Part shown: piece after piece, positions 1 through 31,338 of the stretch
Numbering within the stretch: the first letter of the stretch is position 1
Layout of the letters: each line of letters opens with the position of its first letter
DNA from: a virus
Direction: 5' to 3' (one strand)
Virus record (IMG/VR): IMGVR_UViG_3300020123_000220
Span: 1 to 31,338 of that record
DNA length: 31,338 nt
Position numbers and translations under genes: made by a program
Notes under the pieces: model-generated
Told to the model about the DNA's origin: nothing
Databases searched by the model: none
The model's input: the letters and a program-made list of their open reading frames with translations, nothing else

Positions 1-818
1 CACGGGATCTCGCCGATGCCGGCTGCCCGGATGACGGTCGCCTGCTCGCGGAGCATCGCGGCCTGGATCTGGGCCTCGAGCTCGTCGCGCTGGAGCTCGG
101 CGATCTTCTGCTCAGCGCGGACATCCCGGAGGGCGAGCATCCGCGCGGCCGTCTCCGGATCCGCGTCGATCACAAGCTCGTCGGCAGCGCGCGGGTACAT
201 CGCAGCGAGAGCGCGTCTGGTCGCTTCGGAGCCGTCGACGGGCGGCTCGGTCCGGCTCTGGACGTGGTCCCAGAAGGCGGCCTCGCGTTCGATGATCGAC
301 GCCTCGGCGTCGGCGGACCGCTGGATCCGGTAGAGCAGGACAGCATCGGCGCCGGGCTTCAGGAGCGCGACCTCGCCCTCGGGCTCGTCGAGGACCGCCA
401 GTTGATGGAGGACCTGCACGAGCGTGTCGTCGGGAACCTCATCGGTTCCGGGCTCGCCGTAGCCGGTGGCGCGCGCCGAGAACTTGAGCTCGATCGGCTT
501 CCGGCCGGCCCGGCGGTCGATGCTCGCCAGCATGAACGGGTGCTCGGCGTGCTGGCGGAGGTTGTTGGCCCGTCGGATCCTCACGCCGGTCGCCTCGGTG
601 TACATCCGGGCGATGAGCGGCTCGAGCTCCGTGCCGATTCGCATCGAGACGTTCTCGGGCTGCGGCGGGACGAGGCCGAGCTTCTCCGCCCAGAGGCCCA
701 TCGGGCTCTGCCACTCCGACACGCCGATCGCGGCAGCCGCCTGGCTGGCCCCGATGCCGTTCTCGCGGGCAGCCAGCCACTCGGGTGTCTTCTGGCGGAC
801 CGGCAGGACGACCGTCAT
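1..818 (-). CDS. YqaJ-type viral recombinase / lambda-exonuclease-family nuclease (3' end cut by window edge)
   Basis: Translating the minus strand from ATG 818 gives an open frame of 272 residues that runs off the left edge. Residues 11-50 (PEWLAAREN then GIGASQAAAAIG) match the start of YqaJ-type exonucleases. Acidic and basic residues of a PD-(D/E)XK core follow: E66 in RIGTELEP, D101 in LASIDRR, E110 and K112 in IELKFSAR, and a Gln-rich helix near Q135. The family degrades one strand of duplex DNA to prepare 3' tails for a single-strand annealing partner, and that partner is not in this window. The start overlaps the stop of the upstream HNH gene by ATGA. The C-terminal part (about residues 200-272) is charged and probably helical. 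The family call is based on motifs only but they fit well. Confidence 0.85.
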   Translation of the reverse strand, partial: MTVVLPVRQKTPEWLAARENGIGASQAAAAIGVSEWQSPMGLWAEKLGLVPPQPENVSMRIGTELEPLIARMYTEATGVRIRRANNLRQHAEHPFMLASIDRRAGRKPIELKFSARATGYGEPGTDEVPDDTLVQVLHQLAVLDEPEGEVALLKPGADAVLLYRIQRSADAEASIIEREAAFWDHVQSRTEPPVDGSEATRRALAAMYPRAADELVIDADPETAARMLALRDVRAEQKIAELQRDELEAQIQAAMLREQATVIRAAGIGEIP

Positions 819-1354
819 GCGACGTGCCGCCAGGAGAGACCGCGAACGATGTGATTGACGTTCGTATGGCCGACGCCGAACTGGCGCGCGACGGCGCTCT
901 GGCTGGCCCCGGCGCTCACTCGGCGGCGAATCTCGCGGACCTGATCGGCGGTGAGCTTCGCGGTATTCACGCGCTCGCCGCGGGCCCAGCTCTCCGGATG
1001 CGCGGCCTTCGCCGCGAGCATCAGCCGCGGCAGGGTGCCGTCAAAGATGGTCGGGCTGAGCCGGCCCTTCGCTCGTGCGTCGGCCACGTTGTCGAGCTGG
1101 CTGCCCAGGAACAGGTGCGATGGGCGGACACAGGGCGGGTTATCGCAGCGATGGCAGACGAACATCCCCTCCGGGATCGGTCCGACGGCGAGCTCGTAGG
1201 CGACGCGATGGGCGCGATACCGGTGGCCAGCGACGTCGAAGTAGCCGTAGCCGGCCTCCTGTCGGCCGGCGGTCCACTCCCAGCAGTCGCCGGACGTGTC
1301 GACGCGGGACATGAACCGCTCGAGCAGGGTCGCCTGGGCCTTCCGTGCCGTCAT
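815..1354 (-). CDS. HNH endonuclease with C-terminal helix-turn-helix
   Basis: A 179-residue protein with a zinc-containing HNH nuclease core at residues 24-95 (CWEW near 24-27, AHRVAYEL at 49-55, CHRCDNPPCVRPSHLFLG at 67-84, DN at 88-89). The tail from about 132 (LTADQVREIRR to HIVRGLSW) looks like a resolvase-type HTH. Such free-standing HNH proteins are usually homing-type mobile nucleases of phages. The start ATG overlaps the stop of the preceding small gene (ATGA) and its own stop overlaps the start of the YqaJ gene, so it sits neatly inside the early operon. It is a paralogue of the HNH genes at 4670-5212 and 27585-28025. Target site unknown. Confidence 0.85.
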   Translation of the reverse strand: MTARKAQATLLERFMSRVDTSGDCWEWTAGRQEAGYGYFDVAGHRYRAHRVAYELAVGPIPEGMFVCHRCDNPPCVRPSHLFLGSQLDNVADARAKGRLSPTIFDGTLPRLMLAAKAAHPESWARGERVNTAKLTADQVREIRRRVSAGASQSAVARQFGVGHTNVNHIVRGLSWRHVA

Positions 1355-1587
1355 CCGTCCGTCGCCTGGGCCGTCTCGGCCTTCTCGGTCAGCGACTCCG
1401 CGACGAGGCGGAGATCGCGCTCGACGTCGACGAGCGCGGCCTTCTCGATCTCGTCGAGGACCGGCGCATGCCGGCGGGCGAGGTAGCCGACGCTGTTCGC
1501 GACCTCCGCGACGCGGATCGCCGCGACGTGCAGCGCGACCGCGTCGGATGGCGCGGACATCGTCTGAGAGCCGGTGATCGTCGCCAC
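1351..1587 (-). CDS. Small hypothetical protein, alpha-helical
   Basis: A 78-residue frame starting at GTG 1587, with a GAGGAGG purine tract about 12 bases upstream. An alternative ATG start lies at 1560. The sequence is Ala/Val/Glu-rich and probably forms two helices (VAEVANSVGYLARRHA and DEIEKAALVDVERDLRLVAE). No Cys, no transmembrane segment and no recognised family. It sits between the zinc-finger protein gene and the HNH gene, with its stop overlapping the HNH start (ATGA). The context suggests an early phage protein of unknown role. Confidence 0.6.
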   Translation of the reverse strand: MATITGSQTMSAPSDAVALHVAAIRVAEVANSVGYLARRHAPVLDEIEKAALVDVERDLRLVAESLTEKAETAQATDG

Positions 1588-1655
1588 GGTGGCTGGCTTC
1601 CTCCTCGAATCGCGATGGGCGCCGCCGGTCGACCTCCCGCGCCGACCGGCGGCCG

Positions 1656-2210
1656 CTAGATGGCTGGGACCAGGGGGAGCCCCAGCTGCAGGTCGTTCCC
1701 CGGCGCGGGCGCGGCCTCGAGGTACCGACTCGTGATCGTGGGCTGCTGAGAGGCAGCCGCCGGGGTGGGCAGCGAGACGCCTCGGGAGCTCGAATCGGGC
1801 GCCTCGCGCAGCGCCGGGCTCTGCTCGACGTCACCCCCAGTGGATGGCGGAACAAAGTCGGACGCTGCGCGAGGGGCCGGAGTCAGGCCGTCGCGGGCGT
1901 AGAACGGATTGCCCTCGTGTCGCGAGCTCGGGCACCACTGCCGGGTGCCGGGCTTCATGAAGTACAGGTGGCCGTGGCTCGCGTCCTGCGGGCACGGATC
2001 CCCGTCGCCGAAGTCCCGCTCGCGCCAGATCGCCCGAGAGGGCGTACTCGTGACAGGGGTGGGCATGGGCGCGTCCGCGTGCCTCGCCGCGCCAGGAGCC
2101 GTGCCCCGGTGGGCGCTCTGGCGGCAGCGGTCGGAGCAATAGAGCGGCCGCGGGCCCCTGGTCGGCGGCTCGAACGCCTTGCCGCACTGGCGGCACGCGA
2201 TCGTCGTCAT
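1656..2210 (-). CDS. Zinc-ribbon protein, early region
   Basis: A 184-residue protein. The N-terminus has a CxxC...CxxxC zinc ribbon: C6 and C9 (CRQCGKAF), then C25 and C29 (LYCSDRCRQS). A second Cys/His-bearing region follows at about 66-107 (DPCPQDASHGHLYF and QWCPSSRHEGN). The C-terminal third is Pro/Ser/Ala-rich and looks disordered. Its ATG overlaps the stop of the 26-aa microprotein upstream (ATGA). Zinc ribbons of this kind are frequent in phage early proteins of unknown role, and a nucleic-acid or protein contact is possible but not shown. A gap of about 70 bases with a purine-rich tract follows before the next gene. Confidence 0.65.
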   Translation of the reverse strand: MTTIACRQCGKAFEPPTRGPRPLYCSDRCRQSAHRGTAPGAARHADAPMPTPVTSTPSRAIWRERDFGDGDPCPQDASHGHLYFMKPGTRQWCPSSRHEGNPFYARDGLTPAPRAASDFVPPSTGGDVEQSPALREAPDSSSRGVSLPTPAAASQQPTITSRYLEAAPAPGNDLQLGLPLVPAI

Positions 2211-2287
2211 CGCGACCGTCCCGCCGGGCAGTCCCGGTCGTGCCCGGGCGCCGTGCGCTTCCAGCAGGTACAGCGGACGTCGGTCAT
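2207..2287 (-). CDS. 26-residue Cys/His microprotein
   Basis: This very short frame is supported by perfect packing. Its ATG (2287) overlaps the stop of the 51-aa membrane protein by ATGA, and its stop overlaps the ATG of the zinc-ribbon gene the same way. The translation has C6, C8, H16 and C20 (CTCWK, GHDRDCPAG), which could bind one zinc ion. No family recognised. It belongs to a run of tiny Cys-rich early genes. Without the coupling pattern it would be dismissed as chance, so confidence is moderate. Confidence 0.5.
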   Translation of the reverse strand: MTDVRCTCWKRTAPGHDRDCPAGRSR

Positions 2288-2439
2288 CGCCGGACTCGAC
2301 GGGCGTGGTTTCGATTCCACGAGTCCCGACGTGCCGGCGTCCAGAGGGCGACGGCGAGGAACCCGAGAGCGACGGCCATGAGGCCGGCGACCAGGGCGAT
2401 CGCCTCGAGCCAGCGGGCGACGATGACGAGGACGTCCAT
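2284..2439 (-). CDS. Small single-pass membrane protein
   Basis: A 51-residue protein from ATG 2439, which overlaps the stop of the upstream gene as TGATG. One long hydrophobic segment spans about residues 12-35 (AIALVAGLMAVALGFLAVAL), followed by a very basic tail (TPARRDSWNRNHARRVRR) that would sit in the cytoplasm. No family recognised. Position in the early operon argues against a holin role, and small early membrane proteins often act in exclusion or host takeover, which is inference only. A longer upstream reading (from 2646) is a shadow of the neighbouring gene. Confidence 0.6.
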   Translation of the reverse strand: MDVLVIVARWLEAIALVAGLMAVALGFLAVALWTPARRDSWNRNHARRVRR

Positions 2440-2627
2440 CAGGCCGCCGCCCCGGTCAGATCCTTGGCCTGGGCCCGCTTCCGCCATTCGGGCGTGAAGG
2501 GCCCGGCGCGCTCGATGACCGGCGGGCGGCCAGTCCGCAGAACGGTGCCGATGCAGTCGTTGCAGTAGCGGTGCGTCTCGTGAGGCGTCTGCCGGCCACA
2601 GCCGGGCGTGGCGCAGGTCCGCGTCAT
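2439..2627 (-). CDS. Small zinc-finger protein
   Basis: A 62-residue protein starting at ATG 2627, overlapping the stop of the HTH gene by ATGA. It has four Cys in a zinc-ribbon arrangement: C5, C10 (CATPGCGR), C22 and C25 (YCNDCIG). The rest is basic (EWRKRAQAKD). It resembles the many small phage zinc proteins that may bind DNA or modify host polymerase, but no specific family is recognised. It is coupled on both sides, to the HTH protein upstream and the small membrane protein downstream. Confidence 0.6.
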   Translation of the reverse strand: MTRTCATPGCGRQTPHETHRYCNDCIGTVLRTGRPPVIERAGPFTPEWRKRAQAKDLTGAAA

Positions 2628-2833
2628 GCGACTGCCTCGGCCGCACTCGGCCGGTCGTCCCGGCTGATCCCTGCGGCCTCGAGCCACTGACGCACCGTCT
2701 CTCGGCTGACGCCGAGGGCTTCGCCGATCTCGGTCAGGTTGTAGCGACGCTCGACGTACAGTTCGCGGAGCAGCGCGTCGACCTCACGGCCGGTGCGCGC
2801 TGCCACCGCCTCCTTCGCGAAACTCTTGCGCAT
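2624..2833 (-). CDS. Small HTH DNA-binding protein, first gene of the left early operon
   Basis: A 69-residue protein from ATG 2833. Residues 30-55 form a clear helix-turn-helix (YNLTEIGEALGVSRETVRQWLE) of the sigma-region-4 or transposase type. It is the first minus-strand gene reading left from the divergent region that also serves the plus-strand repressor-like gene, the usual place for a Cro-like or early-operon regulator. It overlaps the next gene by ATGA. Longer readings from 2896 lack support because they would cross the dyad at 2845-2869. The Cro-like role is inferred from position. Confidence 0.7.
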   Translation of the reverse strand: MRKSFAKEAVAARTGREVDALLRELYVERRYNLTEIGEALGVSRETVRQWLEAAGISRDDRPSAAEAVA

Positions 2834-2844
2834 GTGCGGCAGGG

Positions 2845-2869
2845 TTGCATACTCGCGGCGTGAATGCAA
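2845..2869. promoter_or_regulatory. Inverted repeat in divergent immunity region, candidate operator
   Basis: TTGCAT at 2845-2850 and ATGCAA at 2864-2869 are perfect inverted 6-mers with 13 bases between them. The dyad lies 12 bases upstream of the minus-strand HTH start and about 120 bases upstream of the plus-strand repressor-like start, in a locally more AT-rich stretch. This is where a lysogeny repressor would bind. No convincing -35/-10 pair was found on either strand. Confidence 0.4.
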
Positions 2870-2988
2870 TAGGGACAGCGAGTGGATTTTCCACAATCTC
2901 GCCGCGCGATGGCGGGCGACCCGCGCCTCTGCCCGTTCAGCTGGCGCTCGGGCTCCGTAGCCTCGTCCTGGTGGATGACGACGCAGAG

Positions 2989-3345
2989 ATGCGGCGCCGC
3001 TTCGCTTTCGCGCTCCGCGCGGCGATGGCGGCCAAAGGCTGGAAGGCGCCCGATCTAGCCCGCGAGATCCATCGCGATCCGAGCACGGTGAGCCGCTGGG
3101 TCGATGAGAAGGGCCTGCCGAACATCCTTGTCACGAAGGACCTGGCAGCGGCCCTCGGTGTCAGGCCCGAGTTGCTCTTCGACCCGCCCGCGGTGCCGGA
3201 CTATCCGTTGTCGGAGTACCTCGTGCGCGGTGAGGTCGCTGCGGGGCTCGAGGAGGGTATCGAGCGGGATCGTCAACCCCTAGCCGGCGCATGTCGGCCA
3301 GGGCTTCCGCGGTCGCCAGGGCGACGCGCTCGCGCAGCCGGTTGA
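2989..3345 (+). CDS. XRE-type HTH protein, probable lysogeny repressor
   Basis: One of only two plus-strand genes. From ATG 2989 it gives 118 residues. GTG 2971 would add six residues, and neither start has a good ribosome site. Residues 8-45 form an XRE-like HTH (LRAAMAAKGWKAPDLAREI, then DPSTVSRWV) followed by a helix typical of the fold (LAAALGVRPELLF). The middle (YPLSEYLVRGEVAAGLEEG) looks coding, while the last 25 residues have degraded codon use and may be untidy read-through. It faces the minus-strand HTH gene across an operator-like dyad, the classic immunity-region geometry. There is no peptidase domain, so any induction must be by another route. Repressor role is inferred. Confidence 0.65.
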   Translation: MRRRFAFALRAAMAAKGWKAPDLAREIHRDPSTVSRWVDEKGLPNILVTKDLAAALGVRPELLFDPPAVPDYPLSEYLVRGEVAAGLEEGIERDRQPLAGACRPGLPRSPGRRARAAG

Positions 3346-3382
3346 GAACGGCTCGGACATCGGGATCGGTGACGACAGGCAT
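3161..3382 (-). CDS. Hypothetical small protein convergent with the repressor-like gene
   Basis: A 73-residue frame from ATG 3382, preceded by a G-rich tract. The first 40 residues look genuinely coding: high GC at third positions and a helical pattern (DVRAVLNRLRERVALATAEA, then LADMRRLG). The last 30 residues are Arg/Pro-rich and look random. It overlaps the 3' end of the repressor-like gene by about 185 bases in the opposite direction. Either the two genes truly overlap tail to tail or one has a recent frameshift that lengthened its tail. No family recognised. Confidence 0.4.
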   Translation of the reverse strand: MPVVTDPDVRAVLNRLRERVALATAEALADMRRLGVDDPARYPPRAPQRPHRARGTPTTDSPAPRAGRRATRA

Positions 3383-3467
3383 GGCAGCCCCCGGAGCCCG
3401 CCCCATCGCTACCGGCCTGGGGCGCTGGCCGGGCCGTCGCAGGTCCCGGTCTGTCGAGCGGCCGATG

Positions 3468-3505
3468 ATCGGCGCCACGCGTGACAGCTAGCTGTCAGCG
3501 CCGAT
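3468..3505. promoter_or_regulatory. Nested palindrome, candidate operator or regulatory hairpin
   Basis: A perfect 16-bp palindrome TGACAGCTAGCTGTCA at 3482-3497 is enclosed by a second inverted repeat, ATCGGCGC at 3468-3475 and GCGCCGAT at 3498-3505, with six extra bases on the left side. A further dyad, GCCGATGATCGGC (3461-3473), overlaps the left arm. It lies between two divergent genes, 86 bases upstream of the minus-strand start at 3382 and 58 bases upstream of the plus-strand epimerase-like gene. It is a strong candidate for a protein-binding site controlling the epimerase-like gene. Confidence 0.5.
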
Positions 3506-3562
3506 GGTCCGGTCCGGGGGCATGACCGCACAAGGGTCCCGGTACGAACGGGTGGTGCGCCG

Positions 3563-4390
3563 ATGCGCCCGGCCCTGATCCGCGCCCTGTATCTCGTCCT
3601 GGGTCTTGTCATCGGCGTCGCCGGCACCGGCGCGGTCCTCGCATACGGCGCACCGGACCGGCCGTCGACGATCTGCTCGACGTCGACGACGCCCCTGGCG
3701 TTCCGTGAGCCACCACCGCATCTCGCGCCGTTCAGCGACTGGCTACCGCTGCCGCCCGCCCTCGAGCTGCCCTACGTCGACGGCATGCCCGTGTGGACCG
3801 ACGGCAGCTTCCATCCGGGGGAGGCGGTGGCTGACGGGATCCGCGCGTTGAACGCGGGTGATCGGACCGAGGCCGAGCGCCTCGTCGACGTGCTCATGGC
3901 GCACGCCGCTGGCGCGACGTTCCCATATCGGTTCGACTTCGGCGCGCCACCATGGACCCAGAAGGCACCCTGGGTCTCCGCCTACACCCAGGGCCTCGCG
4001 ACGGTGCTCTTCACGCGACTCGGCCGGCCCGAGGCCGCGGCGATCGCCGCGACGCTCGTCCCGAACGCCGCAGGCTGGTACGAGGAGTATCCAGGGGCGC
4101 CTGTCGTGGTGAACGGCGACATCTTCGCGGCGCTCGGGCTGTACGAGTACGGCCACGCGACCGGGGACCAGGCGAGCCTCAGGAAGTCGCTCGCGGCGAT
4201 CGCGCTCGTTCGAGCGCACATCGGCGACTTCTTGACGACGCGGGGCATCTGGTACGACCTCGGCCACACCCAGCGGATCAGCCCGCCGTACTACCAGACG
4301 CTCACCGACGAGTTCTCATGGCTGGCAGGGATCACCGGCGAGTCGTGCTTCAACGACGTCGCGGTGGCCGTCGTCTACGGTCACGGGTAG
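3563..4390 (+). CDS. Membrane-anchored glucuronyl C5-epimerase-like protein (moron)
   Basis: A 275-residue protein on the plus strand. Residues 5-29 are one hydrophobic segment (signal anchor), so the rest should lie outside the membrane. Residues 135-262 match the pattern of the D-glucuronyl C5-epimerase C-terminal domain: WVSAYTQGLATVLFTRLG (137-154), WYEEYPG (172-178), VVNGDIFAALGLYEYGHATG (182-201), IWYDLG (229-234) and YYQTLTDEFSWLAG (243-256). The family converts glucuronic to iduronic acid in polymers or shares that alpha/alpha toroid fold. Activity on a bacterial or phage glycan is inference. It is transcribed alone, opposite to the phage operons, and ends two bases from the convergent gene. 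This is the arrangement of a lysogenic-conversion gene. The active-site residues of the true epimerases were not verified. Confidence 0.65.
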   Translation: MRPALIRALYLVLGLVIGVAGTGAVLAYGAPDRPSTICSTSTTPLAFREPPPHLAPFSDWLPLPPALELPYVDGMPVWTDGSFHPGEAVADGIRALNAGDRTEAERLVDVLMAHAAGATFPYRFDFGAPPWTQKAPWVSAYTQGLATVLFTRLGRPEAAAIAATLVPNAAGWYEEYPGAPVVVNGDIFAALGLYEYGHATGDQASLRKSLAAIALVRAHIGDFLTTRGIWYDLGHTQRISPPYYQTLTDEFSWLAGITGESCFNDVAVAVVYGHG

Positions 4391-4392
4391 GG

Positions 4393-4773
4393 TCAGGGCG
4401 GGCGCGCTCTCGCCAGCTCGATGAGCCGCCGCGGCGCCTCGACACCGACGAAGGCCATCACGGTCATCTCGTGGTCGTCGGTCGCACCTGGACCGGTGCA
4501 CATCGGCTCGTATTCGTCGTCGTACCGGAACAGCCGACCGCAGACCGGACAGCTGAACACGTTGACGCCTTTCTCGCGAAGGTCGACCTCGGCGATCGGG
4601 ACCCGAGCCGGGGCGAGGAGGCTCGCGGCGGTGACGGCCTCCTCGTCCGGTCGAATGAACCTCGGGCGGTTACGCAGCAGTCTTGCGCGAGGCTCGCCGG
4701 CGACGGGCGTCTTCCCGAGCACAGGCTCGGCAACGCTTCCGGCCGCCCGTTTTGCCGGTGTTGGCTTCGTCAT
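4393..4773 (-). CDS. Zinc-ribbon-like protein, start uncertain
   Basis: The convincing part is the last 90 residues: IRPDEEAVTAASLLAPARV, then FSCPVCGRLFRYDD with a CxxC, followed by MCTGPGATDDHEM, which resembles a one-zinc ribbon (two Cys, then Cys and His). The only in-frame ATG upstream is 4773, which would overlap the HNH gene by about 100 bases in another frame and has no ribosome site. It ends two bases from the convergent epimerase-like gene. The HNH gene may have been inserted over the original 5' end. Function unknown. Confidence 0.5.
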   Translation of the reverse strand: MTKPTPAKRAAGSVAEPVLGKTPVAGEPRARLLRNRPRFIRPDEEAVTAASLLAPARVPIAEVDLREKGVNVFSCPVCGRLFRYDDEYEPMCTGPGATDDHEMTVMAFVGVEAPRRLIELARARPP

Positions 4774-5212
4774 ACGGATGACCGTTGATGCATACGCTGA
4801 CGATCGGCGGTCCTTTGCGTCGGCCCTTCGCCTCCATGTCGGACTTGTTGTCGGCGTCGGTGCCGAGCCAGAGATGGTCGGGTCGTACACAGCGCCGATT
4901 GTCGCAACGGTGGAGCACCCACAGTCCATCGGGGATCGGCCCGTGGTGCAGCTCCCAGGACACGCGATGGGCCTTCAGGGGCACGCCCCGGTGCGGCGCG
5001 GACAGCTGGCCGTAGCCGGTGTCCTTCAGCGACCCGATCCACACCCAACATGGCCCGAGCTCGGCGCGCACCACCGGCCCGTTCCGGTCGACCTTCGGCC
5101 AGAACCGGGAGTCGATCGAAGCGGACCGGCGATTGCGCCGAAGAACGAGGGCGGCGAGACCCTCCTGGCCCACGGCGGTAGCATGCATCCGCCGTAGCGT
5201 AGCACATAGCAT
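4670..5212 (-). CDS. HNH endonuclease with C-terminal zinc ribbon
   Basis: About 180 residues from ATG 5212 (alternative ATG 5188); neither start has a clear ribosome site. The HNH core reads CWVWIGS, then KAHRVSWELHHGPIPDG, then LHRCDNRRCVRPDHLWLG and DADN, the same family as the HNH genes at 815-1354 and 27585-28025. After the core comes a zinc ribbon (CINGHPYDEANTG, then RCRACAREDARRRR), which replaces the HTH seen in the two paralogues. Such ribbons probably help DNA recognition. It lies at the end of the tail operon, starting two bases after the previous gene's stop, and is a probable homing-type insertion. Confidence 0.8.
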   Translation of the reverse strand: MLCATLRRMHATAVGQEGLAALVLRRNRRSASIDSRFWPKVDRNGPVVRAELGPCWVWIGSLKDTGYGQLSAPHRGVPLKAHRVSWELHHGPIPDGLWVLHRCDNRRCVRPDHLWLGTDADNKSDMEAKGRRKGPPIVSVCINGHPYDEANTGKTGGRKRCRACAREDARRRRASRKTAA

Positions 5213-5214
5213 GG

Positions 5215-5547
5215 CTACCCATAAGTGTAACCGGAGGAGACGCCCACCACGTCGGTATTGTTTGCAAACCCTTCGTAGTAATCGTTGATTTGGGCGACCT
5301 GCCACCAGTTGAAGATCGCCGGCACGTTCACCGTGAGGACGTACGCGTCGAGGATCTTCTGCGCCGCGGTGTCGGCCGCCGTGGCGCCCAGCTCGAGCGT
5401 GACCGCCCGGGCCGAGACCGAATCGAACACGGTCGTCCGGTGGATGTTCACGAGCGCCGTGTCGCGCTTTCGCCACGTCGCGATGTTCGCCGCGCCGTTC
5501 CCCATGACCGTCGGGGCGATGAGCTGGGCCGGGGTGTAAACCGCCAT
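5215..5547 (-). CDS. Small hypothetical tail-region protein
   Basis: A 110-residue protein from ATG 5547 with a strong ribosome site (AAAAGGAG, 8 bases upstream). It is neutral, rich in Ala, Thr and Val, and ends in a glycine/tyrosine tail (VSSGYTYG). No signal peptide, Cys or transmembrane segment. No family recognised. It is separated from the glycosidase-like gene by about 60 bases and has its own ribosome site instead of an overlap, so it may be expressed at a different level. A minor virion or receptor-binding accessory protein would fit the position but is not shown. Confidence 0.65.
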   Translation of the reverse strand: MAVYTPAQLIAPTVMGNGAANIATWRKRDTALVNIHRTTVFDSVSARAVTLELGATAADTAAQKILDAYVLTVNVPAIFNWWQVAQINDYYEGFANNTDVVGVSSGYTYG

Positions 5548-5610
5548 GTCGAGTTCTCCTTTTCTCGGGCTAGCAGGACGACCACGCCGTCCCGGAATGG
5601 TCGCGTGGGG

Positions 5611-6600
5611 TCATAGGCAGGGCTGGTCGATTCGGATCAGGCCGACCGTTGCGACATGCGCGGCGGAGAGCCCGGAGTAGTAGAAGAGCCACTTGCCGCC
5701 GACCGCGATCGGCACCCCGGCCTTGTCCTTGAGGATCTGGCCGGAGTAGGCCTCCTTCTCCTCCCAGCCCGATCCGGTCCGGCTGATGATCGGTGTCGTG
5801 TCGGAGAAGTCCCATGACGCGAGCCCGCCGGTCGAGCTCGCGAACTCGATGTCCCGCGGATCCGGCTGAGGGTCGCCTCGGGCGTAGAGCATCCCCCACT
5901 TCGTCCGGAAGCTGAACACTGTCGGCGTCTCGAGGATCCGGTTGTCGTTCTCGGCGAGGAGGAGCGAGGTGAGACCGCTCGGGTTATTCCACGTCGTGCC
6001 GGTCGCGTGGAGCAGCTGGAATCGGCTGTTGAAGCCGCCGTAGCCGAAGAAGTGGTAGACGCCGCCGCAGACGTGGACGGAGCTAATCCCGAAGTCCTGC
6101 TCGGTGGACGCGCCGAGGTCCGCCAACGCGTTCGCCTTCGTGAAAATCGGGTTGGCCGGGTCGCGGGTGAGGACACCGGGGGTCGATCCCGGAGCGGTCG
6201 CGTGGCCCCATTGCCAGTTGGACGCGTCCGCGTTGCGGCCCTTGTAGTAGACGTGGATCACGTCCGCGACGTCGTCGTAGACGGCGGTCGGCTCGAGGAC
6301 GAAGGCACTCTCCCAGGTCGCTGCGACCGGCGAGAGGACGACGACGCCAGCGTCGAACGTCGTCCCGCCGTCCGTCGAGATGTGCATCCAGATCCGACTG
6401 CCGCCCTTGCAGTACGCGACGAGCCGGCCGTCCGGGAGAAGGACCGGCGCCGGGACGTATTGCTCGACGGTCTCGCCGGCGGGGATCGTGATGACCGGGT
6501 TCGTTGGCTCCCGGGTGAGCGTCCAGGCGGTCGCCGCAGTGCAGGGTCGAGCTCGCTCCCGGGTCGCGACGAGGAGCGGGCGCGCGAGGACGGGACTCAT
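5611..6600 (-). CDS. Glycosidase-like five-bladed propeller protein (GH43/GH32-like fold), tail associated
   Basis: A 329-residue protein whose ATG overlaps the stop of the tail-fibre gene (ATGA). It shows repeated blade-like motifs typical of GH43/GH32/GH130-type beta-propellers: PAPVLLPDGRLVAYCKGG, WMHISTDGGTTFD, ESAFVLEPTAVYDD, VIHVYYKGR, ILETPTVFSF, WGMLYARGD and WLFYYSGL. No signal peptide. Such proteins bind or cleave glycans, and behind a tail-fibre gene the natural reading is a tail-borne depolymerase or glycan-binding protein. The catalytic acids cannot be fixed by eye, so a purely binding propeller is possible. Confidence 0.65.
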   Translation of the reverse strand: MSPVLARPLLVATRERARPCTAATAWTLTREPTNPVITIPAGETVEQYVPAPVLLPDGRLVAYCKGGSRIWMHISTDGGTTFDAGVVVLSPVAATWESAFVLEPTAVYDDVADVIHVYYKGRNADASNWQWGHATAPGSTPGVLTRDPANPIFTKANALADLGASTEQDFGISSVHVCGGVYHFFGYGGFNSRFQLLHATGTTWNNPSGLTSLLLAENDNRILETPTVFSFRTKWGMLYARGDPQPDPRDIEFASSTGGLASWDFSDTTPIISRTGSGWEEKEAYSGQILKDKAGVPIAVGGKWLFYYSGLSAAHVATVGLIRIDQPCL

Positions 6601-9600
6601 GCGATCTTGATCGCCACGATCGTTGAGGCGTTGTTGCCGGCCCCGTTGTCGACCGCCGCGGCGAGGATCGAACCAGCCGAACTATTGCCGGCGACGCTGA
6701 TCTTCCACGTCGGGCTGCCGGATGAGATCACGACGGTCCCGACGAGCGTGACGGACGCGTACTTGCGGCCAGCCGCGCCGCCGTAGGTCAGGAACTCGGC
6801 CGAGGCGATGACCGTCGTGCCGTCCCAGAGCTTCGCCGTCATCTCGGTCGAGTTGTCCGCGCCGTTGACAGTGACAGTGGCGATGATGATGTAGGTCCCA
6901 TTCGCCATCGCCGCGATCGACGGTCCGTCGTAGTACTGATTCGCGTTCGTCATCGCGACGTTTGAGCCAAGCTGAGCCGACTGGACCGAGATGCTTGAGC
7001 TCCCTGCCGGTCCGGTCAGGCCCCGCATCCCGTCGAGCCCATCTATCCCGGGTGCGCCGGCCGCACCATCGGCGCCATTCGTGCCGTTCGCGCCTGCTAC
7101 ACCAGTCGGCCCGCGGAGACCGTCGAGGCCGTCGATCCCCGGGACACCGTCAGCGCCCGTGCCCCCTGTGAGCCCACGTGGCCCCTGCAATCCGTCGAGC
7201 CCGTCGATCCCCTGGACCCCTTGTGGGCCGGCACCGCCCCCGGGTCCGGTCGAGCCGTCGATGCCGTCGATGCCATTCGTCCCGTTGGTCCCATTCGTGC
7301 CATCGCGACCGGGGAGCCCGTCGATGCCCGGAGGTCCCTCGGGTCCGATCTGCGCGTACCAGTTGGTCCCACCGTCGACGGACCGGAACGGGATCTCGGT
7401 GTAGTCCCCGGCGCCGGTCTTGACGAACGCCTCAGCCGAGGCCTTGTTGAGGACCGAGGCCGGGAGGGTGATCGAATGCCCGCCGGTCGCGTCCTGCGTC
7501 AGCCCGATCGTGAGGATGCACTCGGACGAGGCGATCGCTCCGGTGAACGTGAGGGTGCAGTTCGCATCGAGCGTCCCCTCATGGGCCGGCTGCGCGCCCG
7601 AGGCGTAGTCGAACGTCTCGGTCGCGCCCATGACGCCGTGAGAGATGACGGTCGGCGGGATGCCGACGCCGGCGGGCCCGCGGAGACCGTCGAGGCCATC
7701 GAGCCCGTTGCTGCCGATGATCCCGTCGCGACCCGGCGGCCCCTGAAGCCCGTCCAGGCCGGGAGGACCGGCGCCATCGCCGGGGACGAACGTCCCGGTC
7801 GCGGAGTCGAAAACGAGTACCTGGCCGTTCGTGATCCCGTCCGCGTTGACGTCGGTCAGACCGAGTAGCCGGCCGACCCCCGTCAGGATCGCTCGGATGA
7901 TCCCGGTGCCGTCCTGGAGGATCGTCCAGCCGGTCGAGCGGATCGTCCGGCCAGTCGCGGAAGAGACGACGGCGCCCGCCGAGTCGAGGCCCTGGAGCGT
8001 GACGTCCGCGTCGATGCTGCCGCCACCGCCCGAACTTGCCGCCGCTCCCGCGCTCGCCCCGGCCGAGGCGGCGGCCGTCGTCGGCAGGAAGGCCGAGCCG
8101 AGCTCGAGGACGGGCGTCGGGAACGCGCCGGTCGCGTCCTCTTCGAGCGAGATCGCGTAGATCGTGAAATCTTCCTCGTCGATGTCGGTCTCGCCGGTCC
8201 CGGTATGGACCCGGACGACATCGCCGACGTTGTAGTGGGTGAAGGGGTGGTAGAGCCCCGCGAGCTCATCGTTCCCGGCGACGACGCGGAGTGCGATCTT
8301 CTCGGCCACGATCCGCTCGGCCTCGAGGGTCGCGACAGCGGTCCCCTCGAGCGCGGAGGCATCGGTCAGGCTGGTCGAGACGAAGCCCTCGCGGGTGTAG
8401 CCGAGGTCATGGTCGGCCGCCGTCGCGAAGATCCCGCCGTTGCCGCCGGCGAGCATGTCCGAGTGCTTGTCGGTCTCGTTCGCTCGACGAAGGAGCTCCG
8501 GCGCGATGTTGACACCCTTCTCGAACCGGACCTTGCCGGCGGCGAACGTGGCGCTCGAGCGATCGGTCCCGTACTGGTCCGCGTTCCGGCCGATGATCTC
8601 GACGTCGGGCGTGACCTGGACCGTGAGCCCGTAGGGGATGAGCCGCAGGACCGTGGCCAGGCCGCCGGCGCCGACCTTCGCATCGAACTCGAGCGTGCCG
8701 GCGTTCGTCTCCCATGGCGCGCCCGCCGAGTCGTTCGCGAAATCGAACGCGTAGGTCATGTCGGGCAGCGGCTGCTGCGGCCGCCCAGGGGCCTGCCACT
8801 CGGCCATGAGCCGGGCGAGGATCGCGCCCGGGGTGCCCTCGTCGAGCCGCCAGTCGCCGTTGACGGGATCGTGCGGCGTCGCCGCGACGATCTGGTACTT
8901 GCTGACGAGCCCGGTCACCGAGCTCGTCGGGTAGAAGAACTGGTTGCCGCTCTCGGTCGTCCAGCCGCCCCCGAAGCTGACGAGGGTGTGGGTCGAGATG
9001 ACCGAGACGATGACCGTCGGCGCCGACTGGGCGACGATAAGCGCCCGCATCGTGCCCTGGAACCAGAGCGCGAGCTGGCTGCCGTTGACGCTGATCGAGT
9101 TGAGCTTCGTCTGGGTAACGCCGCCGTAGACGATGGTGTAGGCCGCGGTCAACGAGCCGTCGGCCTTCGATCGCTTCTGGACGCAGGCCGTCCCGTCGTA
9201 GCGAGCGCACCACAGAACGGTTGCGTCGGCCCGGATGTCGGTGAGCTTGACGGCCGAGCCGAGGTCGTATGTGGCGAGGATCGCCCAGTCGGAGATCCGG
9301 ACCTTGTGGATCTTCGTGTGCGCCGTGGAGCCCGATAGCCAGGGTGCCTCGCAGACCCACAGGATCGTCGCGTCCGAGGGGTCATCGCTGATGCCGGCGA
9401 CGTAGCCGGCGCAGATCACGGGCGAGGTCCGGATCCGGACCTTGTCGCTCTGGCGGACTACGTAGATCCGGCGAGTCGTCTCGCTGATCCCGTAGAAATA
9501 CGTCGGATCGCCACCGACAACGACCGCCCCCGATGGCGTCGGGACGACGTTCGTCTCCCAGATCTCGGTCCAGGTGTCGGTCAGATCGAGGCCCGTCGTG

Positions 9601-10646
9601 AAGGCCTGGTCCCACATGACGGCCCGCTCGAGGTAGGCCATGATCCCGCGGCCGCCGAAGGTGAGCTCCTCGCCGGCCTTCTCGGCGTGATCGGCGAGGG
9701 TGAAGTCGCCGGTCTCGAGCAGGAACGCGAAGTCGTAGTCATCGCGCCACGGGAAGCGGCACTTGACGACGTTCCCGCGCTCGAGCGCGGCCGCCACGGC
9801 GAGGGCGGAGTTCCGGTTGATCTTGAAGATCCCCGTCCCCGGGCCGTTGAGCTCGACCCGGATCGCCCGGGCCGTGGCCCCGTCGACCGGCGCATCGCTG
9901 GCCTGGATCGTCTCGATGATCGTCCCATTCGGGTCGGCCGCGGCATAGACGTCCCATCCGACGCCCGCGGGCGGTGGGGGCGCCACGTCGATCTCGTATT
10001 CGCCGATCAGGACCGTCATCGAGCTGATGTGCGTCGCGGTCATCGCTACCGTGACGTCGGTCTCGCTCCCGTCGGCGATCCGGTAGGCGACCGTGGCCTC
10101 GCCGATGAACGTCGCCTGGCCGGGGATGTCCTCGAGGACGGTCCAGCCCGCCGGCCAATCGAACGTCGCGCCCGGCGACGGGCCCGACGTCGTCGCGCTG
10201 GCATAGGCGACGAGAACGTTCCCGGGCGTGGCGGCGCCGCCGAGCGCGGCCACGACGCTCGGGTTCGTGGTTCCCGCCCCCTCCCAGGTGTGGTGATTGC
10301 CGCCGTGGTGGGGAACGGCGGTCCCGGTCGTCCGGAACGCAAGCTGAGCGGCAGACCACCGGCAGGCGGCGCTCGCGCCGAAGGTGTCGTGATAGGGCGA
10401 CGCATCGACGGGATGGAACCGGTCACAAAGCGAATACTGGATACCCTCGGGGAGATAGCTGAGGGTGATGACCTCGTTCTCGCGGAGCGTCCAGCCGGCG
10501 GGGAGAACGAGATCGTTCGCGGGTCGGTTCTGGACGAGGCCAATGAGCAATACGTTCGGACCGACGACGTCGAGCTCCGGCAGCGTCCAGGACGAAAGGA
10601 GGACGTCGGTGCCGTTCGCATCGAATGCGAGCAGGGGTCCGGGCAC
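6597..10646 (-). CDS. Tail-tip hub / collagen-like fibre fusion, 1349 aa
   Basis: The largest gene. Residues 1-230 form a beta-rich domain (GWTVLEDIPG, VLIGEYEID). Residues about 235-880 resemble the tail-tip hub proteins of the actinophage Gp37-like type (FKINRNSALA, FGGRGIMAYLERA, AERIVAEKIALRVV). A Gly/Ala/Ser hinge follows near 890. Two collagen-like Gly-X-Y tracts lie at about 955-995 and 1098-1217, separated by a beta-sandwich-like spacer. Residues 1218-1349 form a C-terminal head that may bind the receptor. It therefore appears to combine baseplate hub and host-binding fibre in one chain. It follows the distal tail protein gene and overlaps the glycosidase-like gene (ATGA). Confidence 0.8.
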   Translation of the reverse strand: MPGPLLAFDANGTDVLLSSWTLPELDVVGPNVLLIGLVQNRPANDLVLPAGWTLRENEVITLSYLPEGIQYSLCDRFHPVDASPYHDTFGASAACRWSAAQLAFRTTGTAVPHHGGNHHTWEGAGTTNPSVVAALGGAATPGNVLVAYASATTSGPSPGATFDWPAGWTVLEDIPGQATFIGEATVAYRIADGSETDVTVAMTATHISSMTVLIGEYEIDVAPPPPAGVGWDVYAAADPNGTIIETIQASDAPVDGATARAIRVELNGPGTGIFKINRNSALAVAAALERGNVVKCRFPWRDDYDFAFLLETGDFTLADHAEKAGEELTFGGRGIMAYLERAVMWDQAFTTGLDLTDTWTEIWETNVVPTPSGAVVVGGDPTYFYGISETTRRIYVVRQSDKVRIRTSPVICAGYVAGISDDPSDATILWVCEAPWLSGSTAHTKIHKVRISDWAILATYDLGSAVKLTDIRADATVLWCARYDGTACVQKRSKADGSLTAAYTIVYGGVTQTKLNSISVNGSQLALWFQGTMRALIVAQSAPTVIVSVISTHTLVSFGGGWTTESGNQFFYPTSSVTGLVSKYQIVAATPHDPVNGDWRLDEGTPGAILARLMAEWQAPGRPQQPLPDMTYAFDFANDSAGAPWETNAGTLEFDAKVGAGGLATVLRLIPYGLTVQVTPDVEIIGRNADQYGTDRSSATFAAGKVRFEKGVNIAPELLRRANETDKHSDMLAGGNGGIFATAADHDLGYTREGFVSTSLTDASALEGTAVATLEAERIVAEKIALRVVAGNDELAGLYHPFTHYNVGDVVRVHTGTGETDIDEEDFTIYAISLEEDATGAFPTPVLELGSAFLPTTAAASAGASAGAAASSGGGGSIDADVTLQGLDSAGAVVSSATGRTIRSTGWTILQDGTGIIRAILTGVGRLLGLTDVNADGITNGQVLVFDSATGTFVPGDGAGPPGLDGLQGPPGRDGIIGSNGLDGLDGLRGPAGVGIPPTVISHGVMGATETFDYASGAQPAHEGTLDANCTLTFTGAIASSECILTIGLTQDATGGHSITLPASVLNKASAEAFVKTGAGDYTEIPFRSVDGGTNWYAQIGPEGPPGIDGLPGRDGTNGTNGTNGIDGIDGSTGPGGGAGPQGVQGIDGLDGLQGPRGLTGGTGADGVPGIDGLDGLRGPTGVAGANGTNGADGAAGAPGIDGLDGMRGLTGPAGSSSISVQSAQLGSNVAMTNANQYYDGPSIAAMANGTYIIIATVTVNGADNSTEMTAKLWDGTTVIASAEFLTYGGAAGRKYASVTLVGTVVISSGSPTWKISVAGNSSAGSILAAAVDNGAGNNASTIVAIKIA
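7000..7353 (-). repeat. Collagen-like Gly-X-Y repeat, long tract
   Basis: About 120 residues of Gly-X-Y inside the tail-fibre gene. The unit GIDGLDGLRGP and close variants (GIDGLDGLQGP, GIDGLDGMRGL) recur at regular spacing and are also visible in DNA as repeated CCGTCGAG-type blocks on the plus strand. Asn-Gly-Thr runs (GTNGTNGTNG) occur between them. Phage collagen-like tracts form trimeric fibre stems and change length easily by recombination between repeats. Confidence 0.85.
7665..7785 (-). repeat. Collagen-like Gly-X-Y repeat, short tract
   Basis: About 40 residues of Gly-X-Y (GPPGLDGLQGPPGRDG, then GLDGLDGLRGPAG) in the same fibre gene, upstream in protein order of the long tract. It shares the GLDGLxGP unit with the long tract, so the two probably arose by duplication around the non-collagen spacer. 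Confidence 0.8.
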
Positions 10647-10649
10647 GGC

Positions 10650-11081
10650 TCAGGAGCCCGTCAGGAGCCAGTAGGGATCGACGGATTCGAGCTCGACGCT
10701 CCAACGCTGGAAGAGCTTCGCGACGATGTCGCCCGGCATGATGTTCTTGACCCGGGCGTTGATGGTCGCCTCGCCGAGCGCGAGCCCGAGGTAGGGCGAC
10801 CGCGCGACGAGCAGCCCAGGCGCGGCGCCGCTCTCGTCCAGGACCGAGAGGAAGGCGTCAGTGGCGGCCCGCCACTCCTCGGGCGTCGCCGCGGCGATGT
10901 AGCCCGCGAGCTCGATAATGTTGACGTCGGCGACGCGGTTGCCCGAGATTCGGCCGGTCCTGGCCGATACAACGAAGTCCGCCCCGCGCATGGCAGGCAG
11001 GCCCAGGAAGCCGCGCACGATCTGGATGCGCCGGCCGTCGGCGAGCAGGTCGAGACCGCGAAACTCGAGCGTCGCGGTCAT
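10650..11081 (-). CDS. Distal tail protein-like
   Basis: A 143-residue protein between tape measure and tail tip, overlapping the tape-measure stop by ATGA and ending three bases before the tail-tip start. The sequence is beta-rich at the start (TLEFRGLDLLADGRRIQIV) and has a MRGADFVVSARTGRI stretch typical of distal tail or baseplate ring proteins of siphoviruses, where the N-terminal half forms a hexameric ring joining tube and tip. It is shorter than full Dit proteins, so a reduced ring-only form is likely. The call rests on gene order and general character. Confidence 0.65.
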   Translation of the reverse strand: MTATLEFRGLDLLADGRRIQIVRGFLGLPAMRGADFVVSARTGRISGNRVADVNIIELAGYIAAATPEEWRAATDAFLSVLDESGAAPGLLVARSPYLGLALGEATINARVKNIMPGDIVAKLFQRWSVELESVDPYWLLTGS

Positions 11082-13516
11082 CCGGCGCTCCCGACCGCGG
11101 TGGCCCGCTGGATCCCGGCAAGGACCGTCCCCGCGCCGACGGGGCTGACCGAGGCGAGCCGCTGGAGGGTCCGGGCAATCGACGGCTCGTCGCGGGCCTC
11201 GACGTTGCCCATGACCTGGACGTGGTAGTGGGTGTGCTGCTCGCCACCGGCCAGGGCCCGGCCGGTCGGGCTATCGAGCGGGATGACCGCCTCGCGCTTG
11301 TTGCCCTCACCGAGCATCGCGAGGGTCGGCCGATCGACGATGCCGCCGCCGGCCAGATAGCGGAGGGTCGGCAGCTGTAGGCCGTTCCAGTCGAACGGTC
11401 CGACGCCGATGAAGCCGGCCGGCGTGTCGAGTCCGATCCGGCCGATGTGGACCTGGATCGCGTCGACGGCCTTGATGATCCCGTTGACGATCCCGATGAG
11501 GAAGTTCATCGCGCCCCGGAACACGCCCGAGATCGCCGCGCCGACGGTGTTGAAGACGCCGACGAGGTTCCCGAAGGCGTCGCCGATCCCCTTCGCGATG
11601 CCCTTCGCCACGTCCCATGCCGCGTTCCAGACGACCCCGATCGCCTTGAACGCCCCGTCGATGACGTGCAGGAGGATGCCGGCGGCCGCGCCGAGGATCG
11701 GGAAGATCGTCTTGGCCAACCAGGTGATCACCGGGGCTACGGCTTTGATCACGACCGAGATGGCCTCGACCGCGGTCTTCACCGCGTTGCCGACCGTCTC
11801 GGCGATCGCGGAGATCGTCGGCCAGTTGTCCTCGATGACGTGGACGACCGTCGAGAAGGCCGCGGCGAGGATCGGGATGATCGTGTCGGCGATCGTCGAG
11901 AACGCGGCCATGAGCGGCGGCAGCACGTTCGTCGCGATCCAGCTGATCGCCGAGCCAACCGAGGGGATGACCGTCGTCGCCAGGAAGTCGAATAGGGACG
12001 TAACGGTCGGGAGGACGCTCGTCGTGAACGTCTCGAATGCGCTCTGGAGGACCGGCAGGACTCCCGTAACGATGACGGTGAACGCGTTGCCGAGCGCGGG
12101 CAGGATGTTCGTCGCGACCGACGCCAGGAGCGTCTGGAGCTGCGGCAGGATCGTCGTCGTGAAGGTCGTGAAGGCACCGGCGATCATGCCGACGACTGCA
12201 GCGAGCGGATCGCCGGCCGCGGCCATCTCGTGGAAGTCGTCGATGATCGTGTTCGAGCCGTCCGTCGCATCGGTGAAGAGCCCAACGATCTCCGCGATTG
12301 GCGGTCCGATCACGCCGGCGATCGCTCCGAAGGCCTGGCCGAAGAGGGTCGCGAGGCCCGACATCGCGTTCCCGAGCCCGTCGATCGCGCCCGTCAGCGC
12401 CGGCGAGGAGAGGAGCGCCGTGATCCCGTCGAACACGGATCCGGCGATCGGGAGAAGCTTGTCGCCGAGGGTGATCGAGAGCGCTTCGAAGCTTGCCTTC
12501 GCCTTGTCGGCTTTGACGCTGACTTCCTCCTGCGTCTTCGCCCACGCATCGGCGAAGCCCCCGGTACCGGCGGTGACGGCCTTGGTCTTCGCATCGAGGA
12601 GGTCGAGGTTGCCGATCAGGGTCAGGATCCCCTGGCTCTGCTTCCCGCCGAACGCCTTCGTGAGGAGCTGGGCCTGCTCGGTCGCCGAGAGCCCGGCCGC
12701 CTCCATGTGGCTCTTGAGGTCGACCATCGCGGCTTCGATCCCGCCGGGCCCGCGGAGATCACCTGCGAGCGACGTCGACGTGAGCCCGATGCTCTTGAGC
12801 TCCTTCACCGCCGCCGACGTCGGAGCCGCCATGAGCCGCATCCCGGCCCGGATCGCGTTCGCCGCGTCGACCGCCGGGATGCCCTGGTCGGTCATGGACG
12901 CGAGCGCCGCGCCGACCGACTGGATCGAGACGCCGAAGTTCTTGGCCGCTGACAGGACGCCGGTCCCGATCGCGGCCGTGAGGTCGTCCATCCGCATGTT
13001 GCCGGCGCCGACGATCGCGTTCAGGACGCCCATCGCCTGGCTGGCGTCCGTCACGCCGCCGACCCCCGACTGCAGGGCGGCCACGAGCGAGTTCGTGACG
13101 GTCTCGAGATCGGCGTGCCCGACCTTCGCGCCTTCCGCTGCGATCTTGAGGACGTCCATTGCGGCCGCGCCGCGGAGTCCTGCCGACTCGAGGTGATAGA
13201 GGCCGGCCGCGAGCTCCTCGGGTGCGGCTCCGACCTGCCCCGCCAGACCGAGTACCGAGCCCTTCAGCTGCTCGATCTCAGCCTGACTGGCGCCGGCCTG
13301 GGTGGAGATGAGCTCCATCGACGCCTGGAAGTCGGCGGCGCTCTTCGTTGACGCGATCCCGATGCCGAGGAGCGCGCCGCCGATGACCGCGCCGGACGCG
13401 AGCGCGACCTTGGCGAGCCCGCCGAACGAGAGGCCGCCGCTCTGGACGGCGCGCTCGAACTGGCCCTTGTCGAGCTTCAGGGTCGCGTAGAGGGTGCCGA
13501 CCGAGACGTCGCTCAA
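11078..13516 (-). CDS. Tape measure protein
   Basis: An 812-residue protein starting at TTG 13516, with AAGGTG about 10 bases upstream. The N-terminus (VGTLYATLKLDKGQFERAV) is typical of tape measures. A hydrophobic stretch follows at about 35-54, then the TP901-like core (ASMELISTQAGAS, LYHLESAGLRGAAAMDVLK). Residues about 450-600 carry degenerate repeats with VLP or ILP every 15-20 residues, hydrophobic and helical. No peptidase domain was seen. The protein sets tail length, and using the usual rule of about 1.5 Angstrom per residue, a tail near 120 nm is predicted. It follows the G/GT chaperone genes, as in most siphoviruses. Confidence 0.93.
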   Translation of the reverse strand: MSDVSVGTLYATLKLDKGQFERAVQSGGLSFGGLAKVALASGAVIGGALLGIGIASTKSAADFQASMELISTQAGASQAEIEQLKGSVLGLAGQVGAAPEELAAGLYHLESAGLRGAAAMDVLKIAAEGAKVGHADLETVTNSLVAALQSGVGGVTDASQAMGVLNAIVGAGNMRMDDLTAAIGTGVLSAAKNFGVSIQSVGAALASMTDQGIPAVDAANAIRAGMRLMAAPTSAAVKELKSIGLTSTSLAGDLRGPGGIEAAMVDLKSHMEAAGLSATEQAQLLTKAFGGKQSQGILTLIGNLDLLDAKTKAVTAGTGGFADAWAKTQEEVSVKADKAKASFEALSITLGDKLLPIAGSVFDGITALLSSPALTGAIDGLGNAMSGLATLFGQAFGAIAGVIGPPIAEIVGLFTDATDGSNTIIDDFHEMAAAGDPLAAVVGMIAGAFTTFTTTILPQLQTLLASVATNILPALGNAFTVIVTGVLPVLQSAFETFTTSVLPTVTSLFDFLATTVIPSVGSAISWIATNVLPPLMAAFSTIADTIIPILAAAFSTVVHVIEDNWPTISAIAETVGNAVKTAVEAISVVIKAVAPVITWLAKTIFPILGAAAGILLHVIDGAFKAIGVVWNAAWDVAKGIAKGIGDAFGNLVGVFNTVGAAISGVFRGAMNFLIGIVNGIIKAVDAIQVHIGRIGLDTPAGFIGVGPFDWNGLQLPTLRYLAGGGIVDRPTLAMLGEGNKREAVIPLDSPTGRALAGGEQHTHYHVQVMGNVEARDEPSIARTLQRLASVSPVGAGTVLAGIQRATAVGSAG

Positions 13517-13517
13517 G

Positions 13518-13814
13518 CTAGTTCACCTTCCCGCCGAAGAACGCGTCCAGGGCGCGCGCCGACTCCTCAGGCGTCCGGGCCATCCGGCCTTGGCCACCGG
13601 GTGCGCCGATGTAGCTCCGGCTGGCCAGGCTGACCACCGTCGCGCTGTTGGGCCCGAGGCCCCGGACGAGCACCATGAACCGGCGAAGGCTCATGTCGGC
13701 TAGACCTGTGCGGAGGTCGATCCGGTACTCGCGCTGGAAGTCGGCCTCGACGAGCGCCCAGCGCTCGAGGAGGTCGAGCGGCTCTGGCGCGTCGCTGCTC
13801 TCCGGGCTGCCCGG
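13518..13814 (-). CDS. Tail assembly chaperone GT extension, reached by -1 frameshift
   Basis: This frame has no good start of its own. After slipping at CCCAAAC it adds 98 residues (from PGSPESSDAP through PLDLLERWALVEADFQREY to FGGKVN) to the first 105 residues of G, for a 203-residue fusion. The helical segment DFQREYRIDLRTG followed by SLRRFMVLVRGL is typical of gpT-like tails. GT fusion proteins recruit the tape measure during tail assembly. The frame stops one base before the tape-measure TTG start. Confidence 0.85.
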   Translation of the reverse strand, partial: PGSPESSDAPEPLDLLERWALVEADFQREYRIDLRTGLADMSLRRFMVLVRGLGPNSATVVSLASRSYIGAPGGQGRMARTPEESARALDAFFGGKVN

Positions 13815-14128
13815 TTTGGGACTGGCGTGACCGCCTCTCCCTGCCGGTTCGACACGAACTCGAGGAAGGCCATCAGCTTCGGCACCGAGAGCGCCGGGTT
13901 GGCGGCGCTCATGCGCTCGAAGTTCGCGGGCCCGAGGATCTGGCCGGCGACCTCGAACGCCTCCTGAGGCGACGGGTTGCGCCCGGCCTTCTGGAGCCGG
14001 AGCACAGTGAGGACCGCCGAGACGGGCGGCGTGAGGGGGACGTGATACACGACCCCCTCGAACCGCGCCGCCAGGGTGGCCTCGGCCTGCTCGCCCCAGA
14101 AGGCGTCGAAGTCGAGCAGCTCGTTCAT
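13700..14128 (-). CDS. Tail assembly chaperone G
   Basis: A 142-residue frame from ATG 14128, overlapping the tail tube stop by ATGA. Residues 1-100 look coding (DFDAFWGEQAEATLAARFEG, SVPKLMAFLEFV). Beyond residue 105 the frame turns into a Ser/Arg/Thr-rich low-complexity tail with poor codon use, as expected where the other frame is the conserved one. Its position between tail tube and tape measure and the overlapping second frame make it the G member of the G/GT pair. Confidence 0.85.
   Translation of the reverse strand: MNELLDFDAFWGEQAEATLAARFEGVVYHVPLTPPVSAVLTVLRLQKAGRNPSPQEAFEVAGQILGPANFERMSAANPALSVPKLMAFLEFVSNRQGEAVTPVPNRAARRAATRQSRSTSSSAGRSSRPTSSASTGSTSAQV
13814..13820 (-). promoter_or_regulatory. 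-1 programmed frameshift slippery site CCCAAAC
   Basis: In the G frame the codons read GTC CCA AAC, giving an X XXY YYZ heptamer C-CCA-AAC. Slipping back one base continues in the open frame that ends at 13518. A tight hairpin (CCGGG/CCCGG, 13802-13814) begins at once after it, and a second perfect 7-bp stem lies at 13762-13780, 33 bases downstream. Position in the gene matches the known G/GT sites of siphoviruses. Confidence 0.85.
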
Positions 14129-14592
14129 GACCCGGCGGGTGTGACGGTGACCGGTCCGGAGACCTCGATCGTGCCGCCCCACTTGGACGGATCGTTGTGT
14201 CCGCCGCCGCCGAACTCGGCGTCGACGGTCCCGATGAACGTGCGGACGTTGCCGCCCGGGCTCGTGAGCTGGAAGCTCGCGTAGGCCGCCGTGCCGACCT
14301 TCGGGGCGTAGCTCTCGATGAAGAGCTGGCCCGGCGGCCGCTCACCCGTGAGCGGATCCTCGAGGTAGTGGCCGGCGACCGTGAAGGCCCGCCCGGTCTC
14401 CATCTTGAGGTGCTCGGCGATGCCGTCCGAGTCGAAGTCGGTCGTGTCGGCGTTGTTCGTGTTGACCTTCATCGAGAGCTCGGTGAGCCCCTCGATCGGG
14501 ATGAAGTCCGCGCCACCCGACGTGCCGTAGTTCTTGTCGATCTCCAGGACGAAGTCCCGGGCCGGGATCTTGAGGAAGTTCTCGCCTGCCAT
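14125..14592 (-). CDS. Major tail (tube) protein
   Basis: A 155-residue protein from ATG 14592, with GGAGG about 11 bases upstream, signalling strong expression. The sequence fits siphovirus tube proteins: beta-rich, with DFVLEIDKNYG near the start, LTELSMKVNTNNADTTDFDS at about 36-55, and ITPAGS-type end (VTVTPAGS). The middle (VAGHYLEDPLTGERP, AYASFQLTSPGG) fits the tube fold. It precedes the chaperone pair and follows the gp10-like gene. The separate ribosome site, unlike the overlaps around it, agrees with a need for many copies. Confidence 0.8.
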   Translation of the reverse strand: MAGENFLKIPARDFVLEIDKNYGTSGGADFIPIEGLTELSMKVNTNNADTTDFDSDGIAEHLKMETGRAFTVAGHYLEDPLTGERPPGQLFIESYAPKVGTAAYASFQLTSPGGNVRTFIGTVDAEFGGGGHNDPSKWGGTIEVSGPVTVTPAGS

Positions 14593-14616
14593 TGCCGTTC
14601 CGCCTCCTGTCTGTTG

Positions 14617-14967
14617 CTACCCGCCCCAACCGGAGCGGAACGTCTCTTCGATGACCGCGCCGACGACGGCGCCGTCGGACTCCATGGCGTCTTCGAGCCA
14701 GGTGCCCGAGCGTCCGCCCTCGTAGTGCCAGTCGGGGTGCCGGTTGAGCACGCCGGCGTAGACCGCCCGGTAGCCCACGACGACCTCGCCCTCGCCCCGC
14801 TCGATCGCCGCGCTCGCCTCGAGCTCGCCAGAGCGATAGGGCACGCGCCGGTTCGCCGCCTCGAGCAGCGCCCGGCCCCCGAGTTCCTCGCCCTCGACCG
14901 ACAGCCGGTCGACCATGAGCAGAGCCAGTTCGTCGTGCCAGTCGATGCGATCGATCGTCAGGCTCAT
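14617..14967 (-). CDS. HK97 gp10-like head-tail / tail completion protein
   Basis: A 116-residue protein overlapping the preceding stop by ATGA. ALLEAANRRVPYRSGELEAS at 34-53 is the hallmark stretch of gp10-like or minor-capsid-type proteins (helix, then a P.xTGxL-like turn). A Tyr/Trp/His-rich beta region follows (VVVGYRAVYAGVLNRHPDW). These proteins join head and tail or complete the tail end. Its position just before the tail tube gene agrees. Confidence 0.65.
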   Translation of the reverse strand: MSLTIDRIDWHDELALLMVDRLSVEGEELGGRALLEAANRRVPYRSGELEASAAIERGEGEVVVGYRAVYAGVLNRHPDWHYEGGRSGTWLEDAMESDGAVVGAVIEETFRSGWGG

Positions 14968-15296
14968 TCGGGGGTCTCCTCGAAGGCCGCTTCGGGCTCC
15001 TCCGACGACGCGGGCTCAGCTGCGGGTTCCGCCAGCGGCAGGACCGTCTCGGGCGGGTCGCCGATCACGGCGGCTACCGCCGCGCCGACCCGGCCGCCTC
15101 GGACGCGTCGCGACGGCTGCGACGGCTTGGGCTTCGGTGGCACCAGCTCGACGATGCCGATCTCGGGATGGGCCCGGGCATAGATCCGGACCGTCTCAGC
15201 GTCGTAGCCGTGGGCCTCGAGGCGCCCGCCCACGAACTTGAGGTTGCCGAGCTCGACCGTGTGGGCCGGCCGGTGCGGGCTTCGGAACTTGGTCAT
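14964..15296 (-). CDS. Hypothetical structural-operon protein
   Basis: A 110-residue protein overlapping the glycosyltransferase stop upstream and the gp10-like start downstream (both ATGA). Residues 1-50 look ordered (VELGNLKFVGGRLEAHGYD, then VRIYARAHPEIGIVEL), similar in style to short head-tail proteins of actinophages that carry a FVGGR motif. From 53 on it is Pro/Ala/Glu-rich and probably disordered. No function can be assigned beyond being a structural-cluster protein. Confidence 0.6.
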   Translation of the reverse strand: MTKFRSPHRPAHTVELGNLKFVGGRLEAHGYDAETVRIYARAHPEIGIVELVPPKPKPSQPSRRVRGGRVGAAVAAVIGDPPETVLPLAEPAAEPASSEEPEAAFEETPE

Positions 15297-16210
15297 GCGG
15301 CCCTCCTGGCGATCTGGGTGCCCGCGAACAGGCCCTGGAGCTGGGTGACGACTGCCGCCTGCGAGTGGAAGCGCCGCGCGAAGGCGAGGCCGCGCTCGGC
15401 CCAGACGTCACGCACGGTCGCGTCGACGAGGGCCCGGAGAGAGGCGTAGATCGACGACTCGGTCGCCGCGAGGAAAGGGAGCGAGCCGGCACGGCGCTCG
15501 ATCTCCTCGAGTGTCCCATCCGCGCCGCCGGCGATGACCGGGATCCGCATCGCCCAGGCCTCGACCGCGTTCATCCCGTAGCCGAGCGCGACCTGGTCGA
15601 AGTAGACGTCGGCCCGGGCCTTCGCCTCAAGGCAGGCCGACCATCGCTGGCCCTCGATGAGCACGAGCTCGACCGGCAGCTCGCGCCCAAGCCGACTCAC
15701 CGCGGCGAGGAAGGCCTCCGTCGACTTGACGGCCCGGTTCGTCGGGGCGTGGGCGATCCGGAGCGGTCCGGCCTCACGCGGGGCCAGACGGAGACCCGCG
15801 AGGGCGTCGATGTCGACCGGCAGCGGCGACCAGACGAGCTCATCGGGCGCCGTCAGCCACAGGTCGAGCGTCGACACGGTTCCGATCGACCCCCGCCGCC
15901 GCTGCTCGCGGAGCAGCTGGACCCGTCGGCGGCGGAAGATCGAGCCGTGATGGGCGAGGACGAGCGGCCGCCGGCAGCGGATCCGTAGCGCCGTCTCGGC
16001 CGAGAAGTCGTTCTGGACGACGACGACGTCGCTCTGGCGCCAGGCCTCACGGGCATCGGGCCACGGCAGGTCGACCGGGTACCGGATGTAGTTGTCGGTC
16101 CGTCGGGCGGCGCGGTAGGCCCAGTCCGGACGTTCCGCGAGGAACGCCTGGGCAGTGAGCCAGCCCGAGCCGGCCGTGTCAGCGTCCGCCGAGACATTGA
16201 GGATCCTCAT
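15293..16210 (-). CDS. GT-B (GT4-like) glycosyltransferase
   Basis: A 305-residue protein from ATG 16210, overlapping the GT2-like stop (ATGA). It has the two-domain GT-B pattern: an N-terminal half with DVVVVQNDFSAE (61-72) and LVLAHHGSIF (83-92), then a C-terminal half with LRIAHAPTNRAVKSTEAFL (150-168) and the donor-binding stretch LGYGMNAVEAWAMRIPVIAG (209-228). It lacks the full E-x7-E of standard GT4 enzymes, though E217 is in place. It would transfer a sugar from a nucleotide donor. Acceptor unknown; the virion or the host envelope are both possible. Last of three glycosyltransferase-like genes in a row. Confidence 0.75.
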   Translation of the reverse strand: MRILNVSADADTAGSGWLTAQAFLAERPDWAYRAARRTDNYIRYPVDLPWPDAREAWRQSDVVVVQNDFSAETALRIRCRRPLVLAHHGSIFRRRRVQLLREQRRRGSIGTVSTLDLWLTAPDELVWSPLPVDIDALAGLRLAPREAGPLRIAHAPTNRAVKSTEAFLAAVSRLGRELPVELVLIEGQRWSACLEAKARADVYFDQVALGYGMNAVEAWAMRIPVIAGGADGTLEEIERRAGSLPFLAATESSIYASLRALVDATVRDVWAERGLAFARRFHSQAAVVTQLQGLFAGTQIARRAA

Positions 16211-16956
16211 GCCGCGAGCTCCGTCCGGAGGAGGTCGACGTCGCACGCGAGCTCCGTCGCGACCGGCCGTGGGATGAGCTGGGCCCGGTACTCGCGGAGC
16301 GCCCGCGGCTTGCCGGCCCGGGCGAGCTCGAGGCAGCGGGCGTAGACCTGCCGGTTCCGGCGGCGGACGTCGTTCCGGTACGTCGTGTGGTTGCCTGTCT
16401 CGCGCGAGGTCGACAGGCTGCCCGGGCGGAGGCAGCGGTGGTAGGTCGGCTGGGTCGCGACGGCGTGCGGGCCAGTGATCCGGACGAGGTTGACGAAGAG
16501 CGAGTCCTGGCCGACGCGCTCGGCCGGGTTGTAGCCCCCGAACGCGAGCAGCCGGTCGGTCCGGAAGAGGCCGACCTCGTAGTTGACGCTGGCCGGCTTC
16601 ACGGGGCGCCCGGCGGCGTGCCACCAGACGCGCCCGGTGATCACGGCCGTCGACGCCTCGACGAGCGGCAGCATCTGCTCGAGGTGATCGGGGTTCACGT
16701 AGTCATCGGCGCCCATCGGGGCGAAGTGCTCGAACGGCGAGGCCTGCAGCATCGCCTGGAGGGCGAAGTACGGCCCGCGGTTGACCGCTCGCTGGTGGAT
16801 GACCAGCCGAGGATCAGCCGGCAGGGCTGGGACCGGATCCCCGTCGCCATAGACGACCACCCGGATGTCGCGCTCGGTCTGGGCGAGCGCCGATTCGACC
16901 GCCCGCGGCAGGAGCTCGGGTGCGCCCTTAAACGGGATCGCCACGAGGACCGTCAT
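16207..16956 (-). CDS. GT-A (GT2-like) glycosyltransferase
   Basis: A 249-residue protein from ATG 16956; the upstream in-frame ATG at 16986 is inside the previous gene. The start TVLVAIPFKGAPELLPRAVE and the helix ESALAQTERDIRVVVYGDG are standard GT2. The metal-binding DxD-like motif is MGADDYVNPDHLEQML (81-96, D84 and D85). Q-D at VGQDSLFVNLV could serve as the ED-type base motif. It transfers a sugar from a nucleotide donor, acceptor unknown. ATGA overlaps bind it to both neighbouring transferase genes, so the three are made together. No membrane segment, so it acts in the cytoplasm. Confidence 0.85.
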   Translation of the reverse strand: MTVLVAIPFKGAPELLPRAVESALAQTERDIRVVVYGDGDPVPALPADPRLVIHQRAVNRGPYFALQAMLQASPFEHFAPMGADDYVNPDHLEQMLPLVEASTAVITGRVWWHAAGRPVKPASVNYEVGLFRTDRLLAFGGYNPAERVGQDSLFVNLVRITGPHAVATQPTYHRCLRPGSLSTSRETGNHTTYRNDVRRRNRQVYARCLELARAGKPRALREYRAQLIPRPVATELACDVDLLRTELAA

Positions 16957-17963
16957 GCCGCCACCGCGACGCGTTCGGTCGCCCAATCCATGAGCACGTC
17001 AGCGGCTCGGCGGGCGGCGCCGGTCCGGTAGGCGTACACGAGCTCGAGCGCCCGCTCGCGCGCCTCACGCTGCTCCGGCCGGTCCTCGAGGGCCTGGTCC
17101 ACCGCCCCACCGAGCCGGCTCTGGTGGTCGACCTGAACGCCGACCGAGGCCGCCTCCCAGAACCGAAGACCGTGGTGGACCGTCCGCGAGTAGATCGGCG
17201 CGTTCAGCACGACGACGGGCCGGCCTGTCGCCGCGAAGGCGAACATCGCGCTCGTGTTGTCGGCGATGAACAGGTCGGCCCGCCGGCACACGTCTCGGAA
17301 GTCGCGGACGAGCTCGATCCCCATCCGCTCATACATCGAGGCGAGGCGATCGATCACCCGCGGATGGCCATGGCCGAGGACGGTGTATCGCTTCGCGAGC
17401 TCGGCGAGGGCCTCGCGGTAGTAGGGGAGCGCCGGCTGGGCCTCGGGTGCGATCAGGGCGTCGAAGTGGAACGCGATCGCGATCACGGGACCCGGTCCAG
17501 CCTCGCGAGGCGGCAGGGTGTCGAGGAACGGCGAGCCCACCACCTCAATTCGAGCGCCTGGGTACCTGACCCGGTCACGGGCCGCGGGATGCTGGCCCGG
17601 GTGGAGGAACAGCGACGCCGGGCGATCATCGCCGCCGGCATAGGACGGATGCTTTGCCGCCATGGCGCGGCCGCCATAGGACTGGCCGGCGCCGTGCTCC
17701 ATAAGCGCCAGGCGCGTGCGACGTGCCTTCACGGCCGCCGACAGGTCACCGGCCGCAGCGGTCAGGATCGGGCGATCGGATGAGGGGAGCCCGACAACCG
17801 CTCCGATGCCGTGGGTCGCGGCCCGCCGGATGAGCTTCGCAGCGACGGCCGGCTCGCGGACGGCGAACACGCCCCGGCTCTCCTCGGGCAGCGCATTCCA
17901 GACGGCCGCCAGGTGATCGACGAAGTGGACCTCGCCGGCGAGCATGTCGATCGGCTCGGTCAT
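16953..17963 (-). CDS. TagF/CDP-glycerol-phosphotransferase-like or GT-B glycosyltransferase
   Basis: A 336-residue protein from ATG 17963, overlapping the tail-terminator stop (ATGA). The C-terminal half has LGHGHPRVIDRLASMYERMG (196-215), CRRADLFIADNTSAMFAF (226-243) and ATGRPVVVLNAPIYSR (245-260), the order seen in CDP-glycerol glycerophosphotransferases and related GT-B enzymes (the D-x-S-S-x-M-like signature). EHGAGQSYGG (89-98) resembles their HG motif. It could transfer a glycerol-phosphate or sugar. There is no membrane segment. First of three transferase genes inside the head-tail operon. Confidence 0.7.
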   Translation of the reverse strand: MTEPIDMLAGEVHFVDHLAAVWNALPEESRGVFAVREPAVAAKLIRRAATHGIGAVVGLPSSDRPILTAAAGDLSAAVKARRTRLALMEHGAGQSYGGRAMAAKHPSYAGGDDRPASLFLHPGQHPAARDRVRYPGARIEVVGSPFLDTLPPREAGPGPVIAIAFHFDALIAPEAQPALPYYREALAELAKRYTVLGHGHPRVIDRLASMYERMGIELVRDFRDVCRRADLFIADNTSAMFAFAATGRPVVVLNAPIYSRTVHHGLRFWEAASVGVQVDHQSRLGGAVDQALEDRPEQREARERALELVYAYRTGAARRAADVLMDWATERVAVAA

Positions 17964-18418
17964 GAGCCGGATCCGTGGTGGGCGGCCGGTGCGTTCAGCC
18001 GGATCGTGACGTCGATCGCGATGCCGCGGACGTTCATCGAGCGGGCGGCGTCGGGCAGCACGTTGCTGACGTAGGCATCCCACCAGAGCGGGTGCCGGCG
18101 ATTCGTCGCCACGGCCGCCGTCATCGCGTCGAGGGCCTTGTCGAGGGTCTCGGAGACCTTGCGGTCGGCCGTGAGGACGCGAGATTCGCCCTTCGAGGCG
18201 ATCGTGTAGAGCACGCGCAACTGGAGGTCGGCCTCGTCCCACCGGCCAGGCAGGCCACCGGCCTCGTCGGTCCGCTGGGGCGCCAGGCGACGCGGCCAGA
18301 CATACAGCCGATGCGGGGAGACCTTGAACGGCTCGGCGGCGGAGTCGTCGACGACCATGCCAGGCGCGATCGGGATGAGGTCACGCAGCGCGTCGACCGC
18401 GGCGAGGATCGCACTCAC
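17960..18418 (-). CDS. Probable tail terminator protein
   Basis: A 152-residue protein overlapping the adaptor gene upstream (ATGA). It has a mixed alpha/beta pattern: a starting helix (ILAAVDALRDLIPIAPG), a beta strand before ADLQLRVLYTIASKG, a long helix (VSETLDKALDAMTAAV) and a final strand GIAIDVTIRLN. This arrangement and the position after the head-tail adaptor fit tail terminators, which cap the tube at the head side. No motif fixes the call. Confidence 0.5.
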   Translation of the reverse strand: MSAILAAVDALRDLIPIAPGMVVDDSAAEPFKVSPHRLYVWPRRLAPQRTDEAGGLPGRWDEADLQLRVLYTIASKGESRVLTADRKVSETLDKALDAMTAAVATNRRHPLWWDAYVSNVLPDAARSMNVRGIAIDVTIRLNAPAAHHGSGS

Positions 18419-18975
18419 CGCCCCCAGCCCCGGCTCGTGGTCAGGTCGTCACCACGCTCGCGGATCCGAACGGAGGCGCCGGCGCGGAGGGCCGGGTGGA
18501 GCGTCGAGGCCAGGCGCTCGCGCATGGTCTCGACCTCGAGCGGCCGGCTGTAGGAGTGGCCCTCGGTGCCCTCCTGGCGGTAGGGGCTGTCGGAGAGGGC
18601 GATCCGGATGAGCTCGAGCGCGACGCGACGGACTTGAGGCTCGTCCGTCGGGGTGTAGGTCAGCTCCACCGTCGGGCCGACCCAGCGGCCGTTGAGCGGC
18701 TCGACGCGGATCCCGCCGAGCAGCGCGATGTCGGTTCGGGTGATGCCGTTGTCCTTGACCGCCACGGCCGCCGTCGGTCGGGCGAGCAGGATCGGCTGGC
18801 CATGGCCGTGGACGCGCCAGACGGTCTGGGTCCGGGAGCCGATGAGCTGCCCGATCCCGACCGCCAGGTCCGTTGCCAGCCAGTTCTCTTCGCGATCGAT
18901 GACGCCCTGGAGGGCGTCCGGCGCGATGCCGGACGCCACCAGAGCCTCAACGTCCGCGGGAGCCCAGAGGCTCAT
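18415..18975 (-). CDS. Head-tail adaptor (connector) protein
   Basis: A 186-residue protein just downstream of the major capsid gene, where gp6/gp15-like adaptors sit. It begins with a helical region (ADVEALVASGIAPDALQGVI, then REENWLATDLAVGIGQLIGS), a beta middle and a helix VRRVALELIRIALSDSPYRQ (at about 125-144), followed by an Arg-rich end. These ring proteins dock under the portal and close the head. The family assignment is by position and fold pattern. Confidence 0.6.
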   Translation of the reverse strand: MSLWAPADVEALVASGIAPDALQGVIDREENWLATDLAVGIGQLIGSRTQTVWRVHGHGQPILLARPTAAVAVKDNGITRTDIALLGGIRVEPLNGRWVGPTVELTYTPTDEPQVRRVALELIRIALSDSPYRQEGTEGHSYSRPLEVETMRERLASTLHPALRAGASVRIRERGDDLTTSRGWGR

Positions 18976-18997
18976 GCGGGTCTATCCGCCCGTCGGC

Positions 18998-19828
18998 TTA
19001 CGAGCCGCCGGAACCCTGCGGGCCGAGGAAGACGATGCCCTCGGGTCGGGTGACCCGGGCGCCGTACAGATGCAGGCCCTTCACCGCGTCGGCGAAGCGC
19101 TTCTGGATCCGGTAGGCCTCGACCTTGCTGATCTGCTCGGCGAACGAGCAGCTGATGTTGCTGCCCGCGATGACGTGCCCGCCGGTGTTCGTGCTCTTGA
19201 GGATCGAGAAGCCGGCCGCCATGCCGATCGCCCCGTTGAGGAGCGCCTGGACCTTGACGTCGCCTTCCGACTCGTACTTCACGAACCGGTCATCGAGGCG
19301 GAGCAGGCCGTGGAACGCCGGTGGGACGACGCAGAATCGCCCCGCGGACGGGATGAGGTTCTCGTCGAGCTTGACCGACAGGGCGACGAGCGCCTCGTAG
19401 GCCTTGCCGGCGTGGCTCGGCACGACGCCGACGCGGAAGCCCGCGTCGACCATCTTGTCGGCGATCATCTGGTCCGTCGTGTCGGCGAGGGCGTACGCCG
19501 CTCGCTCCATGCCGGCGCCGACGAGCGCCAGGCCGGTCTGCCGGGCGTCGACGTCGTCCACCTCGAAGTGGAAGTAGTCGGCCCGGGTGATCTCGAGCAT
19601 CTGGTCGTCGATCGAGAGCTCGTCGGCGTCCGCGATGTCGGAGTTCGGGGTGTACTCCTTCACCGTGACCGGGCCGATCATCCCGATCTTGACCTTGTCG
19701 CCCTTTTGGGCGATGTCCCCCTCGTAGTCGCGGTTCACGACTCCCGGCTGGGCGAAGACGAGGTTCTTCCGCAGCCAGTAGAGCAGTGAGCCCGACCAGA
19801 TGGTGGGCTTGAAGTTGTCAACGCTCAT
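18998..19828 (-). CDS. Major capsid protein
   Basis: A 276-residue protein starting at ATG 19828 with GGGAGG upstream. It starts with NFKPTIWSGSLLYWLRKNLV, a common beginning of scaffold-dependent coat proteins of the HK97 fold (P22 gp5-like). Further on, GDKVKIGMIGPVTVKEYTP, the YFHFEVDDVDARQTG region and FAEQISKVEAYRIQKRFADA match the spine and axial parts. It follows a scaffold gene, as in P22-like heads. No N-terminal delta domain is present, which agrees with the separate scaffold protein. It is expressed from its own ribosome site after a 79-base gap. Confidence 0.85.
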   Translation of the reverse strand: MSVDNFKPTIWSGSLLYWLRKNLVFAQPGVVNRDYEGDIAQKGDKVKIGMIGPVTVKEYTPNSDIADADELSIDDQMLEITRADYFHFEVDDVDARQTGLALVGAGMERAAYALADTTDQMIADKMVDAGFRVGVVPSHAGKAYEALVALSVKLDENLIPSAGRFCVVPPAFHGLLRLDDRFVKYESEGDVKVQALLNGAIGMAAGFSILKSTNTGGHVIAGSNISCSFAEQISKVEAYRIQKRFADAVKGLHLYGARVTRPEGIVFLGPQGSGGS

Positions 19829-19863
19829 GAAGAGAGGCCTCCCGCGAGTAGGGCTTGCCCGTC

Positions 19864-19889
19864 CCGGCCATCACTCGCACTCAGGCCGG
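19864..19889 (-). promoter_or_regulatory. Stem-loop upstream of the capsid gene
   Basis: CCGGCC (19864-19869) and GGCCGG (19884-19889) can form a 6-bp stem with a 14-base loop in the gap between scaffold and capsid genes. There is no T-run, so it is not a standard terminator. It may be an RNA processing or stability element that favours capsid over scaffold expression. Confidence 0.25.
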
Positions 19890-19907
19890 CAGGAACGACG
19901 TCGCATG

Positions 19908-20594
19908 TCAGGTTCGGGGCAGCTTGCCCCCGGTCGCCGCCATGATCTCGGGCCACTTGTCCGCGATCTGAGCCGGCGTCATCTTGGCCAGGTCGTCGGC
20001 CGTGTAGGCCGGCTTGCCCGTGGTGCCGAGGTCCATCGAGCCTGACGGCCGGGCGGCCGACGAGGCGTAGTACGGCTTGGCCTTGAGCAGCGCCCCGAGC
20101 AGGTCGGAGACGTTCGTCGGCGCACCGGCCTCGTCGAAGGCCAGGGCCGATCGATCGAGGAGCTTGACGGCGTCGTCCGGATCGGCAAAGCCGAGCCGTG
20201 CCGCCGCCGAGACCGTTGCCATCCGGATCTTCGTCTCCTGCTCCCGCTGGTCGCGTTCGGTGATCGCGCGCTCCTGGTCGGCGACCTGCTTGCGAAGCTT
20301 CTCCGTCTCGGACAGGTCGCGGTCCTGGAGGTCCTTCAGCTGCTTCTCGAACGCCGCCGCCCGCTTCCGCTCGGCGGCCAGGGCCGCCTCGAGGCCGGAC
20401 GAGGACGCCGGAGGTGTCGCTGCTGCAGGCTGGGCTGCTCCGGGCGTCGCGCCCGGCGCCGGCGTCGCGCCGGCGGGCCCGTCCGTCCCTGCGGCCGGGG
20501 CTGCCGGTGCCTGGGGCGTCGCGCCCGCGGCTCCGGATCCCGCTGCAGGCATCGCGCCCGCGGCCGTGGGATCGGTTGTCGGTTCTTGTGGCAT
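19908..20594 (-). CDS. Scaffolding protein
   Basis: A 228-residue protein. The start at ATG 20594 (MPQEP) is chosen because AGGGAGGAG lies 5 bases upstream; the earlier in-frame start at 20612 is poor. The first 60 residues are a Pro/Ala/Thr/Gly disordered region. The middle (about 66-135) is a charged coiled coil (LEAALAAERKRAAAFEKQLK, LSETEKLRKQVADQERAI). The C-terminal end is basic (ATGGKLPRT). This is the layout of phage scaffold proteins, which direct capsid shell assembly and leave it. Its position directly upstream of the capsid gene agrees. Confidence 0.85.
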   Translation of the reverse strand: MPQEPTTDPTAAGAMPAAGSGAAGATPQAPAAPAAGTDGPAGATPAPGATPGAAQPAAATPPASSSGLEAALAAERKRAAAFEKQLKDLQDRDLSETEKLRKQVADQERAITERDQREQETKIRMATVSAAARLGFADPDDAVKLLDRSALAFDEAGAPTNVSDLLGALLKAKPYYASSAARPSGSMDLGTTGKPAYTADDLAKMTPAQIADKWPEIMAATGGKLPRT

Positions 20595-20608
20595 CTTGCT
20601 CCTCCCTG

Positions 20609-20935
20609 TCAACCAGCCAGCCGAGTCAACGACTCGGGCGGGGTTTCCTTGAGATCAGCGCGGTAGATCGTGACGAGCTTCCGCGCGGCGGCGAGCTTCG
20701 CGGCGGGCGGCGCGTCGACGCCGCCTCGCGCACCGGCGAGGACGGCGGCTGCCGCGTGCGCGCCATTGCGGTTGAGCGTCCCGTCGGGTTCCTTCACCTG
20801 AAGCTTGCAGTTGGCCTTCGTCCAGTCGGAGCGCGGGCCGGTATTCAGGTTGATGAGCGCCGCGGCGCAATACGAGGCCGCGTCGGGGTAATCCTTGTCC
20901 GAGAAGCTGCTCCAGGGCTTGTCGCTGACGGCCAT
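20609..20935 (-). CDS. Small head-region protein with a conserved C-terminal-domain-like sequence
   Basis: A 108-residue protein from ATG 20935, with GAGGAGG 5 bases upstream. The middle LQVKEPDGTLNRNGAHAAAA (45-64) followed by LAGARGGVDAPPAAKLAAAR and KLVTIYRADLKETPPESL resembles a short domain often fused to, or encoded beside, phage capsid maturation proteins, where it is usually a C-terminal module. Here it stands alone between portal and scaffold. No catalytic residues were seen. It may be a minor head protein. Confidence 0.65.
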   Translation of the reverse strand: MAVSDKPWSSFSDKDYPDAASYCAAALINLNTGPRSDWTKANCKLQVKEPDGTLNRNGAHAAAAVLAGARGGVDAPPAAKLAAARKLVTIYRADLKETPPESLTRLAG

Positions 20936-20945
20936 CGCTACCTCC

Positions 20946-22559
20946 TCACGCCCGGACCTTGAGCTGGGTGACTTCGGCGCCCGGCACAGGCAGCGCCGCG
21001 AAGCTCGCGGGACCAGGCGCGCCGTTGGCCGACGACGGAGCCGCGCCGGGGATCGCCGCGATCGCCAGGCCGGCCTCCGGCGAGAGCGGACCCGTGGCCG
21101 CCGCGGCGAGCTCCTTCCAGCGGGCGATCTCGGTCGGGCTGGCACCCCAGCGCTCCCACAGGACCTCGCGCGGCACACCGAGGGCGCCCATCTTGAGCAG
21201 GGCGTCGACATGCTGGCTCTCGGTCCGATTCTCCGGGTCCGCCCAGATCGTCTCGCTGTCCATGATCTGACCTCGTGGGTCACCCAGGATCCGGAACGCC
21301 AGGCGGACGATCTCCTCGTGGGCCTCGCCGAGGAAGAGCTGCTTGTCGATAACCTTCGTGACGAGCGGCGCCTCGACAGCCCGGAGCGCCTCGCCCGAGG
21401 GGAAGCTGCCCTGGCCACCGAGGATGTAGTGGTGCGGCGTCCGCGTGATCGTCGCTGCCATCTGGAGCCGCTGCTCGATCGCCTTCACGAACGGATCGAG
21501 GGCAGCGACGCTGAACTCGCCGAACTTGATCTCGCCGGTGCCCGGCTCGGTCGATCCGAAGCCCCACAGGCGGTCGCTGCCCGGCTCAAGCGGGCCAGTC
21601 GCGAACTCGACCTCGCCGGTCTCCTTGTTCTCAGTCAGCGGCAGGTTGATCCCGTACCGCTGGGGGAACGCCGCGAAGGCCGCGGCGACGAGCATGTCGC
21701 TCACGAGCTTGTTGATCGCGTCGTTGATCGGGATCGTCGTCGCGATCTCGGACAGGCCGATCATGCCGAGCTTGGGCTTGTTGACGAACGGCACGATCGG
21801 CACGACGCCGAGCGGGTTCGGCAGCGGCCACGGCTCGCCCGGGACCTCGCGCCGTTGCCAGCCGGCCAGCATCCCGAACTGGATCCGGTCGGCGTCCTCG
21901 GGCAGGACCGGCGGCACGACTGGGGCGAAACCGGCGAGGGCCTGATACTTGAAGGTGTTGTCGGGCAGGTACAGGGTCGCGAAGACCTTGCCCGTCCAGT
22001 CGTCGCGCCAGCGCCGGATCGCGGCACGGCGCTTGAGCGGATCCTCGTAATCGGCGATCACGAGTGTCGAGCGGGCGTCGAGGACGCGCATCAGCGGGTG
22101 GCGATCGTCATCGGGGTTGACCCAGACCCCGACGTAGCTGACCGATTCGATCAGGCTCGACTTGTGAAGGATCGTGCTGTAGGCGTCCATCTGGTTCCGC
22201 TGCCAGATGCCCCAGGCGTCCTTGTCGGCGGCCTCGAGATCCTGGACCGGGTCGGCCTTGGCCGCGCGCGCCGGCGCTGCCGCCTTCGCGCCCATCCGGA
22301 AGCCCTGGACGTGCATCCGCTCGGAGCACGCGTCGACGACGAGCTCGCAGATGTTCTCGGCGTAGCTCGCGAACAGGCTCCCGAACGCCTCGCGGAACTT
22401 CCGGTCGGCGTACTTGAGGTTGTGCCGTCCCTCGTAGTAGTCGCGCTTCGTCTGGAGCTCGCCATCGCGGGCGTTGAGGAGCAACGAGAGACGGTTCAGC
22501 CACCACTCGGGCGTCCCGGGCGTCGGAGCCGACGTGTTGGACCGGATGTCGAGCGTCAT
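20946..22559 (-). CDS. Portal protein
   Basis: A 537-residue protein, normal length for SPP1/gp6-type portals. The start PEWWLNRLSLLLNARDGELQ and TKRDYYEGRHNLKYADRKFR are typical N-terminal portal motifs (the YYxGxH stretch). Later parts include a helical stem region (PINDAINKLVSDMLVAAAFA) and a clip/wing section. The end is Ala/Pro/Gly-rich. The portal is the dodecameric DNA channel at one capsid vertex. It follows terminase and overlaps the 57-aa gene upstream (ATGA). Confidence 0.9.
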   Translation of the reverse strand: MTLDIRSNTSAPTPGTPEWWLNRLSLLLNARDGELQTKRDYYEGRHNLKYADRKFREAFGSLFASYAENICELVVDACSERMHVQGFRMGAKAAAPARAAKADPVQDLEAADKDAWGIWQRNQMDAYSTILHKSSLIESVSYVGVWVNPDDDRHPLMRVLDARSTLVIADYEDPLKRRAAIRRWRDDWTGKVFATLYLPDNTFKYQALAGFAPVVPPVLPEDADRIQFGMLAGWQRREVPGEPWPLPNPLGVVPIVPFVNKPKLGMIGLSEIATTIPINDAINKLVSDMLVAAAFAAFPQRYGINLPLTENKETGEVEFATGPLEPGSDRLWGFGSTEPGTGEIKFGEFSVAALDPFVKAIEQRLQMAATITRTPHHYILGGQGSFPSGEALRAVEAPLVTKVIDKQLFLGEAHEEIVRLAFRILGDPRGQIMDSETIWADPENRTESQHVDALLKMGALGVPREVLWERWGASPTEIARWKELAAAATGPLSPEAGLAIAAIPGAAPSSANGAPGPASFAALPVPGAEVTQLKVRA

Positions 22560-22729
22560 CGGCAGAACCTCACGCGTCGGCGATCCCTTCGCGGCGCCGG
22601 ATCGCCACGGAGGACGAGCTCGCAGCGCGAACAGGCGCTGCCGGTCATCCAGCGGCCGCGCGTCGTCCGTCCGCTGAACGGCTTTGGCCGATGTCCGAAG
22701 ACGAGGCAGACGAGCTCGGTCGGGCTCAT
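22556..22729 (-). CDS. 57-residue CxxC zinc-type protein between terminase and portal
   Basis: A frame of 57 residues, supported by ATGA overlaps at both ends (with the terminase stop and the portal start). It has C8 and H13 (LVCLVFGHRP) and C33/C36 (ACSRCELVL), the pattern of the small phage DUF1660-like proteins (C, GH, then CxRC). The rest is very basic. The role is unknown; its place between the two packaging genes suggests expression together with them. Confidence 0.6.
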   Translation of the reverse strand: MSPTELVCLVFGHRPKPFSGRTTRGRWMTGSACSRCELVLRGDPAPRRDRRRVRFCR

Positions 22730-24348
22730 CGCCGGATCACCAGGGCCTTCCGCGCGGAAACACGGGGCGCCGTGATCGCCCGGTGGACGGCGACGATCAG
22801 GGCGTAGGCGCCGGGGACCCTGGTCCCGACCTTCGCCCGGAGCGTCATCCCGTCGGCGAAGGGCTGCTCGACGACGTCGCCGATCTGCCGGCCGAGCTCT
22901 GCGTCGGCCTCATGGAGCAGGAGGCCCTGCGTGGCGAGCGAGCGCGTCGTGGCGGCCGCCTTCGCCAAGCGGGTCGGGCTCCGGGTCCCGACCGGGTCAT
23001 CGATCATGCCCGAGCCGAGGCGCTGGGCGGTGCCCTCGAGCAGCGCGCCGGTGTAGCTGATCTCGGGGCCCTGGACGGCGATCGCGACGCCATTCCGGAC
23101 CGAGGCGACCTTCGCCGGGTAGTCGCGCCGGAGCTCACCGAGATGCTCCTCGAGCGGGGCCAGCTCGAGGTAGTCGCCGACCGGCAGGACCGTCTCGCCC
23201 GGGAAGTGGGTGACCCGGACCCGGACCGTCTCACCGTGGCGCTGGGCGACGGCGATCGCGGCGGAGCGGTTGTCCTCGGCCACGATCGCCGCGGCGTAGG
23301 CCGGCTGGGCGGGATCCAGGCTGACGTCACCCTTCGTCGCGTCCCAGAGCGAGGCCGGCATCCAGCGCGTCGCGGCCGATTCGGTCCGGAGGTTGAAGAA
23401 GTACCGGAGCGCATCCTGCCAGGGCGTCGCGGGGTTGCGGATGTCACGGACAAGCCGCTCCGGACTGATCCAGCGGGCCTCGCCGTAGACGTGGCGGAGC
23501 TCGTCGGCGAGCCGATCGTCGGTCCATTCCGGCGACGGGATCTCACGCGGCCGCGTCGCGTGGTGGAGGACGCCTGGTTCGGGCATCGCCGGGTCGAACT
23601 GCTCGACGATCGAGTGCTCGCCGAGGACCGGCGCGTTCGCGGTGATGATGCCGCGGCCGTTCATCTTGGCCACGTTCCGCCGGAGGGTCCGGAAGAGCGC
23701 GGGCCCGCCGCGCTGCGGCGTCCAGAGCTGGCCCTCGTCGGCGGTGAACTTCGTCAGCCGCTGACCCTCGCGGGATCCGGCCGATGCGGTAACCGGCTCG
23801 AGCCGGCCGGGTCGGTCGCGGAGATAGAGGCGTGTCCGACCGAGATCGATCCGGAGCGTGTCGGCGGCCCGGCCGTCGTTGGCCGCGAGGAGCGAGTACA
23901 GGGCGCCGTAAGTGTTCTCGGTCTGGTCCTCGCTGACCGCGGCCTCCTGGACCCACGGCGCCGGGCGATCGCCGGTTCCCCACGGCACGCCGACGGGCTC
24001 GCCCGCGGCATCCCAGCCGTCGAAGCAGGCCGGCCCGGCGAAGTCGATCAGGTCGAGGATCGCGCCGATCGGGCTCTTGCCCCAGCCCTTCGCCTCCTCG
24101 TGGATCGCCAGCAGGTGGGCGAACTCGCCGGTGACCGGGTCGAGCTCGCCCCAGCGGACGATCCGGCGGGCCTGCTCGTCAGTCAGGACGAGCGGATCGC
24201 GCTCGTTGGCCGGCGAGGGCAGGAAGGCGTAGGTCCACTGCAGCCACAGCCAGCCGAGCGACGGGAACGGCCGCTGGTCAGTCGGGCCGCGCCAGCCGCG
24301 CCACTGGCGGCGGGGCTGGGTCTGTGCGGCCGCGACGGCGATCGTCAT
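22726..24348 (-). CDS. Terminase large subunit
   Basis: A 540-residue protein from ATG 24348; earlier ATGs are inside the small-subunit gene. Walker A-like EEAKGWGKSP lies at 85-93 (K91) and a Walker B-like TADEGQLW at 202-209 (D204, E205). The C-terminal half carries an RNase H-like nuclease fold; acidic residue D of YAAAIVAEDNRS is a likely metal ligand. The enzyme pumps DNA into the capsid and cuts it. TGATG coupling to the small subunit is as expected. Confidence 0.9.
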   Translation of the reverse strand: MTIAVAAAQTQPRRQWRGWRGPTDQRPFPSLGWLWLQWTYAFLPSPANERDPLVLTDEQARRIVRWGELDPVTGEFAHLLAIHEEAKGWGKSPIGAILDLIDFAGPACFDGWDAAGEPVGVPWGTGDRPAPWVQEAAVSEDQTENTYGALYSLLAANDGRAADTLRIDLGRTRLYLRDRPGRLEPVTASAGSREGQRLTKFTADEGQLWTPQRGGPALFRTLRRNVAKMNGRGIITANAPVLGEHSIVEQFDPAMPEPGVLHHATRPREIPSPEWTDDRLADELRHVYGEARWISPERLVRDIRNPATPWQDALRYFFNLRTESAATRWMPASLWDATKGDVSLDPAQPAYAAAIVAEDNRSAAIAVAQRHGETVRVRVTHFPGETVLPVGDYLELAPLEEHLGELRRDYPAKVASVRNGVAIAVQGPEISYTGALLEGTAQRLGSGMIDDPVGTRSPTRLAKAAATTRSLATQGLLLHEADAELGRQIGDVVEQPFADGMTLRAKVGTRVPGAYALIVAVHRAITAPRVSARKALVIRR

Positions 24349-24779
24349 CAGACGACCTTCAGGTGGGCGTAGCGGTTGTCGTCGAGCCCGACGGTCCCAG
24401 TACCGCGATCGGCCTCGGGTTGAGGCTCGACCTCGCCCGTCGTCGGCAGCGCCCAGCGCCGATCCTGCTGGCCCTTCGGCGTAATGCCCCAGCCATCCAT
24501 CGCCAGGCGGAGCTCTGACGCGCGGGCCCGGTCGCCGCGGAGGACGGCGTCGTAGAGGCGGATGACGATCTCGAGACCCGGCACGTCCTCGGGCTGCCAG
24601 TGGGCGGCGTACCAGGCGCCGAACCAGACGACCCAGACCTGGCGGGACCGGCCGAGGAGCTTCGCCGGCGGCTTCGGGACGTCGCCGTGCTGCCAGCCGG
24701 TGGCCGGCACCGCCCGCCAGTCGCCCCGAACCGGGACGGCGCGACGGCGGCGGGTCGTCTTGGGCGCGGGACCGCTCAC
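24348..24779 (-). CDS. Terminase small subunit (P27-like)
   Basis: A 143-residue protein from GTG 24779. This start is preferred because the N-terminus SGPAPKTTRRRRAVP is the usual P27-like opening; ATG 24845 would add 22 residues of non-typical sequence. The middle has LGRSRQVWVVWFGAWYAAHW and a helical segment VIRLYDAVLRGDRARASELR. Small subunits bind the packaging site and regulate the large subunit. It sits between an HNH gene and the large subunit, a normal arrangement for HNH-assisted packaging. Confidence 0.75.
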   Translation of the reverse strand: MSGPAPKTTRRRRAVPVRGDWRAVPATGWQHGDVPKPPAKLLGRSRQVWVVWFGAWYAAHWQPEDVPGLEIVIRLYDAVLRGDRARASELRLAMDGWGITPKGQQDRRWALPTTGEVEPQPEADRGTGTVGLDDNRYAHLKVV

Positions 24780-24852
24780 CGGGAGCCCGCCGAGGCTGGG
24801 AACCCGTACACATCGCGAGCGAACGCTGCTACCTCGCGCGCCCATCTGCCAG

Positions 24853-25203
24853 TTACATGGCCATCCCACCCCCGAGGCCGCGCCGCGCGTTGCAGTCCAC
24901 GCAGAGCACCCGAAGGTTCGATCGATCGAGCGGTGCACCGCCCTTGCTGAGCGGCACGATGTGGTCGCCCGACAGGCGCCATGCTGGGTGAGCAGGACGT
25001 CGCCAGCCGGGGCACGTCCAGCCGTGCCGGGCGACATGCTCGGCGACCAGGGAGGTGCTGAGACGCCGCCAAGCCCGGGTCCCGTAGAGCTTCGTCCGAG
25101 GCCGCCGCTGGAAGGCGGCGAAGGATCCGGCGTGCGCGGGGCAATACGACCCGGGCCCTTCGAACGGGAGGCCGCACCGCAGACAGGACCGAACCCGGGA
25201 CAT
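24853..25203 (-). CDS. HNH endonuclease next to terminase
   Basis: A 116-residue protein with an HNH core: LSGDHIVPLSKGG (78-90; D80, H81), N96 in DRSNLRVLC, and zinc-binding CVDCNARRG (101-109). A second Cys set lies at the start (SCLRCGLPF, YCPAHAG). In the HK97 group an HNH protein of this kind is needed with terminase for cos cutting. Its place directly upstream of the small subunit supports the same role, so it is probably not a homing nuclease like the other HNH genes. Confidence 0.88.
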   Translation of the reverse strand: MSRVRSCLRCGLPFEGPGSYCPAHAGSFAAFQRRPRTKLYGTRAWRRLSTSLVAEHVARHGWTCPGWRRPAHPAWRLSGDHIVPLSKGGAPLDRSNLRVLCVDCNARRGLGGGMAM

Positions 25204-25206
25204 GCA

Positions 25207-25590
25207 TCAGGCGGGGGTAGGTGCCACGTCGGGCGCCTTCGGGTTGAGGGAGTTGACGATCGAACCGAGGGTCGTGGCGGCGTAGGTCGTGGCGGCGAAG
25301 ATGCCGGCGGTCGTCAGGAGGTTGAGGCTCACCGAGCCGACCGTGATCGTCCCGATCGCCTCGCCGAACGTGAGGGTCAGGATGATCGGCAGGATTTGAA
25401 ACAAAAGATGGGCCTTTACCCACGTCGTGAGGCTGGCGAGCACGAACGCTTCGCCATTCGTCAGGCCGGCACTATTCGCCAATGCTCGGGCGGTGCCGAT
25501 GAGGAAGTCGAGGATGGCGAGGCCGACGACCGCGAGGATCGCGGCGTTCGCGATCGGGTCGCCGGGGATTTGCGCTAGCAGGACGTCGAT
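25207..25590 (-). CDS. Holin-like membrane protein, unusual start
   Basis: About 127 residues. Three hydrophobic segments are visible: ANAAILAVVGLAILDFLIGT, a middle one near HLLFQILPIILTLTF, and one near LLTTAGIFAATTYAATTLGS. The tail is Pro/Ala-rich. Size and topology fit a holin. The natural ribosome site AAAGGAG sits 7 bases before an in-frame ATC at 25590, and no ATG or GTG lies at that place. Upstream ATG 25686 would overlap the HNH gene by more than 100 bases and read its shadow. An ATC start is therefore the best fit but unproven. Confidence 0.6.
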   Translation of the reverse strand: MDVLLAQIPGDPIANAAILAVVGLAILDFLIGTARALANSAGLTNGEAFVLASLTTWVKAHLLFQILPIILTLTFGEAIGTITVGSVSLNLLTTAGIFAATTYAATTLGSIVNSLNPKAPDVAPTPA

Positions 25591-26177
25591 GGCGGGGCTC
25601 CTTTGCCAACTAGGCTCGCGTCGTCGCGAGCGTTCTTCCACGCGTTGCAGGACCAGTGCTCGGGGCGTTCCGCCACGAGCCTCCATCCATCTCGCACGGC
25701 CACTGACAACGGCGGTTCATGACCGACGGTGGTGGAGAGCGGATGCGGGTGGCTCAGGTCGGGCATCAGCGGCCCGAGGCAGACGCCGCAGTGGTCAGCG
25801 GTGACCTGGACGGTCAGGAGGACGCTGGCCTGATTGGCTCGGCGTCGATGCTTCTGAACGCGGTTGTTCCGGAGGCACGCGTCGCGATGCTCGGCATACC
25901 AGGCGGCGCTTCGGGCTTGGATCACATCGCGATGAGTTGCCCGCCAGCGCGCCCGCTGGGCCCGGATCCGCGCGGCGTTCTCTGTGCGGTAGACGGCGTT
26001 CTTGGCTTTTCGCTCCTCCCGGTGCTCGGCACCCCAGCGCTGCATCCCGGCTCGCTTCTTCTCGGGATTGGCCGCTTGCCACCTGGCGACCGCCGCCTTT
26101 GCTCGTTCCGGGTGAGTGGCGCGCCAGGCACGGCGGTAGGCCGTGTTGTAAGCGCGGAGCTCGTCGGGGGTCATCAT
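25575..26177 (-). CDS. HNH-like endonuclease with basic N-terminal repeats
   Basis: A 200-residue protein. Residues 10-110 are basic with recurrent W/R/A-rich units (AYRRAWRATHPERAKAAV, ARWQAANPEKK, RARWRATHRDV), a pattern seen ahead of some phage HNH domains. The C-terminal domain has C130 and C133 (CGVCLGP), H153 (VGHEPPL), H174 (RPEHW) and CNAWKNARDD (177-186), a zinc-containing HNH fold with N178 and K181. It lies directly downstream of the papain-like gene and overlaps the holin-like frame. Homing or other nuclease role is inferred. Confidence 0.75.
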   Translation of the reverse strand: MMTPDELRAYNTAYRRAWRATHPERAKAAVARWQAANPEKKRAGMQRWGAEHREERKAKNAVYRTENAARIRAQRARWRATHRDVIQARSAAWYAEHRDACLRNNRVQKHRRRANQASVLLTVQVTADHCGVCLGPLMPDLSHPHPLSTTVGHEPPLSVAVRDGWRLVAERPEHWSCNAWKNARDDASLVGKGAPPSTSC

Positions 26178-26179
26178 CG

Positions 26180-27331
26180 TCAGTGCCAGCCGCGGAGGTA
26201 ACGCGAGAGGGCGTAGATGCCAGCCGCGACCGCGAGCAGGACGAGGATCAGCAGCCCGACCGGAGCTCCGGGGGCTGGCGGTGGCGTCGGGCCAGGGGAG
26301 GGACTCGCGGACGGCGTCGGGCTCACCGACTCCGGCGGGCTGGCCGACGGGACCGAGCTGGCTGTCGCTGTCGGAGCCTCGGTCGCCGGCACGGCGGTCG
26401 GGACCGGCGTGACGACCTCGGTCGGGATCGGGGTCGACTCAAGCGTTGGCTCCACGGTCGGTGAAGGTGTGGCCGTGGGCTCTGGGGTGGGGAATGCCGT
26501 CGGCGTGGGAACCGGCGTCGGGACGGGCGTGGGCGGAGGGGGCGGCGCGTCGTTCACGTCGACCGTCGCGTAGAAGGCGTAGGGCTGCGCGACCTGGGCG
26601 TACGGCATCCAGGCGTCGCCGCCGAGGCCCCACGCGGTGCCCCAGGAGTTCCGAAGGCGAAAGCTTCCGCCGGCGACCGAGTCGTCCCAGCCGTAGGCGA
26701 GGATCGAGTGCCCGCCGGTCACGTAGTCGGGTGCGGGCAGGACGCCGCCGATCGGGTGCGACCAGCTGTGGTACCAGGGCGTGATGATCGCGACCGGCCC
26801 GTAGGCGAGGATCGCGGCCTTGACCGCGGCGACGGTCTTCGGAACGATCCAGTACTTGGCGATCCGGTGGTCGAAGGCGTTGCCGTGGGTGACCTCGGGA
26901 TAGCCAGCGTTGCGCATCTGCGACATCGCCGCGGATTCGTAGGCGCCGTTCGGCCCGCCCCCGATGGAGACGAAGAACGTCGGCTTGTCGAAGTTGAAGA
27001 AGACGTGTCCCTGGTCGATCCAGTCCTGCCACGCCTTGAGGGCGGCGGACGAGTAGGCCACGCACTGCGGCGTGAGTCCCTGGTTGAGGACCGGCGGCAT
27101 GTTCGGGGCGCGATATGCCGGCGCCAGCGCCGCGGGCGGCTCAGGCACTTCCTCGCCGGGCGCGGCCGCGGCCGGAGGCTCGAGGATCGCGCCGAGGCCG
27201 TACTCCGCGTCGGGCGCGACGGGGACCGTCGGCGTCGGCGTGCCATGCGAGATCGAGACGCTGGCCGCGATCGCGAGGATCAGCGCCGCGGCGACCTCGA
27301 TGCGGCGAAGCGAGCGTCGGTCAGTCATCAC
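26180..27331 (-). CDS. Papain-like (C1) cysteine peptidase, membrane anchored
   Basis: A 383-residue protein. Residues 11-28 are hydrophobic (signal or anchor). The catalytic set of papain fold is complete: Q84 and C90 in LNQGLTPQCVAYSSA, H208 in GGHSILAYGW, N228 in RNSWGTAWG. A Pro/Thr/Ser-rich linker (about 262-355) follows, then a C-terminal membrane segment (GLLILVLLAVAAGIYAL) and a short basic tail. The peptidase domain would sit outside the membrane, held by an extended stalk. Papain-like enzymes in phages are rare; it may act in lysis or on the host envelope, or be a host-acquired gene. It is flanked by lysis-type and HNH genes. Confidence 0.88.
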   Translation of the reverse strand: MMTDRRSLRRIEVAAALILAIAASVSISHGTPTPTVPVAPDAEYGLGAILEPPAAAAPGEEVPEPPAALAPAYRAPNMPPVLNQGLTPQCVAYSSAALKAWQDWIDQGHVFFNFDKPTFFVSIGGGPNGAYESAAMSQMRNAGYPEVTHGNAFDHRIAKYWIVPKTVAAVKAAILAYGPVAIITPWYHSWSHPIGGVLPAPDYVTGGHSILAYGWDDSVAGGSFRLRNSWGTAWGLGGDAWMPYAQVAQPYAFYATVDVNDAPPPPPTPVPTPVPTPTAFPTPEPTATPSPTVEPTLESTPIPTEVVTPVPTAVPATEAPTATASSVPSASPPESVSPTPSASPSPGPTPPPAPGAPVGLLILVLLAVAAGIYALSRYLRGWH

Positions 27332-27584
27332 CGGCCGCCGCGGCTTCTTTCACGAGCTCCACGAGCGCGTCCTTGATCCGCGCCATCAGGAAGTTGCGGG
27401 GCCGCGGACCGTCGATAAACGCCTCGAGCGAGCGCCCGTCGAGGTCGACCTGGCGGAGGTACTTGCCGGCCGAGATGAGGAGCCGAATCTTCGGGAACTT
27501 GCGATCCGGCAGCCGCCGCGCGACCTGATCCTCGAGGAGGTAGGTCGGCTCGCTCCGATCGACGTGTCGCCGGCGCCAGACCAT
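27321..27584 (-). CDS. Small hypothetical protein
   Basis: An 87-residue protein whose ATG directly follows the stop of the HNH gene (TGAATG) and whose end overlaps the papain-like gene start. It is mixed-charge, with a likely beta/alpha pattern (LLEDQVARRLPDRKFPKIRL, AGKYLRQVDLDGRS) and an end helix DALVELVKEAAAA. No Cys, no signal peptide, no family recognised. An overlapping frame from 27588 is an Arg/Pro-rich shadow. Confidence 0.55.
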   Translation of the reverse strand: MVWRRRHVDRSEPTYLLEDQVARRLPDRKFPKIRLLISAGKYLRQVDLDGRSLEAFIDGPRPRNFLMARIKDALVELVKEAAAAGDD

Positions 27585-28025
27585 TCAATGGAGCCCAGCC
27601 CAGTTCTGGCCGGCGACGACGGCGCTGACCGTGGTTCGGGCGACCCCGTACCGCTCCGCGAGCGCCCGGCGCTGCATGCCGGTCGCGGCCAGGGCCCGAA
27701 TCTCCTCGACCTGGGCCACAGTCAGCCTGGCGCGCCCATTTCGGTGACCCACGTTCTTCGGGTCGTGGCTGTCACGCCCCTTCAGGAACCGGTCGCGATT
27801 GTTGTCAGCCCGGGTGCCGAGGAACAGGTGCTCAGGGTTTACACACGGCGGGTTGTCGCACTTGTGGAGCACGCACAGCCCATTCGGAATGGGGCCGAAC
27901 GCCTCCTCCCAGGCCACGCGATGCGCCCTGACCCGAACGGGCCAGCCATCGGCTCCGCGGCCGATCGTGACCTCGCCGTAGCCTCTCTTGTGGATGCGGC
28001 CCTGCCATACGATGCAGCCGTCCAT
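27585..28025 (-). CDS. HNH endonuclease with C-terminal helix-turn-helix
   Basis: A 146-residue protein coupled to the XhlA-like gene by TGATG. The HNH core shows CIVWQGR, then VRAHRVAWEEAFGPIPNG, then CVLHKCDNPPCVNPEHLFLG and ADN. The C-terminus (LTVAQVEEIRALAATGMQRR, LAERYGVARTTVSAVVAG) is a resolvase-type HTH, as in the 815-1354 gene, from which it is clearly descended. It is inserted in the lysis-type block, and homing mobility is the usual explanation. Confidence 0.85.
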   Translation of the reverse strand: MDGCIVWQGRIHKRGYGEVTIGRGADGWPVRVRAHRVAWEEAFGPIPNGLCVLHKCDNPPCVNPEHLFLGTRADNNRDRFLKGRDSHDPKNVGHRNGRARLTVAQVEEIRALAATGMQRRALAERYGVARTTVSAVVAGQNWAGLH

Positions 28026-28231
28026 CAGTGGATCACCCCGAACGCCTTCGCCGCGGTGACGAGGATCCCGACGAGCGCGACACCGCCGGCAATGAGCGCC
28101 CGAAACTGCCCGACGCGCAGCTCGAGCGCCGTGACGCGGGCCACGAGATCAGCCTCTTCGAGCGTCCCCCGGATCCATGCGACATCGCGCTCGATCGCAA
28201 CGATCCGCTCACCCTGGCTGGCACCGGCCAT
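28025..28231 (-). CDS. XhlA-like small membrane protein of lysis block
   Basis: A 68-residue protein with an amphipathic or coiled-coil N-terminal half (GERIVAIERDVAWIRGTLEE, RVTALELRVGQ) and a single C-terminal membrane segment (ALIAGGVALVGILVTAAKAF). This is the layout of XhlA/holin-accessory proteins. It overlaps the preceding small gene and the HNH gene by TGATG. A role in membrane lesion formation with the holin-like protein is likely. Confidence 0.65.
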   Translation of the reverse strand: MAGASQGERIVAIERDVAWIRGTLEEADLVARVTALELRVGQFRALIAGGVALVGILVTAAKAFGVIH

Positions 28232-28500
28232 CAGTGACCGTCACGATGGGCGCCGACGGCATGGAGCTGCTCGACGGCCTCGACGACGACCCGCCGACCG
28301 CCAAACAGCTGTCGGCCGAGGAGCTGGGCGCGATCGCGAGCGGCCGAGGAGGAGCTCGCGGAGATCACGGGACGAGCTCGTCGGGTGGGAGCTGGGCGGT
28401 ACACCTGGTCGCCGCCGGCCACTGTCCAGGGCAGCGCAGGCGAATCGGTCGTCGAGATCGTGACCCGATAGCATGCGAGCGACGCGTTGCCGCCACTCAC
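28231..28500 (-). CDS. Small hypothetical protein at start of the late operon
   Basis: An 89-residue frame from GTG 28500, with GGAG four bases upstream. Its stop overlaps the XhlA-like start as TGATG, which supports its reality. It is neutral at the start (SGGNASLACYRVTISTTDSP), then Arg/Ser/Ala-rich, with GC-rich third positions. No family recognised. Another frame here (28474-28241) is Arg/Ser-rich and likely a shadow. It would be the first gene after the attP region. Confidence 0.45.
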   Translation of the reverse strand: MSGGNASLACYRVTISTTDSPALPWTVAGGDQVYRPAPTRRARPVISASSSSAARDRAQLLGRQLFGGRRVVVEAVEQLHAVGAHRDGH

Positions 28501-28518
28501 CGATCTCCGACGGAGGTG

Positions 28519-28553
28519 CCGGCGCCCGAGAGGAGGAAGAACCCGGGCGCCGG
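28519..28553. terminator. Strong GC stem-loop, possible terminator or boundary element
   Basis: A perfect 10-bp stem (28519-28528 with 28544-28553, CCGGCGCCCG/CGGGCGCCGG) with a 15-base purine-rich loop. It lies between attP and the late operon, 18 bases upstream of the small ORF start. There is no T-run on either strand, so standard intrinsic termination is doubtful; it could also be a Rho-independent element of the weak-tail kind. Confidence 0.35.
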
Positions 28554-28643
28554 AGCGATGGGAGGGAAGGACGCCTCGACGGCGGTCCAAGGACTCGTCG
28601 AAAGGGGCGTCACGGCTCAGGACGCTAGATCATCCGGGACCGA

Positions 28644-28660
28644 TTAGTCCAGAGTTAGTC
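28644..28660. promoter_or_regulatory. Direct repeat TTAGTC, candidate protein-binding sites
   Basis: TTAGTC occurs at 28644-28649 and again at 28655-28660, spaced 11 bases apart and so on the same face of the helix. This is in a locally AT-richer stretch left of the attP core. Excisionase or repressor binding would fit, but the motif is short. Confidence 0.25.
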
Positions 28661-28672
28661 GAAAATGTCGGT

Positions 28673-28704
28673 TCGGGTCGTCTCGGGTCGTGTCCTGTCG
28701 TGTC
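28673..28704. repeat. attP arm repeats, left side
   Basis: Two copies of TCGGGTCGT (28673-28681 and 28683-28691) are followed by GTCCTGTCGTGTC (28692-28704). The 13-mer recurs exactly at 28826-28838 on the other side of the tRNA-His core. Paired short direct repeats around a core are typical of integrase arm-type binding sites. Confidence 0.5.
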
Positions 28705-28719
28705 GATGCGATCGGGGAG

Positions 28720-28764
28720 TGGGGTGGCCTATGGGGGTCGAACCCATAACCTGCGGATCCACAA
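28720..28764 (-). other. attP: attP core: 45 bp identical in form to the 3' half of tRNA-His(GTG)
   Basis: The minus strand reads anticodon loop TTGTGGA (28764-28758, anticodon GTG), the 3' side of the anticodon stem, a 5-base variable loop, a T-arm (ATGGG/CCCAT around TTCGACC), the 3' acceptor strand AGGCCAC, the His-specific C73 and an encoded CCA (28722-28720). The 5' half is absent: there is no D arm or 5' acceptor. On the other side of the loop the would-be stem has an extra base, marking where host identity stops. This is the classic attachment core of an integrase that inserts in tRNA-His. The plus-strand ORFs through this sequence are artefacts. Confidence 0.85.
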
Positions 28765-28776
28765 GACCGCGACAGG

Positions 28777-28794
28777 CCGTTCCGCGAGGAACGG
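28777..28794. repeat. Perfect hairpin next to the attP core
   Basis: CCGTTCC (28777-28783), GCGA tetraloop, GGAACGG (28788-28794): a perfect 7-bp stem with a GNRA loop on the plus strand. It lies 12 bases from the core toward the integrase gene. It may terminate integrase transcription or be a structural part of attP. Confidence 0.4.
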
Positions 28795-28825
28795 AATCAG
28801 TCACAGAGTTCGTCTACGGTGTCGC

Positions 28826-28838
28826 GTCCTGTCGTGTC
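28826..28838. repeat. attP arm repeat, integrase side
   Basis: GTCCTGTCGTGTC, an exact 13-bp copy of the repeat at 28692-28704. It overlaps the last two bases of the integrase stop codon region. Together with the left copy it brackets the tRNA-His core. Confidence 0.5.
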
Positions 28839-29922
28839 AGCCGCGCTGGACGAACCGGTCGAGGGCGTTGACGGCCTTCCGCTGAGCGCCCGGTTGGACG
28901 TGGGCGTAGATGTTCGCCGTGATGCTCGGTGAGGCGTGGCCCAGCTGGTCCGAGATCGTCTGCATGGCGACGCCGGCGCCGAGCAGCAGCGTCGCGTGGC
29001 CGTGCCGGAGGTCGTGGACCCGCATCGGCGGCAGCTTCGCCGTGGCGAGCAGCTCGCGGAACCGATGGAGGGCGACGTCGACGCGGAGCCGCTCCCCCTT
29101 GCGCTCGCCGACGAACACCGGCGCCTTCGGATCGATCGTCGAGCTCGCCGCACGATGGGTCTTGAGCGAGGCGATGACCGACGGCGGGATCGGGATCGTC
29201 CGGACCGACCGGGCGGTCTTGCCGGCCCGCACGGCGACGGTGCCCCGCTCGAGGTCGACATCGCGCCAGTCGAGAGCGAGGGCCTCGCCGACCCGCATCC
29301 CGGAGCCGAGCAGGAGCTCGTAGAGCGCCGCCTGGCGATCGCCGGCGACGGCTGCGAGAACCTCACGGGCCCGGGTCGGCGTCATCGCCGTGATCTCGTG
29401 CCGGGCCACCTTCGGCCGCTTGGCCTGGCTGACCACGTTCCGGGTGAGTAGCCCGTCGTCGACGGCGGTTCGGAGCGCCATCGAGAGCGTCGTCAGGATC
29501 CGCCGGACCGTCGCCCCCGACAGGCCCGCCTTCGTGCGGGCCCGGACCAGGCGATCGACGTCGAGCGGCCGGAGGTCCTCGAGCGGCATCCCGCCCAGCA
29601 CCGGCCCGATGTGGTGGTCGACGTGGCCGGCGTAACTCCGGTAGGTCGCCCGCCGGACGGTGGCCTCGACGCGCTCGAGCCAAGCCGTGAGGTAGGTGTC
29701 GAGCGTCTGTGCCGGGTCACCCAGATCTCGATCGACGCCGGCCCGGGCGAGGAGGGCCGGCAGCGCGAGCTTCGCGGCCGCTTCGTTGCGAGCGATCCGG
29801 GTCAGGTACTTCCGCCTGCCGTCCGGCCCGCGGTAACCAACCTGGGCGGCCCAGCGACCATCGGGCCTCGGGAACACCGCGCCGGATCCGCGCTGGCGCC
29901 GCGGGCGCTTCCTCCTCGCCAC
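28837..29922 (-). CDS. int: Tyrosine site-specific integrase
   Basis: A 361-residue protein starting at GTG 29922; the long upstream open frame to 30633 is a shadow of other genes. An N-terminal arm-binding domain (about 15-60, YRGPDGRRKYLTR) and core-binding domain (about 70-170) precede the catalytic domain. Catalytic residues are complete: R210 (GSGMRVGEAL), K235 (AGKTARSVRTIPIP), H303 and R306 (HDLRHGHATLL), H329 (QLGHASP) and Y339 (NIYAHV). It recombines attP with the host tRNA-His site. The stop is about 70 bases from the attP core, as usual. Confidence 0.95.
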   Translation of the reverse strand: MARRKRPRRQRGSGAVFPRPDGRWAAQVGYRGPDGRRKYLTRIARNEAAAKLALPALLARAGVDRDLGDPAQTLDTYLTAWLERVEATVRRATYRSYAGHVDHHIGPVLGGMPLEDLRPLDVDRLVRARTKAGLSGATVRRILTTLSMALRTAVDDGLLTRNVVSQAKRPKVARHEITAMTPTRAREVLAAVAGDRQAALYELLLGSGMRVGEALALDWRDVDLERGTVAVRAGKTARSVRTIPIPPSVIASLKTHRAASSTIDPKAPVFVGERKGERLRVDVALHRFRELLATAKLPPMRVHDLRHGHATLLLGAGVAMQTISDQLGHASPSITANIYAHVQPGAQRKAVNALDRFVQRG

Positions 29923-29932
29923 GTCGGGGAGT

Positions 29933-30112
29933 CTAGGCGACGTGTCGACCCCGGAGCGACGCGACGTAGGTCTCGAGCTCGGTCTCGGCGACCCGAACCC
30001 GACGCCCGACGCGAAGAACGCGGATCCGCCCGGCGTCCACCAGACGCTCGACCGTCCGCCTCGAAACGCGCAGCTTCTCGGCGACCTCGTCGAGGGTGAG
30101 AAGCTCAGCCAC
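29933..30112 (-). CDS. xis: Excisionase-like HTH protein
   Basis: A 59-residue protein starting at GTG 30112 and overlapping the RlpA-like gene by 8 bases. Residues 4-25 form the winged HTH typical of excisionases (LTLDEVAEKLRVSRRTVERL), followed by the wing (GRIRVLRVGRRVRVAETELE). It lies 10 bases upstream of the integrase gene. It would bend attR/attP DNA and steer recombination to excision. Confidence 0.8.
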   Translation of the reverse strand: MAELLTLDEVAEKLRVSRRTVERLVDAGRIRVLRVGRRVRVAETELETYVASLRGRHVA

Positions 30113-30581
30113 CGAGCTGGACCTCGACGCGCAGGAGGCCCCTCGAGAGCGGGCCCAGGGCACGGAACGCCTCGTCGGACAGGTCGACGACCCGCGTGCC
30201 CGAGCAGGCGCACCAGTCGACGAGCTTGACCCGGATGCAGGTTGACCGGCAGACGGTGACGGACCGCCCGCGCCAGCCCGGGCCCAGCGCCTGGCGGAGC
30301 GCCGGCCCGGCCGCGGCGTACAGGCCGTCGGGCCCCGTCGCGTACCAGGTGGCGATCCCCGACAGCCCGTGGCGTGGCGCGCTCGTGGCTGTCGGGGCGG
30401 GAACGTGAGGCGCGACGAGCGCCCGAGGCGCCTCGGCCAGCTCCCGGTCCGGCTCGCTCGTACCCGAAGGTGCGGCCGGGATGACAGGAGCTGGCCGTGA
30501 GGCCGAGAACGCGAGTGTCCGGGCGGTCCAGCCGAGCATGAAGGCGATCACGATCAGGAGGGCGAGGATGAGCCGGCTCAC
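30105..30581 (-). CDS. RlpA-like double-psi beta-barrel protein, exported
   Basis: A 158-residue protein. Residues 1-20 are a hydrophobic signal or anchor. A Pro/Ala linker to about 68 is followed by an RlpA-like barrel: GIATWYATGPDGLYAAAGPA (75-94), LRQALGPGWRGRSVTVC, then IRVKLVDWCACSGTRVVDLS (116-135) with Asp D122 and D133. RlpA proteins are lytic transglycosylases that cut glycan strands free of peptides. Four Cys (C111, C115, C124, C126) may form disulfides. A wall-directed enzyme here could aid lysis or entry. It is joined to a small membrane protein (ATGA). Confidence 0.75.
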   Translation of the reverse strand: MSRLILALLIVIAFMLGWTARTLAFSASRPAPVIPAAPSGTSEPDRELAEAPRALVAPHVPAPTATSAPRHGLSGIATWYATGPDGLYAAAGPALRQALGPGWRGRSVTVCRSTCIRVKLVDWCACSGTRVVDLSDEAFRALGPLSRGLLRVEVQLGG

Positions 30582-30715
30582 CAGCCACCGCCGGGCTCAT
30601 CGAAGGGCTCACGCTCGAGCGTCGGACCGTCACCGCCGAGCAGGCGATCGAGCAGCCAGAGGCCGACGGCGACGCCGGCGAAGAAGGCCGTCGCGAGCTC
30701 CAGCAGGCGGGTCAT
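30578..30715 (-). CDS. Small membrane protein
   Basis: A 45-residue protein starting at ATG 30715, overlapping the nuclease gene stop (ATGA). One hydrophobic segment (LATAFFAGVAVGLWLLDRLL) is followed by an acidic tail (EREPFDEPGGGW). The reading from 30808 adds only a shadow of the neighbour. It sits directly before the RlpA-like gene, overlapping it by ATGA, and may help its export or act as a holin-type pinhole, which is inference. Confidence 0.55.
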   Translation of the reverse strand: MTRLLELATAFFAGVAVGLWLLDRLLGGDGPTLEREPFDEPGGGW

Positions 30716-31095
30716 CGGAGCAGCTCCGCGATCGCGTCGAAGTCGCGCGGTCGCCAGACCGCGACGTCGATCCGGATCCGGGGCTCGGGCAGGAACGCGG
30801 CCTTCCACTCACCCGCCATGACCTCGAACGCCGCGAGAACGGCCGCCTGATCGGCTGACACCTTGCCGATGTCGCTCTTGAGCTCCGCCAGGATCAGCCG
30901 GCGGTCGCGAGCCCGGAGGAGCACGAGGTCTGGGAAGCCCTTGCCCAGGCTGCCCTGGACCGGCGTGCGCCAGCCCCGAGTCGTGAGCGCCGGTCGGAAG
31001 TGCGCCGCGTCCCAGCCGAGCAGCGCGGAGAGCTCGAGGACCTGGGCCAGGAAGGCCGTCTCCGAGATCGCCGGCGACTTCACGACCACTGTCAC
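30712..31095 (-). CDS. VRR-NUC-like nuclease (PD-(D/E)XK)
   Basis: A 127-residue protein from GTG 31095, overlapping the previous stop as GTGA. Core residues are KGFPDLVLLRARDRRLILAE (52-71; D56 and E71), LKSD (K73) and a following Q83 helix ADQAAVLAAF, the VRR-NUC fold used by Holliday-junction or flap nucleases and by many phage standalone nucleases. It would cut branched DNA in replication or packaging. Confidence 0.82.
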   Translation of the reverse strand: MTVVVKSPAISETAFLAQVLELSALLGWDAAHFRPALTTRGWRTPVQGSLGKGFPDLVLLRARDRRLILAELKSDIGKVSADQAAVLAAFEVMAGEWKAAFLPEPRIRIDVAVWRPRDFDAIAELLR

Positions 31096-31338
31096 GCGGC
31101 GACCTGCAGGTCGAGCATGGCGTCGAGGAGCTCCAGGCCCTCGGTGATCGAGGCGTCGATCGTCTCGCCCAGGGCCTTCTCGAAGTACGGGCGGAGCAGC
31201 TCGCGGAAGTACGCCTTCTGCTGGCTGTAGCTCTTGCCCTTGACCTTCGACCAGTCAATGGCCCAGGCGGCCCAGGCGGCCCCGGCGGCCTCGGCGGCCC
31301 CGGCGGCCTCGGCGGCCCCGGCGGCCTCGGCGGCCCAG
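31092..31338 (-). CDS. 3' end of an Ala/Glu/Gly repeat protein (5' end outside window)
   Basis: The frame enters from the right edge. It starts within a tandem tract coding for AAE-AAG triplets (18-base unit, about 31278-31337), then AAWAAWAIDWSKV, a Lys/Tyr/Gln-rich helix (KGKSYSQQKAYFRELLRPYF), an acidic helix and ends in DLQVAA. The visible part resembles phage proteins with Ala/Trp/Arg low-complexity helices. Its stop overlaps the GTG of the nuclease gene by four bases. Function unknown; only about 81 residues are visible. Confidence 0.6.
   Translation of the reverse strand, partial: WAAEAAGAAEAAGAAEAAGAAWAAWAIDWSKVKGKSYSQQKAYFRELLRPYFEKALGETIDASITEGLELLDAMLDLQVAA
31261..31338. repeat. 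Tandem GC-rich repeat at the right edge
   Basis: About 78 bases of imperfect 9- and 18-base repeats built from CGGCGGCCC and CGGCGGCCT, continuing beyond the edge. On the minus strand they encode AAE/AAG triplets. Such short repeats are prone to slippage and length change between isolates. Confidence 0.75.

Follow-up and report, generated by a model that had tools for sequence, protein, structure and literature searches.

The gene at 3563–4390 of the window, the 31,338-nucleotide stretch analyzed here and the whole of one IMG/VR virus record, encodes a protein (P0001) that almost certainly belongs to the GLCE-type C5-epimerase family and has its fold. Because its layout of an anchor and one domain also occurs in actinobacterial chromosomes, P0001 adds a new and divergent member, carried by a phage, to an enzyme family already known, and is no new kind of system. 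Whether this exported protein with its single epimerase domain modifies a host glycan is, in our judgment, evenly balanced; the virus may in this way remodel the surface sugars of its host. The features of the gene are as follows.

3563–4390, plus strand: C5-epimerase-like gene (P0001), 275 aa, ATG start, assigned by Pfam PF06662 and coding frame
3584–3649, plus strand: N-terminal hydrophobic segment, about residues 8–29, anchor or signal peptide, by Kyte–Doolittle
4070–4363, plus strand: PF06662 match, residues 170–267, by Pfam profile
4085–4090, plus strand: Glu175-Tyr176, equivalent to human GLCE E499-Y500, by direct alignment to 6hzz and family alignment
4112–4114, plus strand: Asn184, equivalent to GLCE N510, Asn in 50/50 family rows
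4253–4255, plus strand: Tyr231, equivalent to GLCE Y560, by direct pairwise alignment (6hzz) and family alignment
4289–4291, plus strand: Tyr243, equivalent to GLCE Y578, Tyr in 48/50 family rows and invariant in a further alignment

The ORF at 3563–4390 is a real, intact gene. A codon model trained on structural genes of the same phage scored its frame at 0.291 per codon, with the other five frames ranging from −0.42 to +0.10, and its GC3 is 0.89. The profile PF06662 (C5-epim_C, the D-glucuronyl C5-epimerase C-terminal family) matched P0001 with an E-value of 2.6e-10 and 40.5 bits, the curated Pfam cut-off being 23.3 bits. The preliminary description had read an epimerase pattern into residues 135–262, and this is borne out by the profile match; the stretch also covers a conserved QKAPW-S-TQG block, placed by alignment at residues 133–144. 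The only plausible matches to PDB sequences in a phmmer search were GLCE of human and zebrafish (E = 0.0025–0.022), and no family for P0001 was found in PHROGs or NCBIfam.

An AlphaFold2 model of P0001, built from a 16-sequence alignment, has four helical hairpins (pLDDT 73.9, pTM 0.76). When compared with human and zebrafish GLCE by VIA-align, the model gave Z scores of 20.4 to 21.0 over 219 to 231 residues, whereas the next fold, GH76, reached 12.6. The best GLCE match was 6i02 (Z = 21.0, rmsd = 3.0, 222 residues aligned), so that the alpha/alpha toroid fold, the lack of which was one of two conditions set beforehand for refuting the reading, is predicted in a GLCE-like form. GLCE chains also top the Foldseek ranking for the model, with E-values of only about 1.5e-3, and a BFVD fold search with P0001 gave no significant match.

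The key residues of GLCE are E499, Y500, N510, Y560, and Y578 (PMC13308652). In a 50-row family alignment that includes the human sequence, all five positions are kept in P0001 as E175, Y176, N184, Y231, and Y243; the second refuting condition, loss of every active-site residue, therefore does not apply. E499 is present in 41 of the 50 rows and Y500 in 42; as eight to nine rows lack one or the other, their retention in P0001 is informative. Every invariant alignment column is likewise retained. The position of GLCE Arg563 is occupied by Gly, several helical hairpins are shorter than those of relatives in the alignment, and the loop at residues 231–238, which holds Tyr231, was modeled at pLDDT below 50.

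The N terminus of P0001 is strongly hydrophobic, with a Kyte–Doolittle mean of 2.2 (up to 2.22) for residues 8–27 and no value above 1.2 from residue 46 onward. By eye, the stretch LAYG↓APD resembles a possible site for signal peptidase, and anchored and secreted forms of P0001 are therefore both possible. The hydrophobic segment behind the membrane anchor of the preliminary description is thus real, but a cleavable signal fits it equally well.

The surroundings of the gene are those of a phage, and the following features flank it.

3–818, minus strand: RecE/YqaJ-type nuclease, left of the epimerase gene
815–1855, minus strand: HNH gene, left of the epimerase gene
2845–3345, plus strand: possible HTH repressor ORF (PHROG transcriptional repressor, E = 2.9e-8), start uncertain
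3468–3505, no strand: outer inverted repeat ATCGGCGC / GCGCCGAT around the palindrome, 8-bp arms at 3468–3475 and 3498–3505
3482–3497, no strand: perfect 16-bp palindrome TGACAGCTAGCTGTCA, 65 bp upstream of the epimerase start codon
4670–5200, minus strand: HNH endonuclease, right of the epimerase gene
6597–10646, minus strand: tail fibre, right of the epimerase gene

A zinc-ribbon-like ORF also lies to the right, and the tail genes follow beyond the HNH endonuclease. With phage genes on both sides, the epimerase gene is inside the phage. The genome is temperate and actinophage-like: the tyrosine integrase (28837–30633), TerL, portal, major head protein, tape measure, and tail fibre are all encoded on the minus strand. 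The relatives of the portal, mainly phages of Actinomycetota, and the GC content of 70% suggest an actinobacterial, high-GC host. No tRNA gene was found as a possible mark of the attachment site, and megablast of the left 12 kb of the window against phages gave no match.

The epimerase gene is absent from the nearest phage relative (G001), which shows 72% identity to this phage in the portal. A family search over 31 records found matches in six others and in none of the 25 reached via the portal alone (G001 and 24 others), some of which may be fragments, which tempers this absence. Its position between the tail genes and the recombinase/HNH region, its absence from the nearest relative, and its rarity in phages together indicate that the gene behaves like accessory cargo, in keeping with the moron-type status first proposed for it. 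That it is the sole plus-strand gene holds only roughly, as the HTH ORF at 2845–3345, with weak coding support (codon score −0.03), is also on the plus strand.

Other parts of the record drew our attention in their own right. Its 31 kb hold four separate HNH endonuclease genes, all on the minus strand (815–1855, 4670–5200, 24853–25203, and 27585–28025), two of which flank the epimerase region. A papain-family cysteine protease domain (PF00112) is encoded at 26180–27331 on the minus strand, with the terminase region on one side and the integrase region on the other. The gene that immediately follows the tail fibre, P0007 (5611–6600, minus strand, 329 aa), has strongly phage-like codon usage and an Asp-box-like ISTDGGTTF motif. 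The beta-propeller glycosidase suggested by this motif gained no support, as P0007 had no Pfam or credible PDB match; single-sequence structure prediction gave no usable model (pLDDT 31.6).

The dyad noted upstream of the epimerase gene is genuine, consisting of the 16-bp palindrome within its 8-bp arms. It occurs once, with no second copy within three mismatches anywhere in the window, and may be an operator, for which it is a candidate. A sigma-70-like promoter was not found for the epimerase gene; this consensus is often missing in high-GC hosts. A terminator was looked for 3′ of the gene and none was found.

Searching with P0001 matched one of 50,697 phage records, Bradyrhizobium phage ppBeUSDA76-1 (WAX24363.1; 26.9% identity over 68% of the query, E = 8e-8). 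With WAX24363.1 as the query, 15 Pseudomonas aeruginosa phage records also matched. Scans of viral contigs with P0001 alone, P0002, or a two-sequence alignment gave no relatives, nor did the first genome scan, but a three-sequence alignment recovered relatives in both viral contigs and genomes. Of 396 Actinomycetota genomes sampled, 30 carry the family, and in three Streptomyces genomes (L076, L077, and L079) two neighbouring paralogues of a 600-aa epimerase-family protein were seen. Literature searches found no paper on a phage or prophage C5-epimerase. PF06662 is rare in phages, yet it lies beside tail or receptor genes wherever neighbours were checked. As a claim of unusual phage cargo, the preliminary description was right about rarity, but Bradyrhizobium, P. 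aeruginosa, and Streptomyces-type viral carriers exist; its overall interpretation is supported in part. The family, fold, active site, export or anchor segment, accessory status, and rarity stand, the glycosaminoglycan-like substrate and surface role are plausible proposals, and expression from the prophage would be a further assumption.

No relative in the tree alignment exceeds 30% identity to P0001. Its terminal branch is long (2.49) and the tree has no starred set, so that its placement is not fixed and no donor can be named; likewise, a substrate cannot be transferred to P0001 from relatives at this level of identity. The label "phage" needs at least two, and parsimoniously four, changes on the family tree, from which phages seem to have acquired the PF06662 family more than once.

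From its sequence and model, we lean toward P0001 being a working epimerase or an enzyme of closely related uronosyl chemistry. During lysogeny or infection, it would either lodge in the host membrane or be secreted through it. At that site, its alpha/alpha domain would remove the proton at C5 of a uronic-acid residue and then put it back, with catalysis via Tyr243, Glu175, Tyr176, and Tyr231 together with Asn184. The target would be a host envelope or exopolysaccharide chain, in which D-gluco would become L-ido or an analogous pair. The phage would most likely benefit from the modified surface glycan through its effect on phage adsorption, by receptor change or superinfection exclusion. That P0001 carries out such surface-glycan conversion could fall either way. 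More tentatively, and on the doubtful side of even, a membrane-anchored prophage C5-epimerase would rewrite the stereochemistry of a surface polysaccharide that the host has already completed and bring about serotype conversion or superinfection exclusion. If this is true, PF06662 genes beside the receptor-binding modules of several unrelated phage groups would represent a general, undescribed strategy.

Three other explanations bear on this reading. P0001 could keep the family fold and perform a related chemistry, as a uronic-acid lyase or glycoside hydrolase, or act on a non-uronic sugar, which we consider unlikely, if by no means negligible: the alpha/alpha fold is common to GH76, GH8, and sugar 2-epimerases, and PMC13308652 counts a single GLCE-type enzyme identified in bacteria, so that most members could have other specificities, but GLCE is far ahead of every other fold and its catalytic set is complete in P0001. 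The intact frame, the phage-typical codon usage, and the retention of all invariant columns and all five catalytic residues make a non-functional or decaying cargo gene very improbable, in spite of the long terminal branch, the shortened hairpins, and the Gly in place of Arg563; no close homologues were found for a purifying-selection test.

It is also distinctly unlikely, if less so than decay, that P0001 acts on glycans in the virion or at the infection stage, as a part of the tail or delivered together with it, and aids passage through a layer containing uronic acid. The epimerase gene is on the strand opposite the tail module, HNH and zinc-ribbon-like ORFs separate the two, and P0001 has an export segment, which tail proteins normally lack. 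Nevertheless, the tail-side genes reach to near 5215, which leaves about 800 bp to the epimerase gene, the Bradyrhizobium phage gene comes after tail fibre genes, and a signal-less PF06662 protein is encoded in the tail operon of Streptomyces-type viral contigs, a placement that rests on the neighbours of L006. In a PHROG/Pfam scan of that contig, the PF06662 gene (5737–7149) has minor tail proteins on one side and an endolysin on the other. A virion-associated role is thus a live alternative for the family, and it suits the Streptomyces-type relatives better than the exported P0001.

Under the reading of P0001 as a surface-glycan epimerase, this exported protein, with all its catalytic residues in place, is a small, testable enzyme, and polysaccharide chemistry could gain small iduronic-acid-forming enzymes from it. 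Since the family recurs by tail or receptor genes in several groups of phages, C5 epimerisation at the polymer level may be one of the means by which phages change host surfaces, comparable to the known O-antigen acetylases and glucosylases.

Comparing P0001 with its named relatives, the animal GLCE family converts glucuronic acid to iduronic acid in heparan sulfate. Human and zebrafish GLCE (PDB 6hzz, 6i01, 6i02, 4pw2, and 4pxq) have a helical catalytic domain like that of P0001 (Z about 21) and share the E499/Y500/N510/Y560/Y578 equivalents, but not the Gly at Arg563, at 16 to 18% identity. However, their crystal chains have about 515 aa against about 275 aa, and in animal GLCE beta-hairpin and beta-barrel domains precede the helical domain. 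P0001 has neither; only about 55 residues, mostly modeled at low confidence, lie between its hydrophobic segment and helical domain, and it is thus not a full animal-type GLCE. Closer in layout are two actinobacterial chromosomal proteins from a class-level search, L133 (355 aa) and L130 (309 aa), which also have a hydrophobic N terminus and a single epimerase domain, in which the EYP/EEY and NG motifs and both Tyr motifs can be made out. They are 29 to 39% identical to P0001 in the matched stretch, but are encoded on bacterial genome contigs.

Among viral carriers, QBI79947.1 of Pseudomonas phage vB_Pae_CF23a and its counterparts in 14 similar phage records are, like P0001, phage-carried PF06662 proteins with an N terminus that, by eye, appears hydrophobic and signal-peptide-like. 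QBI79947.1 differs in its length (560 aa), its extra C-terminal domains, and EEM for EEY at Y500; it shares 28% identity with the protein of the Bradyrhizobium phage and was missed by the P0001 search. Its gene comes directly behind that of a Gp49-type pectin-lyase-like tailspike and is followed by an antirepressor and a lysozyme, and it is possibly an O-antigen modifier; literature searches for a prophage-borne P. aeruginosa O-antigen epimerase found nothing relevant. In this set of 15 P. aeruginosa phage records, in which the gene of MK511001.1 (L128) lies at 6713–8395, the PF06662 protein is without annotation, and the records opened stem from cystic fibrosis lung. The Bradyrhizobium phage protein (361 aa) has no evident signal as annotated and its gene is on the tail-gene strand, in contrast to the export segment and opposite strand of P0001. 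The Streptomyces-type viral contigs (L005–L010 and L121–L126), one of which carries a portal gene, share with P0001 a PF06662 domain in a viral context; their form, of about 470 aa, has a C-terminal extension, a WIQEYPGA motif, and, in L005–L008, L010, and L121–L126, no evident signal.

Follow-up and report, generated by a model that had tools for sequence, protein, structure and literature searches.

Tyrosine-integrase phages that use tRNA genes as attachment sites are the closest described counterparts of the locus analyzed here. In mycobacteriophages, the att cores are typically 30 to 45 bp long and span the 3' half of the tRNA, flanked by arm sites (PMC10865867). Prophages of Variovorax reside at tRNA-His(GTG) (PMC9658991), and exact matches between attP and tRNA sequences have been used to assign hosts to marine viral contigs, a match alone providing broad taxonomy only (PMC3861242). 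A further arrangement, tRNA-dependent lysogeny, also combines a tyrosine integrase with integration at a tRNA gene but makes use of a core of ~10 bp and a phage-encoded tRNA (PMC10865867).

The stretch of DNA that we analyzed, hereafter the window, comprises an entire IMG/VR virus record (31,338 bases, classed as linear). Positions 28720 to 28764 of its minus strand form a perfect 3' half of tRNA-His(GTG), which is very likely the core of an intact attP in a temperate, tailed Chloroflexota phage. Whereas the mycobacteriophage integrases target mycobacterial tRNAs, the target here is a Chloroflexota tRNA-His, and the window integrase is only ~31% identical to the mycobacteriophage integrases listed (PMC10865867). 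The Variovorax prophages agree with our phage in the tRNA, the half that is used, and the tyrosine integrase (their att core reads CAGATTGTGATTCTGGTCGTCGTGGGTTCGAGTCCCATCAGCCACCCCAA), but they are listed as Podoviridae-type, measure about 52 to 68 kb, and belong to another bacterial phylum (PMC9658991). Likewise, the marine examples are integrase-bearing metagenomic contigs in which a tRNA fragment (39 to 46 bp) exactly matches a host tRNA, but their hosts are marine and other tRNAs are involved (PMC3861242). tRNA-dependent lysogeny was considered and rejected, since the core measures 45 bp and ARAGORN detects no whole tRNA in the window, although the contig may be incomplete. Taken together, core identity, integrase residues, phage DNA on both sides, arm-type repeats, and the in silico restoration of the tRNA at attL characterize the locus as the attP of a tRNA-integrating tyrosine-recombinase phage. 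Mechanistically, this is the familiar lambda type of site-specific recombination with a tRNA gene as its target; the interest lies in the link to a host and in the tRNA-His hotspot.

The half tRNA-His and its host counterpart

Read on the minus strand from 28764 to 28720, the core is TTGTGGATCCGCAGGTTATGGGTTCGACCCCCATAGGCCACCCCA. It contains the anticodon-loop bases TT-GTG-GA, a complete and paired T-arm (ATGGG/TTCGACC/CCCAT), and the 3' acceptor strand AGGCCAC, followed by C73 and an encoded CCA, precisely the 45-bp half tRNA-His that the initial annotation had described. A similarity search for tRNA-His within the window returned the core at 100% over 45 bp (E 6e-16) and a runner-up of 22 bp at 82%; no second tRNA-His-like stretch was found.

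A degenerate 41-base pattern was compared with ~85,000 species genomes (GTDB). It matched 11 loci, all of them intact tRNA-His(GTG) genes of Chloroflexi MAGs, and exactly one of these, in Chloroflexi bacterium CF_16 (VBEC01000018.1; locus L021), agreed with the core at 45/45 positions. The earlier proposal that the host target is tRNA-His(GTG), which was to be checked against bacterial tRNA-His genes, is borne out by this identity with an intact gene. The identity breaks off right at the core edges, with GGTC and CTCC bordering the core in the phage and CGGA and ACTC in CF_16. When the CF_16 5' half is joined in silico to the phage copy (attL), ARAGORN recognizes a complete tRNA-His, which it also finds in the in silico attB and which is absent from attP and attR. 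By means of this copy, insertion of the phage very likely leaves the tRNA-His gene unbroken.

An exact 46-mer had zero matches in the GTDB genomes because it included a base just outside the core; an exact 41-mer retrieved no viral contig record other than this one; and a BLAST search of GenBank phages with the region returned, for the most part, complete tRNA-His genes of unrelated T4-like phages.

CF_16 is a metagenome bin, and its scaffold name suggests that it stems from a 30 cm soil sample. No related integrase was found in CF_16 at E 1e-20, and its tRNA-His site appears to be empty of the integrase family of the window. Judged from the tRNA match, the predicted host can be taken as settled at the level of lineage rather than strain, namely, a Chloroflexota lineage near CF_16. 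The exact core match thus points to the host group of an otherwise host-unknown phage and ties a temperate phage, in a testable manner, to a Chloroflexota class that is represented here by metagenome bins only. As a set, the integrase, attP, and attB might be worth trying for site-specific integration in such bacteria.

Flanking genes and arm repeats

Profile matches of the window proteins place phage genes on each side of the core. On one side lies, as claimed before, a tyrosine integrase (28837 to 29922, minus strand; PF00589, 1.1e-27; Phage_int_SAM_3; phrog_1, 2.3e-76), with a gap of 72 bp between its stop codon and the core. Its start is probably a GTG at 29922, the open frame extending to 30633, and its R, K, HxxR, H, and Y residues align in all five sequences compared (the window and four relatives). 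Next to it is an excisionase-like helix-turn-helix protein, a candidate directionality factor (29933 to 30163, minus strand; PF12728 HTH_17, 1.6e-14; phrog_66 excisionase, 7.1e-10); a reading frame similar to this gene occurs upstream of int in two related viral contigs, L001 and L002. On the core's own strand, the excisionase-like gene and the integrase are upstream and the late genes downstream. The late side comprises an HNH endonuclease (27585 to 28025, minus strand; phrog_59, 1.3e-30), a papain-like (C1) peptidase (26180 to 27331, minus strand; PF00112, 5.7e-7), the large terminase subunit TerL at the start of the packaging/head block (22726 to 24813, minus strand; phrog_9, 1.4e-26), the portal (20946 to 22559), and further genes for scaffold, major capsid protein (MCP), tail, and tape measure. 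A relative of the peptidase comes after int and the half tRNA in G032:C172 (L039; 39% over 182 amino acids), and none was retrieved when viral contigs were searched with it. Of the late/lysis block that had been placed on this side, the late part therefore stands, whereas lysis genes beside the core are not supported, the small open reading frame (ORF) at 28025 to 28231 having no match in the searches.

Some other ORFs of the window deserve mention. Directly upstream of the excisionase-like gene, a DPBB/lytic transglycosylase-like ORF (30105 to 30581, minus strand) falls just below the Pfam cutoff. In the head-tail region, an ORF at 16953 to 18242 (minus strand) that is conserved in the relative L055 (59%) matches CDP-glycerol glycerophosphotransferase (PF04464, 1.5e-8). 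An ORF at 3563 to 4390 (plus strand) matches the C terminus of D-glucuronyl C5-epimerase (PF06662, 2.6e-10), a match that seems out of the ordinary for a phage.

Both flanks of the core carry an 18-nt direct repeat, GACACGACAGGACRCGAC, with 17/18 identity, a score reached by 0/300 shuffles. On the int side it reads GACACGACAGGACGCGAC (28821 to 28838, minus strand) and overlaps the int stop codon; in the other arm it reads GACACGACAGGACACGAC (28687 to 28704, minus strand) and is accompanied by two weaker copies that start at 28667 and 28677 with 10-bp spacing (28667 to 28694, minus strand; repeat family D1, 72% and 83%). From their sequence, the 18-nt repeats are probable integrase arm sites, and since they are shared, both flanks most likely derive from one phage. 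As controls, neither the DNA downstream of the CF_16 tRNA-His gene nor the DNA beyond the half tRNA of a prophage-bearing MAG, G031, shares the arm (in the latter case, 274/300 shuffles reach the score). The comparison between the window and the L001 arm scores above most shuffles (3/300 reach it), as might be anticipated for related integrases, so that arm likeness alone is not absolute proof of one phage. The arm repeat of L002 is weak (22/300).

We infer from this layout that the integrase would attach to the core and, as arm sites, to the direct repeats on either side, and that the core would recombine with the 3' half of the host tRNA-His gene. Strand exchange would most likely fall within the anticodon loop or beside it, where the identity ends on the left. 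With the displaced 3' half replaced by the phage copy, the tRNA would remain whole at attL, and the 3' half that originally belonged to the host would end up beside int, at attR. The HTH_17 protein adjoining int may well act as the excision factor.

Physical state of the DNA and alternative readings

Host genes directly beside the core would be at odds with an intact attP within the contig; instead, phage genes occupy both flanks, the core matches a host tRNA-His, and both flanks bear arm repeats, all in agreement with the initial annotation. Its suggestion that the sequence came from nonintegrated phage DNA is supported by the absence of host genes next to the core and by the repeat common to both flanks, and the sequenced DNA was presumably not integrated. 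The finer part of that suggestion does not carry over to the contig, in which virion DNA, a circle, a concatemer, and an identical tandem lysogen would look alike. This phage was not encountered in integrated form. The ends of the window show no end repeats or overlap and no replication genes were recognized in it, which makes the contig probably incomplete and lacking part of the early region; its circularity and circular gene order are thus presumed. The closest structural relative, L055 (portal, 72%; MCP, 74%), lacks both a related integrase and a half tRNA and so is of no help in closing the ends.

That the junction arose in a lysogen with identical copies in tandem, or in a replication concatemer, rather than in virions or an excised circle, seems improbable to us. 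Its junction sequence would be exactly that of attP and indistinguishable from it in a contig, but no host DNA is recognized at either contig end, and such an origin would alter the physical state only, leaving the identity of the site unchanged. Considerably less likely is a composite junction, in which two different elements lie in tandem at one tRNA-His gene, the core being the attR of the element on the int side and the terminase side being the left end of the other. Stacked elements may occur in the host class, given the many occupied tRNA-His sites and a contig, L155, that carries two tRNA-His 3' fragments. However, the two arms of the window carry one repeat, which the DNA past the half tRNA in G031 does not; the scan of window proteins revealed a single integrase; and a relative, G032:C172, has the same order of int, half tRNA-His, and C1 peptidase, which supports native linkage. 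That the half tRNA has no function in integration, being either a remnant of decay or a product of chance, is hardly conceivable, since its 45 bp are perfect and end precisely at the tRNA 3' end, an intact integrase lies 72 bp away, and relatives retain matching but different versions of it.

Related modules and the tRNA-His site in the host class

The relatives likewise point to an attP core. Related integrases encoded by other viral contigs and by Chloroflexi MAGs are located immediately 5' of half tRNA-His copies, the sequences of which vary. The integrase of L001 (IMGVR_UViG_3300048080_000224) is 65% identical to that of the window, and its half tRNA-His, which deviates at a single base, is identical to the tRNA of three other Chloroflexi MAGs, represented by L013, L014, and L020. 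In L002, with an integrase of 45% identity, the half tRNA-His has six differences and a T-stem that is still paired (ACGGG/CCCGT). Half tRNAs that differ and yet remain host matched or paired are as expected of att cores that track different hosts. In an integrase tree, the window groups with four other relatives that neighbor half tRNA-His copies, the support for the group as a whole being weak (0.49), and the type found in another MAG, G049, is separate.

The head module of L001 is different, with an HK97-type protease and another capsid family, so the integration module occurs with unrelated structural genes. In the phage represented by L040 and L001, an integrase and an att core that are both closely related to those of the window accompany this different capsid module (HK97-type protease, phrog_10), which suggests exchange of the integration module. 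A small ORF after the core of L001 resembles the window ORF at 28025 to 28231 in layout but could not be aligned with it, and no homology is claimed.

Integrated examples exist in the host class, of which 177 genomes were surveyed (class of CF_16 and the MAG G011). In G031, int is followed on one contig by a half tRNA-His identical to the MAG's own gene, and a second contig carries the full tRNA-His gene and then a 22-nt arm repeat that is also present at the int-side prophage end. In G049, a single contig contains, in order, a full tRNA-His gene, ~5 kb of DNA, an integrase, and a half tRNA-His; related pairs of integrase and half tRNA-His are found in other MAGs as well. In 8 of the 177 genomes, a full tRNA-His gene is separated by 0.8 to 12.6 kb from a downstream 3'-half copy on the same contig and strand, and several more have tRNA-His halves on other contigs. 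Hence, integration at tRNA-His recurs in the host class. Not every full-to-half interval carries a recognized integrase. It is possible, though we put this forward only tentatively, that tRNA-His is a docking site shared by structurally unrelated temperate phages with one integrase-attP module and by small elements of ~1 to 13 kb; the latter may include phage satellites, which would compete with such phages or depend on them. One full-to-half interval, of 3.2 kb (L053:8215-11557, in G003:C73), has no recognized integrase and encodes a 730-amino-acid PKD-domain protein.
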